Below, piece by piece: positions 1 to 64,000 of a stretch of 64,000 nucleotides of DNA. The stretch lies in NCBI RefSeq assembly GCF_018613235.1, contig NZ_JAGGQP010000029.1:186001-250000 (forward strand). Reading direction: 5' to 3'. The position numbers and the translations under genes are program-made. The DNA is from Bacillus sp. ISL-41. GTDB taxonomy: Bacteria; Bacillota; Bacilli; Bacillales; Cytobacillaceae. Numbering within the stretch: the first letter of the stretch is position 1; each line of letters begins with the position of its first letter. The notes beneath the pieces were generated by a model. That model searched no databases. It saw nothing but the letters and a program-made list of their open reading frames with translations, and had not been told where the DNA came from.

Positions 1-9
1 TCTATAAAA

Positions 10-43
10 ATAGAAAGTCCTTCGAGACATTATCTCCAAGGAC
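10..43 (-). terminator. Terminator after minJ
   Basis: On the minus strand GTCCTT pairs with AAGGAC (38-43 with 17-22), with further GAGA/TCTC pairing inside, and a T-rich tail follows. It lies about 50 bases beyond the minJ stop codon. Confidence 0.6.
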
Positions 44-89
44 ATTCCACCACGCCAATTAAACTTAATAAGCTTTCAAAGAAACAATA

Positions 90-1283
90 TTAAACAACGG
101 CACTGTCCCACTTCTTTTCACCCTGGACAAAAAGGATGCCAAGTTCGTGGTGATCGCCTTCATACAAAGCCCTCTGCACGAAGCGGATTTGCCCGTTCGT
201 ATCAAGGACTTCAAGCTTGCAATGCGCCCTGTTTCGCGACAGAGCTTCATAGAAGGTTTGTTCATCATGGACATTCGTGCCGTTGACCTTTGTGACAAGC
301 TCGCCTACACCAAGAGCCATTTTATCGGCCGGAGATTCAGGCAGGATACCGAGAATCATCACGCCATGGTTCTTTTTCGAAAAATAAAACGGCCTGCTCT
401 CTTCCTGCATCCTTTGCATGAGTGTCAAGGCTTCGCGTCCAATCATGGCAATTGCAACGGCTGCAATGGAAGCGATTGGGTACCAGTAACCCGCGGCGGC
501 AATCAGCGCGATCAGAATACCGAGCCCAACGACACGGCTGCCCAATTGACTGACAGCTTCTTTTGGCATCATGCTCTGGATTTGCTGATGTAAACCGATC
601 GCAAATGGAACGAGGATCAGTGAATATGTATTGTCTCCAAGTGCGAACACAGGCCACCACTCGAACGGCAGCGTCAGGATTTCGCCCGGAAGGAGCATGA
701 ATGCCGGAACAACCCAGAGCCTCTTCACCTCGTGGACACCAACCGTCTGGCCGCGCTTGCTCTTGATCAATTTAGGAGAAGTTCCCTTTTTTCCATTTCG
801 TAAAATAAGGAAGCCTTCGCCAATCGTTAATAATGCTAACAAAATCGCAATCGATGGAAAGATTTTTTCATCAAGACTTGAAAATAAGTCGCCTGCTAAC
901 GGGAGATCGATTTGCCTTCCTGACAGGAAAATCAATGCAAAAAACGCTGCCCCGACTGTATATGCAGGAGAAAGCAGCCTGACCCTTGTTGTCAGACCCA
1001 ACAGCAATGTTGCTGCAGCAACTGAAACCACCGCTGCGAATGGAATCGCGATTCCAGCGGCAATGGTTAAGATTGAGATGGAGAGCCCGACCAGCAATCC
1101 CAGCGGAAATAGCTGCCTGAGCTCAAAATAGGCATCCTTTGCCCTTACTGTAAAGTTTTTCCTCTCCCGCTTCACGCGCGAAACACCCAGGACAGCCGCC
1201 AAAAATAAAGAATAATAGAACACAGGGTGAAGCAGAAGCCTGCCCATCCCTTTCAAAAGTTCAATGAACCAATCCTGTGCCAC
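90..1283 (-). CDS. minJ: MinJ-like division topology protein with PDZ domain
   Basis: Polytopic membrane protein of about 400 residues with roughly eight hydrophobic segments in its first 290 residues, then a cytosolic PDZ domain (GVMILGILPESPADKMAL, the carboxylate-binding loop region) at the C-terminus. In B. subtilis MinJ bridges DivIVA and MinD, confining Z-ring formation to midcell, and also affects swarming. Position next to ctpB and ftsEX matches B. subtilis, although swrAA, which lies between minJ and ctpB there, is absent. I prefer the GTG at 1283, because GGTGA sits seven bases before it and the product then begins like MinJ (AQDWFIELLK). An in-frame ATG at 1304 has no visible ribosome binding site. 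Confidence 0.8.
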   Translation of the reverse strand: MAQDWFIELLKGMGRLLLHPVFYYSLFLAAVLGVSRVKRERKNFTVRAKDAYFELRQLFPLGLLVGLSISILTIAAGIAIPFAAVVSVAAATLLLGLTTRVRLLSPAYTVGAAFFALIFLSGRQIDLPLAGDLFSSLDEKIFPSIAILLALLTIGEGFLILRNGKKGTSPKLIKSKRGQTVGVHEVKRLWVVPAFMLLPGEILTLPFEWWPVFALGDNTYSLILVPFAIGLHQQIQSMMPKEAVSQLGSRVVGLGILIALIAAAGYWYPIASIAAVAIAMIGREALTLMQRMQEESRPFYFSKKNHGVMILGILPESPADKMALGVGELVTKVNGTNVHDEQTFYEALSRNRAHCKLEVLDTNGQIRFVQRALYEGDHHELGILFVQGEKKWDSAVV

Positions 1284-1531
1284 CCCTATGTCACCAGCCT
1301 TCATAAATTACATGATATTAAGCTTATTCTATCAAATCTAAAGGTTAAAACCTATCAATAGTTGAGGAATATTGATGGGATTTTTTTCTTGTAGAGCTGT
1401 TTTAGGGCAGAATCTGGGGGTGGGGTCAGAAATTTGATGAAAGATAGGCCATTCTTTGGTGTAGTCAGGCATTAATTGCACTTTCTAGTATGAAATTCAT
1501 CCAATTTTGGGTGAATTCATGGGGGTTCTTT

Positions 1532-1680
1532 TTAAAAAGGTAACTGGAAAAATTAATCTCTTAATCAGACGCAATATTCTCTCACTCATCTGCTTAAATT
1601 GCCCAAACAATCGGCAGAATTGCCCAAAATTCTGTCGGAATTGCCCGATCAGGGGCCAAAATCGTGCCGTCATCCAAATT
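1532..1680 (+). repeat. 21-bp phased repeat element, copy 1
   Basis: A head (CTGGAAAAATTAATCTCTTA) is followed by units spaced exactly 21 bases apart: degenerate units at 1555 and 1576, then AATTGCCC at 1597, 1618 and 1639. Only the first 6-12 bases of each unit are conserved. The open frame through it (1507-1698) is a by-product of the 21-base period and lacks a convincing ribosome binding site. Confidence 0.75.
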
Positions 1681-1726
1681 CAGGAAAAAAACATCTGATA
1701 TTTATGCTACCTCACAAAGGTTTTAC

Positions 1727-1875
1727 TTAAAAAGGTAACTGGAAAATTACTCTATTAGATCAACCCGAAAATTGCACGTTCATCTTTAATAATTGCGCTG
1801 AGATGAAGGATAATTGCTCCGACATTAGCCATAATTGCACGTTCAGCCACACTAATTGCACGTTTATCCAAATAA
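1727..1875 (+). repeat. 21-bp phased repeat element, copy 2
   Basis: The same head (TTAAAAAGGTAACTGGAAAA at 1727) is followed by five AATTGC units at 1770, 1791, 1812, 1833 and 1854, all exactly 21 bases apart. The 15 bases after each AATTGC differ from unit to unit. With copy 1 it fills most of the 620-base gap between minJ and ctpB; I see no gene there. Confidence 0.8.
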
Positions 1876-1882
1876 AGGGAAA

Positions 1883-1923
1883 AAGCTGCATCCCATTTAA
1901 TTAAATCAAATGAGATACAGCTT
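1883..1923 (-). terminator. Terminator after ctpB
   Basis: Long stem AAGCTGTATCTCATTT / AAATGGGATGCAGCTT (one mismatch and wobble) followed by TTTTCCC on the minus strand, starting 4 bases after the ctpB stop. Confidence 0.8.
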
Positions 1924-1926
1924 CTT

Positions 1927-3387
1927 TTATTGATTCGCCAACAGCCTTAAAGCTGTCTGCAGCTGGAGGTCGTTTTCTTCTTGTTTCATCGCTTTTCTGG
2001 CCGCATCCTCGAGTGCCGAGGCTGTTTTTGCATCAATGACACCAGTTACGGTCATGTCATTTTTGCGCTGGAATGCTTTGACGGCAATTTCAGTCATGCC
2101 GCTGAAGTATCCATCGGTACGGCCCGGCTCAAACCCGAGCCCAGCAAGGATTTCCTGGGCGTTTTTGACCTGCTCGTTATTCATATCCAGCTTGAGCGGT
2201 TTCTCGGCCTGGATAGGATGGGTATCATAAAGCGCCGGCTGATTGACCTCGACGGTTGGCTCGATGCCTTTTTTATGGATCCAGTTGCCATCGGGAGTCA
2301 GCCATTTGAACAGCGTCAGCTTGATATTGCTGCCATCCCCCATCGGCACAGCCTGCTGGACTGTCCCCTTACCGAAGGTCTTTTCGCCAATGACCGGATA
2401 GCCGCCCGCCTCCTTCAATGCCCCCGCCAAAATTTCCGAAGCGGATGCACTGCCATCATCCGTCAGCACAGCCACCGGATACTGCTTCGCTTTTTCCAGA
2501 TTGGAGAAGTAGCGAGTCTTATCGCCGCTGCGTTCTTCGATTTGATAGAGCGGCTTCTCCTTGGAAATCAACTCTCGTAAAATTTCTTCGACACTGGAAA
2601 GCAGCCCGCCAGGATTGCCGCGCACATCGATCAGAAGCGCATCCATCCCTTCTTTTTCAAAAGCCTTAAGCTCCTTGTTGAACTCTTTGGAGGTATCTTC
2701 TGAGAACGAGGTAATCTCCATGTAACCAACCTTCTCTCCGTTTACCTTTTTCATGTCAGCATGGACGGTAATCTGCGGAATCTCGTCGCGAATCACTTTA
2801 ACCTTCAGTGAATCCTTCAAGCCTTTACGTTCGATTTCCAGTACAACAGGTGTCCCTTTTTTGCCGCGGATTTTTAAAGTTGCCTCATATAAATCTAATC
2901 CCTCGATACTCTCGCCATCGACCGTTAAAATCTGGTCATTTGGCTTCAAACCCGCTTTCTCTGCTGGGGAATTTTTAAAAGGAGAAACGATCACGATTTT
3001 TCCATCGACCGTGCTGACTTCAGCACCAATTCCTTCAAAAGACGACTCCAGCGTCTCATTGAATTGCTTCGCCGTTTCCTTGTCCATATAGACGGAATAC
3101 GGATCCTCCAGGGTTGAAAGCATCCCCTGAATCGCTCCTTCAACCAGCTTTTCTTCTTCTACCTTTTCAACGTAACTGTTAAAAATCAAACTGTATGCCT
3201 GCTCGACTTTATCGAGACTGCTTGCATCGCCTGCCTCTGCACCTGCATGGTCTTTCAAGGGCACAATCTGGCGTTCCAGGACACCTGCCTTGCTTTCGTA
3301 CCATTGCATGCCGGCATATGTACTTCCCGCACCAGTCAGCAGCGAGCCCGCCATCAAAATGGCAATCCACTTACGCTCCATTGCCAA
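1927..3387 (-). CDS. ctpB: S41 carboxy-terminal processing peptidase CtpB
   Basis: 486 residues. An N-terminal signal anchor (residues 6-26) places it outside the membrane. A PDZ domain (about 108-190) is followed by the S41 core with the Ser motif GSASASE (312-318) and the general-base Lys340 in FGKGT. A peptidoglycan-binding domain of the PG_binding_1 type covers about 405-465. In B. subtilis CtpB cleaves SpoIVFA in the intermembrane space to activate the SpoIVFB protease and thus pro-sigma-K. The neighbourhood (minJ on one side, ftsEX on the other) matches. It could be a vegetative CtpA-type paralogue, but synteny favours CtpB. Confidence 0.9.
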   Translation of the reverse strand: MAMERKWIAILMAGSLLTGAGSTYAGMQWYESKAGVLERQIVPLKDHAGAEAGDASSLDKVEQAYSLIFNSYVEKVEEEKLVEGAIQGMLSTLEDPYSVYMDKETAKQFNETLESSFEGIGAEVSTVDGKIVIVSPFKNSPAEKAGLKPNDQILTVDGESIEGLDLYEATLKIRGKKGTPVVLEIERKGLKDSLKVKVIRDEIPQITVHADMKKVNGEKVGYMEITSFSEDTSKEFNKELKAFEKEGMDALLIDVRGNPGGLLSSVEEILRELISKEKPLYQIEERSGDKTRYFSNLEKAKQYPVAVLTDDGSASASEILAGALKEAGGYPVIGEKTFGKGTVQQAVPMGDGSNIKLTLFKWLTPDGNWIHKKGIEPTVEVNQPALYDTHPIQAEKPLKLDMNNEQVKNAQEILAGLGFEPGRTDGYFSGMTEIAVKAFQRKNDMTVTGVIDAKTASALEDAARKAMKQEENDLQLQTALRLLANQ

Positions 3388-3548
3388 ACTCCTCCCTGTT
3401 TACCGCATCAACTGCTCCTCTGCCGTAAAAATTTCTATGATTCCCATTATATGACGAACAGGGACAGGGTATGAAGGATTAATTTTGGATCGAACTTCCA
3501 AGTGGTTATATTTTACAAGTTTCTGAGACTATTCAGCGGGAAAAGAAA

Positions 3549-3575
3549 AAGGAAGAGACGTTGAGTCTCTTCCTT
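3549..3575 (-). terminator. Terminator after the M23 gene
   Basis: Perfect 11-bp stem AAGGAAGAGAC / GTCTCTTCCTT with a 5-base loop, then TTTTCTTTT on the minus strand. Confidence 0.85.
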
Positions 3576-3582
3576 AGTAATT

Positions 3583-4893
3583 TTAATTAAAGTATGAAAC
3601 TGGATTCACGGCATTCGATTTTGAAGCATTCCATTGACCTTTGTGAAGTTCAAAGTGCAAATGCTGACCGAAAGACTGTCCAGTATTACCCATTACACCA
3701 ATTTGCTGTCCCTTTGAGACTACTGAACCATTACCGACGTGGCGGCTGCTCATATGGGCATAAACAGTGGTGTAGACTTGTCCATTAATAGAGTGAGCTA
3801 TAAAAATGGCGTTTCCATAGCTTGATGAATAATATGAACGGATGACAACTCCATCAGCGGCAGCAACGATTGGCACGCCACTTGCTTTATTTGCGATATC
3901 AATACCCGCATGGAAAGAACCCCATCGAGCACCAATTCCAGAAGTTAACCTTCCATTGGCCGGCCACATGAACATGCCATTAGAGACTGGCGGTGCTGAT
4001 TGTTCAGCGACAGTTTGAGTACTTCCCCCACTGCTCTTCTTTTTAGACTGTGCAGCTCTCTGACGCGCAAGCTCTGCTTGTCTGGCACGCTCTGCAGCAA
4101 GTGCTGCCTCACGTTCCTGCGCTAACTTAATGGCCTTCTGGATTGCAGAAGCCTGTGCAGCCAGGATTTCATTCTGCTCCTCCAATTTAAGGTTTTCCTT
4201 GTGTAATTCTTCTTCCTCATGCTTAAGCTGGCTCATGAGTTTATTTTTTTCACGGATCTTCGCGTTTAATCTTTCTTTGAGACCTACCAGATCCTGCTTC
4301 ATTCGCTTAAGTAACGCAAGCTTTGATTCTACTTGCTGCTGCTTTGTTTCCAGCTCTTGCTTGTCCAACTGATGCTGCTCAATAATATCCTTATCTGCTT
4401 GTACAATTGTTGTCACAGCACTTACACGGTCGATGAAATCCCCGAAGCTTTGCGCTCCCAGCAATACATCCATATAGCTGACTGTTCCGCCGCTTAACTG
4501 AAGGGAGCGGGCACGATCCTTCAGCAATTCATTGCGTTTTGCAATACGATCTTCTAAAACAACAATCTCAGCTTTTAACGCTTTGACTTCTTCATCTGTC
4601 GCTTTGATTTCTGCATTTTTTGAATCGATCTTATTCAATGTATCTTCAACAGTCATATCAAGGTTTCGAATTTCCGCTTCAACCTGGCCCTGCTCACCTT
4701 GCAGTTCACCGATTTTATTGCTCTTCTGCTCAATTTGCTTGCTTACCCCAGATCTTTCATTTTGAAGCTTCTCCTTTTGCGCTTTCAAATCTGAAAGGCT
4801 TTCTGCTGAAGCTTGATTCACTGATAACGGGCTTAATAAGGAACCCAGGCTTAAAGTACTGACTAACGCTAGTGAGAGTATCTGTTTTTTCAC
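3583..4893 (-). CDS. EnvC/PcsB-like murein hydrolase with M23 domain
   Basis: 436 residues: signal peptide with an A-S-A site near residue 30, a long coiled coil (about 32-285, very rich in Lys, Glu and Gln), a linker, and a C-terminal LytM/M23 domain (about 310-430). The zinc ligands look intact (HAGID and HLHFELH), so the domain may be an active endopeptidase and not just an amidase activator. Coiled-coil hydrolases of this kind are the extracellular partners of FtsEX (EnvC in E. coli, PcsB in pneumococcus, CwlO in B. subtilis). Lying directly downstream of ftsEX, this is the likely FtsEX-controlled hydrolase here. B. subtilis has no gene at this position and CwlO has an NlpC/P60 domain instead. 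Confidence 0.85.
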   Translation of the reverse strand: MKKQILSLALVSTLSLGSLLSPLSVNQASAESLSDLKAQKEKLQNERSGVSKQIEQKSNKIGELQGEQGQVEAEIRNLDMTVEDTLNKIDSKNAEIKATDEEVKALKAEIVVLEDRIAKRNELLKDRARSLQLSGGTVSYMDVLLGAQSFGDFIDRVSAVTTIVQADKDIIEQHQLDKQELETKQQQVESKLALLKRMKQDLVGLKERLNAKIREKNKLMSQLKHEEEELHKENLKLEEQNEILAAQASAIQKAIKLAQEREAALAAERARQAELARQRAAQSKKKSSGGSTQTVAEQSAPPVSNGMFMWPANGRLTSGIGARWGSFHAGIDIANKASGVPIVAAADGVVIRSYYSSSYGNAIFIAHSINGQVYTTVYAHMSSRHVGNGSVVSKGQQIGVMGNTGQSFGQHLHFELHKGQWNASKSNAVNPVSYFN

Positions 4894-4964
4894 TAGATCT
4901 TTCCCCTCTCATACTTATAGTTTCGTAACTTTATTTCTCTATCTATCGTCTATTGGCAATTTCT

Positions 4965-5870
4965 CTACACTTTCAAAAACTTGCGGACGGACATAAGACT
5001 TCCCCAGATTCCAATTGCAGCACCCATGATGATCAGGATCGCCGATAATTGATAAACAAACGGGTTAAATTCTAGCAATTTAATAAAGTGGTCTTTCAAT
5101 CGATCGTTCAAGAAATCGAATGCATAATAATAGGCGCTGGAGACGACAGCGATTGGTATCACTGCCCCAAGTATGCCAAGCCATAAACCCTCTAAAAAGA
5201 ATGGCCATCTAATGAAATTATTCGTTGCTCCTACAAGTCTCATAATCTCAATTTCTCGTTTGCGGGCCATGATGGTTATTTTAATCGTATTCGATATCAG
5301 GAACATCGCTGTGAACAGAAGGCCGACAATCAGTATAAGGCCGACATTCCGGCTTATTTTTATAAAGCTGAATAGCTGCTCTACCTTACCCTGGCCATAT
5401 TTTACAGATGTTACATATTCCTGTTTTTCAATTAGCTTTGCGACTTTCATTGTATCGGTTGGGTTTTTCGTCTTTATGACGAACACATCATTCAACGGAT
5501 TATCTTGTTCAAAAAGCTTGTAAGCCTCTCCTTCTTCACCCATGCTTTCGATGAGGGCTTCGAGCTCCTGCTCTTTAGAAGAATATTTTACGCTTTTGAC
5601 TTCCGGAACCTGTTTGATTCTTTGTTCCAGTACCGCTTTATCTTTGTCGTTCGCTGCTACATCCACATGGACTCGGATTTCTACATCTTCCTCGATCGTG
5701 GTTGCGACTTTATTTAAATTCATCATAATGACGAAAAAGACACCGACCAAAAGCAGGGTAACTGTAACGGCGCTTACGGAGGCAAAAGTCATCCAGCCAT
5801 TCCTGCCTAAGCTTTTAAAGCTCTCCCGGACATGGCGGCGAAATGTTCTAGCTTTCATATCCGTATTCAC
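4965..5870 (-). CDS. ftsX: Cell-division ABC transporter permease FtsX
   Basis: 301 residues with the FtsX plan: a cytosolic N-terminus, TM1 (about 24-48), a roughly 120-residue extracellular loop, then three more membrane segments. FtsX couples ATP hydrolysis by FtsE to conformational control of a wall hydrolase outside the membrane. In B. subtilis FtsEX acts in lateral-wall elongation through CwlO and in timing sporulation. It overlaps the end of ftsE by 23 bases, indicating translational coupling. The M23 coiled-coil gene follows 71 bases downstream. Confidence 0.95.
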   Translation of the reverse strand: MNTDMKARTFRRHVRESFKSLGRNGWMTFASVSAVTVTLLLVGVFFVIMMNLNKVATTIEEDVEIRVHVDVAANDKDKAVLEQRIKQVPEVKSVKYSSKEQELEALIESMGEEGEAYKLFEQDNPLNDVFVIKTKNPTDTMKVAKLIEKQEYVTSVKYGQGKVEQLFSFIKISRNVGLILIVGLLFTAMFLISNTIKITIMARKREIEIMRLVGATNNFIRWPFFLEGLWLGILGAVIPIAVVSSAYYYAFDFLNDRLKDHFIKLLEFNPFVYQLSAILIIMGAAIGIWGSLMSVRKFLKV

Positions 5871-6534
5871 CTTTCATTTCGTCACGGGCAATCCTGCCAT
5901 TCTCAATCGCGATGACGCGATGCGTGATTGTGTTGACGATTTCTTTGTTGTGGGTAGCCATGACGATCGTGGTTCCCCTTAAGTTAATTTCTTCGAAAAT
6001 GTTCATAATTTCCCATGAAGTATCGGGATCAAGGTTTCCAGTGGGCTCATCGGCAATCACCACTTTCGGTGCGTTCACAATTGAACGAGCAATGGCAACA
6101 CGCTGTTGTTCTCCTCCTGATAGCTCGGTAGGAAGCGCTCTCGCCTTATGCTTAAGTCCGACAAGTTCCAAAGTTTCCATAACGCGCTTTTTGATATATT
6201 GCGGCTGTTCCTCGATGACTTCCATCGCAAAAGCGACATTTTCATAGACTGAAAGAGTATTCAACAATTTGAAGTCCTGGAACACAACGCCAATATTCCG
6301 GCGCAGCAATGGTACTTTGCTGTCCTTCAACTTTGCTAGATTGACACCATTTATAATGATGGAACCTTTGGAAGGCTTGACCTCCCGGTACATCATTTTA
6401 ATAAAAGTGGATTTTCCAGCACCGCTGGGCCCTACTACGTATAAAAATTCACCTGCATCTATATGAACATTAATTCCATTAGCGGCAACAATGCCGTTAG
6501 GATATGTTTTATAAACATCCTGCATATCTATCAT
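5848..6534 (-). CDS. ftsE: Cell-division ABC transporter ATPase FtsE
   Basis: 228 residues, a single ABC ATPase domain with Walker A (GPSGAGKST, about 35-43), signature (LSGGEQQ), Walker B (VVIADEPTG) and the H-loop (MATHN). It is the cytosolic motor partner of FtsX. First gene of the ftsE-ftsX unit. Confidence 0.95.
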   Translation of the reverse strand: MIDMQDVYKTYPNGIVAANGINVHIDAGEFLYVVGPSGAGKSTFIKMMYREVKPSKGSIIINGVNLAKLKDSKVPLLRRNIGVVFQDFKLLNTLSVYENVAFAMEVIEEQPQYIKKRVMETLELVGLKHKARALPTELSGGEQQRVAIARSIVNAPKVVIADEPTGNLDPDTSWEIMNIFEEINLRGTTIVMATHNKEIVNTITHRVIAIENGRIARDEMKGEYGYES

Positions 6535-6937
6535 TTTTGTATCACCTTAGATAGTTAGTCTTATCAAATCGGCTATTCTTCGACAATTTGTAACAAACCT
6601 ATTATAGCATCTCCCTATAGTAAAAAAACCCTTTTAATTATTACAGTTTCTTTTCAAATCGGGCATTTTTTTCCACTAAATCCCTACAGTGGATATCCTA
6701 TCTATTGATTTGACCGTTGTTCTGCTTCTCAAGCCAGCTATTAACTTAGTAAAATACTGGTATAATCCACTTTTTTATTTAGTAGAATTTTTAGTTTTAT
6801 TACTGCAATGTAACAAGTATTTGTCGTAACATGTATGGACATTTTGTGAAGCTTGCTGAATTGCTAAATAATTTGGCGATTTTACGAAAATGTATAAAGA
6901 CAGCAATTTCCCTATGGTTGTATTGGAAAGAACAGCA
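6535..6937. other. AT-rich gap between cccB and ftsE
   Basis: About 400 bases of AT-rich sequence upstream of ftsE with no plausible coding frame. It should hold the ftsE promoter, but I could not pick one with confidence. Confidence 0.4.
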
Positions 6938-6965
6938 TAAAAAAAACGCCCTGTAATCAGGACGT
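6938..6965 (-). terminator. Terminator after cccB
   Basis: Minus strand: ACGTCCTG, loop ATTA, CAGGGCGT, then eight T. Confidence 0.9.
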
Positions 6966-6978
6966 TTCCTTAAAACTC

Positions 6979-7293
6979 TTATTTTTTGTTAGCCAACCAT
7001 TCAGCCACTGCTGAAGCATCGTCGCCTTCAAGCAGTTTTGGAGGCATTGAGCCCTGACCGTTTGCGATTACACTTTCAATTTCTTCTTGTGACAAACGTG
7101 AACCTACATCGCTTAGCTTAGGTCCAACTCCGCCTTCCAGGTCACCGCCATGGCAGCTAGAGCATTTTTGATTATAGAGCTTTTCTGGATCCGCACCAGC
7201 TGTGTCCCCACCGCCAGCTTCATCACCGCCGCCTCCGCAAGCTGCCAGTGCCAAGGAGGTTCCCATTAATAGAGCTAATAATTTCTTCTTCAA
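6979..7293 (-). CDS. cccB: Lipoprotein cytochrome c-551 CccB
   Basis: 104 residues. Lipoprotein signal peptide with lipobox LAAC (Cys19), a Gly/Asp/Glu-rich linker, then a small class I cytochrome c domain with the haem-binding CSSCH motif and a distal Met in GSMPP. It anchors on the outer face of the membrane and carries electrons to terminal oxidases. Its place beside ftsEX matches B. subtilis cccB. Confidence 0.92.
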
Positions 7294-7343
7294 CTTAACT
7301 CCCCCTAAGAAAATTTTGCATACACGACTATTTTATACCAATA

Positions 7344-8207
7344 TTAGGCTCTTTTAAAACCCTCACCCAATACCTCAGAAGCATCCATTACAATGACAAA
7401 TGCTGATGGGTCAATGGATTGGACCAATTGTTTCAATTTTGTGAACTCCGTCTGGTCCACGACACACATGATAATTGGCCGTTCCTGGTCCGTATAGCCG
7501 CCGTATGCTGATAGTTTTGTCACTCCGCGGTCTATTTTATTCAAAATTGCTTCACGAACTTCATCCTGCTGGTTTGTAATGACCATCGCCATCTTCGAGC
7601 GCCCGATGCCGACCTGCACAAGGTCAATCGTTTTGCTGGTCACATAAAGCCCGATCAACGCATAAAGACCGCGTTCAATATCGAATACAATTGCTGCAGA
7701 TAATACAATCAGTCCATCAATCAACGCCACGCAGGTACCAAGCGACAGCCCAGTATACTTGTGGATAATTTGCGCCGCCAAATCAGTACCGCCAGTTGAC
7801 GCGTTTCCTCTAAAAACAATGCCAAGACCAAGACCGACGCCAATTCCGCCGAACAATGATCCAAGTAAAGGATCCAGAGTCCATGGTTTTACGTCATTCG
7901 TCAGGAACACGACAAATGGAAGGAAAATGGTCCCTGCAAGAGTTTTATACCCGTATTGTCTCCCGAGTAAAACAACCCCCGCAATAAACAGCGGGATATT
8001 AAAAGCCCACTGCACATACGCCGGCTCCCAGCCAAGCGTCGCATCCAAAATCGTACTGATCCCGCTGACCCCGCCTGAAGCAACCCGGTTCGGCAGCAAG
8101 AACACATTGAACGAAATGGCCACAATCCCAGAACCAATCAACACATATACATATTCAATCAGCTTTTCTAAAGTTGGATTTATCGTATGATTTCGCCGTT
8201 TTTTCAC
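7344..8207 (-). CDS. yvjA: YitT-family membrane protein (YvjA orthologue)
   Basis: 287 residues from the GTG at 8207, which follows AAAAGGGGAT; an in-frame ATG at 8252 would add 15 residues but lacks a ribosome binding site. About five or six membrane segments (YitT/DUF161) in the first 190 residues precede a soluble DUF2179 domain (about 205-285). No transport substrate is established for the family. Position next to cccB corresponds to B. subtilis yvjA. Confidence 0.85.
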   Translation of the reverse strand: MKKRRNHTINPTLEKLIEYVYVLIGSGIVAISFNVFLLPNRVASGGVSGISTILDATLGWEPAYVQWAFNIPLFIAGVVLLGRQYGYKTLAGTIFLPFVVFLTNDVKPWTLDPLLGSLFGGIGVGLGLGIVFRGNASTGGTDLAAQIIHKYTGLSLGTCVALIDGLIVLSAAIVFDIERGLYALIGLYVTSKTIDLVQVGIGRSKMAMVITNQQDEVREAILNKIDRGVTKLSAYGGYTDQERPIIMCVVDQTEFTKLKQLVQSIDPSAFVIVMDASEVLGEGFKRA

Positions 8208-8561
8208 AGTCCTATCCCCTTTTCCCTTTAATGCCGTCAGTGAGTATAGCACGTGTCGAATTTTCTGTAAACGCTAGCAGTGCGCCGTGTTAAAGGGGCA
8301 AAGTTGATTTTGAAACCTTCCCTGGTGTTGCGTTATTTGAGACTTATTTGATGTAAAAACGAATATTATCATTTTCACTAACACTATTACTGTCAAACAG
8401 AGCCTATATTATAGAAACAATTCGTCTAGTTTATTTTGCAAGCAAAATATTGTAGGAATTAGTTGTGTTTGTGAAATTATGAACAATTTTTGACGTTTCA
8501 TCAAATACCCTTACCCCTAGTCGTACTTTGTGATATATTTCACGTATAAGGAGGCGGTCAT

Positions 8562-8660
8562 ATGATTAGTCTTTCCTGTAGAAAAGAAAAATACATTTTT
8601 TTAATACCTCACATGCTCACCATTACACATATTCGGGTCCAGCATCTGGCCAGACTGTAG
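8562..8660 (+). CDS. Possible 32-residue leader peptide upstream of cdr
   Basis: ATG at 8562 lies 7 bases after a strong ribosome binding site (AAGGAGG at 8549-8555) and opens a 32-codon frame ending in TAG, 87 bases before the persulfide-enzyme start. The peptide starts MISLSCRKEK and contains one Cys. I do not recognise it. The strength of the binding site, given how short the product is, suggests a leader ORF for the operon downstream. It might be unrelated to regulation. Confidence 0.45.
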   Translation: MISLSCRKEKYIFLIPHMLTITHIRVQHLARL

Positions 8661-8747
8661 ATTACGGATTGTAAATAAAGAGCTTGTAAGTAACTGACCA
8701 ATAACAAATCGAAACTATATAAATTTTTCAGAAAGAGGGTAATGAAT

Positions 8748-11324
8748 ATGGCTAAAAAAGTGGTAATCGTAGGTGGAGTTGCAGGCGGAGCTACAACGGC
8801 TGCTCGTTTAAGAAGATTGGATGAACAGACAGAAATCGTGATGATCGAACGAGGTGAATATATTTCTTTTGCAAACTGCGGACTTCCTTATTATATTGGC
8901 GGTGCGATTCAGGAACGAGACGCATTGCTGGTGCAGACAGTTGAAGGCATGTCCAAGAAATTCAACATGGACATCCGCAACTTGAGTGAAGTGACGCGCA
9001 TTGACCGCGAACGAAAAGTAGTTGAAATCAAGAATCTTAAAACAGGCGAAACTTATGAAGAAAGCTATGATGTGCTTGTTTTATCACCAGGAGCAAGTCC
9101 AATTAAGCCGCCAATTCCGGGCATTAATGAAGCGGAAGCATTGTTCACGCTTCGCAATATTCCTGATACTGATAAAATCAAGGCGTATGTTGATGAGCAG
9201 CAGCCAAAGAAAGCGACAGTCATCGGCGGCGGCTTCATCGGTGTTGAAATGGCCGAAAACCTTTGGGAACGCGGTGTTGAAGTAACACTCGTCGAGATGG
9301 CTGATCAGATCATGGCGCCAATCGACTTTGAAATGGCTTCTATTTTACATCAGCACCTACGTGAAAAAGGTGTGAATCTTGTCCTTGAAGACGGCGTGAA
9401 ATCTTTTGAAAAGAACGGACAAATCATTAACCTGAACAGCGGCAAGCAAATTGATACTGACCTCGTTATTCTTGCGATTGGCGTTGCGCCTGAAAATAAA
9501 TTGGCTAAGGAAGCTGGGCTGGAGCTAGGACTTCGCGGTGCCATCCGTGTCAACGAACGCCTGCAGACGGCTGACGAAAGCATTTACGCAATCGGTGACG
9601 CAATCGAAGTGAAAGACTATATCAACGGACAGGCAACTCACATCCCGCTTGCATGGCCGGCCAACCGCCAGGGACGTATCGTCGCTGACCATATCAACGG
9701 CATCGACTCCAAGTACCAGGGCACACTTGGCACGTCCATCGCGAAGGTGTTCGACATGACCGTTGCAGCAACAGGTAATAATGAGAAGACTTTGAAGCGT
9801 CTTGGCATTTCGTACGATGTCGTGCACGTTCACCCAAGCTCTCACGCTGGATACTATCCAGGGGCCTTCCCGATCGCACTAAAATTGATCTTTGACCGCG
9901 AGACAGGAAAAATCTTCGGTGCACAGGCTGTATCTTATGATGGCGCAGACAAGCGCATTGACGTATTAGCAACTGCCATCAAAGGCGGCATGACGATTTT
10001 TGACCTGCCGGATCTTGAACTGGCATACGCACCGCCATATTCTTCTGCAAAAGACCCAGTCAACATGGCTGGCTATGCAGCGAAGAATTTAGCCGAAGGT
10101 CTAGTGGAAACAGTTCAATGGCATGAAATCAATGATATTTTAGCTGATGGCGGTTACCTGATTGACGTCCGTGAGCCAATCGAGCGCGATATGGGCATGA
10201 TTGAGGGTTCTGTGAATATTCCACTTGGCGAGCTTCGCGACCGTCTGGGTGAGATCCCAACGAAAGAAGTGTACGTTTACTGCCAGGTCGGCCTTCGCGG
10301 TTACCTTGCTACCCGCATCTTGATGCAGGCTGGATTCAAGGTAAAGAACCTGGATGGCGGCTACAAGACTTACTCTTGCGTGTTCGAGCCAGATGCGAGC
10401 GAGAACTGTGGTACACCGATCAGCGACAATGGCGTTGCACAGCGTAATGCTGCGATGGAGGAAATCGCTGCTGGTGCTGCCCAGGCTAGTGTTGGATTGG
10501 CTGTTGAAGCCGCTCCTGTAGCCGCTGATTCTGTCGCTCCTGCCGTGGCAGCTGTACCGCCGACTGTAAAAACAACTCTTGATGCTTGCGGCCTGTCTTG
10601 CCCTGGTCCGATCATGAAAGTGTATAAAACTATTGGCGATATGCAGGACGGCGAAGTGATGGAAGTCCACGCAACAGACCCAGGCTTCGCGAAGGATATC
10701 AAAGCTTGGTGTGAGAAAACAGGCAACAAGCTGATCAGCAACAAGTTTGAGGATAAAAAGTTCAAAGCGCAAATCATGAAAGGCAATGTGGTCGTGCCTA
10801 TGAATACGATGGTGGCTCCTGTTGAGGTTCCAACTGGCGTGCCGACTGCGGCTAAAAATGGCGCGACGATGGTCGTGTTCAGCGGCGACCTCGACAAGGC
10901 CATCGCAACCTTCATCATCGCATCCGGTGCGGCGGCGATGGGCAAAGAAGTAACCTTGTTCTTCACCTTCTGGGGACTGAACATCCTGAAGCGCAACGAC
11001 GCACCATCAACCGAGAAAGACATGATGGCAAAAATGTTCAGCATGATGATGCCGAAGGGCGCAAACAACCTGCCACTGTCCAAGATGAACATGGGCGGCA
11101 TGGGCTCCAAGATGATCAAGACAGTCATGGCCAACAAAAACGTCGACAGCCTTGAAACTCTGATGAAAAACGCCATGGACGCCGGCGTCAAGCTAGTAGC
11201 CTGCGGCATGAGCATGGACATCATGGGCATCGCAAAAGAAGAACTCATCGACGGAGTCGAAATCGGCGGCGTAGCAGCTTATCTCGGTGACGCTGAGGAT
11301 TCTGGATTGAATTTGTTTATCTAA
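8748..11324 (+). CDS. Four-domain CoA-disulfide reductase/rhodanese/TusA/DsrE protein
   Basis: 858 residues from the ATG at 8748, the better-spaced start after GAGGG (ATG 8742 is only two bases from it). Domains in order: FAD/NAD(P)H flavoprotein of the CoA-disulfide reductase group (about 1-450; GGVAGG dinucleotide motif and active-site Cys in SFANCGLPYY); rhodanese (about 455-545; loop YCQVGLRGY); TusA/SirA-like sulfur carrier (about 605-680; CGLSCPGP); DsrE/DsrF-like domain (about 700-858; possible reactive Cys in ACGMSMD). This arrangement suggests one polypeptide that reduces CoA persulfide or disulfide and relays sulfane sulfur between Cys residues. Related long CoADR fusions occur in Bacillaceae. 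There is no csoR/cstR regulator next to it. Base composition is more GC-rich than the flanking gaps. Confidence 0.88.
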   Translation: MAKKVVIVGGVAGGATTAARLRRLDEQTEIVMIERGEYISFANCGLPYYIGGAIQERDALLVQTVEGMSKKFNMDIRNLSEVTRIDRERKVVEIKNLKTGETYEESYDVLVLSPGASPIKPPIPGINEAEALFTLRNIPDTDKIKAYVDEQQPKKATVIGGGFIGVEMAENLWERGVEVTLVEMADQIMAPIDFEMASILHQHLREKGVNLVLEDGVKSFEKNGQIINLNSGKQIDTDLVILAIGVAPENKLAKEAGLELGLRGAIRVNERLQTADESIYAIGDAIEVKDYINGQATHIPLAWPANRQGRIVADHINGIDSKYQGTLGTSIAKVFDMTVAATGNNEKTLKRLGISYDVVHVHPSSHAGYYPGAFPIALKLIFDRETGKIFGAQAVSYDGADKRIDVLATAIKGGMTIFDLPDLELAYAPPYSSAKDPVNMAGYAAKNLAEGLVETVQWHEINDILADGGYLIDVREPIERDMGMIEGSVNIPLGELRDRLGEIPTKEVYVYCQVGLRGYLATRILMQAGFKVKNLDGGYKTYSCVFEPDASENCGTPISDNGVAQRNAAMEEIAAGAAQASVGLAVEAAPVAADSVAPAVAAVPPTVKTTLDACGLSCPGPIMKVYKTIGDMQDGEVMEVHATDPGFAKDIKAWCEKTGNKLISNKFEDKKFKAQIMKGNVVVPMNTMVAPVEVPTGVPTAAKNGATMVVFSGDLDKAIATFIIASGAAAMGKEVTLFFTFWGLNILKRNDAPSTEKDMMAKMFSMMMPKGANNLPLSKMNMGGMGSKMIKTVMANKNVDSLETLMKNAMDAGVKLVACGMSMDIMGIAKEELIDGVEIGGVAAYLGDAEDSGLNLFI

Positions 11325-11338
11325 TATTGGTTTGGAGG

Positions 11339-11369
11339 GCGGCCTTCCACGGCGGGAGGCTGCTTTTTT
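11339..11369 (+). terminator. Terminator after the persulfide gene
   Basis: GCGGCCTTCC pairs with GGGAGGCTGC (wobble and one mismatch tolerated) followed by seven T; it starts 15 bases after the stop codon. Confidence 0.8.
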
Positions 11370-11426
11370 GGTGTTTTTTCGAGGTTGAATTTTCCAAATT
11401 TCGGATGAAGGAAAGAATATGGTGGA

Positions 11427-11537
11427 TTTTCGGGCAATTATTGGTCAGTTTCGGGCAATTCCTCTCCAGTTTCGGGAGAATAGTTATAAAGATTGCTCAA
11501 TTATCCCTTTGAATTAAGAGAATAATTTTTCCAGTTA
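11427..11537 (-). repeat. 21-bp phased repeat element, copy 3
   Basis: Inverted relative to copies 1 and 2. CGGGCAATT-type cores on the plus strand at 11431, 11452, 11473 (CGGGAGAAT) and 11494 (TGCTCAATT), exactly 21 bases apart, then the head (reverse complement of CTGGAAAAATTATTCTCTTA) at 11513-11536. The 10-base gap between the last unit and the head is the same as in copy 4. Confidence 0.75.
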
Positions 11538-11668
11538 AAAAATAGACCCATATATCAGCTGAATTTTATCAAAAACTCCTCTATCCCCCCTGATTTCTCC
11601 ACTTCTACATGTTCTATTATTCAACTTTGGTGATCTGACGAGTCACTTATATAGAAAATTGATAAAAA

Positions 11669-11970
11669 GTTACCTCTTTCACTCCTTATTGGTCTGGTGC
11701 TTGCTTACTCGTTTGTGATTCATATCTATTTTGTCCTTCTTGCTTAGCGCGTGGGGTTGTTGAAAATAGGTAATTGAGGGGTGAACCGTTGTTTGATTGG
11801 AAGTTACCTTTTTTACTCCTTATCTGTTTTGTGCTTGCATACTTGTTTGTGATTCATATCTATTTTGTACTTCTTGCTTTGCACATGGGGGTGTTGAAAA
11901 TAGGTAACTAAGGGTTTGAACCGATGTATAGTTGGGGGTTACCTTTATTACTCCTTATTTGTTTCGTGCT
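11669..11970 (+). repeat. 134/135-bp tandem repeat, about 2.2 units
   Basis: GTTACC starts recur at 11669, 11803 and 11938. Units one and two are clearly homologous along their length (shared TTGTGATTCATATCTATTTT and TTGAAAATAGGTAA); the third is truncated. Each unit starts with GTTACC and ends near GGTAA(C), so neighbouring units can also fold as inverted repeats. With copy 3 it fills the 740-base gap before the NERD gene; I see no coding frame. Confidence 0.8.
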
Positions 11971-12067
11971 GGTTCTTATATGACCTGATATTTCTGTTTT
12001 TTCTATTCAGGATTTTTATCGAGAATTATCGAATATGTTGCTATTAACCTAAAGGAGTGAAGGCTTT

Positions 12068-13032
12068 TTGATAGCAAAAAGAAGAACGATCCCACTGAGA
12101 ATACTCGTAAATGAAGCGTTGCTGCGCAGACTCCCTCTTGATCATCCCAAAAGGCAAGAAATTCTAAAAGATCTGTTGATTAAAAGAGCTGGTTTAAAAG
12201 GCGAGCAGGATATGGATTATTACATTAGCCTTTTAAATGAAAATGATTTTTCCATCCTCCAGGATCTCCGCATTCCACTTGGCACGAACTACTTCCAAAT
12301 TGATTTCCTTCTTTTATCAACCAAATTTGCCCTGCTGATTGAAAATAAGAATATGCCTGGCATCATCGAATTCGACCCTGATTTTAAACAGGTGTTTCGC
12401 AAGTACAATGACAGCATGGAAGTATATGATTGCCCCGTCGACCAGGTGAAAAGGCAAGTCTATCAATTCAGGAACTGGCTGAATAAACATAATATCAACC
12501 CGCCTCCACTTGAGTTCCTAGTCACCTACAGCAATCATGGCTCTATCCTGCAAAATCCAAGTAAAAACCTAGAAATTTTTAACCGAGTTTGTAAAGGAGG
12601 ACAATTGGTCTTTAAAGTAGATGAATATCAAAATCGTCACCAAAGAGAATTTCTTTCGATCAAGGATGTAAAAAAGTTAGCGAAACTGCTGATCAAGAGC
12701 CATGAACCTGAAAAGCAAGTATCAGCAAGTACAATATCTCCCCTTCTGAAATAACATCTGGCATCCTCTGTCCATCCTGCCACCGCTTCCACATGGAAAG
12801 AATCTCAAGGAAATGGTACTGCCCTCATTGCGGAACTACTTCGACCAATGCACATGAACAGGCTGTCTTCGATTACTTTTTACTGATTGGTCCTACAGTT
12901 TCGAACATGCAGCTAAGGGCCTTTCTGCATCTTCCATCACAGAAAGTTGCGAGTTACTTGCTTGGGATTATGGAACTCGAACATACCGGGAGTACGAAGA
13001 ATCGGGTTTATTATCGAACATATATTGGCTAG
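12068..13032 (+). pseudogene. NERD-domain protein gene split by a frameshift
   Basis: The first frame (TTG start at 12068 after AAAGGAGTG, 228 codons to 12754) encodes a nuclease-related domain with the PD-(D/E)XK-like pattern (LGTNYFQIDFLLL ... LIENKN). A second frame, open from about 12712 to 13032, continues with a zinc ribbon (CPSCH ... CPHCG) and a C-terminal helical domain. Together they form the known Bacillus NERD protein architecture; a single missing base between about 12709 and 12754 would restore one 321-codon gene. It may be truly broken or the sequence may hold an indel error. Function of these proteins is not established; a role in DNA processing or defence is only suggested by the fold. 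Confidence 0.75.
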
Positions 13033-13198
13033 TTTTTTTGAGTTGAAAAATTGAACTGCCTCTGGGGTATTGATTTACTTAAGTAAGAAATCCGATTGGT
13101 AAATAATTGTTAATTCCATTCTATTTAGAAGTAAATAATTATGATAAGCTAAAAAGAGACCAGATATTTATAGGTCAGCATGTTTTTAGAAAAGAACG

Positions 13199-13423
13199 GT
13201 GTGCATGTATCTATTCCAAGTTATTGAACCCATTAAAGAAAGTGATAGTTTATGGGTATATATCATGCCCCCTGCCATCTTACTACTAGCACTATTAGGT
13301 ATATATTTTATTTCTATCGGTTTAAAGAGGAATAGAAATGACAGATTACAAAGGATTGAAGACAAGTTAGATACACTTCTATCGAAAAAGGGACATAAGG
13401 ATAGTCAGAAACCAAAAGGTTGA
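13199..13423 (+). CDS. Small single-span membrane protein
   Basis: Up to 74 residues: a short N-terminus, one membrane helix (about 19-42) and a basic cytosolic tail with a predicted amphipathic segment (RIEDKLDTLL). The listed start is GTG; ATG at 13205 is equally possible and neither has a good ribosome binding site. The layout (one helix, then a short coiled segment) is common among small Bacillus YrzF/YneK-like membrane peptides, but I do not recognise the family. Confidence 0.5.
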   Translation: MCMYLFQVIEPIKESDSLWVYIMPPAILLLALLGIYFISIGLKRNRNDRLQRIEDKLDTLLSKKGHKDSQKPKG

Positions 13424-13476
13424 GGATGGCTCAAATACATCTTTGCTTTAACTAAATTCTACGAGGTTTGATAATA

Positions 13477-13923
13477 ATGAAGAAAAAAATCGTAATGCTA
13501 TTAACTGCGGCTCTATTTTTCACAATTTTTGCTGCTTATCTTGTTGGGTGGAAGGATTCCAGGAAATTAAGAGTTATTGAATCAGAATACGCAGACCTTG
13601 AATGGTTTAACAAGCAGATACAACTAAATAATGAAGTACAAATTTCATATAGCCAAGGTGAGCTATCCAAAGAAACGGTTGAAGTTAGTTTGAGCTCGTT
13701 ACAAAATGCCTACCAACTTTATTTGCCAAACGAGACAGAAAGATCGAAAGAAATAGATGAATTGTGGGCTAGATATTGGAGTGTTACTACTAAAGATAGA
13801 ATGGCTGAATATGATTTATCAGTTTTACAGGACATTGGAACAGAACTAACTAAAATTGAAAGGGATATGGCAAGTGAGGTTTCTGTTTTAAGAGAAAAGC
13901 AGAACAATTATTGGTGGAAGTAA
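13477..13923 (+). CDS. Hypothetical membrane-anchored or secreted protein
   Basis: 148 residues from the ATG at 13477, ten bases after GAGG; an in-frame TTG at 13468 is less likely. Basic N-terminus and one hydrophobic helix (about 7-24), then an acidic, helix-rich extracellular region with no Cys and no motif I know. A strong terminator follows at 13948. AT-rich like its neighbour, so both may be recent arrivals. Confidence 0.6.
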   Translation: MKKKIVMLLTAALFFTIFAAYLVGWKDSRKLRVIESEYADLEWFNKQIQLNNEVQISYSQGELSKETVEVSLSSLQNAYQLYLPNETERSKEIDELWARYWSVTTKDRMAEYDLSVLQDIGTELTKIERDMASEVSVLREKQNNYWWK

Positions 13924-13947
13924 GCCTAGATATGACTTTAAATAGTA

Positions 13948-13985
13948 ACGCTCTGAGTTTTCATCTCCTACTCAGAGCGTTTTTC
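13948..13985 (+). terminator. Terminator after the 13.5-kb gene
   Basis: ACGCTCTGAGT / ACTCAGAGCGT perfect 11-bp stem followed by TTTTTCT. Confidence 0.9.
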
Positions 13986-14101
13986 TATTCTACTTTGAAT
14001 ATCCATCGAAATATTGCCCTAAGGATTAAACTCCACATCTCAACTTTACCAAAATTATGCAGACGGCACGATTATTTGTGTTTTTGGATTTATTATTGCT
14101 G

Positions 14102-14192
14102 TTTTTCGGGCAATTAAATCCGTCTTTCGGGAGATTCCGTCTTTGTTTCGGGAGATTATCAACATTTATTAAGAGAATAATTTTTCCAGGTC
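14102..14192 (-). repeat. 21-bp phased repeat element, copy 4
   Basis: Plus-strand cores CGGGCAATT (14107), CGGGAGATT (14128) and CGGGAGATT (14149) at exact 21-base spacing, then a 10-base gap and the head (14168-14189, reverse complement of CTGGAAAAATTATTCTCTTA). Same orientation as copy 3. Confidence 0.75.
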
Positions 14193-14215
14193 CCCAAACG
14201 GGCGAGTTTCCCACT

Positions 14216-14243
14216 AAAAAATCCCCCGCCAACCCGGCGGGGG
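14216..14243 (-). terminator. Terminator after prfB
   Basis: Minus strand CCCCCGCC, loop GGGTT, GGCGGGGG, then ATTTTTT. Confidence 0.92.
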
Positions 14244-14270
14244 ACTCCCAAAACTCATATTCAGTTCGGT

Positions 14271-15381
14271 TTATTCACCCAAACTTAACTTAGACCTCAA
14301 ATAAGCATCAATAAACATATCAATATCGCCATCCATAACGCCTTGGACGTTGCCGGATTCGGCGCCGGTGCGGTGGTCTTTTACCATGGAGTACGGGTGG
14401 AATACATAGGAGCGAATCTGGCTGCCCCAGCCGATTTCTTTTTGCTCGCCGCGGATTTCGTCCAGCTCGGCTTGCTGCTGTTCGATTTCACGCTGGTAAA
14501 GCTTTGCTTTCAGCATCTTCATCGATGTTTCACGGTTCTTGATCTGTGAACGTTCTGCCTGCGAGGAAACAACGACACCAGTTGGCAAGTGCGTGATCCG
14601 GACGGCTGAGTCAGTGGTGTTGATGTGCTGACCGCCGGCGCCGCTTGCACGGTACGTATCGATTTTCAGGTCTTCCGTACGGATTTCGATCTCGATTTCG
14701 TTGTTGAACTCCGGCATCACTTCGCAGGATACGAAAGAAGTATGGCGGCGTCCTGAAGAGTCGAATGGCGAAATACGTACCAGACGGTGTACGCCTTTTT
14801 CTGCCTTCAAATAGCCGTAAGCATTATGTCCGTTAATTTTCAACGTGACACTCTTGATTCCTGCTTCATCCCCTGGCAGGTAATCCAAAGTTTCTACCTT
14901 GAACCCACGCTTTTCCGCCCAGCGCGTGTACATGCGCAACAGCATTGAGCCCCAGTCCTGTGATTCCGTTCCACCAGCACCTGGGTGCAACTCAAGAATT
15001 GCATTATTTTTATCGTGCTCTTCACTCAACAACAATTGAAGCTCAAACTCACTCATGCGCTCCTTGAATTCCAAAAGCTCCTTCTCCAGCTCTTCCCGAA
15101 GGTCAGCGTCGTCTTCCTCTTTTACAAGCTCATAAGTTAGATCGAGATTTTCGTATGTCTCGTTCAGCTCGTTAAAAACATTAACCTGTTCCTTCAGCGC
15201 ATTTGCTTCGTTGATGACAACCTGTGCCTTCTGCTGGTCATCCCAGAAGTCCGGCGCAAGCATGCCATCCTCTAGCTCAGCGATCCGCGCTTCTTTATTT
15301 TCAAGGTCAAAGAGACCCCCTGAAGTCCGCTAATTTCTTAGCTGTTTTTTCAAGCTCATTCCTGATATCCGCTAATTCCAT
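14271..15381 (-). CDS. prfB: Peptide chain release factor 2 with programmed +1 frameshift
   Basis: Translation starts at ATG 15381 and runs 24 codons to CTT (15312-15310), where an in-frame TGA (15309-15307) follows a Shine-Dalgarno-like AGGGGG: the classic CTT TGA C slippery site. After skipping one base, reading resumes at GAC (15308) and continues to 14271, giving about 369 residues. RF2 recognises UAA and UGA; the SPF-type recognition region and the GGQ motif (GAGGQHINT) for peptidyl-tRNA hydrolysis are present. The frameshift is autoregulatory: low RF2 slows termination at UGA and favours the shift. Followed by its own terminator; secA lies upstream. Confidence 0.95.
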
Positions 15382-15480
15382 ATCATTCACCTCAAAAGAA
15401 AGTTAATTACTATTATACCTCATTCTATGCAGCAAGGAAAAAGAGAGCCGGTTACCCGCGCCCTCTTGGAGTCTCTTTAA

Positions 15481-15523
15481 CGCATCACCGCACCGGGGGT
15501 CAGACCCCCGGTGCGGTAGTGCG
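15481..15523. repeat. Long palindrome, GGGGGTC-A-GACCCCC core, copy 1
   Basis: Arms CGCATCACCGCACCGGGGGTC and GACCCCCGGTGCGGTAGTGCG around a single central A (21+1+21, two mismatches). It lies 13 bases after the secA stop. No clear T tract, so it is not a standard terminator, although it would form a strong RNA hairpin. Confidence 0.85.
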
Positions 15524-15535
15524 GTGAAGCAGGTT

Positions 15536-18049
15536 TTATTCTGCTTTGCCGCAGCAGTTTTTGTATTTCTTGCCGCTGCCGCAGATGCATGGGTCATTGC
15601 GGCCGACATCCATTGATTTGACGACAGGCTTCTTCTTAACTTTACCGCCTTCGCCTTCTTTTGGATTCACCGCGTGGCCTTTCGCTACTTCCTGGCGCTC
15701 AAGGTTGCTGCGGATTTCAGCTTTCATGATATATTTCGCAACGTCGTCTTCGATGGAAAGTACCATGTTTTCAAACATCGCAAACCCTTCGTGCTGGTAT
15801 TCGCGCAACGGATCGATCTGGCCATATGCACGCAGGTGGATACCCTGGCGCAGCTGGTCCATCTGGTCGATATGGTCCATCCACTTCGAGTCAACCGAAC
15901 GCAGCACGATAACTTTTTCAAATTCACGCATTTGCTCATCTGTCAGCATTTCTTCTTTTTCATCATAGCGCTCTTTCACCTTCGCCATGATGGCTTCAAT
16001 GATTTCATCCTGCTCTTTGCCGCGAAGGTCTTCGACAGTGATGTCGCCTTCGTGTAGCAGGTTGCCGTTTACGTAGTCCATGATGCTGTTCAGATCCCAT
16101 TTTTCCATATCCTCGCCTGCTGGCGTATGGGCAGAGACATTGCGCTCCAATGCAGACCTAATCATTTTTTCAACGATGTCTCGTAGGTTGTCAGATTCAA
16201 GAACCTCGTCACGCTGCTTGTAGATGATTTCGCGCTGCTGACGAAGAACATCGTCGTACTGAAGCAACTGCTTACGAGCATCGAAGTTGTTGCCCTCAAC
16301 ACGTTTTTGCGCAGATTCAACGGCTCTTGAAACCATCTTGCTCTGGATTGGCTGGGTGTCATCCATGCCCAGGCGCTCCATCATCGATTTCATATTGTCA
16401 GAACCGAAGCGCCGCATCAGTTCATCTTCCATAGAAAGATAGAACTGCGTCACACCAGGGTCTCCCTGACGTCCGGAACGTCCGCGAAGCTGATTGTCGA
16501 TACGGCGGCTCTCGTGTCGTTCTGTACCAATAACCGCAAGACCGCCAACTTCTTTAACACCCTCACCAAGCTTGATATCCGTACCACGGCCCGCCATGTT
16601 CGTCGCGATCGTAACCGCGCCTTTCGAACCGGCTTCCGCGATGATTTCCGCTTCACGCTCATGGTTTTTCGCATTCAGGACATTATGCTTGATGCCCTTT
16701 TTCGATAAAAACGCAGAAATGATTTCGGAAGTTTCAATCGCAACCGTACCAACAAGGACCGGCTGTCCAGCCTGATGGCGCTCAGCGATGTCTTCGGCTA
16801 CCGCCTTGAACTTCCCTTCCATCGATGCATAGATTAAATCCGGACGGTCGTCACGCGCGATCGGACGGTTCGTCGGGATAACGACAACGTTCATATTGTA
16901 AATATTGCGGAATTCTTCTTCCTCAGTCTTCGCCGTACCCGTCATACCGGAAAGCTTTTCATACATACGGAAGTAGTTCTGGAATGTGATTGTCGCAAGC
17001 GTCATGCTTTCATTCTGGATCTCAAGGCCTTCTTTTGCCTCGATCGCCTGGTGCAAGCCTTCGCTATAGCGGCGCCCCTTCATCAGACGGCCAGTGAACT
17101 GGTCAACGATAACGATCTCGCCGTCCTGGACGACATAATCGACATCCTTGTGCATGCTCGCCTGGGCTTTCATCGCCTGGTTGATGTGGTGAAGCAATGT
17201 CACATGCTTGATGTCAAAAAGGTTCTCGATGCCAAAAGCCTTCTCGGACTTCGTGATTCCTTCCTCAGTCAGCTGGACACCCTTCGTTTTTTCATCATAA
17301 GTGTAGTCCTCTTCACGCTTCAGCGTGCGCACGAATGCATTCGCCTGAATGTATAGTGCGGCAGATTTTTGCGCAGAACCCGAGATAATCAATGGCGTAC
17401 GCGCTTCATCGATCAAGATGGAGTCAACTTCATCGATGACACAGAAGTGCAAAGGACGCTGAACCTTCTGGTCTGAGTAAAGCACCATGTTGTCACGAAG
17501 ATAGTCGAAGCCGAATTCGTTGTTCGTACCATAAGTGATATCAGCGCGGTACGCTTCCTGCTTCTCTTCCTTCGTCATGCTGTTCAGGTTGAGGCCGACA
17601 GAAAGGCCAAGGAATTCATACAGCTTGCCCATCTCAACGGCGTCACGGCTTGCCAAGTATTCGTTGACCGTGATGACATGCACACCGCGACCAGTGATTG
17701 CGTTCAGGTAAACCGGCATTGTCGCTGTAAGGGTTTTACCTTCACCAGTCTTCATTTCAGAGATATTCCCTTCATGGAGGGAAATACCACCCATCAACTG
17801 GACTTTATAAGGATACAAACCAAGGACACGCTTAGCACCTTCACGGACGACTGCGAACGCTTCAACTAGCAGGTCATCAGTAGACGCGCCGTTCTGGTAA
17901 CGGGATTTGAACTCCTCCGTCTTTTCCCTGAGCTGATCGTCTGACAGCTTTTCCATATCACCTGCAAGCGCATCGATTTGGTCCGCCATTTTCGTCAATC
18001 TTTTGATATCGCGTTTATTCTGGTCGAAAATTTTCGTTAAAATCCCCAT
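15536..18049 (-). CDS. secA: Protein translocase ATPase SecA (SecA1)
   Basis: 837 residues, the usual length for Bacillus SecA. Walker A (TGEGKTLTA, about 100-108), Walker B ([16 protein letters not shown]), the second nucleotide-binding domain with [10 protein letters not shown], the scaffold domain and a C-terminal SEC-C zinc motif ([13 protein letters not shown]). It drives preproteins through SecYEG. The order prfB-secA-hpf is as in B. subtilis. A second SecA (SecA2) lies at 42.7 kb. Confidence 0.97.
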
Positions 18050-18121
18050 ACAGACGCTCCTTTTATCTATTGAATCTCGTTGTATTTTATAAGTTGTTTG
18101 TCGTAAAAAATTGTTCCAAAG

Positions 18122-18151
18122 AAAAAAGATTCGCTGTTAACGCACCGAATC
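18122..18151 (-). terminator. Hairpin upstream of secA
   Basis: Minus strand GATTCG (12-base loop) CGAATC followed by TTTTTTC, 70 bases before the secA start. It could be a back-up terminator for the DUF1028 gene or an attenuator in a secA leader. Confidence 0.55.
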
Positions 18152-18230
18152 CCTTTTAGAAAAATTCGATTTATTTCTTCTTACTATTCTACCACTTACA
18201 AAAGGGAGTGACAACCAATCGGAAAAGGCG

Positions 18231-18260
18231 AAAAGTCCCACTGCCATCAGACAGAGGGAC
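18231..18260 (-). terminator. Terminator after the DUF1028 gene
   Basis: Minus strand GTCCC-T-CTGTC, loop TGAT, GGCAG-T-GGGAC, then TTTT, directly after the stop codon at 18269. Confidence 0.75.
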
Positions 18261-18268
18261 CCCAGGTA

Positions 18269-19111
18269 TTATTGATTTTTCATAAAATCCAAAACTTCAA
18301 GGTCGATCTTGCCCTTCTCCTGCTCTCTTTCCTCGAAGTTTTCGGTGTGGATATAGGCAGTGAGCGCTTTGTGGAGTTCTTCGTCATCATCTGGATCCGC
18401 CTTAAGGTAATCAAGACGCTTGAGATGCTGGACGACTGTCGCCTTGACCTCTCCATCAACTACCACAATGTTCTCATGCTTTGCTTTTGCAAAATAAAGC
18501 TGCTGCAGTCCGTAGATGCGGATCAGTTCGGTGATAGGCTCCGGATGGTCATCGACACGCAAATCGATGTAACGGTCGTTGTAACCGCCATATCCGCCCT
18601 TCTCCTTGACGACAAGAAGTGCCGCCGACTGCTGGCCTCTGCTGTCGCCACCCGCTTGCTGGCCGGCGTTGAGTGCCTGAAGCAAACGGTGTGCGAGCGA
18701 GCCTTCCGTCGACTCAAATGTATCTGCCATAGCTTTCACAGTATTCTCATCAACTAAAATATTTCCCTGCGCCGCAAAATGCTTGCCAGTCATTCCTCCC
18801 GCCCAGTCATAGCAATATGTACCAGTAAAAGTTGCACCGTTTCCTTCTGCATCAATCAAGCCGACCTGGCGCATTTCCTTGTCGGGGTCGTCCTTCGTGA
18901 TCAGCTCCATCACTTCCTCAGCAGATTTCCCCTGAGCCATCAGCTCCAGGGCCTGCGGGCCATATGCTGTATTCGCGTATGACTGAGTAGCCAGAGCTCC
19001 AACACCAGCCTTCGCAAACGGAACAACTGCCCCTACTCCAAGAAATTTAGATTGTACGGCAATTCCCCATTCTTTTTCCTGGTTATCATAACCTACGATT
19101 GAAAATGTCAT
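18269..19111 (-). CDS. DUF1028-family protein (putative Ntn-type hydrolase)
   Basis: 280 residues. The first 200 residues match the DUF1028 family (start MTFSIVGYDNQEKEWGIAVQ and the conserved core TFTGTYCYDWAGG). The fold is generally regarded as Ntn-hydrolase-like, but no substrate is established. The last 80 residues are a charged helical extension. The gene separates secA from hpf, which are adjacent in B. subtilis, so it is an insertion into a conserved block. Flanked by terminators on both sides, it is probably transcribed alone. Confidence 0.75.
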   Translation of the reverse strand: MTFSIVGYDNQEKEWGIAVQSKFLGVGAVVPFAKAGVGALATQSYANTAYGPQALELMAQGKSAEEVMELITKDDPDKEMRQVGLIDAEGNGATFTGTYCYDWAGGMTGKHFAAQGNILVDENTVKAMADTFESTEGSLAHRLLQALNAGQQAGGDSRGQQSAALLVVKEKGGYGGYNDRYIDLRVDDHPEPITELIRIYGLQQLYFAKAKHENIVVVDGEVKATVVQHLKRLDYLKADPDDDEELHKALTAYIHTENFEEREQEKGKIDLEVLDFMKNQ

Positions 19112-19175
19112 ATGTATCGCCTCCTATAAAAATATTTCGGCACTCGGCATAATATTTCCTTCAAAAGAACATATT

Positions 19176-19204
19176 AAAACCCACAGCCAATTTCTGACTG
19201 TGGG
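19176..19204 (-). terminator. Terminator after hpf
   Basis: Minus strand CCCACAG, 11-base loop, CTGTGGG, then TTTT, 16 bases after the hpf stop. Confidence 0.8.
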
Positions 19205-19219
19205 TAGAGTGTTAGATTA

Positions 19220-19765
19220 TTATTGAGCTTCAATCAAACCATAACGGCCGTCGTTACGCTTGTAAACAACATTTGTTTGGTTTGTTTCAGCGTTTGTGAA
19301 GACGTAGAAGCTGTGGCCCAGCATGTTCATCTGCAGGATCGCTTCCTCGCTGTCCATCGGCTTCAGGTCAAAGCTCTTGGTACGGACAACTTCAAGATCC
19401 TCATCTTCTTCAATCTGCTCAACTTCTGTGAAAATTGGAGCGTAATCCTTAAGGCTTTCCTTTTCACGGAACTTGCGGTTGACCTTTGTCTTATGCTTGC
19501 GGATCTGACGTTCAAGCTTATCAGTGATCAAATCAATCGCAGCATACATATCTTCATGAAGCTCCTCCGCGCGAAGCACAAGGTCCTTCATCGGAATCGT
19601 AATTTCAACTTTTGATTTTTTATCCTGGTAAACTTTCAGGTTCACGTTCACATTGGCATTGGGTGACTCGGTAAAATACCGGTCAAGCTTCGCAACCTTC
19701 TTCTCTACATACTCTCTGATTGCTGGCGTTACCTCAATGTTTTCTCCACGAATGTTGTAGTTCAT
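19220..19765 (-). CDS. hpf: Ribosome hibernation promoting factor, long form
   Basis: 181 residues from ATG 19765, which follows AAGGAGGA. The N-terminal S30AE domain (about 1-100, basic, RNA-binding) blocks the A and P sites of the 30S subunit; the C-terminal domain (about 125-181, ending in the conserved RRNDGRYGLI-like stretch KRNDGRYGLIEAQ) dimerises to make 100S ribosomes. The frame is open further upstream, to 20020, but that extension has no ribosome binding site and does not resemble the family. Formerly yvyD; stress and stationary-phase induced in B. subtilis. Confidence 0.95.
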   Translation of the reverse strand: MNYNIRGENIEVTPAIREYVEKKVAKLDRYFTESPNANVNVNLKVYQDKKSKVEITIPMKDLVLRAEELHEDMYAAIDLITDKLERQIRKHKTKVNRKFREKESLKDYAPIFTEVEQIEEDEDLEVVRTKSFDLKPMDSEEAILQMNMLGHSFYVFTNAETNQTNVVYKRNDGRYGLIEAQ

Positions 19766-19913
19766 AGTGGACTCCTCCTTTGGGATATGACTATGTATTA
19801 CTAATTCTATTTTACCCCAAAGAACTCCTGCAAAAACAGTCTGAAGATTTGACATTTTTATGTCTGTTTTTACCGTCGGAATAGTGGATAATTTGTAGAG
19901 GCTTGTCCGAATA

Positions 19914-19942
19914 TGGGAAAACCGCCCGGGATTGGGCGGTTT
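19914..19942 (-). terminator. Terminator of the fliD-fliS-fliT unit
   Basis: Minus strand AACCGCCC, 7-base loop, GGGCGGTT, then TTCCC; the stem overlaps the stop codon of the last gene. Confidence 0.75.
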
Positions 19943-20330
19943 AGTTGATGTAATAAGGCCTGAATTGTTTATTGATTTTCCTGGACCATTCGGAAAAAGC
20001 AGGATAAATACTCTCACCAATTACCTCTTCCCATATACTGTAATCAGAATGATGAAGTAATTGAGCCTTTTCCCATACATTCGTAAAAGAAGTGAATTGG
20101 ATCAGGACTTCCGGTCGCTCCCCAAAATGCTCAGCCAGAACCTGGTTGGATAGATGGATTTGCCCAAACGCCAAACTGACATCATCCCACAAGTGATCAG
20201 CGTCCTCCAGCCTCAGTTTTTCAAGACAAAGAAAGATATGTCCAAATGCTTCTTCAATGGTATCCAGCAAACCGATATACTGCCTGACCAAGAGCATTTT
20301 CTCTTCATTTAACGCATTCAATCCATTCAC
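19941..20330 (-). CDS. Hypothetical protein at the end of the flagellar operon
   Basis: 129 residues, acidic, predicted all-helical, no membrane segment or Cys motif. It begins at the base after the fliT stop, so it is translationally coupled to fliT. B. subtilis has the small gene yvzG at this position; similarity to it could not be judged. Its place suggests a helper in flagellar export or assembly, but nothing in the sequence shows this. Confidence 0.65.
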   Translation of the reverse strand: MNGLNALNEEKMLLVRQYIGLLDTIEEAFGHIFLCLEKLRLEDADHLWDDVSLAFGQIHLSNQVLAEHFGERPEVLIQFTSFTNVWEKAQLLHHSDYSIWEEVIGESIYPAFSEWSRKINKQFRPYYIN

Positions 20331-20675
20331 CTATTTCCTCTTGTCGTAAAACATGCCATCTGTCGAAAGGTTTTGATATGGATTGACATATTTTGTGTTT
20401 GATTCTTTTTTCGCCTGCAGGTTCTTGATGTCTTTCTGAATCGAGACTTTTTCAGTTTTTAAAAACTGCTCAAGACTGGCGTTCAGTTCGACGATTTGCT
20501 TGCCCAGCTCAGCTTCCTCAGGAGTATAGGGAGGAACGATTTCTTTCATAAGGACCTCGCGCCTGTCCAAAAGCTCTTCCACTTTTGAAATCTTCTCATC
20601 CCGTTCTCCCTGATAACTTTGCAGAATCTGAATCAACTCAATTGTTGCCTCGTAAAAGTTCTTTACTGCACTCAC
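20331..20675 (-). CDS. fliT: Flagellar chaperone FliT
   Basis: 114 residues from the GTG at 20675, which overlaps the fliS stop codon (GTAGTG) and gives the length usual for Bacillus FliT. The open frame extends upstream inside fliS but that part is out of family. Helical export chaperone, in B. subtilis for the filament cap protein FliD, whose gene is two genes upstream. Confidence 0.85.
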   Translation of the reverse strand: MSAVKNFYEATIELIQILQSYQGERDEKISKVEELLDRREVLMKEIVPPYTPEEAELGKQIVELNASLEQFLKTEKVSIQKDIKNLQAKKESNTKYVNPYQNLSTDGMFYDKRK

Positions 20676-21076
20676 TACGCCATGCCACCCTGGCTGTGCT
20701 GCTTCTGGCGGTTCAGCTGGATGACCTGCTTCCACGTATCACGGAATTCAGTAACCAGCCCTTCCACTTCCTCAAGAGCACCCAGATCATTCTTAATATT
20801 CGCATCGATCAAGCGGCGGTTCATGAAATCGTACAACGACATCATATTTTGCGAGACTTCAAGATCCATATTCAGCGTCACCATCAACTCCTGGACAATG
20901 TTCTGCGCCTTCTGGATATTCAAATTCTTCGCCTGGATGTCCTTCGACTGAATGCCTTGCTTCGCAAGATTGATAAACTTCAAGCATCCATTATATAACA
21001 TCAACGTCAATTCCCCAGGAGATGCAGTATTAACAGAACTCTGCTGGTAAGACTGGTACGGATTATTTAGTGCCAT
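20675..21076 (-). CDS. fliS: Flagellin chaperone FliS
   Basis: 133 residues with the family hallmarks: Y-Q-tract near the N-terminus (NPYQSYQQSSVNTASPGELTLMLYNG in two halves), and a four-helix core. FliS binds the disordered C-terminal region of flagellin and prevents premature polymerisation; in Bacillus it also antagonises FliW. Because the flagellin C-terminus here is built from intron-separated exons, FliS binding depends on correct splicing. Confidence 0.95.
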   Translation of the reverse strand: MALNNPYQSYQQSSVNTASPGELTLMLYNGCLKFINLAKQGIQSKDIQAKNLNIQKAQNIVQELMVTLNMDLEVSQNMMSLYDFMNRRLIDANIKNDLGALEEVEGLVTEFRDTWKQVIQLNRQKQHSQGGMA

Positions 21077-21099
21077 TTAGAACGCTCCTTTTTTAAAAC

Positions 21100-23181
21100 T
21101 TACATACTGAACTGCTGCATCAAATACATCGACTGGCTGTTCGACCGCTGGATTGCTTTTTCCATGGCTGTGAATTGGCGCCAGTAACGGTCCTCCACTT
21201 TAATCATTCGATCCTCAAAGCGGTCAATCTGTCGGTCAACATTATCGAGCTGGCGGCCCAGCAAGAACTGCTTTGTTGTAGAAAACGAGTTCCCTGCACG
21301 CTCCTTTAATTTATCCATTGCCCCATTGACTGTATCATAAAGCCGATGGACAATTCCTTGCTCGTCACTTGTTGTGCCTGTTCCGCGGAATAGATTTTCA
21401 ACAGAAGCTGGATCGTTTTCAATCGCTTTTTTCAGCTCTGCTTCATTAATCTCAAGCTTTCCACCCTGCATATAGTTTGCGGTCGTTTTGATCCCAATGC
21501 TAGCAAGCTGATTCATCAATGGATTTACGGCTGCACTTTTAACTGGAGCATAAAAATTGCTGCGCATTCCGTTGAGGACTCCGGTTAAAATTGGATCTCT
21601 CTTGAGCAAGCCGCTCTTTGCCTTCTCTTCCCATTGCTCCTGCTGTTTATCTGATAATGACTCACGCTGTTCATCAGTTAAAGGTTTATAGCTCCGGTAA
21701 TATTCCTCTGATGTCTTCTTTTGTATCTTATCAATCAATTCGTTATATTTATCAACAAATGCTTTAATATTGTCAAAGACCTTGTTTGAATCATTGTTAA
21801 CCGACAAGGAAACCGCTGGGTCCGTGTCAGCAAATTTATTTCTTAATGTAAAAGTTACCCCGTTCATCTCGAATGTATTGGAACTACGGCTTGTCTGCAT
21901 GCCGTTAATCTCAAAAACAGCATTGGTCCCATTGCTGTCACCAGCGGATAATTGCAGGAGTTCAGTAGCGAATAATCCTGTCGCTTTAATTTGGTTGACT
22001 GCAGGAACTCCACCACCAGAAAGTCTACCGTCATTAAAGTCCCCCGTCTCGGTTCTCGTTAGCGATAGCTTGTCCGCATACTGGTCATAAAACATCGTTA
22101 CCCCGACATTCGAACTGTTCACCTTGTTCACAACCTGGTTAAGAGAATCGGTTGTGGAAATCAAAAAATTCTCACTTAGCCTACCTTTTGATGTTTCACT
22201 GGTTAAACTAAAGGAAGCATATTTTGGCGTATAAGTGACCTTTATTTCTTTTTCAGTCGCTAATGCCGGAACGAATTCCGTTTTCCCTGTTTCAAGATTG
22301 ACTCTCCCGATTGAAGAACCATCATCTGCGACAAGGGCTTTAAAGCCAGCTGAATCAGGCTGGTCAGGGCTCAACTTGTAGGTAATTCCATCTACCTCCA
22401 GTGTAACGTTAGAAATTGGTGAGCCGATCTCCCAGGCAGATGTCCCTGACGAGAATTTCTTGGTTTCAATCTTTTCATTGAGGATGTAATCAAATTTGAT
22501 TGTTGAATCCTTAGCAAGCGGACCACTGAAACGCAATTGTCCGTTTTCATCAACTGCAACTTGATTTGCTTCTAAAACAACGCCAGCTACATCCTCAACC
22601 AGTGTATAATTTTTCCCATTCACTTTCACTGACATTTCACTAAGGCTTGAAAGCTTAATTTTCTCACCATCATTTAAGTTTCCAGGAAATTGGCTTAGCA
22701 CCCCGTCAGCCTTTACGGTTCTGCTTCCGATTGCCCCATCTGTCCATTGAAACTCCGAACCGCCAGACATTTTAGACTGTTGGCTATAGAGCGATTTCGA
22801 GGCGTCGACCTTATTGAGTGCATCCGTTGAGATACCTGAACTGACCTTTGTAGCCGCTGAGGCCATGCTCGTGACACTCTTAATCGTATATGAAGCCTGT
22901 GAAGCAGCGCTACTTGCAGTGGCTGATATCATGTTGGAGTTTGTTGATGTAACTGATCTCGCCCGGTATTGAGTTGTGAGTTTCATGTTTGTCAATTCAG
23001 TCCGAAAGCCAAGCAGCAAGCTATTCATTGAACGATAATCATCCCGCTGCCATTCAAGCACCTGTTTCTGTTGTTTCAATTTATCAAGCGGCATGCGCTC
23101 TGCCTTCATCAAATCGCCTACGATCTGGTCGATATCCATGCCACTCGCCAAACCGCCTATCCGCATATTAGACATACCCAA
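21100..23181 (-). CDS. fliD: Flagellar filament cap protein FliD (HAP2)
   Basis: 693 residues, longer than B. subtilis FliD (about 500). The N-terminal helix with RIGGLASGMDIDQIVGDLM and the C-terminal heptad region are conserved; the extra length is in the central surface domains (about 130-400). FliD pentamers cap the filament tip and fold incoming flagellin. Third gene from the sigma-D promoter in front of flaG. Confidence 0.95.
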   Translation of the reverse strand: MGMSNMRIGGLASGMDIDQIVGDLMKAERMPLDKLKQQKQVLEWQRDDYRSMNSLLLGFRTELTNMKLTTQYRARSVTSTNSNMISATASSAASQASYTIKSVTSMASAATKVSSGISTDALNKVDASKSLYSQQSKMSGGSEFQWTDGAIGSRTVKADGVLSQFPGNLNDGEKIKLSSLSEMSVKVNGKNYTLVEDVAGVVLEANQVAVDENGQLRFSGPLAKDSTIKFDYILNEKIETKKFSSGTSAWEIGSPISNVTLEVDGITYKLSPDQPDSAGFKALVADDGSSIGRVNLETGKTEFVPALATEKEIKVTYTPKYASFSLTSETSKGRLSENFLISTTDSLNQVVNKVNSSNVGVTMFYDQYADKLSLTRTETGDFNDGRLSGGGVPAVNQIKATGLFATELLQLSAGDSNGTNAVFEINGMQTSRSSNTFEMNGVTFTLRNKFADTDPAVSLSVNNDSNKVFDNIKAFVDKYNELIDKIQKKTSEEYYRSYKPLTDEQRESLSDKQQEQWEEKAKSGLLKRDPILTGVLNGMRSNFYAPVKSAAVNPLMNQLASIGIKTTANYMQGGKLEINEAELKKAIENDPASVENLFRGTGTTSDEQGIVHRLYDTVNGAMDKLKERAGNSFSTTKQFLLGRQLDNVDRQIDRFEDRMIKVEDRYWRQFTAMEKAIQRSNSQSMYLMQQFSM

Positions 23182-23187
23182 TCACCT

Positions 23188-23565
23188 TCAAATCTTTTTA
23201 TCCACCATCAGACCAATGAACTCAGTCATCGCCGCATAATAATCAAGCATCTTTTTCGGAGGAATCTCTCTTACTGTTTCTTTCGTTTTCTCGTCTACAA
23301 TTTTTACGTAGTATTCATTAAGTTTTTCATGGAATTCAAACTTCAGCGCAGTAGGCGAATCCTCCATTAATTTATTCATGCCATCAACGATTTCTTTTAC
23401 TTTCTCTTTTGGGAAATTCAGTGACTCATTGATATCATCTTTCTTTTCAACTTGTAAAACTTCTTCCTGTTTCTCAGTGGTTACATCAAAATTTTCGATG
23501 TTTCTAAGTTGTGAGGATAATTCATTGGATGATAAGCGTTCAATCATCTCCAATTCCTCCTGCAC
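23188..23565 (-). CDS. flaG: Flagellar protein FlaG
   Basis: 125 residues. Acidic N-terminal half and the conserved FlaG C-terminus (LKFEFHEKLNEYYVKIVD ... TVREIPPKKMLDYYAAM). FlaG affects filament length in several bacteria; the mechanism is unclear. First gene of the flaG-fliD-fliS-fliT operon, B. subtilis name yvyC. Confidence 0.92.
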   Translation of the reverse strand: MQEELEMIERLSSNELSSQLRNIENFDVTTEKQEEVLQVEKKDDINESLNFPKEKVKEIVDGMNKLMEDSPTALKFEFHEKLNEYYVKIVDEKTKETVREIPPKKMLDYYAAMTEFIGLMVDKKI

Positions 23566-23584
23566 TATACGTTTTATAGTAGTT

Positions 23585-23611
23585 ATATCGGAATAAATCA
23601 GGCTAAGTTTA
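23585..23611 (-). promoter_or_regulatory. Sigma-D promoter of the flaG-fliD operon
   Basis: Minus strand TAAA (23611-23608), 15-base spacer, TCCGATAT (23592-23585), one base off the consensus GCCGATAT and with the consensus spacing. Confidence 0.75.
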
Positions 23612-23616
23612 ATGTT

Positions 23617-23645
23617 TTTACATTTAATCTATTTCACATTATAAT
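23617..23645 (+). promoter_or_regulatory. Sigma-A promoter of the homing endonuclease
   Basis: TTTACA (23617-23622), exactly 17 bases, TATAAT (23640-23645). It is back to back with the flaG sigma-D promoter. Confidence 0.85.
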
Positions 23646-23652
23646 AGATACA

Positions 23653-23664
23653 GAACAAACGTTC
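23653..23664 (+). promoter_or_regulatory. LexA/DinR (SOS) box in front of the endonuclease
   Basis: GAACAAACGTTC, followed by C, fits the B. subtilis LexA consensus CGAACRNRYGTTYC at 13 of 14 positions (only the first C is A). It sits 8-19 bases after the -10 element, over the expected transcription start, where LexA would block RNA polymerase. Confidence 0.75.
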
Positions 23665-23683
23665 CTGTTTAGGAGGTTTTTAT

Positions 23684-24544
23684 ATGAAGGAGCTTTTAGG
23701 TAAACTAACTTTGACTCAAGTGAATATTCTAATAGGGAGTATTATGGCAGATGGAGAAATCACAAAGATATACCCAGGAAGCAGGAGGAAAAATAATAGC
23801 TATCGAGAACACTTTAGTATTAACCAATTGGCCTATCGAGAATGGAAAGTTTCCATGTTGCCACAGCTGTTTTACTTACGCAGTTCTAAAGATTATTTAG
23901 TTTCAAAATCAAACAGCCTCTTCACAAAATTATATCCTCATTTTTATAATAACGAGGGAAGAAAGATACTCCCCGATGAATTACTGCCTCTATGTACTTT
24001 ACCAGAATTTATTGCTGTCCTTTATTTAGACGATGGATCACTTTGTATATCAAGGAGGATTAATGTCCGCAAGAAACATATCTATTTAACTCCCCACATA
24101 TGCTTATACTTACAAAGCTACCTCAAAGATGATTTAGAAATTCTTCAGAAACACATTGATGAAAATTTTAATATCAGCTTCTCATTAAACAAAAGAAAAG
24201 ATGGATACGGGTACATATTAAAATTGACGAAGGTCAATGATAGCATGAGGTTTTTAAAATTAATTAAAAGTGCGGTTGAAGAATGTAAATTGGAGTACAA
24301 AACTGATTGGAAGAAAAGATTTGAGATTGAAAAAGAAAAGCTTCAATTGCAGTATCCTGATTTTAAAATCCTTTCTTCAGATTCGGAAAGATGGAAGAAC
24401 TACACTGAACAAGAAGTAAAGACAATTATTACTCTTAAAATGGCTGATCAAACCGATAAAGCTATTGCACAACAATTAAATCGTTCCTACTGGTCAATTG
24501 TTTATAAAATCCGAGAATTAAGAAAGGATGGCCGTTTAGAATAA
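23684..24544 (+). CDS. Free-standing LAGLIDADG homing endonuclease
   Basis: 286 residues, ATG after AGGAGG. Two LAGLIDADG-type helices are visible: LIGSIMADGEI (about 14-26) and FIAVLYLDDGSL (about 112-124), each with the acidic catalytic residue, so it is a single-chain enzyme of the LAGLIDADG_2 type. The last 50 residues (WKNYTEQEVKTIITL ... RSYWSIVYKIREL) look like a Myb/SANT or HTH DNA-binding domain. It converges on hag with 18 bases between the stop codons. The two hag introns hold no ORF, so this enzyme is a candidate for cutting intronless flagellin alleles in trans. AT-rich compared with the flagellar genes around it. Confidence 0.85.
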   Translation: MKELLGKLTLTQVNILIGSIMADGEITKIYPGSRRKNNSYREHFSINQLAYREWKVSMLPQLFYLRSSKDYLVSKSNSLFTKLYPHFYNNEGRKILPDELLPLCTLPEFIAVLYLDDGSLCISRRINVRKKHIYLTPHICLYLQSYLKDDLEILQKHIDENFNISFSLNKRKDGYGYILKLTKVNDSMRFLKLIKSAVEECKLEYKTDWKKRFEIEKEKLQLQYPDFKILSSDSERWKNYTEQEVKTIITLKMADQTDKAIAQQLNRSYWSIVYKIRELRKDGRLE

Positions 24545-24562
24545 CGGCCATCCCTTTTTAAA
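24526..24562. terminator. Shared terminator between the endonuclease and hag
   Basis: GGATGGCCGTT / AACGGCCATCC, perfect 11-bp stem with a 6-base loop, followed by CTTTTTAA on the plus strand and by CTTTCTT on the minus strand. The endonuclease stop codon lies in it. Confidence 0.85.
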
Positions 24563-24607
24563 TTAACGAAGAAGTTGTAGAACTCCTTGTGGTTGTTGGT
24601 TCGCTTG
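24563..24607 (-). other. hag: Candidate third exon: second flagellin C-terminus
   Basis: Fifteen codons, CAA to TAA, encoding QANQQPQGVLQLLR, the near-universal flagellin end. They are preceded by a G (the expected last base of a group I intron) in TCGCAAAG, matching the 3' end TCGCACG of intron 1. The codons differ at many third positions from the equivalent end in exon 2, so it is not a recent duplicate. Whether it is translated depends on splicing of intron 2. Confidence 0.6.
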
Positions 24608-24963
24608 CTTTGCGACTGTACCTTTCAGTTACAGAATAGACTATATCTTCACCCTTGTCTTCAAGGGGCTGGGCACTTCGAACAGCTACTATTGCTGCCC
24701 TACGAGATTCATAGCCATAGCTTTTGCCTTAGACCGTGTTCTCTAGTCGTTGAACCTTCTCCAGAGTTTCCTCACAGGAGCTTGGCTGCTGATTATCCAT
24801 TGTTTTATCTTCATCATTTTCATACCTTCACGCTGACCGTTTCCAGTTGCGTTGTGGTTGATAAAGCTTTAGGAAGTTCCAGCAATTCACCCAGTTATAC
24901 TCTAGCTCGTTACCAAGCTAGACGCCCTTCAAATCTTTACCTTAAAAGTTGTAAAACTCCCTG
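24608..24963 (-). ncRNA. Group I intron 2 in hag (ORF-less)
   Basis: Conserved core elements shared with intron 1: AATCAGCAGCCAAGC (around 24780-24794), GTTCAACGACTAG (24755-24743) and GAAGATATAGTC (24650-24639), the Q, R and S type motifs, followed by a P9-like hairpin and TCGCAAAG. An internal guide GGGCGT (24927-24922) pairs over six bases with AUGCCU ending at 24964, with the diagnostic U-G pair at the cut. This puts the 5' splice site after ...NQMP, so the first bases of the intron still encode the normal end QGVLQLLR plus stop. A second possible 5' site, after GCT at 24982, would join to give MLAQANQQPQGVLQLLR but has no guide pairing I can find. Confidence 0.8.
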
Positions 24964-25050
24964 AGGCATTTGGTTTGATTGAGCCAACATTGCTTGTGCT
25001 GCTTGAGAAAGAATAGAATTCTTAGTTTGGTTCATCATTTCTTTCGCCAT
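24937..25050 (-). CDS. hag: Flagellin exon 2 (conserved C-terminal helix)
   Basis: From ATG 25050 it encodes MAKEMMNQTKNSILSQAAQA, then MLAQSNQMPQGVLQLLR and TAA: the canonical C-terminal D0 helix of flagellin, complete with a stop codon. The frame is open upstream into intron 1, but that part is ribozyme sequence. Joined to exon 1 (…RDVD) it yields a 542-residue flagellin if intron 2 is retained or is a 3' appendix. Confidence 0.85.
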   Translation of the reverse strand: MAKEMMNQTKNSILSQAAQAMLAQSNQMPQGVLQLLR

Positions 25051-25412
25051 CGTGCGAACATTTGCTTTCACAAATGACCAGACTATATCTTCACCCTCTA
25101 GCAATCTAGTAGGGGTCGGGCACTTCGGATTCACAATGCTGATGACCATTGTTTCACCTACGGATTTCATCATCATAGCTTTCGCCTTAGATGGTTTATC
25201 CTAGTCGTTGAACCTTCTCCACTCTTTCGAGACAGGAGCTTGGCTGCTGATTGCCCATATCTTCCTTCTTTTCAACCCATCACGTTTGCCGTTTCCAGCT
25301 CCGTTGTGGGGAAGAAAGCTCTAAGGGGTTTCCAGCAATTCACCCGATAATATTCACTAGCCGTTACCAGCCAGGACGACTGTGCTTGTCACTGTTAAGC
25401 AGCTAAAGCATA
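25051..25412 (-). ncRNA. Group I intron 1 in hag (ORF-less, 362 nt)
   Basis: Interrupts hag between RDVD and MAKEM. Core motifs: AATCAGCAGCCAAGC (25252-25238), GTTCAACGACTAG (25213-25201) and GAAGATATAGTC (25092-25081); a P9-like hairpin (ATTTG / CAAAT) and terminal TCGCACG. The exon end GUUGAU pairs with the guide GUCGUC (25380-25375) at five of six positions with U-G at the cut, and UGCUU/AAGCA extends the helix beyond an internal loop. Intron 2 has the same layout. The layout resembles subgroup IA2 introns such as phage td; subgroup is inferred. Group I introns have been reported before in flagellin genes of thermophilic Bacillus/Geobacillus. Confidence 0.88.
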
Positions 25413-26927
25413 ATCAACGTCACGGATACGAGATTCCGCAGCAGTTAGGTTTTCTGACGATGTATTCAAGTTGTTGATAGTGTGCTCTAAACGATTCTGA
25501 ACAGCACCAAGGTTTGCACGTTCAGTAGAGACCGATTTAATTGCATCGTCTAAGGACTTAATTGCATTGTCTGCACCTTCACGAGTAGCGATATCAATAT
25601 CTGCAACATTTAAACCACTTGTTGTCATGTCATTAATTTGCAGATTAATATTTTGCCCCTTATTTGCACCGATATGGAAGTCTAATCCGCCAGTATTTGA
25701 AGTTCCTGCGCCTGAAAGACCTAAAGCATCAGCAGCATCACTCTTAGCAAATTCAATAGTAACTGTATCTGCTTTATCGGATTCAATAACTAGCGAACCA
25801 TCCTTAACCTTAACATCAACATTCCCAAAATCAGTACCAGTTAATTCTTCATATTTATCTAATGCTGCTTGAATATCTGTTTTTAGATCCTCAGATAAAC
25901 TTCCAGTTCCAGACATCTCAGCATCAGTAAGATATGACGCAGCTTCAACAGTTTCTAGATCGACAGCGATTTTATTTCCATTTACACTCATAGTTAATTT
26001 GTCAGTCAATTCTAGATTAGTAATTGCAGTTGCAGCTTCAGCAGAAAGTTTTCCATCTGAACCTTCTGTCCAAGTTGTATCATCAGCTAACTTTGTAATC
26101 AGGTCGGTTGAAGCTGGTGCACTAGTATTACTAGCATCGTCTAGTATTTTGAATTCAATTTGTGATGAACTGCCTGTTGTTCCACTAGTAATAACGAAAT
26201 CCATACTCGTCTCAGATTGGACATCTGAAATTTCAAATTTTGGTTTTGTTATTTGTGCATTTGGATTACTAGTATTATAAGCATCAATCGCAGAATTCAG
26301 GCTAGTTTCTAGATTTTGGAAAAACTCGAAGTGGTCATTACCTGTAACTCCACTTAGGTTAAATGTTTGACCATCTACCTTAACTTGAACTTCTTGCGAA
26401 ATACTAGCTGTGATTGCATTTGAAGTTGGATCAAAATCATCAATTTTAATGGAAGCAGCAGTGGCAGTACCTAATTTGCTTCCAACTCCACCAACTTGAC
26501 TACCAGATAAATCACCATTTAATAATTTCTTTGTATTAAATTCAGTATTATTACCAATTCTATCAATTTCACTCTTAAGCTGCTTTACTTCGTCTTGCAG
26601 CGCTTTACGATCATCATTAGTAGCAGTATCGTTTGATGCTTGCACAGATAGTTCACGCATACGTTGAAGGATATCATGTGTTTCATTTAGAGCTCCTTCA
26701 GCTGTTTGAATTAATGAAATTGCATCTTGCGCATTGCTACCAGCTTGCTCTAAACCACGTACCTGAGCACGCATTTTTTCAGAGATTGCTAGACCTGCAG
26801 CGTCATCTCCAGCACGATTAATACGAAGTCCAGAAGAAAGTTTCTCCATTGATTTTGATTGTGCACCTGAAGCACTATTCAACTGACGATAAGTGTTAAG
26901 TGCCGCAATATTATGATTAATTCTCAT
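25413..26927 (-). CDS. hag: Flagellin Hag, exon 1 (505 codons)
   Basis: Encodes the conserved N-terminal D0/D1 helices ([17 protein letters not shown] ... [19 protein letters not shown]), a long variable surface region (about 170-410) and the start of the C-terminal D1/D0 region up to ESRIRDVD. Read without splicing it ends five codons later (YALAA, stop), lacking the helix needed for polymerisation, so intron 1 must be removed for a functional filament. Total spliced length is about 542-550 residues against 304 in B. subtilis. Regulated by a sigma-D promoter at 27033 and, in the leader, by a CsrA hairpin. FliW, CsrA and FliS, the other control partners, are all encoded nearby. Confidence 0.93.
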
Positions 26928-26936
26928 TACTAAATT

Positions 26937-26944
26937 TCCTCCTT
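26937..26944 (-). promoter_or_regulatory. hag ribosome binding site / proximal CsrA site
   Basis: AAGGAGGA on the minus strand, 9 bases before the hag ATG; it contains the GGA needed by CsrA, which in B. subtilis hides it from the ribosome. Confidence 0.7.
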
Positions 26945-26953
26945 GAATTTGAT

Positions 26954-26971
26954 GTTCACATCCTTGTGAAC
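26954..26971 (-). promoter_or_regulatory. CsrA-binding hairpin in the hag leader
   Basis: GTTCACAAGGATGTGAAC on the minus strand: a perfect 7-bp stem with AGGA in the loop, the canonical CsrA high-affinity site, 27 bases before the hag start. With the binding site overlapping the ribosome binding site it reproduces the two-site arrangement of B. subtilis hag. Confidence 0.8.
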
Positions 26972-27032
26972 AATGGTTGTATTTGTCTGAGTCGATAAGG
27001 TCGGCCGTCCCTTATTTTCTCTTACACTAGTT

Positions 27033-27059
27033 TTATCGTCTGGGGTTTTGGATTGTTTA
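27033..27059 (-). promoter_or_regulatory. Sigma-D promoter of hag
   Basis: Minus strand TAAA (27059-27056), 15-base spacer, GACGATAA (27040-27033), close to TAAA-N15-GCCGATAT. Confidence 0.8.
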
Positions 27060-27068
27060 ATAGTGTTT

Positions 27069-27287
27069 TTAATTTTTTTTCATGAATTTTAGTAGAGAAG
27101 AAATGTCTTTTGATGCTTGCTTGTTTTCCGACTGAATTTGGTCCAGAATTTCTTTGCGGAAGATCTCGACGTTTTTTGGTGCTTTGATGCCGATTTTGAC
27201 TTGGTCGTTCTTGGCTGAGACGATGGTGATTTCAATGTCGTCGCCGATTTTGATGGTTTCACCGTTTTTTCTTGTAAGTACTAGCAT
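27069..27287 (-). CDS. csrA: Translational regulator CsrA
   Basis: 72 residues with the full family signature (MLVLTRKNGETIKIGDDIEI, then APKNVEIFRKEI). The homodimer binds AGGA/GGA motifs in the hag leader and represses translation; FliW antagonises it by direct binding. The short extra tail of Lys and Ser is normal for Bacillus CsrA. Four bases separate it from fliW. Confidence 0.95.
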   Translation of the reverse strand: MLVLTRKNGETIKIGDDIEITIVSAKNDQVKIGIKAPKNVEIFRKEILDQIQSENKQASKDISSLLKFMKKN

Positions 27288-27293
27288 GTTTGG

Positions 27294-27728
27294 TCACCCC
27301 TTCGCTTCTGCTTTTTCAAAGATTGGGTGTTTTGTCTTGTATTGTTCGTCATGTAAGATAACTTGCTTTGCCTTACGGTTTTTTAGATTGATAATAATTG
27401 GCGCTTGCAGGTTTGCTGTTGTTTTTTCGAACGGATCCTGGACGGTTAGGATTGAATAAACAGCTACATCTTTTTCACTTTGCAGTCCTAGTTCCTCAAC
27501 CGCCACCTCTTCCAACTGGAAATCATATGTTCTGAAGAAATGGAAAGGGCTTGATAAAATAAATGCTAGTCCTGGTGTGGCCACGGACTGCAAAACAAAG
27601 AAAGTTTCATCATCCGACAATGGCAACAGGACAAATTGTTTTTCCTCTACAAAGCCTGGTATCCCTTTTTCAAAAGTTAAAATCTCATCAACTTCCACTT
27701 CTCCATGGTACATCGTGTTTATTTTCAT
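27294..27728 (-). CDS. fliW: Flagellar assembly factor FliW
   Basis: 144 residues, full-length family match (YHGEVEVDEILTFEKGIPGF ... FVLLPL). FliW binds both flagellin and CsrA. When flagellin is exported, FliW is released to sequester CsrA and hag translation rises. Correctly spliced flagellin is one arm of this loop. Confidence 0.95.
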   Translation of the reverse strand: MKINTMYHGEVEVDEILTFEKGIPGFVEEKQFVLLPLSDDETFFVLQSVATPGLAFILSSPFHFFRTYDFQLEEVAVEELGLQSEKDVAVYSILTVQDPFEKTTANLQAPIIINLKNRKAKQVILHDEQYKTKHPIFEKAEAKG

Positions 27729-27742
27729 TTTGGATTCCTTCC

Positions 27743-28333
27743 TTAAATGGATTGTTCATAATTAATGCCGACATGCTTTAGGTTGGCAAAATCAATTTTC
27801 AATGATGGGTGCTGCTTCAGACTAACTTCCGCCTTGCCAGGTGTATAGTTAATGACCGGTTTATTGATCTTGCTTTCGATGACCGGCTTATTCGTTTTCC
27901 AGTTGATATCGACTTTGCCAGGGTCATATCCAAGCTTCACACCACCTGCTGACGGAATCCAACCAATATTAAAATCAAGCATCGGCGTCTCGCTGTTCCG
28001 CTTTGCCTGGTCTGCAATTGGTTGTCCGCCGTTCTCGATCATCATCAACTCATCACCATCCTGGGAAACGCGTGCCAGACCGGCGAGCCAATCCTGATAT
28101 CCCTGTTGTGCAGCTTCTTCAATACGGCGGGAAACATGTTTTAAATCCATATCAGCACGAGCTTCGGTCTGATCAATCGTCAATTTTGCCGGCTTACGGT
28201 CGATATTCAGCTCGGCTGCCGGTTGCTGGATGCTTAACTCCGCCTTAGGCTGCTCCATTTCCAGCTGCGACGGCTGGGTACGGATTTCCGTCTGCGCAAA
28301 AGTCGATTGCAAACGTATTTGAGGAAATTGCAT
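27743..28333 (-). CDS. yviE: DUF6470 protein (YviE)
   Basis: 196 residues; position between flgL and fliW identifies it as YviE. The N-terminal half contains short repeats of the type (Q/D)P(x)A(E/K)L(x)I(D/Q)(x)(x)(x)A (about 20-60). No enzyme motif; function unknown although it always travels with flagellar genes in Bacillus. Confidence 0.85.
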   Translation of the reverse strand: MQFPQIRLQSTFAQTEIRTQPSQLEMEQPKAELSIQQPAAELNIDRKPAKLTIDQTEARADMDLKHVSRRIEEAAQQGYQDWLAGLARVSQDGDELMMIENGGQPIADQAKRNSETPMLDFNIGWIPSAGGVKLGYDPGKVDINWKTNKPVIESKINKPVINYTPGKAEVSLKQHPSLKIDFANLKHVGINYEQSI

Positions 28334-28349
28334 ATTATATCCCTCCTAG

Positions 28350-28381
28350 AAAAAAAAGCTATTCCCAATGAGAATAGCTTA
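28350..28381 (-). terminator. Terminator between flgL and yviE
   Basis: Minus strand AAGCTATTC, 7-base loop, GAATAGCTT, then eight T. It would end or attenuate the flgM-flgL transcript before yviE-fliW-csrA. Confidence 0.85.
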
Positions 28382-29269
28382 TCTTAAAAAGTCTAATAGC
28401 GTCGGCTGAAGAATACGTGCCCCTACTCCTAACGCAGCGCGGTGCACGCTTTCCTGGGTCTTCAAATCGGTGATGACCCGCTCGATGTCCGCGTCTTCAT
28501 TATCGGACAATACTCGATTTGCCATTACTTCCTGCTGGGCAATCCGGTCGTCAATCATCTCAAGACGATTGTATCTTGCGCCAAGCTCGGAACGCTCCGC
28601 CGAAAGATTGTCCATCACACCGTCCAATCGTTTCAGCAGCTCATCGAGATCGCCAGGTTTGTCATCATCCAAAGCGGTCTGGATTTCCTGCACAACGTCG
28701 AAAAGTTCCTGATTAAAGACGCCATTAGGATCAACATTCGCCCTCAATGAAACTCCGCGTGATATCTCCACCTTGTAAGTGTTAATATCAGGATTAGCTA
28801 GGTTTTCTGCAACCTTTGGGGGATTTGCAGTTGGTACCGGCGGATGATCTGTATCTGTCCCATGAAAAATATAGCGTCCGGAAACTTGAGTGTTGGCAAC
28901 CTGAACCAAGTCATCCTTAATTTGTCCAACCTCTCTTGCAATCGCTTCACGATCGGTCGGGCTCAATGAACCCGTCTTACCCTGGATAACCAGTTCACGA
29001 ACACGCTGCAAACCATTGTTTGCGTGCTCGATTCCCGCCTCAGAATTTTCCATCCACAAATAAAGCTCAGACAAGTTACGTTTGTATTGTTCTACCTCAG
29101 TCAAGTTAGAGCGATAGAACATTCCTTTCATCGCTACAACCGGGTCATCAGAGGGTTTAGTAATTTTTTTACCAGTCGAAAGCTGATCCTGGGACTGCCC
29201 CATTCGGCGGTAGCTTTCACTCAAATTTCTTAATGAATTGGAAGAAAGCATTGATTGTGTTATGCGCAT
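28379..29269 (-). CDS. flgL: Flagellar hook-filament junction protein FlgL (HAP3)
   Basis: 296 residues with flagellin-like N-terminal (MRITQSMLSSNSLRNLSESY) and C-terminal helices (AALGVGARILQPTLLDFL). Sits between FlgK and the filament. Ten bases downstream of flgK. Confidence 0.95.
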   Translation of the reverse strand: MRITQSMLSSNSLRNLSESYRRMGQSQDQLSTGKKITKPSDDPVVAMKGMFYRSNLTEVEQYKRNLSELYLWMENSEAGIEHANNGLQRVRELVIQGKTGSLSPTDREAIAREVGQIKDDLVQVANTQVSGRYIFHGTDTDHPPVPTANPPKVAENLANPDINTYKVEISRGVSLRANVDPNGVFNQELFDVVQEIQTALDDDKPGDLDELLKRLDGVMDNLSAERSELGARYNRLEMIDDRIAQQEVMANRVLSDNEDADIERVITDLKTQESVHRAALGVGARILQPTLLDFLR

Positions 29270-29279
29270 TTCATTTCAC

Positions 29280-30860
29280 CTATCTTCCTACGGTTCCCAT
29301 GCCGTTGATGATTTTATCGAGCATCTCGTCCTGGAGGGTGATCATCCGAGCTGATGCGTTGTAAGCATGCTGGAACTGAATCATATTGGTCATCTCTTCG
29401 TCCAGCGATACGGAGCTCACTGATTTGCGGCGGTTGTCAACTGCTTCCCTCAATGAACCACTGTTTTGCGTCAGCCTGACCGCTTCCTGTGAAAGGACGG
29501 CCATGCCTCCAATGACACCCTCATAATAATTTCTGAAGTTCGATTTTTCAGAGTCCGATGCATTTTCTTTAAACTTATAAGGGGTTGTCAATACATTCGC
29601 AAGGTCAATTGCATTCGACGAATCCCCAACAGTAGCATCCACATACGGCTTGTTATTTTCATCATACATCTGTTTGCCTTTTGCGGTAGCTATATTATCA
29701 AGACTATCATGAATCGCCTTGGATAATTGAATTCTGCCTGCGAAACCATCACGAGCAATATCCGTTTTGCCCGGATCTACGAAAAACGAATTCTCAACCT
29801 TTACTCCAGTTGAGATTTCATTTGGACTGACTCCTGCCTCATGAATGGCATTGAAGTTAACAGCAAAGGTATACGCAAGGTTATCCAACTCATTCATCAT
29901 TTCAGGATAAACACCAGCAACTTTGCTACTTTCCTCATACCCATATGAATCTACTAAAGCTTTAAGCTTTCCTGTTGAATTTAAATCTTTAAAGTCAAAT
30001 TTTGAATTGCCGATCGAAACTGTCTTAACAGATTCGTTCGCACCATCAAAGTTTACAGTCACATTGTTATTGCGGTCACCGCTGACCAGGATTCCTAGCT
30101 CTTTTCCGCTGTCGCTGACCATCTTGATGACAGCCTGTCCATCGGCCATTTTAAGCGACCCGCCACCAGAGTTTGTATAATCAACTTTAATATTTACCAG
30201 TGACGCTAATTGATCTACTAAACGATCGCGCTCATCATATAAATCGTTTGGCAAATATCCATGTGGCTCAACATCTGCAATTTGACCGTTAATCTTACTA
30301 ATCTGGTAAGTTAACGAGTTGATTTCTTTCTCGGTTACAGAGACCTCATTCTTCAAATCTCGTTGAATGGAAGATAGAGTATTGTGCAGATAGTTGAACG
30401 TTTCAGCTACTGCAATACCACGCTGGCGAACAACCGAACGCGCCCCAGGGTTTGTCGGGTTTACAGCCAAATCCTGCAAGGACTGCCAAAACTGGTCCAT
30501 TGTCTTGGATAAACCTGACTCGGATGGCTCATTCAGTACTTCTTCCAGCTTGTTGTACGCTTCGGCCCTTGTCTCCCAATAGCCCAACTTGTTGTTTTCA
30601 CCACGGTATTGAACGTCAAGGAAGCTTTCCCTCACACGCTGGATCGAACCTGCCTTGACACCTGTTCCAACTTGACCAGGTATCTGCGGGCGATTGAGCG
30701 CTGCGTTTGGATATGGTTCTGTCTGTTCAAAATTAATACGCTGACGTGTGTAACCAGGTGTATTGGCATTGGCTATATTGTGACCAGTTGTATGTAAAGC
30801 ACTCTGCTGCGTGAACATTCCGCGACGTGCTGTTTCTAATCCCATAAAGGTTGAACGCAT
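29280..30860 (-). CDS. flgK: Flagellar hook-associated protein FlgK (HAP1)
   Basis: 526 residues from ATG 30860, 7 bases after GGAGGA; an in-frame ATG five codons earlier is less well placed. Family ends are clear: STFMGLETARRGMFTQQSAL at the start and the heptad C-terminus with EEMTNMIQFQHAYNASARM. It joins hook to FlgL. Confidence 0.95.
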   Translation of the reverse strand: MRSTFMGLETARRGMFTQQSALHTTGHNIANANTPGYTRQRINFEQTEPYPNAALNRPQIPGQVGTGVKAGSIQRVRESFLDVQYRGENNKLGYWETRAEAYNKLEEVLNEPSESGLSKTMDQFWQSLQDLAVNPTNPGARSVVRQRGIAVAETFNYLHNTLSSIQRDLKNEVSVTEKEINSLTYQISKINGQIADVEPHGYLPNDLYDERDRLVDQLASLVNIKVDYTNSGGGSLKMADGQAVIKMVSDSGKELGILVSGDRNNNVTVNFDGANESVKTVSIGNSKFDFKDLNSTGKLKALVDSYGYEESSKVAGVYPEMMNELDNLAYTFAVNFNAIHEAGVSPNEISTGVKVENSFFVDPGKTDIARDGFAGRIQLSKAIHDSLDNIATAKGKQMYDENNKPYVDATVGDSSNAIDLANVLTTPYKFKENASDSEKSNFRNYYEGVIGGMAVLSQEAVRLTQNSGSLREAVDNRRKSVSSVSLDEEMTNMIQFQHAYNASARMITLQDEMLDKIINGMGTVGR

Positions 30861-30878
30861 TTTTCGTTCCTCCAATTG

Positions 30879-31349
30879 TTATGCTTTTGAGTTGAACATT
30901 CCTGTCGATTGGCCAGGCTTTGCTTTCTTGCCGGCAGGCGGTCCGTAATTGAATTCCTTTTCCTGCGGCATCACAAGGCTTTTGGAAAAATTGATGAATT
31001 GCAGGGACTGATGGATCAATTGCTGATTCAGTTCATTTCGTTCCTTGATATCAGCAATGACATGCAATAATTCTTCTTTTACCTGTAAAAGCTGACCTTT
31101 TACTGCAGGATTCGCCTCAGCTATTTCCTGTAAAGATGCAGTAGGTGATATCGTACTTGATACTGCATTCCGCTCTTGTTCCAGCTTATTGATCGCCGCC
31201 ACATGTGCTTGTTCATCTTTCAAGAGCTGATCGAGGGCAGCTGTGTCGCCTTTTTTCACGATTTCGGTCTTCTTTACAGTCAGCTCATAAAGGCTTTTAT
31301 GCAATTTGAGCATCTTATTCATGATGGTTGTCAGCGATTCTGCAGACAT
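30879..31349 (-). CDS. flgN: Flagellar export chaperone FlgN (YvyG)
   Basis: 156 residues from ATG 31349, right after AGAAGGAGGG. All-helical, FlgN family; binds the C-termini of FlgK and FlgL, encoded just downstream. The frame is open to 31400 but the extra codons lie towards the repeat element at 31371-31500, and the ribosome binding site favours 31349. Confidence 0.9.
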   Translation of the reverse strand: MSAESLTTIMNKMLKLHKSLYELTVKKTEIVKKGDTAALDQLLKDEQAHVAAINKLEQERNAVSSTISPTASLQEIAEANPAVKGQLLQVKEELLHVIADIKERNELNQQLIHQSLQFINFSKSLVMPQEKEFNYGPPAGKKAKPGQSTGMFNSKA

Positions 31350-31370
31350 GGACTGCCCTCCTTCTGTGAA

Positions 31371-31500
31371 AAGCGCAAGCACCTTGGTCAGCCCAGACAA
31401 GCGCTGGAGGACCGACCAGTGAAGTCGCTCTTTGACTTCATTGGGCGGGCCGAAGCGACTCGAGGGGCTAGGTGCTGGAGCTAGACACTACTCTAAGTTA
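31371..31500. repeat. GC-rich hairpin repeat, copy 1, between flgM and flgN
   Basis: Shares AAGCGCTGGAGG, TGAAGTCG(T/C)TCTTTGACTTC, CGAAGCG and CTAGG(C/T)GCTGGAGCT with the copies at 39.6 and 42.5 kb. The centre folds as GAAGTC/GACTTC with extended arms. Confidence 0.85.
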
Positions 31501-31555
31501 AAAAGTTTACCTTTTCCGCATAAAGAAACACCCGTCATAAAGACGAGCATCTCTT

Positions 31556-31825
31556 CTATTTTTTATGATAGAAATTTAGTATGCTCTTTGCTGTTTCTTT
31601 TGCATCTAATTTATAAGTACCGTTTTCAACTTGAAGCTTCAGCTCTTCCACCTTTTGTTGGCGCTGAACGGATACTTGGGAAAGCTGCTGCATTTCTTTT
31701 GCGGTCGAAGAAATTTCAACCTTATCAGCCTTTTTGGTTTGCGTGTTCGCTGCTGCATCTAGCTTGTTCATCTGGCGTTTATAAGGATTGATCCCTGACG
31801 GACCTATATTATTGTTGATTTTCAT
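31556..31825 (-). CDS. flgM: Anti-sigma-D factor FlgM
   Basis: 89 residues with the FlgM family end (EKVEELKLQVENGTYKLD-like KVEELKLQVENGTYKLDAKE, AKSILNFYHKK). It holds sigma-D inactive until the hook-basal body is complete. Preceded by its own near-perfect sigma-D promoter. Confidence 0.93.
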   Translation of the reverse strand: MKINNNIGPSGINPYKRQMNKLDAAANTQTKKADKVEISSTAKEMQQLSQVSVQRQQKVEELKLQVENGTYKLDAKETAKSILNFYHKK

Positions 31826-31862
31826 CGTCTAAACCTCACTTTCAGAACGATTTCTACTATTA

Positions 31863-31889
31863 GTATCGGCAATCATCAGCCAATTTTTA
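31863..31889 (-). promoter_or_regulatory. Sigma-D promoter of flgM
   Basis: Minus strand TAAA (31889-31886), 15-base spacer, GCCGATAC (31870-31863): consensus except the last base. Confidence 0.85.
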
Positions 31890-31903
31890 ATAATTCTTTT
31901 CAC

Positions 31904-32308
31904 CTATTCTCGGTGTGTGTAAAAAGTCGCATGGTGTTGTGCATTTTCCTTCTTACGCTTCTCCTCTTTCTGGACGGTACGCAAGTCAGCCATAAGTTCC
32001 CCTGCGCACGACGCACAGATTCTGCCTTCTCGGATGACAGCACCGCACTTATCACAAGGATAACCGAAATTAGGGAATTGAGTCAGCTGAAACCGGCCAG
32101 TCCTGATGAATTTTAAGATCTGGTCTTCCGGGACACCGGTCGCTTCCACGACTTGCAAGACAGTTGCTGCTCTGTTCTCACGCTTTCTCATGAACTTAGC
32201 CACCGTATCATATGCTGACTCTTCCTCTTTCCAACATTTCTCACATACATCACGAAATTTATTTTTTACATAAAGCGAATCACATTTTGGGCAATTTTGA
32301 AGGTCCAA
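31904..32308 (-). CDS. yvyF: YvyF, flagellar operon zinc-finger protein
   Basis: 134 residues (TIGR03826 type). Two Cys-pair zinc knuckles: CPKCDSLYVKNKFRDVCEKC at the N-terminus and CDKCGAVIREGRICASC near residues 90-108, flanking a helical region resembling an HTH. Lies between comFC and flgM as in B. subtilis; the role, probably regulatory, is not settled. Confidence 0.88.
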   Translation of the reverse strand: MDLQNCPKCDSLYVKNKFRDVCEKCWKEEESAYDTVAKFMRKRENRAATVLQVVEATGVPEDQILKFIRTGRFQLTQFPNFGYPCDKCGAVIREGRICASCAGELMADLRTVQKEEKRKKENAQHHATFYTHRE

Positions 32309-32336
32309 TGTCCTTCCTCCTTCAATAATATCTCAT

Positions 32337-33044
32337 CTAGCGCGCCAAAGTGAATGAATACACTTTCGCCGCTCCGTTTTCTTTTAGTATTTTGGCTGCA
32401 TGCCTCAGCGTTGAGCCTGTAGTATATATATCGTCAATCAGCACAATTGTTTTACTGTTAAGATTTAGGTCTGTATCCAATTTGAATACCTGCTCCAGAT
32501 GGATTCTTTCGGAGCGCGATTTTTTTGACTGTTTTTCGGTATGGAGTCTGGTTAAAAGGTGGGTCGACTCAAGGCCTGCCTTTGTGATGAGGGCTTCTGC
32601 CTGGTTGAAGCCTCTTTCGTAGAGTCGTTCTACACTGAGCGGGATGGGGACAATATAATCATATTGGAAAACTTGCAATGCCTGCCGGAGTTCTTCTGCA
32701 AAAATTTCCGCAAGTACATAGTCCCCTCGGAATTTGAATTTCGCCACCACCTCTTTTGTAAAATCGGTATAGCGATACAGAGAGCGGTTCTGATCGAGGC
32801 TTCCGCTCCAACGCTCGTCCTCCTCCCAGCGCTTGCAGTCGAAGCATAAATTTCCAACCCTATACTCGGCTTCCAAATAAGCAAATGGCCGTCCGCAGAT
32901 TTCACATACTTCCCCTGTAATCGGTGAAAAGTTCTCTTTGCATTCTCCGCATCTCTTTGGTGCTTTTTCTTCCCCGAAAAGAGTTCTCCAGGTAAAAACA
33001 GATTCAATTTCTACATGGCATATCAAACAATGACTCCCTTTCAT
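32337..33044 (-). CDS. comFC: Competence protein ComFC
   Basis: 235 residues. Two N-terminal zinc-binding Cys clusters (CLIC ... CGEC; CEICG ... CFDC) and a phosphoribosyltransferase domain with the PRPP loop VLIDDIYTTGST. Works with ComFA in DNA uptake during transformation. Its start overlaps the comFA stop by four bases (ATGA). comFB, between comFA and comFC in B. subtilis, is absent. Confidence 0.93.
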   Translation of the reverse strand: MKGSHCLICHVEIESVFTWRTLFGEEKAPKRCGECKENFSPITGEVCEICGRPFAYLEAEYRVGNLCFDCKRWEEDERWSGSLDQNRSLYRYTDFTKEVVAKFKFRGDYVLAEIFAEELRQALQVFQYDYIVPIPLSVERLYERGFNQAEALITKAGLESTHLLTRLHTEKQSKKSRSERIHLEQVFKLDTDLNLNSKTIVLIDDIYTTGSTLRHAAKILKENGAAKVYSFTLAR

Positions 33045-34510
33045 ACATCAATCAATCCCTTCCTGATCCCCTCTTTGTTCATCATCACAATTTGACTGCG
33101 GGCACTAAGCATCGCTTCTGTTTTGCCATAATGGAAAAATGTCACGTCGCCTGTCGGATATTTGGCACTTCTCCCTGCCCGCCCGGCAATCTGCACAAGT
33201 GCGCTCTCGGTAAAAATCCTGTCATCCGAACCGATGACTGCAACATCAATATTCGGGATGGTTACACCCCGTTCAAGAATGGTTGTGGTCAGCAAGATGG
33301 GGATTTCTTTATTGCGGAACTTCATTACCTTTTCTTTTCTATCTGGATCTTCAGCATGGATGGATTCAATAAGAGGATGCAATTGTCGAAGGATGGTGAG
33401 AATTTTGTCCATTGCGGTTATTTTCGGGGCAAAAATCAATGCCTGTTTCCCGCTAGCTAATCTGGATCCTACCCATTTCAAGATATTTGGAGGAAGGTTC
33501 GCCTTAGAAAGCTTCTTCTCCCAGTTACCGGCCCATACAAACTGGGGTACCGGCAGAGGATGACGGTGGTAGCGGGCAGGAATCGTGACATAATCTCTTT
33601 TTCCCAGACGGCACTCTCTCTGCCATTGTTTGTTAGGGGTGGCAGTTAAGTAAATCAACGAGGACTTCAGTTTCCTCGATTGCTGGACTGCATATTGGAG
33701 AGTTTCGTCAATGGAATACGGGAAGGCATCGACTTCATCGACAATCATAACGTCGAAAGCTTTGTAAAAGCGAAGCAGCTGATGCGTTGTTGCGATGGTA
33801 AGCTGGGAATATTCTTGACGGTCTTCACTGCCGCCATAAAGAGCGGCAATTTTAATATCCGGGAACACTTTTTGAAAACGAGGGGCCAGCTCAAGAACCA
33901 CATCCGTCCTTGGTGTTGCCACGCAAACCCGCCTGCCTGTGGATAAAGCCAGTGCAATCCCGGCAAATAATACCTCAGTTTTACCAGCACCGGCAACTGC
34001 CCAGACAAGGAGCTCCGATGAGTTTTCCACAGCTTCCGCAACTCGTGTAGAAGCAGCCTTCTGTCCTGCTGATAATTGACCTTCCCAATGAAGTGGTCCG
34101 GAAATTCTATTAAAATCCGGTTCCGGTCCCGCCCAACTGACAAGAGGCGTGCATTCACTCACTCTTCCCATCATCAGACACTTCCGGCAATAGAACTCTA
34201 CACTCCCACATCGCGAACATGGGAATTCCGCAAACCAGGAGGGATCTGATGTGCCGCATCTTATACACGACAATCGCTCTCGGTTGATACCTTTTCGCAA
34301 AAGTACATAGCCATGTTCATAGTGCTTCTTTATTTCTGCCCTAGGGAAATGCAATTCCTCATGCAACAGTTGTTTTCCAGTCAGCATTTTTTGTAGTTGA
34401 GGATTGTATTGGAATGAATGATCTGTGGATAACGAGGGAAATCTGTCGGTGAATACCTGTTCATCAACAGTATGAATTGCGTTGGGGATTAAATTTTCTT
34501 CTTTTACCAA
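33041..34510 (-). CDS. comFA: Competence ATP-dependent helicase-like ComFA
   Basis: 489 residues, DEAD-box superfamily 2 translocase. Four-Cys zinc finger (CIRCG ... CSRCG ... CRKC, about 95-135), Walker A (GAGKTE), DEVD box and the GRAGRS motif VI. Pulls single-stranded DNA across the membrane with ComEC. The upstream gap contains a DnaA-box cluster where a ComK site would be expected. Confidence 0.95.
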   Translation of the reverse strand: MVKEENLIPNAIHTVDEQVFTDRFPSLSTDHSFQYNPQLQKMLTGKQLLHEELHFPRAEIKKHYEHGYVLLRKGINRERLSCIRCGTSDPSWFAEFPCSRCGSVEFYCRKCLMMGRVSECTPLVSWAGPEPDFNRISGPLHWEGQLSAGQKAASTRVAEAVENSSELLVWAVAGAGKTEVLFAGIALALSTGRRVCVATPRTDVVLELAPRFQKVFPDIKIAALYGGSEDRQEYSQLTIATTHQLLRFYKAFDVMIVDEVDAFPYSIDETLQYAVQQSRKLKSSLIYLTATPNKQWQRECRLGKRDYVTIPARYHRHPLPVPQFVWAGNWEKKLSKANLPPNILKWVGSRLASGKQALIFAPKITAMDKILTILRQLHPLIESIHAEDPDRKEKVMKFRNKEIPILLTTTILERGVTIPNIDVAVIGSDDRIFTESALVQIAGRAGRSAKYPTGDVTFFHYGKTEAMLSARSQIVMMNKEGIRKGLIDV

Positions 34511-34527
34511 AGTTAATCACAGCCTTT

Positions 34528-34704
34528 TGTGGATTTTTATGTGGATAACATGGTTTTCATGTGGATGATGTGGGTTGTTTTGTTGATAAGTGTCTATTCA
34601 GAGTGATGTAAGCGGTTTTTGTTGTGGATAATTAGAGGTGGAATGCAAAAATCCTGTTAATAAGTGGACCGTTTTGTTGATAACTACCATATTTATGTGG
34701 ATAA
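34528..34704 (-). promoter_or_regulatory. DnaA-box cluster upstream of comFA
   Basis: Eight DnaA-box-like 9-mers in 177 bases, all in one orientation. Perfect TTATCCACA on the minus strand at 34540-34548, 34623-34631 and 34696-34704; TTATCAACA at 34581-34589 and 34675-34683; TTATTAACA at 34655-34663; TCATCCACA at 34560-34568; AAATCCACA at 34528-34536. No gene fits in this stretch. Confidence 0.8.
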
Positions 34705-34710
34705 ACAAAT

Positions 34711-34744
34711 AAAGCGCCAAATCCACATACGGATCTGGCGCTTT
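34711..34744 (-). terminator. Terminator after degV
   Basis: Minus strand AAAGCGCCAGATCC, 6-base loop, GGATTTGGCGCTTT, then ATTTG. Confidence 0.85.
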
Positions 34745-34771
34745 AGCAATGTTGTAAGGACTCTTCCGTAA

Positions 34772-35611
34772 TTATTTCTTATACCAGCCCATCCCCATCG
34801 AACCTTCTCCGAGATGGGTTCCAATGACCGGACCGAAGTAGCTTAACATGAATTCAACATTTGGAAACTGAGCTTCTAGCTCGCTTTTCCATTCAAGTGC
34901 CTCTGCTTCACGATTGGCATGGATGACGACCGCCCGGTACTCACCGCCGCCGTTCACATCTTCCGCAAGCAATTCAACGACACGGTTCATCGCCTTTTTA
35001 CGTGTGCGCACTTTTTCAAACGGAACAATCTTTTTGTCCTCAAAATGGAGCAAAGGCTTCACCTGCAAGAGGCTCCCAATCAACGCCTGGGCACTGGACA
35101 ACCGGCCGCCGCGCTGAAGATGGCTTAAATCATCCACCATGAAGTAGGCACGAATGGAGTGTTTCATCTCATTCAACCGCTCGATGATTTTCTCAGGTTC
35201 ACCACCCTGCCCTGCCAGCTCTGCAGCTTCCAGTGCATAAAAACCCTGGACCATGGCGCTGATCTCAGAATCAAATGGATAAACTTTTATACCCTCAACC
35301 ATTTCGCCTGCGCTCACCGCACCCTGGTACGTACCGCTGATCCCGCTGGACAAATGGATGGTGATGACCGAATCGTATTCTTTTGCCAATTTTTCAAAAA
35401 GCTCGACGAACTCGCCAATCGGAGGCATCGACGTTGTCGGAAGCTCGCGCTGCTTCACTTCTTCATAAAACTCTTCTGCGCTGATATCTATTTCTTCTCT
35501 ATATGTCTCATGATCGAAAATCACGCTCAACGGAATCATGTGGATATTCCATTTTTCCCGTAACTCTTTCGGGATGTACGCAGTGCTATCCGTGATAACT
35601 GCCGTTTTCAT
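34772..35611 (-). CDS. degV: DegV family fatty-acid-binding protein (FakB-like)
   Basis: 279 residues from ATG 35611 (start MKTAVITDSTAYIPKE, typical of DegV). The frame continues upstream to 35818, but that part overlaps the edge of a repeat element and is not family-like. DegV/FakB proteins bind a fatty acid and present it to FakA for phosphorylation; TTSMPPIGEF and HLSSGISGTY are fatty-acid pocket motifs. Position near degU-degS gave the gene its name; there is no proven link with that two-component system. Confidence 0.9.
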   Translation of the reverse strand: MKTAVITDSTAYIPKELREKWNIHMIPLSVIFDHETYREEIDISAEEFYEEVKQRELPTTSMPPIGEFVELFEKLAKEYDSVITIHLSSGISGTYQGAVSAGEMVEGIKVYPFDSEISAMVQGFYALEAAELAGQGGEPEKIIERLNEMKHSIRAYFMVDDLSHLQRGGRLSSAQALIGSLLQVKPLLHFEDKKIVPFEKVRTRKKAMNRVVELLAEDVNGGGEYRAVVIHANREAEALEWKSELEAQFPNVEFMLSYFGPVIGTHLGEGSMGMGWYKK

Positions 35612-35817
35612 TATTATATTACCATCCTTATGTTTTTCTCTACAGTTTGTACAATCCCATTTTATATGAACTTCATGCAAAATGCATTCTTTCGGGAAAA
35701 CTATTTTGATAAAAAGGTTTGGAAATGTGGAATAACAATTTATAGTGAATAGTATTCTGCCCTTCAACAAACTCCTAAATGACATATTGGGAGCTGCATC
35801 TCTTTTGGGCATATACA

Positions 35818-36109
35818 TAAGTTGAACTTAACAAATATTAATTTAATGAAGCGGAAGGTGCGTAGACTCCTCGAAAATGCTAACGCATTTCCTTCGTGCG
35901 TGGGCTTTTTCGAGGAAGCCAACCAATGTCCTGCGGGATGAAAGGTCAGTGGGAGACCCCGCAGGCGCTTACGCCGAGGAGGCTCCCGGGCCGCAAGGAA
36001 GAATTTGATGTTTGAAAAAGCCGGCAGTTGGGCTTTTTCATAATTCTTCCCCGCGGAAAGCGAAGCACCTGGAGCGAAATGAAAAGGTAAACTTTTTAGT
36101 TCAACTTAT
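35818..36109. repeat. MITE-like 290-bp element with 12-bp terminal inverted repeats
   Basis: Ends ATAAGTTGAACT (35818-35829) and AGTTCAACTTAT (36098-36109) are perfect inverted repeats. The interior is GC-rich (GGGAGACCCCGCAGGCGCTT, GAGGAGGCTCCCGGGCCGC) and folds on itself. No ORF. The interior resembles a repeat seen in many Bacillus genomes; that is from memory. Confidence 0.75.
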
Positions 36110-36196
36110 ATAATACCTTTCTATTTGACCTTTTTTAGTTCTACCCCTCATTGTGGCTTAAAGAACTTGTCTATATAACCTTTTGGGGTCAGGAAT

Positions 36197-36231
36197 AATA
36201 AAAAGACACTGGCAAGCGATTGCACAGTGTC
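36197..36231 (-). terminator. Terminator after the sda-like gene
   Basis: Minus strand GACACTG, 13-base loop, CAGTGTC, then TTTTTATT, 6 bases beyond the stop. Confidence 0.85.
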
Positions 36232-36237
36232 AAAAAT

Positions 36238-36390
36238 TTAAGAAACGTATTGGTTTTCTAAGCTATTTAATCCTCTGTTATTAATTTCTTCTATTAGCAT
36301 TTCGATAAAGGTTTCATCCAAATTTAACAGAGTAGCCTTTTGGTATGCTTCTAGTAATTTTTCATCTGTTAGTTCCCATAGTGTAGAAAT
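36238..36390 (-). CDS. sda: Sda-like sporulation kinase inhibitor
   Basis: About 50 residues. The core LTDEKLLEAYQKATLLNL, DETFIEMLIEEINNR, GL matches B. subtilis Sda (LSDELLIESYFKA...NLNRDFIELIENEIKRRSL) through both helices of its hairpin. Sda binds KinA and blocks phosphate flow to Spo0A when replication is perturbed. Start is uncertain: ATT at 36390 has AAGGGGTGG six bases before it; GTG at 36399 would add three residues but overlaps that binding site. Own terminator. B. subtilis sda is at another locus (yqeF-yqeG), so this is a paralogue or a moved gene. Confidence 0.75.
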   Translation of the reverse strand: MSTLWELTDEKLLEAYQKATLLNLDETFIEMLIEEINNRGLNSLENQYVS

Positions 36391-36493
36391 GTTGACCACC
36401 CCTTCGATTTACTTTCCCTCATTATATCGGAATTTATTAAGAAAATGTAAATCTCTGGAGGTTTTTTTGTCGTATTTTTCCACCAAAAACCGA

Positions 36494-36528
36494 CAAAAAA
36501 CCACATCCGCCATGTCGACAAATGTGGT
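36494..36528 (-). terminator. Terminator after degU
   Basis: Minus strand ACCACAT, loop, ATGTGGT, then TTTTTTG. Confidence 0.8.
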
Positions 36529-36537
36529 TTCTTCGTT

Positions 36538-37221
36538 TTATCTCACTTCGACCCAGCCATTCTTGATGGCAACGACTACTGCCTGGGTGCGGTCGTTTAC
36601 GTTCATTTTTTGTAAAATATTGCTTACATGGTTTTTGACTGTCTTCTCACTGATGAACAGTGCTTCGCCAATTCCTCTGTTGCTCTTTCCATCTGCTAAC
36701 AGCTGAAGGACTTCACATTCACGGCGTGTCAGCAGGTGAAGAGGCCGGCGAATTTCCACCGGGGATATGTACTTGTCTGATCCGCCTTCATCAGCGGATA
36801 AACGGCGGTATTCTTTTACAAGGTTATGCGTTACGCGCGGGTGAAGGTATGAACCCCCGTCTGCCACTACTTTAACCGCTTCGATCAGTGCATCTGCATC
36901 CATTTCCTTCAGCAGATAGCCTGTCGCGCCTGTCCTTAGCGCGTGGGTAACATAATTCTCATCATCATGGATGGAGAGGATGATGACCTTTGACTCAGGA
37001 TACTTTTCAATCAGTTCAGCTGTCGCCTCTACCCCATTTGTGGTTGGCATATTAATATCCATAATGACAACGTCTGGCTGATGCTGGTCTACCAGCGAGA
37101 TAGCTTCGCTGCCGTCGTCACCTTCTGCCACTACTTCGAATGTTGGTTCAAAATCAAGGATCCGTTTTACCCCTTCTCTGAAAAGTTGATGGTCGTCAAT
37201 AATGACAATCTTTGTTGTCAT
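36538..37221 (-). CDS. degU: Response regulator DegU
   Basis: 227 residues: receiver domain with phospho-acceptor Asp55 (VVIMDINMP) and a C-terminal LuxR/NarL HTH ([20 protein letters not shown]). Controls exoenzymes, competence, motility and biofilm. Follows degS by 81 bases. Confidence 0.96.
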
Positions 37222-37302
37222 ATCATTCGCCTCCCTTTACGGCTTCTATCTCTATTTTTTATCTTGGCAGCGGCTGTTTCCGCATTGGATACGCTGCTAT
37301 TT

Positions 37303-38445
37303 TCATAGATTCATCGGTACCTGGATGATGACTAAAGTCCCTGTGCCCATTTTCGAGTGGATGTTCAGTTCGCCATTGAGCAGTTCCACCCTTTCCCTGA
37401 TTCCAAGGATACCGAATGATTCAGGTTTGGCATCGTTGACATCAAAGCCTAGTCCATTGTCCTTTACTACCACCATTACCAGGTCCCTTTTTATATCCAG
37501 CTTAACCTGGATAATCGTAGCATTGGCGTGCTTCAGCGCATTTTGCACTGATTCCTGAATCATCCTGAACAGCGCAACTTCATACTTGGCAGGGAGTCTT
37601 TTATCCTCACCTATATTTGAGAATTCTATTTTTGTCGTCTTATGATAGTCTTCGATTGTCTGTAAGTATTTTTTGAGGGTAGGAACCAAGCCTAAATCGT
37701 CAAGAGCCATTGGCCTCAAATCGTAGATGATTCTCCTGACCTCATATAGTGCCGAACGAACCATCTTTTTCATCTCTTTGATTTCAATGATCGCTTCGCC
37801 TGCACTGCGTTCTTTATAGATTTTCTCTATAAGATCCGATCGCATCATCACATTCGCCAGCATCTGGGCGGGACCATCATGGATCTCCCGGGAAAGCCTT
37901 TTTCGCTCATCTTCCTGGGCTTCGATGATTTTCAGGCCAAAATCCTGCTTTTGCTTCGCAGTTTCAAGTGCTTCACCCATTTGTCTGATATCGCTCATCA
38001 AATAATTCATGACAACAGTTATTTGAGATACAAGGTGTTCAGCGCGTTCGATTGTTTCGGTTAACCCAAGGATTCTGCGTTCAAGGTCATCCCGTTTTTC
38101 GCGAAGCTGTTTTTCAATCTGCCTGTTCAGTGTCAGATCCATTTGCAGCTTATGGGCAACCTCATATGCCTCACGGACCTGCACTTCCGTATAATCCTTA
38201 AAATGCTTGCTTACTTCTGACAGCCTTTTTCTCGCTGCCCTTACCTGGGTATCAAGAAAGTCACCTTCATTGATCGTTTGGGCAACCTTTCGTTTAACTT
38301 CTCTTAATTCATCTGTAATTGACTCATAATCTAAACGGCATTCCTCGCCAATCCGAAAAATTTCGTCTTTACTTTCGCCAACGGTTTCAATCATTTTTTC
38401 AAGAATCATGTCAAGCGCTTTAGTGTCAAACATTTTAATAACCAT
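37303..38445 (-). CDS. degS: Sensor histidine kinase DegS
   Basis: 380 residues, cytosolic, no membrane segment: an N-terminal coiled-coil sensor region (about 1-180), the HisKA_3 dimerisation domain with the phospho-acceptor His in SREIHDGPAQ, and the ATPase domain (NALKHANAT ... DNGLGFD). Phosphorylates DegU. Confidence 0.96.
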   Translation of the reverse strand: MVIKMFDTKALDMILEKMIETVGESKDEIFRIGEECRLDYESITDELREVKRKVAQTINEGDFLDTQVRAARKRLSEVSKHFKDYTEVQVREAYEVAHKLQMDLTLNRQIEKQLREKRDDLERRILGLTETIERAEHLVSQITVVMNYLMSDIRQMGEALETAKQKQDFGLKIIEAQEDERKRLSREIHDGPAQMLANVMMRSDLIEKIYKERSAGEAIIEIKEMKKMVRSALYEVRRIIYDLRPMALDDLGLVPTLKKYLQTIEDYHKTTKIEFSNIGEDKRLPAKYEVALFRMIQESVQNALKHANATIIQVKLDIKRDLVMVVVKDNGLGFDVNDAKPESFGILGIRERVELLNGELNIHSKMGTGTLVIIQVPMNL

Positions 38446-38866
38446 TTAAATTCCCCCACGGGTGGCACACATAGATATTTTATCGTGAAACATGGATGGT
38501 TACTAATTTCAACAAGAAAATCATGCCAGTTTTGATAAAAATCGTCATAAAGACACAGAATCAGTTTACCATTCTAAGTCTTATATCCTATAATTTTAGG
38601 AAATAAACTCCACTTTGAAAATTAAAACATTTTTCCAAAAATATTAATCAGAGCCTTTCCTATTGGTAGGACCACTAAACATTATAACATCCATACATAT
38701 TTACTGTATTAAAGTTATATTACAATCATAAGACATGAATTGTCCTATGTTGAGGTGTAAACTTATAATGAATTGTAGCACTAAAAACTACTAACGAAAA
38801 TAAGCACTGTGTCAAAATGACCATATAGAGTATTGGGAAATTTTTAAAAGAGAGGAACGAACCTAA
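38446..38866. promoter_or_regulatory. Divergent gap between degS and yvyE
   Basis: 420 AT-rich bases. For yvyE a plausible sigma-A promoter is TTGTCC (38740-38745), 18 bases, TATAAT (38764-38769). The degS promoter was not identified. No coding frame is supported. Confidence 0.5.
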
Positions 38867-39505
38867 TTGCTTCCAAATTACTATACAGTAAAAGGTTATG
38901 GAGAACATGAAATCGAGATTCAAAAATCCCGTTTCATAGCATATATAGATAGAGCGGAAACAGAGGAAGAAGCCCAAGAGTTCATCCAGTCAATCAAGAA
39001 AAAACACTGGAATGCAAATCATAATTGTTCTGCCTACCTCATCGGCGAGAATGACCTAATCCAGAAGGCCAATGATGATGGAGAACCAAGCGGAACTGCC
39101 GGGGTGCCAATCCTTGAGGTTTTAAAAAAGAAGCATTTAAAGGATACGGTTGTAGTGATCACGCGTTACTTCGGCGGCATCAAACTTGGAGCCGGCGGTT
39201 TGATTCGCGCTTACGGCAAATCAACTTCCGAAGGTTTGGCAGCCACAGGAATTGTCGAGCGAAAACTGATGCGAATCGTTCACACCACTGTTGATTACAC
39301 TTGGCTTGGCAAAATCGAAAATGAGCTAAGAACATCTGTATATCAATTAAAGGAAATCCACTATCTCGATAAGGTGGAAATCGAAACATTTGTGGAAGAA
39401 GCACAGACTGAAACGTTTAAAGAATGGATGGTTGAATTGACGAGCGGACAATGTGAATTGCGTGACGGCGACATGCAATATTTGGAGGAGCCAGCTGAGG
39501 TTTAA
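38867..39505 (+). CDS. yvyE: IMPACT/YigZ family protein YvyE
   Basis: 212 residues from TTG at 38867 after AGAGAGG. Family motifs: EIQKSRFIAYIDR, KKHWNANHNCSAYLIG, NDDGEPSGTAG and RYFGGIKLGAGGLIRAYG. The fold has an N-terminal ribosomal-S5-like domain and a C-terminal EF-G domain V-like domain; E. coli YigZ acts in translation-related processes, but the bacterial function is not well defined. First gene of the plus-strand group with tagV. Confidence 0.92.
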   Translation: MLPNYYTVKGYGEHEIEIQKSRFIAYIDRAETEEEAQEFIQSIKKKHWNANHNCSAYLIGENDLIQKANDDGEPSGTAGVPILEVLKKKHLKDTVVVITRYFGGIKLGAGGLIRAYGKSTSEGLAATGIVERKLMRIVHTTVDYTWLGKIENELRTSVYQLKEIHYLDKVEIETFVEEAQTETFKEWMVELTSGQCELRDGDMQYLEEPAEV

Positions 39506-39587
39506 TCGAACTCAGTTCCTGCAAATGAAAAATTCAATTTACGAAACACCATAAAAATTGTAGAATAAAATGTGGCTTACTAGAAAT

Positions 39588-39760
39588 GCGAAAGCGCCTT
39601 GGTCAGCACCAAAAAGCGCTGGAGGGCCTGACAGTGAAGTCGTTCTTTGACTTCTTTGGCAATACCGAAGCGTCTCGAGCTGCTCAAAGCTAACGCTTCT
39701 CGCAAGATACTCGGCGAAGCACAAGCCGAGATGAAAACTGCTAGGCGCTGGAGCTGGACA
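39588..39760. repeat. GC-rich hairpin repeat, copy 2
   Basis: Between yvyE and tagV. Carries the family blocks (AAGCGCTGGAGGGCC, GAAGTCGTTCTTTGACTTC, CTAGGCGCTGGAGCTGGACA) plus a 50-base insert containing a second hairpin (CTCGGC...GCCGAG). Confidence 0.8.
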
Positions 39761-39800
39761 AAAAAAAGGTTGATAATTTTTTTACAGAAGGAGCTATCTT

Positions 39801-40817
39801 ATGTCTGTTGAAAGACGTACTCTAATGAAGAAACGCAAGAAACGAAGAAGAGTCGTTTCCACCATATTGTTCGTAGTGCTATTCACCGTTCTCACTGCAG
39901 GTGGCTACGGTGCATTTTTATACAGTAAAGCACAATCCGTCATTGATGATTCTTATAAACCACTGGACCGCCAGTCCGATAAAAGGGATAAACAAGTAAA
40001 TCCTGATGTTGATAACATTTCCGTCCTGTTTGTCGGAATCGATGACAGCGAAGCCCGTAATTTCGAATCCGCATCACGAACTGATGCATTGATGCTGGCA
40101 ACACTTAATGAAAAAGACAAATCCATCAAGCTGTTAAGCATCCCTCGTGACTCGCTTGTCTATATCCCTAGCAAGGGGTATGAGGATAAAATCAATCACG
40201 CGTATGGTAAAGGCGGCATTACTTCTACTATTGAAACGGTCGAAGAATTGCTCGATGTACCGGTTGACTATTATGTCCAAATGAATTTTGAAGCTTTCAT
40301 AGATGTCGTTGATGCCCTTGATGGCATTGAAGTTGAGGTTCCTTTTGAATTACGAGAAAAGGATTCAACTGACCGCAACGGTGCTGTTTACCTGAAACCT
40401 GGACTCCAGACACTTGATGGTGAAGAAGCATTGGCACTTGCACGCACAAGGAAGCTTGACAACGATATCGAGCGTGGCAAACGACAGCAGGAAATTCTTA
40501 AATCAATTATGAAAAAAGCAGCGTCCGCTAAATCGATCACAAAGTATTCAGACGTAATGGAAGCTGTTGGCGACAACATGCAGACTGACTTATCCTTCAG
40601 CGAAATGAAAGCATTAATCGACTATGCTACGGCTGGTTCAAGCCTGGATGTAGAAACAATGTCTCTCCAGGGTGCCGATGCGACGATTGACGGCGTATAT
40701 TACTACCAGCTTGACGAAGAAGCATTGCAGCAAACGATGCTTGACCTCAAAACCCACCTGATGGTCTCAGGGCAAGAAGATACGCACAAACTTGCCGAAA
40801 AAGAAGACGAAGAATAA
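39801..40817 (+). CDS. tagV: LytR-CpsA-Psr wall polymer transferase TagV
   Basis: 338 residues; basic N-terminus, one membrane anchor (about 18-42), then the extracellular LCP domain (FVGIDDSE ... RTDALMLATL ... LLSIPRDSLVYIP ... ALARTRKLDNDIERGKRQQ, with the Arg residues that bind the lipid pyrophosphate). LCP proteins move teichoic acid or other polymers from undecaprenyl-PP to peptidoglycan. Adjacent to convergent tagO, as yvhJ is in B. subtilis. Confidence 0.9.
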   Translation: MSVERRTLMKKRKKRRRVVSTILFVVLFTVLTAGGYGAFLYSKAQSVIDDSYKPLDRQSDKRDKQVNPDVDNISVLFVGIDDSEARNFESASRTDALMLATLNEKDKSIKLLSIPRDSLVYIPSKGYEDKINHAYGKGGITSTIETVEELLDVPVDYYVQMNFEAFIDVVDALDGIEVEVPFELREKDSTDRNGAVYLKPGLQTLDGEEALALARTRKLDNDIERGKRQQEILKSIMKKAASAKSITKYSDVMEAVGDNMQTDLSFSEMKALIDYATAGSSLDVETMSLQGADATIDGVYYYQLDEEALQQTMLDLKTHLMVSGQEDTHKLAEKEDEE

Positions 40818-40825
40818 CATTTACT

Positions 40826-40851
40826 GGACAGCATACAGCTGTCCTTTTTAT
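40826..40851 (+). terminator. Terminator after tagV
   Basis: GGACAG, 7-base loop, CTGTCC, TTTTTATTTT. Confidence 0.85.
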
Positions 40852-40999
40852 TTTGTAGAAAACATTATGGTTTTATGTAGTGCCCTTCATCATTTATTGC
40901 AAAAGGACACTAAATCACACCTTGTTTTTTATATATCCAACAGCACTAAGAGTAAACATGTTTTTTGGGCATATTCCTAAACAATCCATTTTTCCCAAC

Positions 41000-41029
41000 A
41001 AAAAAGCCGTTCCAATTCAGGAACGGCTT
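41000..41029 (-). terminator. Terminator after tagO
   Basis: Minus strand AAGCCGTTCC, 6-base loop, GGAACGGCTT, TTTT. Confidence 0.9.
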
Positions 41030-41035
41030 ACTTCA

Positions 41036-42094
41036 TTATGATCGATCTTTTGCTGTCGAGTAACGACGAACAAATTTTAATAATGGACGATGGTTCTTAC
41101 CCATCAGGCCGATGCTTTCCGCTAACACTTCAATAAGCAGCAGCAGGCCAGCGATTACAAGGAATGAACCCCATACCTTTGCCTGGGAGAAAATCACAGC
41201 TGTTAATCCGAAAAAGGCTGCAAGAGCGTAAATCAAGATTACAGTCTGGCGATGCGAATACCCAAGTCTCAATAAGCAATGATGCAAGTGTGATTTATCC
41301 GGTGCCGATAACGGCTTTTTATTCACTACCCTTCTGATGATCGCAAAAAATGTATCAGATATGGGTACACCGAGGATAATAATAGGAACAATCAATGAAA
41401 TGACTGTGACATTTTTGAATCCCAACAGGGAAAGGACAGCTATGATATAGCCTAGGAACAATGCTCCTGTATCTCCCATGAAAATCTTTGCTGGATGGAA
41501 ATTGTAAAACAGGAAACCAAGTGTGCTTGCAAGCAATACTGCAGCGATAGCAACAACATAGAAATTACCCATAATCAACGCCATAAAAGCGATTGTGATC
41601 AATGCAATGGATGATACGCCTGCAGCCAGGCCATCCAGACCATCAATCAGGTTGATGGCATTGGTAATTCCGACAATCCACAAAATGGTCAGCGGGATAC
41701 TCAAGTAACCGAATTCGATTACTCCGCCAAACGGCAGGTTAATAAATGATACGAGCACATCGCCCCAAACGACCACAACAATGGCTGCTGCCAATTGGCC
41801 AGCAAGTTTTACTTTAGCGGAAAGTTCGAACATATCATCGAAAATTCCGGTTAAAATAATGATTAAGCTGCCAAGTACCAGCGGCCAGTGGGTTGCACTG
41901 CTTGGCTGGAGTACGAGCAAGCCGACGATGAAGCTGATATAAATTGCTAAGCCCCCGAGTCGAGGCATGATTTTTTGATGGACTTTTCTTTGATTAGGTT
42001 TATCTGTCGCGCCGATTTTAATGGCAAACCTTTTTACCAGCGGCGTGATCAAAATGGAGGTGATAAAACAAATGAACATTGTAACATAAATCAT
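41036..42094 (-). CDS. tagO: Undecaprenyl-phosphate GlcNAc-1-phosphate transferase TagO
   Basis: 352 residues, eleven-span MraY/WecA family. Catalytic Asp motifs GIFDDMFE and NLIDGLDGLA, plus FMGDTGALFLG and HHCLLRLGYSHRQ near the C-terminus. First membrane step of wall teichoic acid synthesis. Faces tagV, which attaches the polymer. Confidence 0.93.
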   Translation of the reverse strand: MIYVTMFICFITSILITPLVKRFAIKIGATDKPNQRKVHQKIMPRLGGLAIYISFIVGLLVLQPSSATHWPLVLGSLIIILTGIFDDMFELSAKVKLAGQLAAAIVVVVWGDVLVSFINLPFGGVIEFGYLSIPLTILWIVGITNAINLIDGLDGLAAGVSSIALITIAFMALIMGNFYVVAIAAVLLASTLGFLFYNFHPAKIFMGDTGALFLGYIIAVLSLLGFKNVTVISLIVPIIILGVPISDTFFAIIRRVVNKKPLSAPDKSHLHHCLLRLGYSHRQTVILIYALAAFFGLTAVIFSQAKVWGSFLVIAGLLLLIEVLAESIGLMGKNHRPLLKFVRRYSTAKDRS

Positions 42095-42121
42095 GTTGGT
42101 CCTCCTTAATTAATAGCATAA

Positions 42122-42533
42122 CCAATGCGGGTTTATTTTGAACATCTAATTGATGACTTTTCCGTTATAAATTGTCAGTGCACAATGCAGTTGTCAGAAC
42201 TGTCTCCAGTGCATGTCTAAAGCCGAAATGAGCAATTGCTCAGATTACCACAAAAAGCATTATAGCATAAGTTAGTAAACTCTGAAACAACTAATATTCC
42301 TAACTATCGACAAATATCTTCATTTTACTAGTACATTTCCCAATTTCCCATTAAAGCAAACGCATTCCAGCCCCCTATACTTTTCGTAAATAACCTGATT
42401 ATTTAGTGGGTACTCAACTCAATCTTTTATATAGACGTTGTGTAATACGAATAAGTTACCGAGAATAATAGAAAAATTTGTCACCTTGGCAAAACATACT
42501 ATTATAAGGAAATAAATGATATACTACTATAAA
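42122..42533. other. Gap upstream of tagO and secA2
   Basis: About 410 bases, AT-rich, no coding frame. Contains a perfect 14-bp palindrome TGAGCAATTGCTCA (42229-42242), 135 bases before the tagO start, whose function is unknown. Confidence 0.4.
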
Positions 42534-42660
42534 AAGCGGAAGCGCCTCGTTCAGCCACGACAAGCGCTGGAGGGCCGCCCTATGAAGTCGTTCTTTGACT
42601 TCATAGGGCGGACCGAAGCGACTCGAGGGGCTAGGCGCTGGAGCTGGACACTACTCAAAG
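42534..42660. repeat. GC-rich hairpin repeat, copy 3
   Basis: Immediately upstream of secA2. The centre is a perfect 15-bp stem, CCGCCCTATGAAGTC / GACTTCATAGGGCGG, with a 7-base loop, flanked by AAGCGCTGGAGG and CTAGGCGCTGGAGCTGGACA. Confidence 0.88.
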
Positions 42661-42709
42661 TGAAAAAGCTAAATAAAATATTCAAACATGATTAAGGGAG
42701 CGTTAATGG

Positions 42710-45067
42710 ATGCTGTCGATTTTAAAGAAGAAATTTGGCGATTCGAATGAGAAGCGCCTAAAAAAATATAGAAATCTGGTCGAACAGATTAATCAACTTG
42801 AATCAAATATAGAAAAGCTGACTGATGATGAACTTAAAAATAAAACAGTTTACTTCAAGGAGCAGCTGGCAAATGGAAAAACGGTCGACGACATCAAGGT
42901 CGAGGCTTTTGCGGTCGTCCGCGAAGCGTCAAAGCGTGTGCTGGGGATGCGCCATTATGATGTGCAATTAATTGGCGGGCTTGTCCTAAACGAAGGCAAT
43001 ATCGCTGAGATGCCTACCGGAGAAGGAAAAACACTGGTCGCTTCTTTGCCCAGCTATTTGAGGGCTCTTGAGGGCAAGGGTGTCCATGTCATCACCGTCA
43101 ATGATTACCTTGCGACACGAGACCGCAACCAGATCGGTAAAATTCACGAATTCTTAGGTCTGACAGTCGGTTTGAATGTTCCGGCGATGCAGCCCGAGGA
43201 AAAGCAATTTGCTTATAAAGCGGACATCACTTATGGGATCGGAACGGAATTCGGCTTCGATTATCTTCGTGATAACATGGTTGCCAGTGTAGCACAGCGA
43301 GTCCAGCGGCCATATCACTACGCAATCATAGACGAAATTGACAGCGTCTTGATTGATGAAGCGAAGACACCTCTTATCATTGCTGGTAAAATGAAATCCA
43401 GTGCTGATTTACATTACATAGGCGCGAGGCTTGCCAAGCGATTTGTGAAGGATGTTGATTACACATTCGATGAAGAAACTAAGGCAACTAGCCTGACGGA
43501 TGTCGGAATCGATAAAGTCGAAAAAGCCTTCGGTGTCGACAACCTTTATGAACTCGAGCACCAAACCCTTTACCACTATATGATACAGGCTGTTCGCGCT
43601 CACGTGATGTTTGAACTGGATGTTGACTATATCATTAAGGATGGCAAAATCATGCTGGTTGACATGTTCACTGGCAGGATCATGGAAGGACGTTCGCTTT
43701 CTGATGGTCTTCATCAGGCGCTTGAAGCTAAAGAAGGTCTCGAGGTTACTGATGAAAATAAAACTCAGGCCTCCATTACTATCCAGAACTATTTCAGGAT
43801 GTATCCTATCTTATCTGGTATGACTGGTACTGCGAAAACTGAAGAAAACGAATTTCGCCATGTATATGGAATGGATGTCATCCAGATTCCTACGAATAAA
43901 CCAGTCATCCGGCAAGACATGGAAGATCTTGTTTTCGAAACAAAGGACCAGAAATACAAGGCAGTTACAAAAGAGGTAAAAGAGCGCCATGCGAAAGGCC
44001 AGCCAGTCCTGATTGGAACAACCTCCATTCTCCAGTCGGAAAAAGTGGCAGAATACCTTGATAACGAAAAAATGGAGTATCAGTTACTGAATGCCAAGAC
44101 TGTTGAACAGGAAGTCCAGCTGATTTCCCAGGCAGGACAGCGTGGCCGTATCACGATTGCGACAAACATGGCTGGCAGAGGTACAGATATCCTTCTTGGC
44201 GAAGGCGTTGCCGATTTAGGGGGACTTCATGTCATTGGTACCGAAAGACATGAGAGCAGACGAGTGGATAACCAGCTAAAGGGACGATCTGGCCGACAGG
44301 GTGACCCAGGTTCATCCCAGTTCTTCATTTCCATTGAAGATGATATGTTCCGCCGTTTTGCCCAGGATGACCTGGAAAAACTGAAGCCTACCGTTATAGC
44401 GGATGAAATAGGCATCATTCAGAACAAAAAGATTCATGAGTTCGTTAATCGTACACAGCGTATTTGCGAAGGGTCAAACTTCTCAATGCGTGAGTATAAT
44501 TTGAAGCTTGATGATGTCATCAATGAGCAGCGTAATGTCATTTATCATTTGCGCAACCGTGTTTTGACAGAGCAGAACCAGATTCCGATCATCTTGCCTC
44601 TTCTGGACCGAGCTGTTAACAGTTTGCTAGATAAATATTGTCTGGAGGATGAAATTCCGGAAAACTGGCACCTTGGTGAATTGAAAGCCGAGCTGAATCA
44701 GTTTTTACCAGCGTCTTCACTTGAATTCCCGGATGAAAATTTTGACCGCCGTGCAATTGAAAAAATGGTAGCCAAGATCGTGGAAGAATATAAAACGATG
44801 GTAGAACCTTCAAATGATAACCCTAAGCTCCAGGGTGCGCTGAAAGGTGCTATTATCTTCATTATCGACAGGAACTGGATCCGTCACCTTGAAAATATGA
44901 ATAGGCTGAAGGAAGGTATTGGGATGCGCCACTACCAGCAGGAGGATCCTATGCGCATTTACCAGCGTGAAGGTCTGGAACTATTTGAAATGGCCTATTA
45001 TAAGATCTCAAAGGAAATCAGCATCCAGTTTGCTGAGCTGAGAAAATTATCCGAATTACAGGAATAG
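42710..45067 (+). CDS. secA2: Accessory translocase ATPase SecA2
   Basis: 785 residues, start after AAGGGAG. SecA core with Walker A (PTGEGKTLVA), IDEIDSVLIDEAKTPL and [13 protein letters not shown], but no C-terminal SEC-C zinc motif and a shorter tail than SecA1. In Bacillus anthracis and relatives SecA2 with SlaP exports S-layer proteins. The slaP-like gene follows 16 bases downstream and two SLH proteins lie within 12 kb. Confidence 0.93.
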   Translation: MLSILKKKFGDSNEKRLKKYRNLVEQINQLESNIEKLTDDELKNKTVYFKEQLANGKTVDDIKVEAFAVVREASKRVLGMRHYDVQLIGGLVLNEGNIAEMPTGEGKTLVASLPSYLRALEGKGVHVITVNDYLATRDRNQIGKIHEFLGLTVGLNVPAMQPEEKQFAYKADITYGIGTEFGFDYLRDNMVASVAQRVQRPYHYAIIDEIDSVLIDEAKTPLIIAGKMKSSADLHYIGARLAKRFVKDVDYTFDEETKATSLTDVGIDKVEKAFGVDNLYELEHQTLYHYMIQAVRAHVMFELDVDYIIKDGKIMLVDMFTGRIMEGRSLSDGLHQALEAKEGLEVTDENKTQASITIQNYFRMYPILSGMTGTAKTEENEFRHVYGMDVIQIPTNKPVIRQDMEDLVFETKDQKYKAVTKEVKERHAKGQPVLIGTTSILQSEKVAEYLDNEKMEYQLLNAKTVEQEVQLISQAGQRGRITIATNMAGRGTDILLGEGVADLGGLHVIGTERHESRRVDNQLKGRSGRQGDPGSSQFFISIEDDMFRRFAQDDLEKLKPTVIADEIGIIQNKKIHEFVNRTQRICEGSNFSMREYNLKLDDVINEQRNVIYHLRNRVLTEQNQIPIILPLLDRAVNSLLDKYCLEDEIPENWHLGELKAELNQFLPASSLEFPDENFDRRAIEKMVAKIVEEYKTMVEPSNDNPKLQGALKGAIIFIIDRNWIRHLENMNRLKEGIGMRHYQQEDPMRIYQREGLELFEMAYYKISKEISIQFAELRKLSELQE

Positions 45068-45083
45068 GAAGGATAAGAGGCAT

Positions 45084-45983
45084 ATGTTTTCATTTTTTAA
45101 AAGAAATAAAAAAGACGAAATTGAAAAACAGGGTGATGATTCTGTTATTTCATCGAAAGAGCTGATTGACGAGGAAGGCACTGTTGAGGAACAGGAGGTT
45201 TATACTGAACTCTCCCTTCCTCCATCTCTTAATATTCCACAGGAGTCACAGTATGTGCTGCGTTTCTTAAACAATGAGCTTCCCCCGTTGAAGCCAAACC
45301 AGATCTCACTCGCAGGCATCGAACTTCGGCCTGAGGAAAACAAACTGATTGTGTCCGCTTTTGTGCGCAACAGTCTCGCAAAAGGAATCCGTCTTTCGGA
45401 AACCTCGCTTTTATTGATCGGGCCAAACGGAGAGCAATTGGCACGTAAGGTATTCAACCTTGCTGATCTCGGTGAAATTCCGGCAAAATCAAGCCGTCCT
45501 TGGCACTTTGTTTTTGATAAGAGCGATTTATTGTCTGAGAAAATTCCATCACAAGGATGGAAGCTTGCCTTTGAACTCAAAAAACATGCAACTCATCGTC
45601 TTGATTTGCATGAAACATGGGAAAAAGCGATTCCTCAAGAAGAAAAGGACAAGCTTGAAAAAATGGTTGAAGGCCTGCCTGCCTTAAAGCAAGGCGAAGT
45701 GAATTTCCTTGGACTGCAGGCAAAAGAAAATGAAAACGGCGGATTAAGTGTCACAGTATTGATCCGGAATGGAAATACGAAGAACATTCAGATTCATCAG
45801 TTGCCGTTGCTGGTTGAGGATGCATCAGGGGCCGTGGTTGCAAAGGGCGGATTCACCCTCGATAACTTTGAAATAAAAGCAAATACAAGCAAACCATGGA
45901 CATTTATTTTCCCAAAAGAATTGGTGTTAATTGAACAACCTGATCTTTCTAAATGGAAGGTAACCATTCCAGAGAAAAACTAG
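45084..45983 (+). CDS. slaP: Accessory Sec S-layer assembly protein SlaP
   Basis: 299 residues, soluble, with two tandem SLAP-like beta domains (about 70-165 and 190-295), each carrying the pattern of a conserved core followed by KxSRPWxFxF or TSKPWTFIFPKE. Matches the SlaP family, which works with SecA2 in S-layer protein export. Co-transcribed with secA2 and ended by a strong terminator. Confidence 0.85.
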   Translation: MFSFFKRNKKDEIEKQGDDSVISSKELIDEEGTVEEQEVYTELSLPPSLNIPQESQYVLRFLNNELPPLKPNQISLAGIELRPEENKLIVSAFVRNSLAKGIRLSETSLLLIGPNGEQLARKVFNLADLGEIPAKSSRPWHFVFDKSDLLSEKIPSQGWKLAFELKKHATHRLDLHETWEKAIPQEEKDKLEKMVEGLPALKQGEVNFLGLQAKENENGGLSVTVLIRNGNTKNIQIHQLPLLVEDASGAVVAKGGFTLDNFEIKANTSKPWTFIFPKELVLIEQPDLSKWKVTIPEKN

Positions 45984-45990
45984 CACAAAA

Positions 45991-46020
45991 AACCGGGTTC
46001 TCATTTGAGACCCGGTTTTT
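45991..46020 (+). terminator. Terminator after slaP
   Basis: AACCGGGT(T)CTC / GAGACCCGGTT, then TTTTAA. Confidence 0.9.
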
Positions 46021-46053
46021 AACTGGAGTGATTTGCCTGCTCTTAAATAAAAT

Positions 46054-46090
46054 ATGAAGAGTACCTGTTACTAGAACAGGTACTCTTCAT
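46054..46090. repeat. Perfect 16-bp inverted repeat
   Basis: ATGAAGAGTACCTGTT and AACAGGTACTCTTCAT around the loop ACTAG, between convergent slaP and the subtilase gene. On the minus strand a T-rich stretch (ATTTTATTT) follows, so it may be a back-up terminator. Confidence 0.7.
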
Positions 46091-46282
46091 CGGCCAGAAC
46101 CCAACCATCGCACATATTTGAAATTACAAAACAGGAATTGTGCTACACTCCTATTTTACCACGTTGGCATCTTTATACAAGGATAAAATAAGAAATATTG
46201 TCATATTTAAGCAGAGTTTTATGGGATTATATCTATAACATTTTTCTGAAATTTTAAGCAATATAGACATTTCGACTCATAT

Positions 46283-46320
46283 GAAAAGAGAGCAATGAAT
46301 TAGTAACCCATTGCTCTCTT
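46283..46320 (-). terminator. Terminator after the subtilase gene
   Basis: Minus strand GAGAGCAATG, 11-base loop, CATTGCTCTC, TTTTC. Confidence 0.85.
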
Positions 46321-46326
46321 CTAGTA

Positions 46327-49300
46327 TTATTTCACATAGACTTTCAGCTTGTACGGCTGAAGGGTCGAACCACCATGGAAATCAGTGATCTTCACCTGGT
46401 AAGTGCCCCTCTTCAACGTAACCGGCATAACTTCAGCGTCTCCTTCAGCATAGTAATCTGCTGAATGGATCAGCTTTCCGTTTTGGTACAGCTCGATTTT
46501 ACCATCGGATTCGAATGAAGTCTCAAGCTTGATGACTCCTGATACCGTACGGCCTACTGTGAATGTGTACCAATCTTCATCTCCAAAAGCATGCCCAGAG
46601 TTGAAGTGGCCTGTTGATTCCCACATATCAGCTGTCATGCGCTTCATTTCGATTGGCTTTGACGCGATATTGTTTGTTACTTTATTGCCTGCATCTTCAT
46701 CCTTAGCATTTACTGCAGCAACAGTAAGCTTGTAAGGCATGAGCGTTAAAGGCGTGCTGCTATCCGGCCATCCGGCAGCGACAATGATATAGTTGCTATC
46801 CTTCTTGGCTTTGAACGAACCGAATGTATAGCCGTTCACTACACCTTTTTCAATATATTGAACCAGGCTATATTCTTCTTCATCCAGCTTGCGGTTCTTG
46901 TTCTTATCCTCAACAACCTGTATGAAACCGTAGAATGGGCTTACGATTTCTTTTGGAAGGTTCTTCAGATCTTTAGTGAGCTTTCCATTCTCAAGGGTTA
47001 CCCCGTAAACCTGGTCTGCTTTTGATTCAAGGTAGAATACATCCTGGTCATTCGGCATGCCGAAGTTGCCGACTACTACTGAACCAGGAATATTTTTGAC
47101 ATCCTCAAGCTTGTCGTTATCCTCATACTTGTCTTCTGCAGCAGTTGTTAATAGCTTGGAAGTGAAGGAATACTCATCAAAACTGATTTGGTTTCTCATA
47201 TAATCGTTACCGATGCGAATTAGATACTGTTCACCTTTTTCAAGGCCAGTGTATACCTTCGGATTTAGGGTTTCTCCCATCATATCCCATGCCATATTTG
47301 TGCCGACATAGTTCAGCCATGTAACTTCTTGTCCGTCTTCCATTTCTTCAACTTCAATTTTGTAGATTTCGAACCACGGAATATTGCCCTGCTCATCAAA
47401 ATTGAATTCATATACACCAGTTTCTTTTGGTGTCATTTTGAAGAAGTCTTCATCTTCGAACGAAGATAAATATCCTTTGCCCTTACCATCTGTTTTATAT
47501 TCACGTGCATTTTCAAGAATCATGTTAATGAATTCCTGTTCCCCATCGTCATGCGCAACTTTTACAGAGCCTTCTTTCTGTACAGCTGCTGCTTGTTTAA
47601 ACAGGTTTCTCTGGCTTTCAATTGTACCCTCTGCTTCACCTTCTTCAATTGGCTCTTCAGGATAATACATTTCTTCTGGGTACGGAAGATTGTCTTCATC
47701 TGCTGGCATTACTTTACCAGAAATGTTGAATGTGTATGGAACCATTGAGCTTTCTGGATCACTTGATTCCATGAACATATCAAAGCCATAGTAATACTCG
47801 TACATGCCATAGTAGTTGCTTGGCTTATTTGACACTTTCACAGCATATGCCATACCAGGTTCTGCCTGGAATGTCAGGGTTTCACCCTCGCTGATGCCGC
47901 CAAAGTTAGAGTAGTGCCATGGATCGATTTCTTCCTCATGGCCTTCATGTGCTGCACTATATTTACCTTGGTCCGGATCCTCTTCGCCAGGCATCTCCTC
48001 ACCAGGCATTGGCATCAGCATTTCCAGCGGATAAACGCTGATTGCGGAATTAACGCCAGGTACTGCACTAACATCCAGCTTGACTACCTGTCTTTCTGCA
48101 ACTGAGAAAGTAAAGTAATCATCATCCCCTTCATTCCCTGTAAAAGTAAGCGGGGATTCACTGCCATCATAAGGGATCGATTCAATCGCAATTGGGTTTT
48201 CAAGGCTCGACTCATCCTCAGGAGCTGCTGCCTTACGGTCAATCACCAACGAATATTGCGAAAGCTTGACAGATGAATCGTCGTAATTGCCGTTCACATC
48301 TTTTACGCCGATGAGAAGCATACCATTAGCTGGCGCCTCGACAAGCTTAGCCTCTGCTTTGCCTTCTCCAACCTTATTCACATCTTCTGACAGCAGGGTT
48401 TCACCGCCGGCAATAAAGCGGATCATCATCTTGTAATCATTAACAGGAGTCCCTTCCAGGATTGCCTGGATGTTATCTCCCTTTTTCACACTGAATTTAA
48501 CCCATTTTTCTTCAAAAGGTTTTGTAAGAGCTTCATTGATTTCAACCGGTTTAGTTACCGCAATCATTTTGCTGTTTCTCAAGATTTGTTGATCGGTTTG
48601 TTCTCTCTTAACAAAGGAAGGTACTTTTTTGATATCAAACTCTAAAGCTTTAACAGGATTGAGTAAACCATTACCAAACTTCACATCAAATCCCTTTTCA
48701 CCCAAGTCATCTGCACTGTGTTCAAGAATGTATTCTACCTGCGCAGGTGTTAGATAAGGATACTTTGATAAAAGAAGTGAAGCTGCTCCGGCAACCACTG
48801 GGGAAGCCATGGATGTACCGCTCATTTTCCTGAAGCTTGATAGCTTTTCAGGTTCATAGATTGTGCTGTACACTTCTTCACCTGGCGCGACAATGTCAAC
48901 AGAAGGACCAAATGAAGAGTAGTATGATAGCTTCTTATCTTTATTTACAGAACCAACGCTGATAACCCCTTCATAACCAGCAGGGTAGTTTTTCCAATCA
49001 TCAGCTGAGTTTCCTGCCGCTGCAACTACAACAACGTTTTTCTCAAGTGCGTATTTAACTGCTTCCTCGATGACAGGAGATGGCATCGGACCGCCAAGGC
49101 TCATATTAATAACCTTCGCGCCGCCTTTGACTGCTTCAAGGATTCCTTCGGCGATGGCGTAGTCACTTGCGCCCCATCCCCGGTCGAAAACATCGATGGA
49201 AAGAATGTCAGCATCAGGGTTTACACCATGTCCGCCAATTCCGTTATCCTTCTTGGCAGCGATGATTCCGGATACGTGTGTACCATGGGAATCAGCCACA

Positions 49301-49884
49301 CCAGGGCTGATCGGATTAACCGTGTTCACACTTGATAGGATTTTTCCTTTTAAATCAGGGTGATTTCGATCAATACCAGTATCAATAACGGCTACTTTCA
49401 CTTTATTTTTGCCAGCAAGCTTTTGCGCTTTTTCTAATTGCAGCATTGCCTGATGGTACTGCTCGCCCACCTTAGGGTCTTTGATTCCTAACTGTCTATA
49501 AAGAACAGAAGGACTGACAGAAGTGACCTTTCCTGCCTTTTGGTAATTACCAATGACCTTATGTAGATTCTTCTTGTCTTTTACCTTGACTATTGCATAA
49601 TTCAATCCTGAAACTTGACGGACTAATGTGCCGCCTAAGCGCTGGTGTTCAGTTGCAGATAAAGGTTTTTGGTATTTAACCACCAAAGTGTCTTCACTAA
49701 AAGGCGATTTTTGCTCATCCAATTTCTTCTGAAGCAAAGGATGGTTCACGGAAACAGCTGAGATCCCCACATGACTGCTTGCATCGGTTTGCGAAAAGGC
49801 TGCACCTGTTGGAACAAGCGTTGAACTAGCGATTAAGCTAGCACTTACCCCAAAAGTAGCAAGACCTTTTTTCAAATTCTTCAT
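46327..49884 (-). CDS. Large secreted S8 subtilisin-like protease
   Basis: 1185 residues: signal peptide (cleavage near 30), inhibitor I9 propeptide (about 60-130), subtilase domain with triad Asp168 (AVIDTGID), His200 (DSHGTHVSG) and Ser358 (GTSMASP), then about 800 residues of beta-rich modules, several resembling bacterial pre-peptidase C-terminal (PPC) domains. No SLH or LPXTG anchor, so it is secreted or held by the accessory modules. Lies next to secA2-slaP and surface-protein genes; it could process surface proteins, but this is only context. Confidence 0.9.
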   Translation of the reverse strand: MKNLKKGLATFGVSASLIASSTLVPTGAAFSQTDASSHVGISAVSVNHPLLQKKLDEQKSPFSEDTLVVKYQKPLSATEHQRLGGTLVRQVSGLNYAIVKVKDKKNLHKVIGNYQKAGKVTSVSPSVLYRQLGIKDPKVGEQYHQAMLQLEKAQKLAGKNKVKVAVIDTGIDRNHPDLKGKILSSVNTVNPISPGVADSHGTHVSGIIAAKKDNGIGGHGVNPDADILSIDVFDRGWGASDYAIAEGILEAVKGGAKVINMSLGGPMPSPVIEEAVKYALEKNVVVVAAAGNSADDWKNYPAGYEGVISVGSVNKDKKLSYYSSFGPSVDIVAPGEEVYSTIYEPEKLSSFRKMSGTSMASPVVAGAASLLLSKYPYLTPAQVEYILEHSADDLGEKGFDVKFGNGLLNPVKALEFDIKKVPSFVKREQTDQQILRNSKMIAVTKPVEINEALTKPFEEKWVKFSVKKGDNIQAILEGTPVNDYKMMIRFIAGGETLLSEDVNKVGEGKAEAKLVEAPANGMLLIGVKDVNGNYDDSSVKLSQYSLVIDRKAAAPEDESSLENPIAIESIPYDGSESPLTFTGNEGDDDYFTFSVAERQVVKLDVSAVPGVNSAISVYPLEMLMPMPGEEMPGEEDPDQGKYSAAHEGHEEEIDPWHYSNFGGISEGETLTFQAEPGMAYAVKVSNKPSNYYGMYEYYYGFDMFMESSDPESSMVPYTFNISGKVMPADEDNLPYPEEMYYPEEPIEEGEAEGTIESQRNLFKQAAAVQKEGSVKVAHDDGEQEFINMILENAREYKTDGKGKGYLSSFEDEDFFKMTPKETGVYEFNFDEQGNIPWFEIYKIEVEEMEDGQEVTWLNYVGTNMAWDMMGETLNPKVYTGLEKGEQYLIRIGNDYMRNQISFDEYSFTSKLLTTAAEDKYEDNDKLEDVKNIPGSVVVGNFGMPNDQDVFYLESKADQVYGVTLENGKLTKDLKNLPKEIVSPFYGFIQVVEDKNKNRKLDEEEYSLVQYIEKGVVNGYTFGSFKAKKDSNYIIVAAGWPDSSTPLTLMPYKLTVAAVNAKDEDAGNKVTNNIASKPIEMKRMTADMWESTGHFNSGHAFGDEDWYTFTVGRTVSGVIKLETSFESDGKIELYQNGKLIHSADYYAEGDAEVMPVTLKRGTYQVKITDFHGGSTLQPYKLKVYVK

Positions 49885-50164
49885 TTTACTCCTCCTGCCC
49901 TTTCATTTCATTGGAATAGTTATCCAGTTTAATAGTAACCTGTCCAATAGATTTAAACAACCTGTAAATTCAAAAAATTACCAACACAATGTGACAAGCT
50001 TTGGGTGAAATTTGAAAAGAATTGTTTACAGATTGTCCTTTTATATAGACGTATTGGGACAGGAAAAAGTTCCCTTATTTTTTGAAATTTTTTCAATTTT
50101 TTTCATTTTATTGGAGAAGCAGAGACCCATAAGGGCCCGGGTGGGGTTGTGCAAGCAGCAAATG

Positions 50165-50194
50165 AAAAAAAGGCTGCTATGGCGGCAGCCTTTT
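50165..50194 (-). terminator. Terminator after the SGNH-like gene
   Basis: Minus strand AAGGCTGC, 7-base loop, GCAGCCTT, TTTTTC. Confidence 0.85.
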
Positions 50195-50232
50195 ATGAAC
50201 CGTTTATGTTCTAAGTTTGAAAGCATTGAGTT

Positions 50233-51312
50233 CTATTTATTGCTCACATGAAGCGGTTTTTCTTTTAATTGGTCATAAGAGAAATTTTCAAGCTGTGATG
50301 ACAGATTTTCTACCTTCTTTTCATATTCTTCCATTGATTGAATTGGCTTGGTAGCGGCCATCTTTTCCAGCAGAAGATCATTTATATAAGGAAAGTAATG
50401 GGACCGGTCGATATAATTCCCAACGTTAAAAGTAATATCAGCATCATCCTGAAAATCATAGACGACTGCATTATTAAATTTCTGAAGCTCCTCATAGATT
50501 TTTAGCTTCGCCTCTAACCGGGCTTCGTTTATGCCAGGCTTATCCTCCTGAATGATCATATGCCTTGTAATTGGATATGGCGTGTACATGAAGGTGAATT
50601 TGGTATCAGGATATTTTTTAATCATCGGAAGCATGTTTACCTTAAAGCTTTCCATGTAAGATTCCAGTGTATGAGCTTCAGCTGGCGGTGCGCTCTGGCC
50701 TTCCAGTTCCTTTTTCATCATTTCCACCGTTAATGGCTTTTTATTCTCGCCAAATTTATAAAAACTGTAAGGATCCACATTGGATTTTACCAGGTGTTGA
50801 TTTTCCCATTGATGATCAATTTTTTTAAATGCTTCATAGCTTAAAAGATATGGAATATCATTGATGATGTTCCGGTCGTATAGAAATTTTGGGAAAGTCG
50901 CGTCGACACGGTCCGCCTCCCCTGCCAGGGAATCATAATTGATTTCCCAAAAAACATGCTTCACATCTTGGGATTTCATCGCCAGCTCCATGGCTTTCCT
51001 CTGCTCTCTTGCAGATGAACCCGAGATGGTTGCATTAAATGAGCTTGTCTGAAACAGTTCGTTTATCTTCTCTTCTTTAAAATTGTGGCCCATCGACGTG
51101 CCAACGAATAGAGTTTCGTATTCCAAATTCCTGATCATCCCTGGAATCTGGTAGCGCATATTGAAGTTTTTTGTGAAAGTACGTTTATAAACTCCATCCT
51201 TATGATAGTAAACATAAGGATCTGTCACATAAACGATTCCAGCAATGAGCAAGAGCACTGCTCCGAAAACGGCTATGAGTTTAAGAACGAACTTCTTATA
51301 ATTACGCTCCAC
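50233..51312 (-). CDS. DltD/AlgX-like membrane-anchored partner of MBOAT
   Basis: 359 residues from GTG 51312, seven bases after AAGGTGA; an upstream in-frame ATG at 51333 is possible. One N-terminal membrane helix (about 8-30) and an extracellular domain with the SGNH-like block FVGTSMGHNF (Ser in a G-T-S-M-G context) and WEINYDSL. Such proteins pair with MBOAT acyltransferases to transfer acyl groups to extracellular polysaccharides. Follows the MBOAT gene by about 20 bases. A canonical late DXXH motif was not certain. Confidence 0.7.
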   Translation of the reverse strand: MERNYKKFVLKLIAVFGAVLLLIAGIVYVTDPYVYYHKDGVYKRTFTKNFNMRYQIPGMIRNLEYETLFVGTSMGHNFKEEKINELFQTSSFNATISGSSAREQRKAMELAMKSQDVKHVFWEINYDSLAGEADRVDATFPKFLYDRNIINDIPYLLSYEAFKKIDHQWENQHLVKSNVDPYSFYKFGENKKPLTVEMMKKELEGQSAPPAEAHTLESYMESFKVNMLPMIKKYPDTKFTFMYTPYPITRHMIIQEDKPGINEARLEAKLKIYEELQKFNNAVVYDFQDDADITFNVGNYIDRSHYFPYINDLLLEKMAATKPIQSMEEYEKKVENLSSQLENFSYDQLKEKPLHVSNK

Positions 51313-51334
51313 TTGCTGCTCACCTTCTATCATT

Positions 51335-52822
51335 TTAGAAATTGAAGTACAGGAACTCGGAAACTTTTCCAAGCTGTAAAATCGATACGATTGAAATGAG
51401 CACGATGAATACCATGTTGATGTTGTTAGGCTTGAATCGTTCTAGCATTTCAAAAGAATTCTTTCTTAAGGTCACGACAAGCATACCGATGATGATTAAC
51501 AGTACGCTCGGGGTGGTATAAAGCATCTCACCTTCTGGTAAAAGGTTGATATTAAAGATTGGTCCCAGGACATTTGCCACCCTTGTTGGCAGTTCGATTT
51601 TACCCATGCCGAACATCGCTTTCAGAATCGCGATCGCCTGTGCGAAGCTCTCTGCACGGAAGAACACCCATGCGGCATTCACAAATTGGAATGTGATAAA
51701 CCACGCGAGCAGCTTAGGCATTGAGTAACCGCGACGGTTCCACCACCTATAGATGACGGAAGCTACTCCGTGCAGGAATCCCCAGAAAACGAACGTCCAG
51801 CCAGCGCCATGCCAGAAGCCGCTGACCATGAAGATGATCATGATATTGATGTATGTCCGCGACGGGCTTATTCTGCTGCCGCCAAGCGGGATGTATATAT
51901 AAGCCGTCAGGAAACGGCTCAGCGTAATATGCCAGCGGCGCCAGAAGTCCTGAATGTTCAGCGCCTTGTATGGAGAGTTAAAGTTGATCGGCAGCATGAT
52001 GTTGAATAAGAGTGCTGCCCCCACCGCCATGTCCGCATACCCGCTGAAGTCGAAGTAAAGCTGGAATGTGTAGGACAGTGAAGCGATCCAGGCTTCGACA
52101 ATGTTCAGGTCGAAGGCGTTTTTATATCCATCGTTTGCCCATATCGCAAAGGTATCGGCGATCATCACTTTTTTGAACAGGCCGATGCCGAAGATATATA
52201 GGCCGAGCGAAATGTTCTTAGCATTGATCCGCGAGTTCTCGTTATGGAATTGGGACATCACTTCTTTGTGATGGACGATCGGACCGGCAATAAGCTGCGG
52301 GAAGAACACGACAAAAAGCATATACTCATCGAACCGATACCCCTTCGTTTCATAGCGATAGCTGTCGACGAGGTAAGCGATTTGCTGGAAGGTGAAAAAG
52401 CTGATCGCCAGCGGCAGCGCTAGATGAAGCAAAGGAAAGCTTTCTTTTAGTACAGTATTTACTGTAGCAATGAAGAAATCAGTGTATTTATAATAGCCCA
52501 ATAATAGGACATTAAAGACGATGCCTATTGTAAGGACGGTTTTACGTGTTCCCGGTTTGTTAGTTCTTCCGAGATAAGTACCGACCGCGTAGTTGACCAC
52601 AACAGATGTCAAAATCAATGGAAGGTAACTCACATTCCACCAGCTGTAGAAAAATAAGGATGCCACAACAAGCGAAATCTTCGCCAGCCGCGAAAGACCC
52701 GCATACTGAAGAACAAAATAAATAACAAAAACAGAAGGCAGAAAATAAAATATAAATTCATACGAATTAAATAACACAGTAAACGCACCCTCATTAAAAA
52801 GATTTACTGCACAATTATACAT
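51335..52822 (-). CDS. MBOAT family O-acyltransferase (AlgI/DltB-like)
   Basis: 495 residues, about ten to twelve membrane segments. MBOAT signatures: FFPQLIAGPIVHHKE, DFSGYADMAVG, NFNSPYKALNIQDFWRRWHI, and the catalytic-region His in VSGFWHGAGWTFVFWG. Predicted to bring acyl groups across the membrane for polymer O-acetylation. No dltA/dltC nearby, so O-acetylation is likelier than D-alanylation. A start further downstream (for example FNSYEFIFYFLP, the typical MBOAT opening) is possible. Confidence 0.88.
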   Translation of the reverse strand: MYNCAVNLFNEGAFTVLFNSYEFIFYFLPSVFVIYFVLQYAGLSRLAKISLVVASLFFYSWWNVSYLPLILTSVVVNYAVGTYLGRTNKPGTRKTVLTIGIVFNVLLLGYYKYTDFFIATVNTVLKESFPLLHLALPLAISFFTFQQIAYLVDSYRYETKGYRFDEYMLFVVFFPQLIAGPIVHHKEVMSQFHNENSRINAKNISLGLYIFGIGLFKKVMIADTFAIWANDGYKNAFDLNIVEAWIASLSYTFQLYFDFSGYADMAVGAALLFNIMLPINFNSPYKALNIQDFWRRWHITLSRFLTAYIYIPLGGSRISPSRTYINIMIIFMVSGFWHGAGWTFVFWGFLHGVASVIYRWWNRRGYSMPKLLAWFITFQFVNAAWVFFRAESFAQAIAILKAMFGMGKIELPTRVANVLGPIFNINLLPEGEMLYTTPSVLLIIIGMLVVTLRKNSFEMLERFKPNNINMVFIVLISIVSILQLGKVSEFLYFNF

Positions 52823-52864
52823 AAATTAGCGAACAATGTCATATAAACAAAGAACACCCCGAAC

Positions 52865-52921
52865 ACATCACCCCTTTAAAGCACTGGGGGTCAGACCCCC
52901 AGCACTTTAAAGGGGTGATGT
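52865..52921. repeat. Long palindrome, GGGGGTC-A-GACCCCC core, copy 2
   Basis: 28+1+28 bases. Arms ACATCACCCCTTTAAAGCAC and its near reverse complement, except that AGCACT occurs in the same orientation on both sides, giving a small mismatch. Next to the terminator of the 53-kb gene. Confidence 0.85.
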
Positions 52922-52922
52922 A

Positions 52923-52970
52923 AATAGGCCAGTCCCCGGGGTATAAATACATGCCGGGGACTGGCCTATT
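52923..52970 (-). terminator. Terminator after the SLH glycosidase gene
   Basis: Minus strand ATAGGCCAGTCCCCGG / CCGGGGACTGGCCTAT with a 13-base loop, then TTTAC. The long perfect stem may also act in the other direction. Confidence 0.75.
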
Positions 52971-52982
52971 TCTACTATATTA

Positions 52983-54983
52983 TTATTGTTGCTTTGTAAC
53001 TGCTCTGTACAGGAACAGTGCATATTGGACTCGGTCGACACTTCCGTTTGGTCTGTACTCGGTTCCATATCCTTTTGTAATGTCGTTTGCGTACAAGCTT
53101 AAGATAGCGTTGTATGCAAAGCTTGCTTCTGGGACATCCGTGAAAGGCATTTCTCCTGATGCTTGCAACTTAAATGCCCTTTGGAGGATGGCAGCCATCT
53201 CCGCTCTTGTCAAAGGCGAGTTAGGGTCGAATAGGGTCCCGCCTTCTTTACCATTGATAATGCCTGCATTTGTGATCGCAGCGATTTCCTTATAAAAGCG
53301 ATATTCTTTAGGGACATCCAAGAAGTCTACATCTCTAACGTTTGTAGTATCCAGCTTTAATGCTCGTACTAGCAGCAATGCTGCGTCCAGGCGTTTTAAT
53401 GTAGTCGCTGGCCTGTATGTTCCATCTGGGTAACCCGCAATGATATCTCGATCAAACAAGTACTTAATCTGCGGGTAGTATTTGCTTGTACTAGGGACAT
53501 CAGAGAAAGGAGATTCTTCGATCGTTACTTTTATTGGAATTTCCTTTGTGAGGTTTCCATAACTAGCAACAATCACTCCCTCACCTGGTGTTTTTGTTTT
53601 TAAAGTTGTGCCCTCAAAAGTTCCTAAAGTGCTGGATAGCTTTAATTTTGAAGAATCTTTTGTAAGAGGGTTATAAAATTGATCCAGTACGTACTTCAGA
53701 GAGACAGTAATCGAATCCCCTACTGTTACTGATGAGCTGGAAAGGCCTACATCAAACATACTAGCAGTGCCTGTTGGGGCTGTGCTGATGGCTTGTAAGG
53801 AAGTATGGACAGCCCTTTCCCATCCATCAGATGGCTTATTAATTAGCGAAGCCATGTCATTTCCATACTTACGGGCCAGCATGGTTGTCGATCCGCCGCC
53901 ATCAAGATTCAAAGCTTTATAGGCTCCTAGTTTTACAAGGTATTGAGCAAACTCGGTCAAATTCATGCCCTTACTGTAGCCTTCTGCCCTGCCATCTACT
54001 GTAACCATGAAAACCTTAGTCAAGGTACGGTCCACAGCGATTGCTGTTCTTGGTGCACGTTCAAGTGCGCGCTGACTTTTTGGGTCAATACTTAAAGAAA
54101 CATTCCCGTTATCCACAAGTCTAGGGCCACTGGCAAGGATGTACTGGGCACCCTTCCATTTATCATCAATATTAATAGAAACCTCTACTTGGTCTCCAAT
54201 TTTCATTTGTTTTACGAACTGAAGGTTCTCAGTTCCATGAGCAGATAATACGAAACCATCTGCGGGAATCTGAGTATTGGTATTGGTGTTGTATGGACGT
54301 ATTGCACTAACCGTTCCAGTGATTTTATCACCAAATTTTAAATCTTTATTTTTTGAAGCACCTGTAAAAATAACTTCCATGCCATATTGATTTGAGTTCG
54401 TATATCCACCCATATAGTCAGGAGTATATAAAATTAAATTATTTTCTGTCCTGACCTTATTCATGCTAGTAATCTCCATGGTTGTTCCATTGTGAGCAGC
54501 CGCAAGATCCAAGTCAAAGTAATCAATCTGGGCTTTTTTTGAAGCATCTATTCCAAAGGCGATTGGTTCATTCACATATTGATCACGGCCTGATGCAACA
54601 ATTCCAGAGTTTACGAGAATATCATTTTGTGCGATTAGATACATAGGAAGCCTGGTTTTTGTATCAAAAAATGAGCCATTCACAGCCCCTACCACTCTGT
54701 TTCCATCTCTGTGGACGTATTTTGCTTGAGCAGTGGTACCTGAAATGGTTCCGATTTTTGGTACTGACAGATCCAACTTCGTATACTGATCCTGAAGATT
54801 TACCTCCAGCACTTTAATAGATTGGTCATATCCATTGATAACTTCTCTATTTTCCTTGTATTTTACGCCAGAAGACACTGGATACTGTTCAACCGTAGCC
54901 GCTGAGCCAGATTGCATACCAATTGACTGAAAAACAAGGAAGCTCGCGATGACACCGACAACAACCTTCTTAGCTAATTTCAA
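52983..54983 (-). CDS. SLH-anchored phosphodiester glycosidase family protein
   Basis: 666 residues: signal peptide (about 1-28), a NAGPA/phosphodiester glycosidase domain (about 190-400; GAVNGSFFD and LNLDGGGSTTM motifs), a beta-sandwich linker and three C-terminal SLH domains (about 495-666; FSDVPSTSKYYPQIKYL, FLDVPKEYRFYKEIAAI, FTDVPEASFAYNAILSL). SLH domains bind pyruvylated secondary wall polymer. The NAGPA fold hydrolyses sugar-1-phosphodiester bonds, so wall polymer or capsule modification is plausible. Candidate SecA2/SlaP substrate. Confidence 0.88.
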   Translation of the reverse strand: MKLAKKVVVGVIASFLVFQSIGMQSGSAATVEQYPVSSGVKYKENREVINGYDQSIKVLEVNLQDQYTKLDLSVPKIGTISGTTAQAKYVHRDGNRVVGAVNGSFFDTKTRLPMYLIAQNDILVNSGIVASGRDQYVNEPIAFGIDASKKAQIDYFDLDLAAAHNGTTMEITSMNKVRTENNLILYTPDYMGGYTNSNQYGMEVIFTGASKNKDLKFGDKITGTVSAIRPYNTNTNTQIPADGFVLSAHGTENLQFVKQMKIGDQVEVSINIDDKWKGAQYILASGPRLVDNGNVSLSIDPKSQRALERAPRTAIAVDRTLTKVFMVTVDGRAEGYSKGMNLTEFAQYLVKLGAYKALNLDGGGSTTMLARKYGNDMASLINKPSDGWERAVHTSLQAISTAPTGTASMFDVGLSSSSVTVGDSITVSLKYVLDQFYNPLTKDSSKLKLSSTLGTFEGTTLKTKTPGEGVIVASYGNLTKEIPIKVTIEESPFSDVPSTSKYYPQIKYLFDRDIIAGYPDGTYRPATTLKRLDAALLLVRALKLDTTNVRDVDFLDVPKEYRFYKEIAAITNAGIINGKEGGTLFDPNSPLTRAEMAAILQRAFKLQASGEMPFTDVPEASFAYNAILSLYANDITKGYGTEYRPNGSVDRVQYALFLYRAVTKQQ

Positions 54984-55304
54984 CTCTGTTCCCCCTATTT
55001 TTCATTCTTCCATTATCTGTTTCTACCAAAATATTTTTACCATATACAACAAATTTTGTCGAATGGTGAATAAAGGATATTACTAGGTATTTTTACATAT
55101 TAAGCCTGGTTTTTACCAGTTTATTAGGATGTAAATAACCTTAAATTACCAACTAACCTAGCTGTTTATTTTTTGTGAAAACTTAATTAGAATAGAGAAG
55201 CAAAGAGACCAATATGTTAAAACTCATAATGGAAAAGGACATCGTGTGGGGGGGATAGGAATTGAAGAATTTGAAGAATCCGCGGTCTTGCATGCGCAAT
55301 AATA
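54984..55304. other. Gap between the two SLH genes
   Basis: 320 AT-rich bases upstream of the 53-kb SLH gene. A run of G (55248-55255) precedes a short TTG frame that reads through the palindrome at 55305; no support for it being a gene. Confidence 0.4.
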
Positions 55305-55343
55305 CGTTAAAGCACCGGGGGTCTGACCCCCGGTGCTTTAACG
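55305..55343. repeat. Long palindrome, GGGGGTC-T-GACCCCC core, copy 3
   Basis: Perfect 19+1+19: CGTTAAAGCACCGGGGGTC, T, GACCCCCGGTGCTTTAACG. It ends 9 bases before the stop codon side of the next gene (55353). Confidence 0.9.
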
Positions 55344-55352
55344 CGTTACTGT

Positions 55353-56354
55353 TTATTGTTGATTTGATGATGCGGTCGTGATTTTTACTGGATTGATTTG
55401 TTCACTGCCTACTGTTGAAGCGGCATCAAAGTTCAATGCTGATGCGTTTGTTGTTCCTGCAGTGAAGTTAAATTCGATTTCGAGTTCATCGATATACAGC
55501 AGGCCTTCTTTGCCAGCAAGGTCTGGAGTAATATCAAAAGTCAGTACTGTAAGGTCATCAGAAATAACTGCGTTATTTATTGCTGGGATGGTTGCAGATC
55601 CATCTGCAAATTCTGCTATAATCCATAGACCTGCGGCAACTTCCTCGGCACTGTATTCCGCTGGGGCAGCTTCTTCAAGGGTTACAGTAATTGTATCTGA
55701 ATCTACTAATTCAGCAGTCTGAGCATATGGAATGTAAATTGTATCTTCTAAGAATGTAAATGTTCTATATAGAAGGTTGGCAAAATCTCCGCGAGTAATA
55801 TTCATGTTTGTACCAAAAGTAGTTTCTGTTTTACCATAAGTGATTTCGGTACCATATAACGCTTCAATATAAGGGCCAAAAACTCCAACTGCATCTATAA
55901 ATGGTGTGTCGACAGCAAACTCATCAAGTTCAAAGCTAAGTACCAGTATTTTAGCCATAGCGCCACGAGTTAGTGGATCATTTGGCGCAAATTTTTCTTT
56001 AGTAACACCTGAAATAATGCCATATTCAGCAAGGGCATTAACTGACCCAGCAATACGAGAATTCAAATCTTTAAAACCAGCAGATGGTGCATTTTCTGTA
56101 TCTAGTCCCAATGCATTGGCCATGATAACTGCTGCATCACCACGTGTTAAGTTAAGGTTTGTACCGAAAGTCGTCTCTGTTTTTCCGTTGACAATTTCCC
56201 AGTCATGAAGGAATGTAACAGCCTCTTCATAGTTTTTTGTTACATCTGAGAATTTGTGACTTTCGTGTGCAAATGCAGCCGGTGTTACTGCAGCTACAAC
56301 GACAGCAGCCGAAGTTCCAGCTGCCAGGAATTTCTTAAAAGAGTGATTTGACAA
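55353..56354 (-). CDS. SLH-domain surface protein
   Basis: 333 residues: signal peptide (A-F-A-H site near 29), three N-terminal SLH domains (about 33-205; FSDVTKNYEEAVTFLHDW, FKDLNSRIAGSVNALAEY, FIDAVGVFGPYIEALYG), each ending in the TFGTNLNLTRGDAA-like block, then a C-terminal beta domain (about 210-320). No catalytic motif. N-terminal SLH placement is like S-layer and surface-associated proteins of Bacillus. A strong AT-rich upstream region suggests high expression. Confidence 0.87.
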   Translation of the reverse strand: MSNHSFKKFLAAGTSAAVVVAAVTPAAFAHESHKFSDVTKNYEEAVTFLHDWEIVNGKTETTFGTNLNLTRGDAAVIMANALGLDTENAPSAGFKDLNSRIAGSVNALAEYGIISGVTKEKFAPNDPLTRGAMAKILVLSFELDEFAVDTPFIDAVGVFGPYIEALYGTEITYGKTETTFGTNMNITRGDFANLLYRTFTFLEDTIYIPYAQTAELVDSDTITVTLEEAAPAEYSAEEVAAGLWIIAEFADGSATIPAINNAVISDDLTVLTFDITPDLAGKEGLLYIDELEIEFNFTAGTTNASALNFDAASTVGSEQINPVKITTASSNQQ

Positions 56355-56900
56355 TGTAATTCCTCCTGGAAATATAAATGGATAAAAACGTGAATTTTAC
56401 TGGTTATTAACTTGCTGAACATATTTTAGCAAATTAAAAGTTTTAGAAATACAAGTAATTTATGGATTTAATACAAGCTTTTACTAAGTTGAACATAAGG
56501 CTTAGCTACTTAATTACTATCATCACATTAACCTTGCCATCTACTCTTATCCAGGATAGGTATTGACCAATGTTTGTAGATAAACAGGAAGTTTGTTAAA
56601 TGATTCACCGATATAAATCAAAAGGAAGTTGCATCTAAAAAGTGATTACTATTTTTAAATAAGTCAATGTTCAACCTAAATAAATAAAGAAGGCAATTAA
56701 TTAGTATCCAGTTAAATAAAAAAGTTATTGTAATATCATTTATTTCAATTAATAAAACTGGTAAAAGATTTACAATACATAGTCATATAGGTATCCGCTT
56801 GCCATAATGTTTTATTTTACCATAATAAATACTATTGCTATTACCCTTATAAAACTAAATAGGTAAACGTAAGTTATAGTAGACTTTGGTTGAATAGCCA
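56355..56900. other. Long AT-rich gap upstream of the SLH gene
   Basis: About 550 bases, strongly AT-rich, without a supported gene on either strand. It should contain the promoter and leader of the minus-strand SLH gene. At its right edge a plus-strand terminator-like hairpin has no known transcript. Confidence 0.4.
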
Positions 56901-56910
56901 TTTTGGGCTT

Positions 56911-56945
56911 CCCCCTTCTTCTGGTAAAAGACGGGGGTTTTTTTA
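56911..56945 (+). terminator. Plus-strand terminator without an assigned gene
   Basis: CCCCC-TTCTT / AAAGA-C-GGGGG followed by TTTTTTT on the plus strand. No plus-strand gene lies upstream for over 10 kb, so it may end a small RNA or block antisense transcription into ugpB. Confidence 0.6.
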
Positions 56946-56963
56946 TGCCCTTTACCATACAAA

Positions 56964-57006
56964 CACACTAACGCGCCGGGGGTCAGACCCCCGGCGCGTT
57001 AGTGTG
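56964..57006. repeat. Long palindrome, GGGGGTC-A-GACCCCC core, copy 4
   Basis: Perfect 21+1+21: CACACTAACGCGCCGGGGGTC and its reverse complement around A, six bases after the ugpB stop. An outer CTTTACCA / TGGTAAAG pair extends it, with an 8-base insert on the left. Confidence 0.9.
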
Positions 57007-57012
57007 GTAAAG

Positions 57013-58386
57013 CTATTTTTTCTTTGTTTTATTGGCGATCTCAATGGCCCTGTCTGTTCCTTCTGCTGCCTGGTCTAGTGCTTCTTGTGGCGGTGTTCCC
57101 TGGTACATGTTTTCAAGTGCGGTTACGACTTGCTGGCGTGATTCTGGGAAGACGGAGATCAATGCACCCTGGGTCGCGAAGGATGGTTTTGTATCCTGCA
57201 GTTGGTCTACCGTTACCTTGAATTGCGGGTACTTTTCCCACTCTTTCTTCACGATGTCTTCCTCATATGCTGCCGGATTGATGGCGAAGTAGCCTGTGCC
57301 GATATGCCATTTTGCCTGGCTTTCCGGAGAGGCGAGGAATTTCATGAATTCCCATGCTGCCTGCTGCTTATCGTCGCCAATGCCTTTGCTCATCCATAAT
57401 GATGCTCCGCCAATGGCGACGCCCTGTCTTTCGACTTCATCCGGATAAGGGATATAGGCAACTCCTACATCAAATGAAGAGTTATTGATTGCGCCCGCAA
57501 CACCTGCGGATGAATCCATGTACATTGCGACTTTGCCTGTCTGGAAGGCTGCGCGGATATCATCCCAGTTTGTTCCGTAATTGCCGAAGGTTCCAGCTTT
57601 GTTCATGTCATCGAGGAACTTGAAAACGCGCAATCCTTCTTCTCCATTAAACACAGCTTTTGTCGCGTCATCAGAACGGCCATTATCATTGTCGACATAC
57701 AACCCACCCTGTGTGGCAACAAGCTGTTCAAAGAACCAGCCATATGTCAGCATCGAGAAGCCAAAGCGCTCATTCTTCTTTGTCAGCTTTTCCGCAGCCG
57801 CTTTCACTTCGCTGAATGTTTGCGGCGGGCTTTCCGGATCAAGTCCCGCTTCCTTAAATGCATCCTTGTTATAAATCATCACTGGAGTTGAGGAGTTGAA
57901 AGGCATTGAATACAGCTTGCCATCAACCTTATAGTAGTTAAGAATATTTTCCTCAAGCTGAGACAAATCATAATTGTCCTTGTCAATGAATGTCTGCATC
58001 GGCTCGATGAAGCCACTTTCAATCATGTACTTTGTCCCTACTTCGAATACCTGCATGATGGCCGGCGCATTATCAGTGCCGCCAACACTGCGAAGCTTTG
58101 TCAGCGCTTCTTCGTAAGTACCCTGGAACTCCGCGTGCACAACCACTTGATCCTGTGAATTGTTAAAATCAGCGACAATGCCATCAAGCGCTTCCTGGCC
58201 CGGTCCCGACATCGCATGCCAGAACGATATTTCTGTTTTCTCGCCAGGCTTCGTGCCGCCATCCTTCTCCTTGTCTTTGTCATCTCCCTTGCTTGCATCA
58301 TTCGAGCATGCCGACATGACCAACAGGCTGAAAATCGCACTAATCACGAGGAACCATCTGAACTTTTTCACCATCTTGCTGAACAC
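57013..58386 (-). CDS. ugpB: UgpB-like extracellular solute-binding lipoprotein
   Basis: 457 residues, lipoprotein signal with lipobox LVMSAC (Cys near 27), then a family 1 solute-binding fold (ISFWHAMSGPGQEALDGIVADFNNSQ). The opening WHAMSG and operon context with ugpA/E/C fit sn-glycerol-3-phosphate or glycerophosphodiester binding; a sugar cannot be excluded. Last gene of the operon. Confidence 0.85.
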   Translation of the reverse strand: MFSKMVKKFRWFLVISAIFSLLVMSACSNDASKGDDKDKEKDGGTKPGEKTEISFWHAMSGPGQEALDGIVADFNNSQDQVVVHAEFQGTYEEALTKLRSVGGTDNAPAIMQVFEVGTKYMIESGFIEPMQTFIDKDNYDLSQLEENILNYYKVDGKLYSMPFNSSTPVMIYNKDAFKEAGLDPESPPQTFSEVKAAAEKLTKKNERFGFSMLTYGWFFEQLVATQGGLYVDNDNGRSDDATKAVFNGEEGLRVFKFLDDMNKAGTFGNYGTNWDDIRAAFQTGKVAMYMDSSAGVAGAINNSSFDVGVAYIPYPDEVERQGVAIGGASLWMSKGIGDDKQQAAWEFMKFLASPESQAKWHIGTGYFAINPAAYEEDIVKKEWEKYPQFKVTVDQLQDTKPSFATQGALISVFPESRQQVVTALENMYQGTPPQEALDQAAEGTDRAIEIANKTKKK

Positions 58387-58437
58387 CCCTTTTATTTAAA
58401 TGCTTCTGGATACCAGAAGTTGAAACCGATTAATGAA

Positions 58438-59256
58438 CTACTTGAGCGCTCCCTGGGTCAGGCCTTTTTGAAGCTGCTTCTGACCTGCAAAAAGCAGTAG
58501 CAGCGTCGGGATGATGACCACGATCACTCCCGCCATGACGACGCCCCATTCGGTCGCGACCTCCTGGGATTGCAGCTGCTTCAAGCCAATCTGCACTGTC
58601 CTTACCTGGTCCGTGCTTGTCACGAGCAATGGCCATAAATACATATTCCATGTCGTCAGGAACCCGTAGGCTCCGAGCGTGACAAGGCTTGTTTTTGAGA
58701 CCGGAAGAATTACCCTCCAAAAGAAAGCAAACTTCCCGAGTCCTGCGACTTCCGCTGCTTCATGCAGTTCCTTTGGAATCGTCTTGAAGTGCTGCCGCAG
58801 CAGGAAGGTTCCGAATGCCAATGCGAAAAATGGCACGGTCAATCCTTGATATGTGTTCATCCAGTCAAGCTTTTGGATGGTAAAAAAGTTAGGGATCATC
58901 GTTGCTTCCCAAGGAATCATCATCGTCGAGATAAACAGGAAGAAGATGAAATCCCTACCCTTAAAAGGAATGAAAACAAAGGCATATGCCGCCAGACTGC
59001 AGACAATCAGCTGGCCGAGCATGACGCCGAACGACACTATGAAGCTATTGATCAGGTAATTCATCAACGGCAGCCGTTCGAACACTTTTACATAGTTATC
59101 AAAATGGATCGATTCAGGAAAAAACTTGCCCTGGAGGATTTCCCCGCCAGACATGAAGCTGATCATGAAGGCATACAGCACCGGGAAAAAGACCAGAAAG
59201 GCCGAGATTATCAGCAAAATATAAAACAGGATTTTTTTCGGTGTCGACATCATCAT
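58438..59256 (-). CDS. ugpE: ABC permease UgpE
   Basis: 272 residues, six membrane spans, MalG-type, with the EAA loop ELHEAAEVAGLGKFAFFWRVILP that docks the ATPase. Start overlaps the ugpA stop by four bases. Confidence 0.88.
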   Translation of the reverse strand: MMMSTPKKILFYILLIISAFLVFFPVLYAFMISFMSGGEILQGKFFPESIHFDNYVKVFERLPLMNYLINSFIVSFGVMLGQLIVCSLAAYAFVFIPFKGRDFIFFLFISTMMIPWEATMIPNFFTIQKLDWMNTYQGLTVPFFALAFGTFLLRQHFKTIPKELHEAAEVAGLGKFAFFWRVILPVSKTSLVTLGAYGFLTTWNMYLWPLLVTSTDQVRTVQIGLKQLQSQEVATEWGVVMAGVIVVIIPTLLLLFAGQKQLQKGLTQGALK

Positions 59257-60161
59257 TGATAGTGCACCTTCTTTTCTCCGAGCTTAAATTGCAGGATCGT
59301 CACGATCAGAATGCAGATGAACAAAAAGACTGCCTGGGCGCTTGCCGTGCCGAACTGGTAGTTGACGAATGCCTCCCGGTAAATGGAGTAAACAATCAGA
59401 TTGGTTGCCTGGGAAGGACCGCCCTTCGTTAAAATGTCCACCTGCCCGAATGTCTGGAAAGCATTGATCAAGGAAATCGTGATGATGAAAAATAATGTCG
59501 GCGACAGCATCGGAATCGTGATCCTGCGAAGCTGATACCAGTAGCCGGCACCATCAATCTTCGCGCTTTCATATAAATATTCATCGATGTTCTGCAGCCC
59601 GCCGAGCAGGATGAGGAACGAGAAACCGATATTCATCCAGATTGTCGAAATCGAAATCGACACGAGCGCCCAATCCGGATCAAGCAGCCATTGCACGCCT
59701 GGCAGGTTCATGACATTCAGCAGCCGGTTGAACATGCCAATGCTAGGGTGAAACAGGAACAGCCAGACAACAGAGGAAGCAGCGACCGAAATGCCCATTG
59801 TCGAGGAATAGACCGTCCGGAAGAAGCCGATTCCTTTCAGTTTTTCATTGGCGATCAGCGCCAGAAACAGCGCGATGATCACCCCTGTTGGAACGGTATA
59901 CAGGACAAACAGCACCGTCGCCTTGATACTGTTACGGAATTCCTTTGACTCGAAAAGGTAGGCGTAATTTTCAAAGCCGACAAACAATGCAGCCGCACCC
60001 TGCTGGTCGGTCAGGAAGAAGCTGAGGTAAATCGTCCGGAACATTGGGTAAAAAATGAACACCGCAAACAGAAGGATCGACGGAAACAGGTACAAAAGCG
60101 CGCTGCGGGCATTGAGCGATTTTCTCCAAAAATTTAGTTTCGGAGGAGCGTCTGCTTTCAT
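59253..60161 (-). CDS. ugpA: ABC permease UgpA
   Basis: 302 residues, six membrane spans, MalF-type; EAA loop region YLYESAKIDGAGYWYQLRRITIP. ATGA overlap with the ugpC tail upstream and with ugpE downstream shows one transcript. Confidence 0.88.
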   Translation of the reverse strand: MKADAPPKLNFWRKSLNARSALLYLFPSILLFAVFIFYPMFRTIYLSFFLTDQQGAAALFVGFENYAYLFESKEFRNSIKATVLFVLYTVPTGVIIALFLALIANEKLKGIGFFRTVYSSTMGISVAASSVVWLFLFHPSIGMFNRLLNVMNLPGVQWLLDPDWALVSISISTIWMNIGFSFLILLGGLQNIDEYLYESAKIDGAGYWYQLRRITIPMLSPTLFFIITISLINAFQTFGQVDILTKGGPSQATNLIVYSIYREAFVNYQFGTASAQAVFLFICILIVTILQFKLGEKKVHYQ

Positions 60162-61293
60162 AGGAACACCTCTTTATCAAACACTTGGTTCTCGATGTCC
60201 GTAGGAGTTTTGATGATTTTTTCCGTCTCGCTGTCAAACAGACAGACGGAGTCATAATTGATGACAACTGGAACCACATCACCGACGTCGATCCGCCACT
60301 GGCCAGTCCATTTCGCCATCCATTCCCTGCCGCCCATATCGAAGGAGAAGATCGTTTCATTGCCGAGCACCTCGACATTGGTCGTTTTTACATAGACCTT
60401 ATCTCCTCCGCCTTCGTCTCCTTCGTCGCTGCCTTCAGATGCTCAGGACGGATGCCGACAATGATACGGTCTGTTTTTAAAAGCTGACGGTCCTCTACTG
60501 GGATGGCTAGCTTCGCCTCATCACTGAACACAACCTCGTTCTTTTCTTGATTGACCTTCCCTTCGCCAATATTCATTGGCGGGGAGCCAATGAATGTCGC
60601 AACAAAAGGATTGGCCGGATTATTGTAGATATCAATCGGTTTGCCTATCTGCTGGATTTTTCCGTCATGGAGAATCATGATCCTGTCCCCCATTGTCATC
60701 GCCTCGATCTGGTCATGGGTGACATAAATCATCGTAATGCCTAGCCGTCTCTGGATCTGCCGGATTTCCGACCGCATATGCGCGCGCAGCTTCGCGTCGA
60801 GATTGGATAACGGCTCATCCATCAGGCAAATCGGAGCCTGGTTGACAATCGCACGCGCCAGGGCAACCCGCTGTCTCTGGCCGCCGGACAGCTCACGGGG
60901 CTTTCTTTTCAAGTATGGTGTCAATCCGAGCATTTCCGCGACATCCTCACAACGTTTTTTCCGCTCGGTCTTCGGGACTTTTTTTACATGGAGACCGAAA
61001 ATGATGTTCTCTTCAACCGTTAAATGGGGATATAGAGCATAGTTCTGGAAAACCATCGAGATATCCCTTTTGCTTGGCGGCAGCCAGTTCGCCTCCACAT
61101 CGCCGATTTTCAAAGTCCCGCCCGTGATTTCCTCCAGGCCGGCGATCATCCGCAGCATCGTACTTTTCCCGCAGCCTGAAGGACCGACGAGGACGAAGAA
61201 CTCTCCGGGCTCGATCGTGACTGTAATATCTGAAATGACTTCTGTTTTTTTATCATATGATTTCGAAACACCAACCAATTCTACTTTTTTCAT
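60158..61293 (-). pseudogene. ugpC: ABC ATPase UgpC, interrupted by a frameshift
   Basis: Start ATG 61293 after AAAGGGTGG. The first frame has Walker A (GPSGCGKST), signature LSGGQRQ, Walker B (CLMDEP) and the start of the regulatory TOBE region up to GIRPEHL, then ends early at 60388. The rest of the TOBE domain (VYVKTTNVEVLGNETIFSFD ... FDSETEKII) continues in another frame to 60158. Adding one base between about 60385 and 60430 restores a 378-residue UgpC. The rest of the operon is intact, so a sequencing indel or a recent mutation are both possible. Confidence 0.8.
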
Positions 61294-61327
61294 GCTCGCC
61301 ACCCTTTCTCTATAAATCCTTTTCCTG

Positions 61328-61379
61328 AAAAAAGAGACCACAAATAATGCCTATCCATTCAGGCAGTAGATGTGGTCTC
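61328..61379 (-). terminator. Terminator-like hairpin in the ugpC leader
   Basis: Minus strand GAGACCACA ... TGTGGTCTC (perfect 9-bp outer stem, inner GCCT/AGGC) followed by TTTTTTC, 35-45 bases before the ugpC start. No minus-strand gene lies immediately upstream, so it looks like an attenuator of the ugp operon. It also overlaps the upstream region of the divergent gene. Confidence 0.65.
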
Positions 61380-61498
61380 CTGGTCTCCGTCACAAAGTAT
61401 TAACTTGTAAAGTTTGCAATATATATATATTGAGAGTATATGTTTTTGATTTTGCTAGTATGTTAGGAAATTACATTTCACATAAAGGTGAGGGAATC

Positions 61499-62347
61499 AT
61501 GAAAAATATATGGCTATTTATCTTCTGCTTTATGTTGCTGGCAAGTGCCGGTTGCGAGGATCGCAAGGCTGGGCCTGCTTTTGTTTTGACGGAGGATTTT
61601 ATAATCATCGCTCATAGAGGAGCATCGGCCTATGCGCCGGAACATACATTGCCTGCGTATGATCTGGCGATACAGTCTGGTGCCGATTATCTTGAAATTG
61701 ACCTGCAGATGACAAAAGACGGTGAGTTGATTGCCCTGCATGATGCGGAGGTAGACCGGACGACGAATGGCTCGGGTCTGGCAAAAACGCATACTCTGGA
61801 TAAAATCAAGGCTTTGGAGGCTGGTTCGTGGTTCATTGAACAGTATCCGCAACTCGCCGACACTGCCTATGAAAATGTGGAGATCCCAACACTCGAGGAA
61901 ATCTTTCAACGATATGGGACTGGTGCAAATTACTACATCGAAACCAAATCACCTGGAATAGAAGCGAAATTAATCAAACTGCTGAGGAAGCATTCGCTGG
62001 TTCACTCTGAATCGAAAATCATCATTCAATCTTTTCACAGCGAAAGCCTGAGGAATATTCACAAGCTGGAACCGGGCATTCCCCTGATCCAGCTTTACAG
62101 ATATTCTGATAAAGCAAGATTGAAAGACCAGGAGCTAAGGTCACTGAAAAAATATGCGTCAGGAATCGGAGCCAATTTTGGGAGGGTGAATGAAGGATAT
62201 ATTAAAAAAGCCCATCGTCATGGGTTGGCGGTCCACCTTTTTACCGTCAATACATCCGAGGACATTCAGCAGTCTTATAAAATTGGAGCGGATGGAGTGT
62301 TTACCGATTATCCTGAGAAAAGGCCAGCCTTTCTTCACAAAAGGTAA
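61499..62347 (+). CDS. glpQ: Lipoprotein glycerophosphodiester phosphodiesterase
   Basis: 282 residues from ATG 61499 after GGTGAGGG; the frame is open further upstream without a binding site. Lipoprotein signal (LLASAGC), then GDPD domain with HRGASAYAPEHT, EIDLQMTKDGELIALHD and a conserved late ETK motif (YIETKSP). Releases glycerol-3-phosphate from glycerophosphodiesters or teichoic acid outside the cell, the natural feeder for the divergent ugp importer. The name glpQ is by function; orthology is not proven. Confidence 0.85.
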   Translation: MKNIWLFIFCFMLLASAGCEDRKAGPAFVLTEDFIIIAHRGASAYAPEHTLPAYDLAIQSGADYLEIDLQMTKDGELIALHDAEVDRTTNGSGLAKTHTLDKIKALEAGSWFIEQYPQLADTAYENVEIPTLEEIFQRYGTGANYYIETKSPGIEAKLIKLLRKHSLVHSESKIIIQSFHSESLRNIHKLEPGIPLIQLYRYSDKARLKDQELRSLKKYASGIGANFGRVNEGYIKKAHRHGLAVHLFTVNTSEDIQQSYKIGADGVFTDYPEKRPAFLHKR

Positions 62348-62404
62348 ATAAGTATTGGGTACATTGTAGGAGCAATTAGGTGGATTCAAATGTGATTGAA
62401 ATAC

Positions 62405-62445
62405 AAAAACGCCCAGCAACAAAAACATCCTGTTACTGGGCATTT
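62405..62445. terminator. Bidirectional terminator
   Basis: GCCCAG-C-AAC / GTT-A-CTGGGC, flanked by T-rich sequence on the minus strand (GTTTTTG) and ATTTAAT on the plus strand; ends both converging genes. Confidence 0.75.
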
Positions 62446-62461
62446 AATACCTCTTAAAATA

Positions 62462-63079
62462 CTATTCTGCTTGTCTTTTAATTGCCTTGCTTGCTTCTCT
62501 CGGATTGCTGCTTCCTGTAATTGCGCTTCCGACAATAGCAATATCTAAGCCTTGAAGCCCTCCAATTGTCTTCTCCGATATTCCCCCTGCGATTGCGACT
62601 TCGACATTTTCAAGTCCGTCAATCAGTCGGTTTAGTGAACGGTCTGCCAGTGCACCTTCCTGCTGCATGTCCTTTCCTATATGGAGACAAAACAAGTCGA
62701 CTCCAAGTTCATGAAGTTCTTGGACTCGTTCACTGTTTTGGACACCAAGCAAATCAATCATGACTCTCTTTTCAAAATGCTGCGCTGTCTCTAGTGTCTC
62801 AGCGATTGTGTTATTATGTGAAAATGCCATTACCGTGATAATATCTGCACCTGCTTCAAAGGCCTGCTTTGCTTCATGCCTCCCCGCATCACATGTTTTC
62901 ATATCAGCGACAATTGTTTTAAGCGGATAAGCCTCTCTAACCTCTCGAACAATCGCCATTCCATATTCTTTGATGACACCGGTTCCTATCTCGATCCAAT
63001 CAATATAATCACACGTCTCTTCCAGAATAGAAAAGCACCGTTCCCTTGTAAGCCGATCAAGTGCAAGCTGAATTTTCAA
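62462..63079 (-). CDS. hxlA: HUMPS-family enzyme, 3-hexulose-6-phosphate synthase-like
   Basis: 205 residues, a single (beta/alpha)8 barrel of the orotidine-5'-phosphate decarboxylase superfamily with the DxKxxD-type motif VADMKTCDAG. Family members condense formaldehyde with ribulose-5-phosphate or decarboxylate 3-keto-L-gulonate-6-phosphate. There is no hxlB isomerase next to it; the SDR upstream suggests a sugar-acid pathway, so the decarboxylase role (UlaD-like) is equally likely. Confidence 0.75.
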   Translation of the reverse strand: MKIQLALDRLTRERCFSILEETCDYIDWIEIGTGVIKEYGMAIVREVREAYPLKTIVADMKTCDAGRHEAKQAFEAGADIITVMAFSHNNTIAETLETAQHFEKRVMIDLLGVQNSERVQELHELGVDLFCLHIGKDMQQEGALADRSLNRLIDGLENVEVAIAGGISEKTIGGLQGLDIAIVGSAITGSSNPREASKAIKRQAE

Positions 63080-63099
63080 CGCTGTTCCCTCCTCTTAAA

Positions 63100-63132
63100 A
63101 AGCAAACACCCACAGAAGTTGCTCTGTGGATG
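63100..63132 (-). terminator. Hairpin between the SDR and hxlA-like genes
   Basis: Minus strand CATCCACAGA / TCTGTGGGTG (one wobble) with a 6-base loop, followed by TTTGCTTTTT. Confidence 0.7.
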
Positions 63133-63154
63133 TTGCGAAAAATCTCTATTAAAC

Positions 63155-63991
63155 TTAAACCCCTGAATAAGCCATGAATCCGCCATCGACCGGCACAGTA
63201 ACACCGGTCACAAATCCGGAGTACTCTTCATCTGTCAGCCAAAGTAATGCACCCAACAAGTCCTTCGGCTGCCCGAAGCGCTTCATTGGCGTATGCCCAA
63301 TGATTTTCTTGGAACGGTCTGTATGGGTTCCGTCTTCGTTCAGCAGCAAGTTGCGGTTTTGCGATGTTAGGAAGAATCCTGGCGCAATGGCATTGACACG
63401 CAATCCTGTTTCGGCAAAATGGACCGCCATCCACATCGTGAAGTTATTGATCGCCGATTTAGCCGCGCTATATGCAGGAACTTTTGTCATCGGCGAATAA
63501 GCGCTCATCGATGAAACATTGATGATGACAGGAGCATCCTGATTCAGCAGTTCCTTGCCAAACACCTGGCATGTCAAAAAAGTACCGATGAAATTAGTGT
63601 CGAAAACCTTGGAGAATCCGCGGGCATCCATATCGAAAAAGGATTTTTCTGTTGAGTCCTCTTCATATGTTTCCACTGCCGTAATCGCGTCAGGATGATT
63701 TCCGCCTGCTCCATTGATTAAGATATCCACACGTCCAAACGCCTCGACAACCGTAGCTTTCGCACCTTCAAGTGATTTCTCGTCCAGCACATCTGCAGCA
63801 ACAGCGATTGCTGAGCCGCCAGCTGAGTTTATTTCGCTCGCGATGGCTGCCCCTTTTTCCTCTGTACGGTTCAGGATCGCCACATTCACGCCATGCCTTG
63901 ACAGCTCCCGTGCCATTTCGGAGCAAAGCACTCCGCTTCCTCCGGTAATGACAGCTGTTTTACCCTTTAAATTTTCATGGATCGGAAACAT
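63155..63991 (-). CDS. uxuB: SDR oxidoreductase, D-mannonate oxidoreductase-like
   Basis: 278 residues, complete classical SDR: nucleotide motif TGGSGVLCSEMA, NGAGG, catalytic Ser in NVSSMSAYS, YSAAK, and the end PVDGGFMAYSGV. It resembles B. subtilis YjmF (UxuB-type fructuronate reductase), also 278 residues, with the same long insert GGNHPDAIT. Substrate is inferred. Part of a hexuronate or related locus cut by the window edge. Confidence 0.75.
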   Translation of the reverse strand: MFPIHENLKGKTAVITGGSGVLCSEMARELSRHGVNVAILNRTEEKGAAIASEINSAGGSAIAVAADVLDEKSLEGAKATVVEAFGRVDILINGAGGNHPDAITAVETYEEDSTEKSFFDMDARGFSKVFDTNFIGTFLTCQVFGKELLNQDAPVIINVSSMSAYSPMTKVPAYSAAKSAINNFTMWMAVHFAETGLRVNAIAPGFFLTSQNRNLLLNEDGTHTDRSKKIIGHTPMKRFGQPKDLLGALLWLTDEEYSGFVTGVTVPVDGGFMAYSGV

Positions 63992-64000
63992 CGTATCCCT

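Follow-up and report, generated by a model that had tools for sequence, protein, structure and literature searches.

The flagellin gene hag in the 64-kb stretch of DNA analysed here (the window) carries two group I introns and converges with a free-standing gene of the LAGLIDADG homing endonuclease family, HEG-B, whose expected transcription start is covered by a predicted LexA box. Comparison with relatives revealed that the association is intron-specific: HEG-B goes with intron 2, and a second, distant endonuclease family, HEG-A, goes with intron 1. Judged from these comparisons, HEG-B and intron 2 probably form a two-part mobile element that would spread by collaborative (trans) homing under the control of LexA.

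HEG-B (23684-24544, plus strand) encodes 286 amino acids and is preceded by the ribosome binding site AGGAGG (23671-23676, plus strand). The protein matched the Pfam family LAGLIDADG_2 (PF03161) over residues 14-183 with 66.6 bits at a cut-off of 25 (E 3.5e-18), the match spanning the two-motif domain, and the acidic residue before glycine was invariant in both D23-G24 and D117-G118 among 10/10 aligned open-frame HEG-B. By family, HEG-B is a LAGLIDADG homing endonuclease, putative as a DNA-cleaving enzyme. Its helix-turn-helix-like C-terminal tail is conserved, with weak matches to helix-turn-helix domains. A sequence search of the PDB with the single protein matched no endonuclease, and a search with the HEG-B alignment gave a weak match to I-SceI (E 0.026). 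The phage and plasmid collections searched gave no match, and the contig search for relatives yielded one, Bacillus sp. J33; nine further open-frame HEG-B of the window's family share 46-61% identity with that of the window. The stop codons of HEG-B (24542-24544, plus strand) and hag (24563-24565, minus strand) are 18 nt apart, and both these coordinates and the Pfam match confirmed the claim of an earlier note on this DNA that a LAGLIDADG gene converges on hag. Likewise, endonuclease genes beside hags of the family always occupy the strand opposite hag. Between the two genes, a bidirectional terminator-like hairpin (24526-24553) was indicated by terminator prediction on both strands and by folding. 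One of its arms is formed by the last HEG-B codons and it resembles a hag terminator, so that a terminator for hag may travel with the mobile block.

Upstream of HEG-B, a predicted sigma-A type promoter, TTTACA-17-TATAAT (23617-23645, plus strand), agrees with the consensus at 11 of 12 positions. The predicted LexA (Cheo) box GAACAAACGTTC (23653-23664) starts 7 nt past the -10 hexamer and matches the Firmicutes LexA consensus GAACn4GTTC as given in PMC2248561. The consensus promoter and LexA-type box that the earlier note had placed at the start of the gene are thus borne out as predictions. Taken by itself, the window offers no evidence beyond chance for the box: one perfect GAACN4GTTC is to be expected in 64 kb, at least one occurring in 52 of 100 shuffles, and promoter-like sites in the region are not enriched (2 found, 4.1 expected). 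The box is therefore convincing only because of where it lies and because relatives conserve it, with the position kept and a -10-like hexamer immediately upstream.

A box was called if at least 7 of the 8 fixed positions in GAACn4GTTC matched, the scan covering 80 nt upstream of the start in the window's family and, for HEG-A outside the family, a wider net from 100 nt upstream of the furthest in-frame start to the first aligned residue. By this measure, the box is found at the start of 32 of 34 evaluable HEG-B, comprising 13/15 in the window's family, where 0.2 were expected from dinucleotide shuffling, and 19/19 evaluable genes outside it. Both genes without a box (G018, G110) are open frames. 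Hag-linked HEG-A genes feature the box in 33 of 38 cases, namely 14/14 in the family (again 0.2 expected from dinucleotide shuffling) and 19/24 outside, and miss it in G303, G223, G289, G228 and G275. These counts leave out the HEG-B of G568 and G491 (5' end lost or decayed) and the HEG-A of G434 (5' end lost), as well as G204, which has no hag on its contig and a perfect box inside the assumed start. Relatives without hag in the locus (G086, G137, G221, G416, G035) showed the box in 0/5 cases, G024, also lacking it, having been dropped from these unlinked controls as a match to a C-terminal fragment only. Among control ORFs of the same regions, 11/295 had a box, six of them being HEG-A and the others L114, L124, L135, L175 and L195. 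Hence, conservation across relatives backs the predicted control of the endonuclease by DNA damage (SOS) suggested in the earlier note. The genome to which the window belongs shows no enrichment of the strict motif (7 sites compared with 14+14 in the reversed control). Four of the seven sites have identified contexts, namely HEG-B, a Y-family polymerase, sbcD and a YolD gene, and recA is preceded by CGAATAAATGTTCG; the boxes upstream of sbcD and recA are consistent with the further suggestion that recombination enzymes would be under the same control. A subgroup of HEG-B (L222, L224 and L225 in G355, G563 and G224) carries an N-terminal extension of about 65 residues, helix-turn-helix-like by eye, with intron 2 still adjacent and perfect boxes at the new start. 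Besides, the unrelated-looking ORF of L195 (G039, minus strand, about position 1937) has the 7/8 LexA-like box AAACATACGTTC upstream and lies downstream of a hag carrying both introns.

On the minus strand, hag consists of exon 1 with 505 codons (25413-26927), intron 1 with 362 nt (25051-25412; RF00028, 93.9 bits), exon 2 with 23 codons (24982-25050), intron 2 with 374 nt (24608-24981; RF00028, 79.2 bits) and exon 3 with the 14 codons QANQQPQGVLQLLR and the stop (24563-24607). Comparison set the boundaries of intron 2 at GCT|CAATCA ... TCGCAAAG|CAAGCG, and excision of both introns results in the canonical C-terminus RDVD-MAKEMM...AMLA-QANQQPQGVLQLLR. For the window's family, 145 hag genes of 120 genomes were classified, made up of hags from earlier searches and 100 regions from the hag matches listed; among these matches, at least 165 of 193 family genomes had a hag, about 45 being left unclassified, as was a hag-like row of G162 (minus strand). 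Exon 1 ends in GAT in 42/42 hags with intron 1 vs. 46/103 without, and exon 2 ends in GCT in 37/37 hags with intron 2 vs. 64/108 without. The guide sequences are GTCGTC in intron 1 (42/42) and GGGCGTC in intron 2 (35/37), so that GAU pairs with GUC and GCU with GGC. In both introns, a terminal G lies eight bases beyond the last hairpin; G is the last base of 41/42 introns 1 and 36/37 introns 2. Of the two exceptions, G125 is truncated by the contig end and the other, a row of intron 1, is probably G160a (gap of 355 nt). The core match, an exon U paired to a guide G and the terminal G characterize both as group I introns. A start of intron 2 inside the LLR codons was ruled out in favor of splicing after GCT, based on 18 intron-2 hags, the 8 nt beyond the terminal hairpin and the difference in guide sequence between the introns (GUC in intron 1, GGC in intron 2). 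With 362 and 374 nt, the introns are too short to hold an endonuclease gene of such kind. The statement that they have no ORF was correct to this extent; it left unmentioned that intron 2 holds a 14-codon continuation of hag with a stop. Intron 1 opens with YALAA-stop (25395-25412) in 40/42 cases, with close variants in two, and unspliced hag is thus truncated there, unlike at intron 2. Outside the window, contig C24 of the same genome has another match to a group I intron, split into two pieces (183352-183864).

Searches for HEG genes covered all 193 family genomes; LAGLIDADG_2 was found in 30 of them, always as HEG-A or HEG-B except in G086, G137 and G035. HEG-B is situated beside 15 of 145 family hags, and all 15 contain intron 2 vs. 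22 of the other 130 (15/0 vs. 22/108, Fisher p 1e-10, related rows making p overstate the independence). The corresponding comparison with intron 1 was not significant (7/8 vs. 35/95, p 0.13, likewise from related rows). The HEG-B set outside the family served as a test set that had no part in forming the idea: a search of 397 genomes drawn from the order matched HEG-B in 24, and intron 2 was present at 20 of the 21 loci outside the family, as judged by exon-match spacing and core motif rather than Rfam. Two of the 20 are remnants, G568 without the exact core motif and G552 (L226) with a hybrid that begins as intron 1 and, exon 2 being missing, ends as intron 2 ahead of exon 3. In all, HEG-B adjoins intron 2 in 35/36 genomes (two by remnants), and the sole HEG-B without it, in G508, lies in pieces beside an intronless hag. 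The intron, in turn, persists without the endonuclease gene, which is not found alongside 22 of 37 intron-2 hags of the family, owing either to loss after fixation or to transfer of the intron alone. Independent occurrence of gene and introns, named in the earlier note as speaking against collaborative homing, was accordingly observed in one direction only, intron 2 being often alone and HEG-B once in 36. Intronless relatives, to be checked for the endonuclease according to the earlier note, lack it in the family (HEG-B at 0/108 intron-2-less hags), with G508 as the exception outside.

HEG-A, about 25% identical to HEG-B, was found because it adjoined hags carrying intron 1 only. It occurs within 3 kb of 13 family hags, of which 11 have intron 1 (p 2e-5) and two intron 2 (p 0.5), these rows also being related; in G032, a HEG-A fragment lies about 5 kb from hag. 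Outside the family, HEG-A was detected in 28 genomes (29/377 searched), 25 of which have hag in the locus. Judged by exon-match spacing and core motif rather than Rfam, 20 of these 25 loci contain intron 1, among them G440 and G275 by core position alone; it is absent from three and unclear in two. HEG-A adjoins hags without intron 1 in G023, G114b, G515, G292 and G376. In two loci, L008 (421-1434) and L012 (422-1435), the HEG-A frames run antisense past the hag stop over the flagellin C-terminal codons and end in ELPVAAGSPALT. The notion of one endonuclease serving both introns was rejected, as HEG-B has no significant link to intron 1. Thus, the plural "introns" of the earlier note is to be corrected to intron 2; collaborative homing by a separate gene seems to apply to this intron, and intron 1 has its own HEG-A. 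Next to 33 intron-bearing hags that lack both HEG-A and HEG-B, inspection by eye of opposite-strand ORFs of at least 90 aa revealed no other endonuclease.

The 5' end of intron 2 (24937-24981, minus strand) is an in-frame duplicate of the last 14 flagellin codons and the stop, QSNQMPQGVLQLLR, which continues exon 2, and unspliced mRNA therefore still codes for full-length flagellin. This spare copy has exactly the same length and is open in 37/37 classified intron-2 hags of the window's family. It is recoded in 36 of them (S at residue 2), 35 of which have in addition M, L, I or, in one case, T at residue 5, and exon 3 equals QANQQPQGVLQLLR in 36/36 complete rows, G125 being excluded as cut at the contig end. 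With a pooled pN/pS of 0.08, the copy was shown to be under purifying selection. The recoding falls where the presumed cut site lies. The one unrecoded copy (G114b, L180) is identical to exon 3 and HEG-B is absent there; intron 2 of this gene measures 629 nt compared with the usual length of about 371 nt. A readable exon 2 followed by intron 2 is present at 19 HEG-B loci outside the family, which leaves out G508 (no intron) and G552 (no exon 2). The 14-codon copy is kept in 18 of them, with S at residue 2 in 14 and A in four (QANSAPQ in G481 and G513, QANSQPQ in G568, QANQAPQ in G394, whose exon 3 was not read). The copy is lost in one HEG-B locus (G224) and in one of eight HEG-A loci compared (G532), and is thus not essential to intron 2. 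A duplicate of the C-terminus of a host gene is also brought by the endonuclease insert of Allomyces atp6, a coding insert without ribozyme. The replacement C-terminus keeps the host protein whole in both cases; unlike in Allomyces, the copy described here forms the 5' end of a group I intron.

Third-position diversity was compared between carriers and non-carriers of intron 2 (35 vs. 89 genomes) and of intron 1 (38 vs. 85 genomes). In the 11 codons before site 2 (exon 2 codons 13-23), diversity amounts to 0.07 with intron 2 vs. 0.39 without, and in exon 3 to 0.19 vs. 0.47. Farther away, the values of intron-2 carriers are also somewhat lower (exon 2 codons 1-12, 0.24 vs. 0.40; last ten codons of exon 1, 0.36 vs. 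0.45). In intron-1 carriers, diversity at site 1 is 0.22 vs. 0.48 before the site (last ten codons of exon 1) and 0.21 vs. 0.42 after it, with a weaker dip at site 2 (0.27 vs. 0.37; exon 3, 0.32 vs. 0.45). Homogenization of the exons thus peaks at the occupied site, as predicted by homing; a differing taxon mix between the sets may explain the general lowering of diversity in carriers. In a HEG-B tree of 22 rows made by a quick method, the family as one clade was rejected (p-AU 0.0014), with labels still clustering.

According to the proposed mechanism, HEG-B would cut intronless hag at the insertion site of intron 2, TTGGCT|CAAGCGAACC (TTGGCT|CAAGCGAACCAACAACC). Repair off the donor would copy intron 2 with flanking exon, and long tracts would add the HEG-B gene located 18 nt on. 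Repression by LexA would confine production of the enzyme to the SOS response, in which recombinational repair genes would be derepressed too. If translation outran splicing, the first 45 nt of intron 2 would still provide full-length flagellin by re-encoding its C-terminus, which would render the intron nearly harmless, and the recoding would ensure that the junction of exon 2 and copy is no longer a cut site. HEG-A and intron 1 would represent a second pair with the same working, without a spare copy. The cleavage site, the binding of LexA, the homing event and the immunity by recoding are what we infer from the comparisons above. Taken further, and with somewhat more in favor than against, a gene-drive-like chromosomal system may be widespread in Bacillus relatives: on DNA damage, two LAGLIDADG enzymes of distant relationship would be derepressed and would each carry an ORF-less intron of their own to a fixed flagellin site, and the recoded spare end of intron 2 would make the insertion silent, spliced or not, and immune to its driver. 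Timed by the SOS response, cleavage would be tied to the capacity for repair, perhaps also to the uptake of foreign DNA.

Several other readings of the same data were considered. HEG-B might home by itself into the hag-flaG interval (intronless homing) with the intron hitch-hiking, since the gene is close to hag, both could move as a single block and co-inheritance alone would produce the association. Nevertheless, anything from 25 to 1030 nt separates the hag stop from the closest aligned residue of HEG-B among 15 loci, so that no fixed insertion site of the endonuclease is evident, homogenization peaks at the intron site, where the spare copy is also recoded, and intron 2 without HEG-B is common whereas the reverse was found once in 36. 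Self-homing is therefore rather improbable. Certain LAGLIDADG proteins act as maturases, and the tight pairing with a single intron would also suit a trans-acting splicing factor for intron 2 instead of a mobility enzyme. However, the gene is not beside the majority of intron-2 hags (22/37), SOS control would be ill-suited to the constant splicing of flagellin, and splicing is less needed in view of the spare C-terminus. Moreover, HEG-B is decayed by internal stops, fragmentation or truncation in 5/15 cases in the window's family and 9/21 outside, as expected from a homing cycle. A maturase role hence appears very unlikely.

A weightier objection concerns the recoding, which could serve solely against deletion between two 45-nt direct repeats rather than as an escape from the endonuclease. 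Identical repeats would recombine, and the difference between copy and exon 3 is in good part synonymous. Still, amino-acid changes in different genera fall repeatedly on a small set of positions: residue 2 turns from A to S, residue 5 becomes M, L, I or T, or residue 4 becomes S. In addition, S at residue 2 occurs in only 2/108 intron-2-less hags of the family, both being paralogues whose genomes contain intron 2 as well (G021, G023); outside the family, the intron-2-less hag of G515 also has S at this residue. Protection from deletion as the only cause is thus possible and rather doubtful. Finally, the conserved box could be the site of another repressor or a feature of the start site, with the gene outside the SOS regulon, as the box is missing from seven hag-linked genes whose 5' end is readable. 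This is very unlikely, as the box corresponds to the Firmicutes LexA consensus given in PMC2248561, repair genes of the same genome are preceded by the same motif, and two endonuclease families with about 25% identity have it in common.

Collaborative (trans) homing has been described in cyanophages for a psbA intron and a free-standing endonuclease (Zeng et al., 2009; Bonocora and Shub, 2009; as reviewed in PMC3984707). As in the phages, the system presented here combines an ORF-less group I intron with a separate endonuclease gene and apparently one shared site. In contrast to the phage systems as outlined in this review, it resides in the flagellin gene of a bacterial chromosome, features a LAGLIDADG enzyme of presumed cutting activity with a LexA box, and includes two separate intron-enzyme pairs per gene as well as an intron with a spare C-terminus. 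Flagellin group I introns of thermophilic Bacillus and Geobacillus were reported previously (Hayakawa and Ishizuka, 2009, 2012, cited in PMC3984707). In Geobacillus, the LAGLIDADG genes edn1 and edn2 of the flaA2-flaG interval were linked to possible island loss (PMC5109656). Judged by this description, these genes beside flagellin are likely of the same kinds as HEG-A and HEG-B; the main text of that article, unlike the present account, contains the word "intron" nowhere and "LexA" once, in a reference.

In a literature search by titles and abstract openings, no previous account of a homing endonuclease under SOS control came up, and among the matches listed no title on duplicated exons was to the point. 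If the proposed mechanism is correct, collaborative homing would extend to bacterial chromosomes, beyond the two phage systems named in PMC3984707, and HEG-B would be, as far as the searched literature shows, the first homing endonuclease described within the SOS response. The question of whether selfish endonucleases time their cuts by the DNA-damage regulation of the host thereby becomes testable. Likewise, a spare exon would offer an intron a simple way to occupy a strongly expressed gene without much burden. In the comparison of family and order genomes, the combination of endonuclease, intron and box recurs across many Bacillus-like bacteria.
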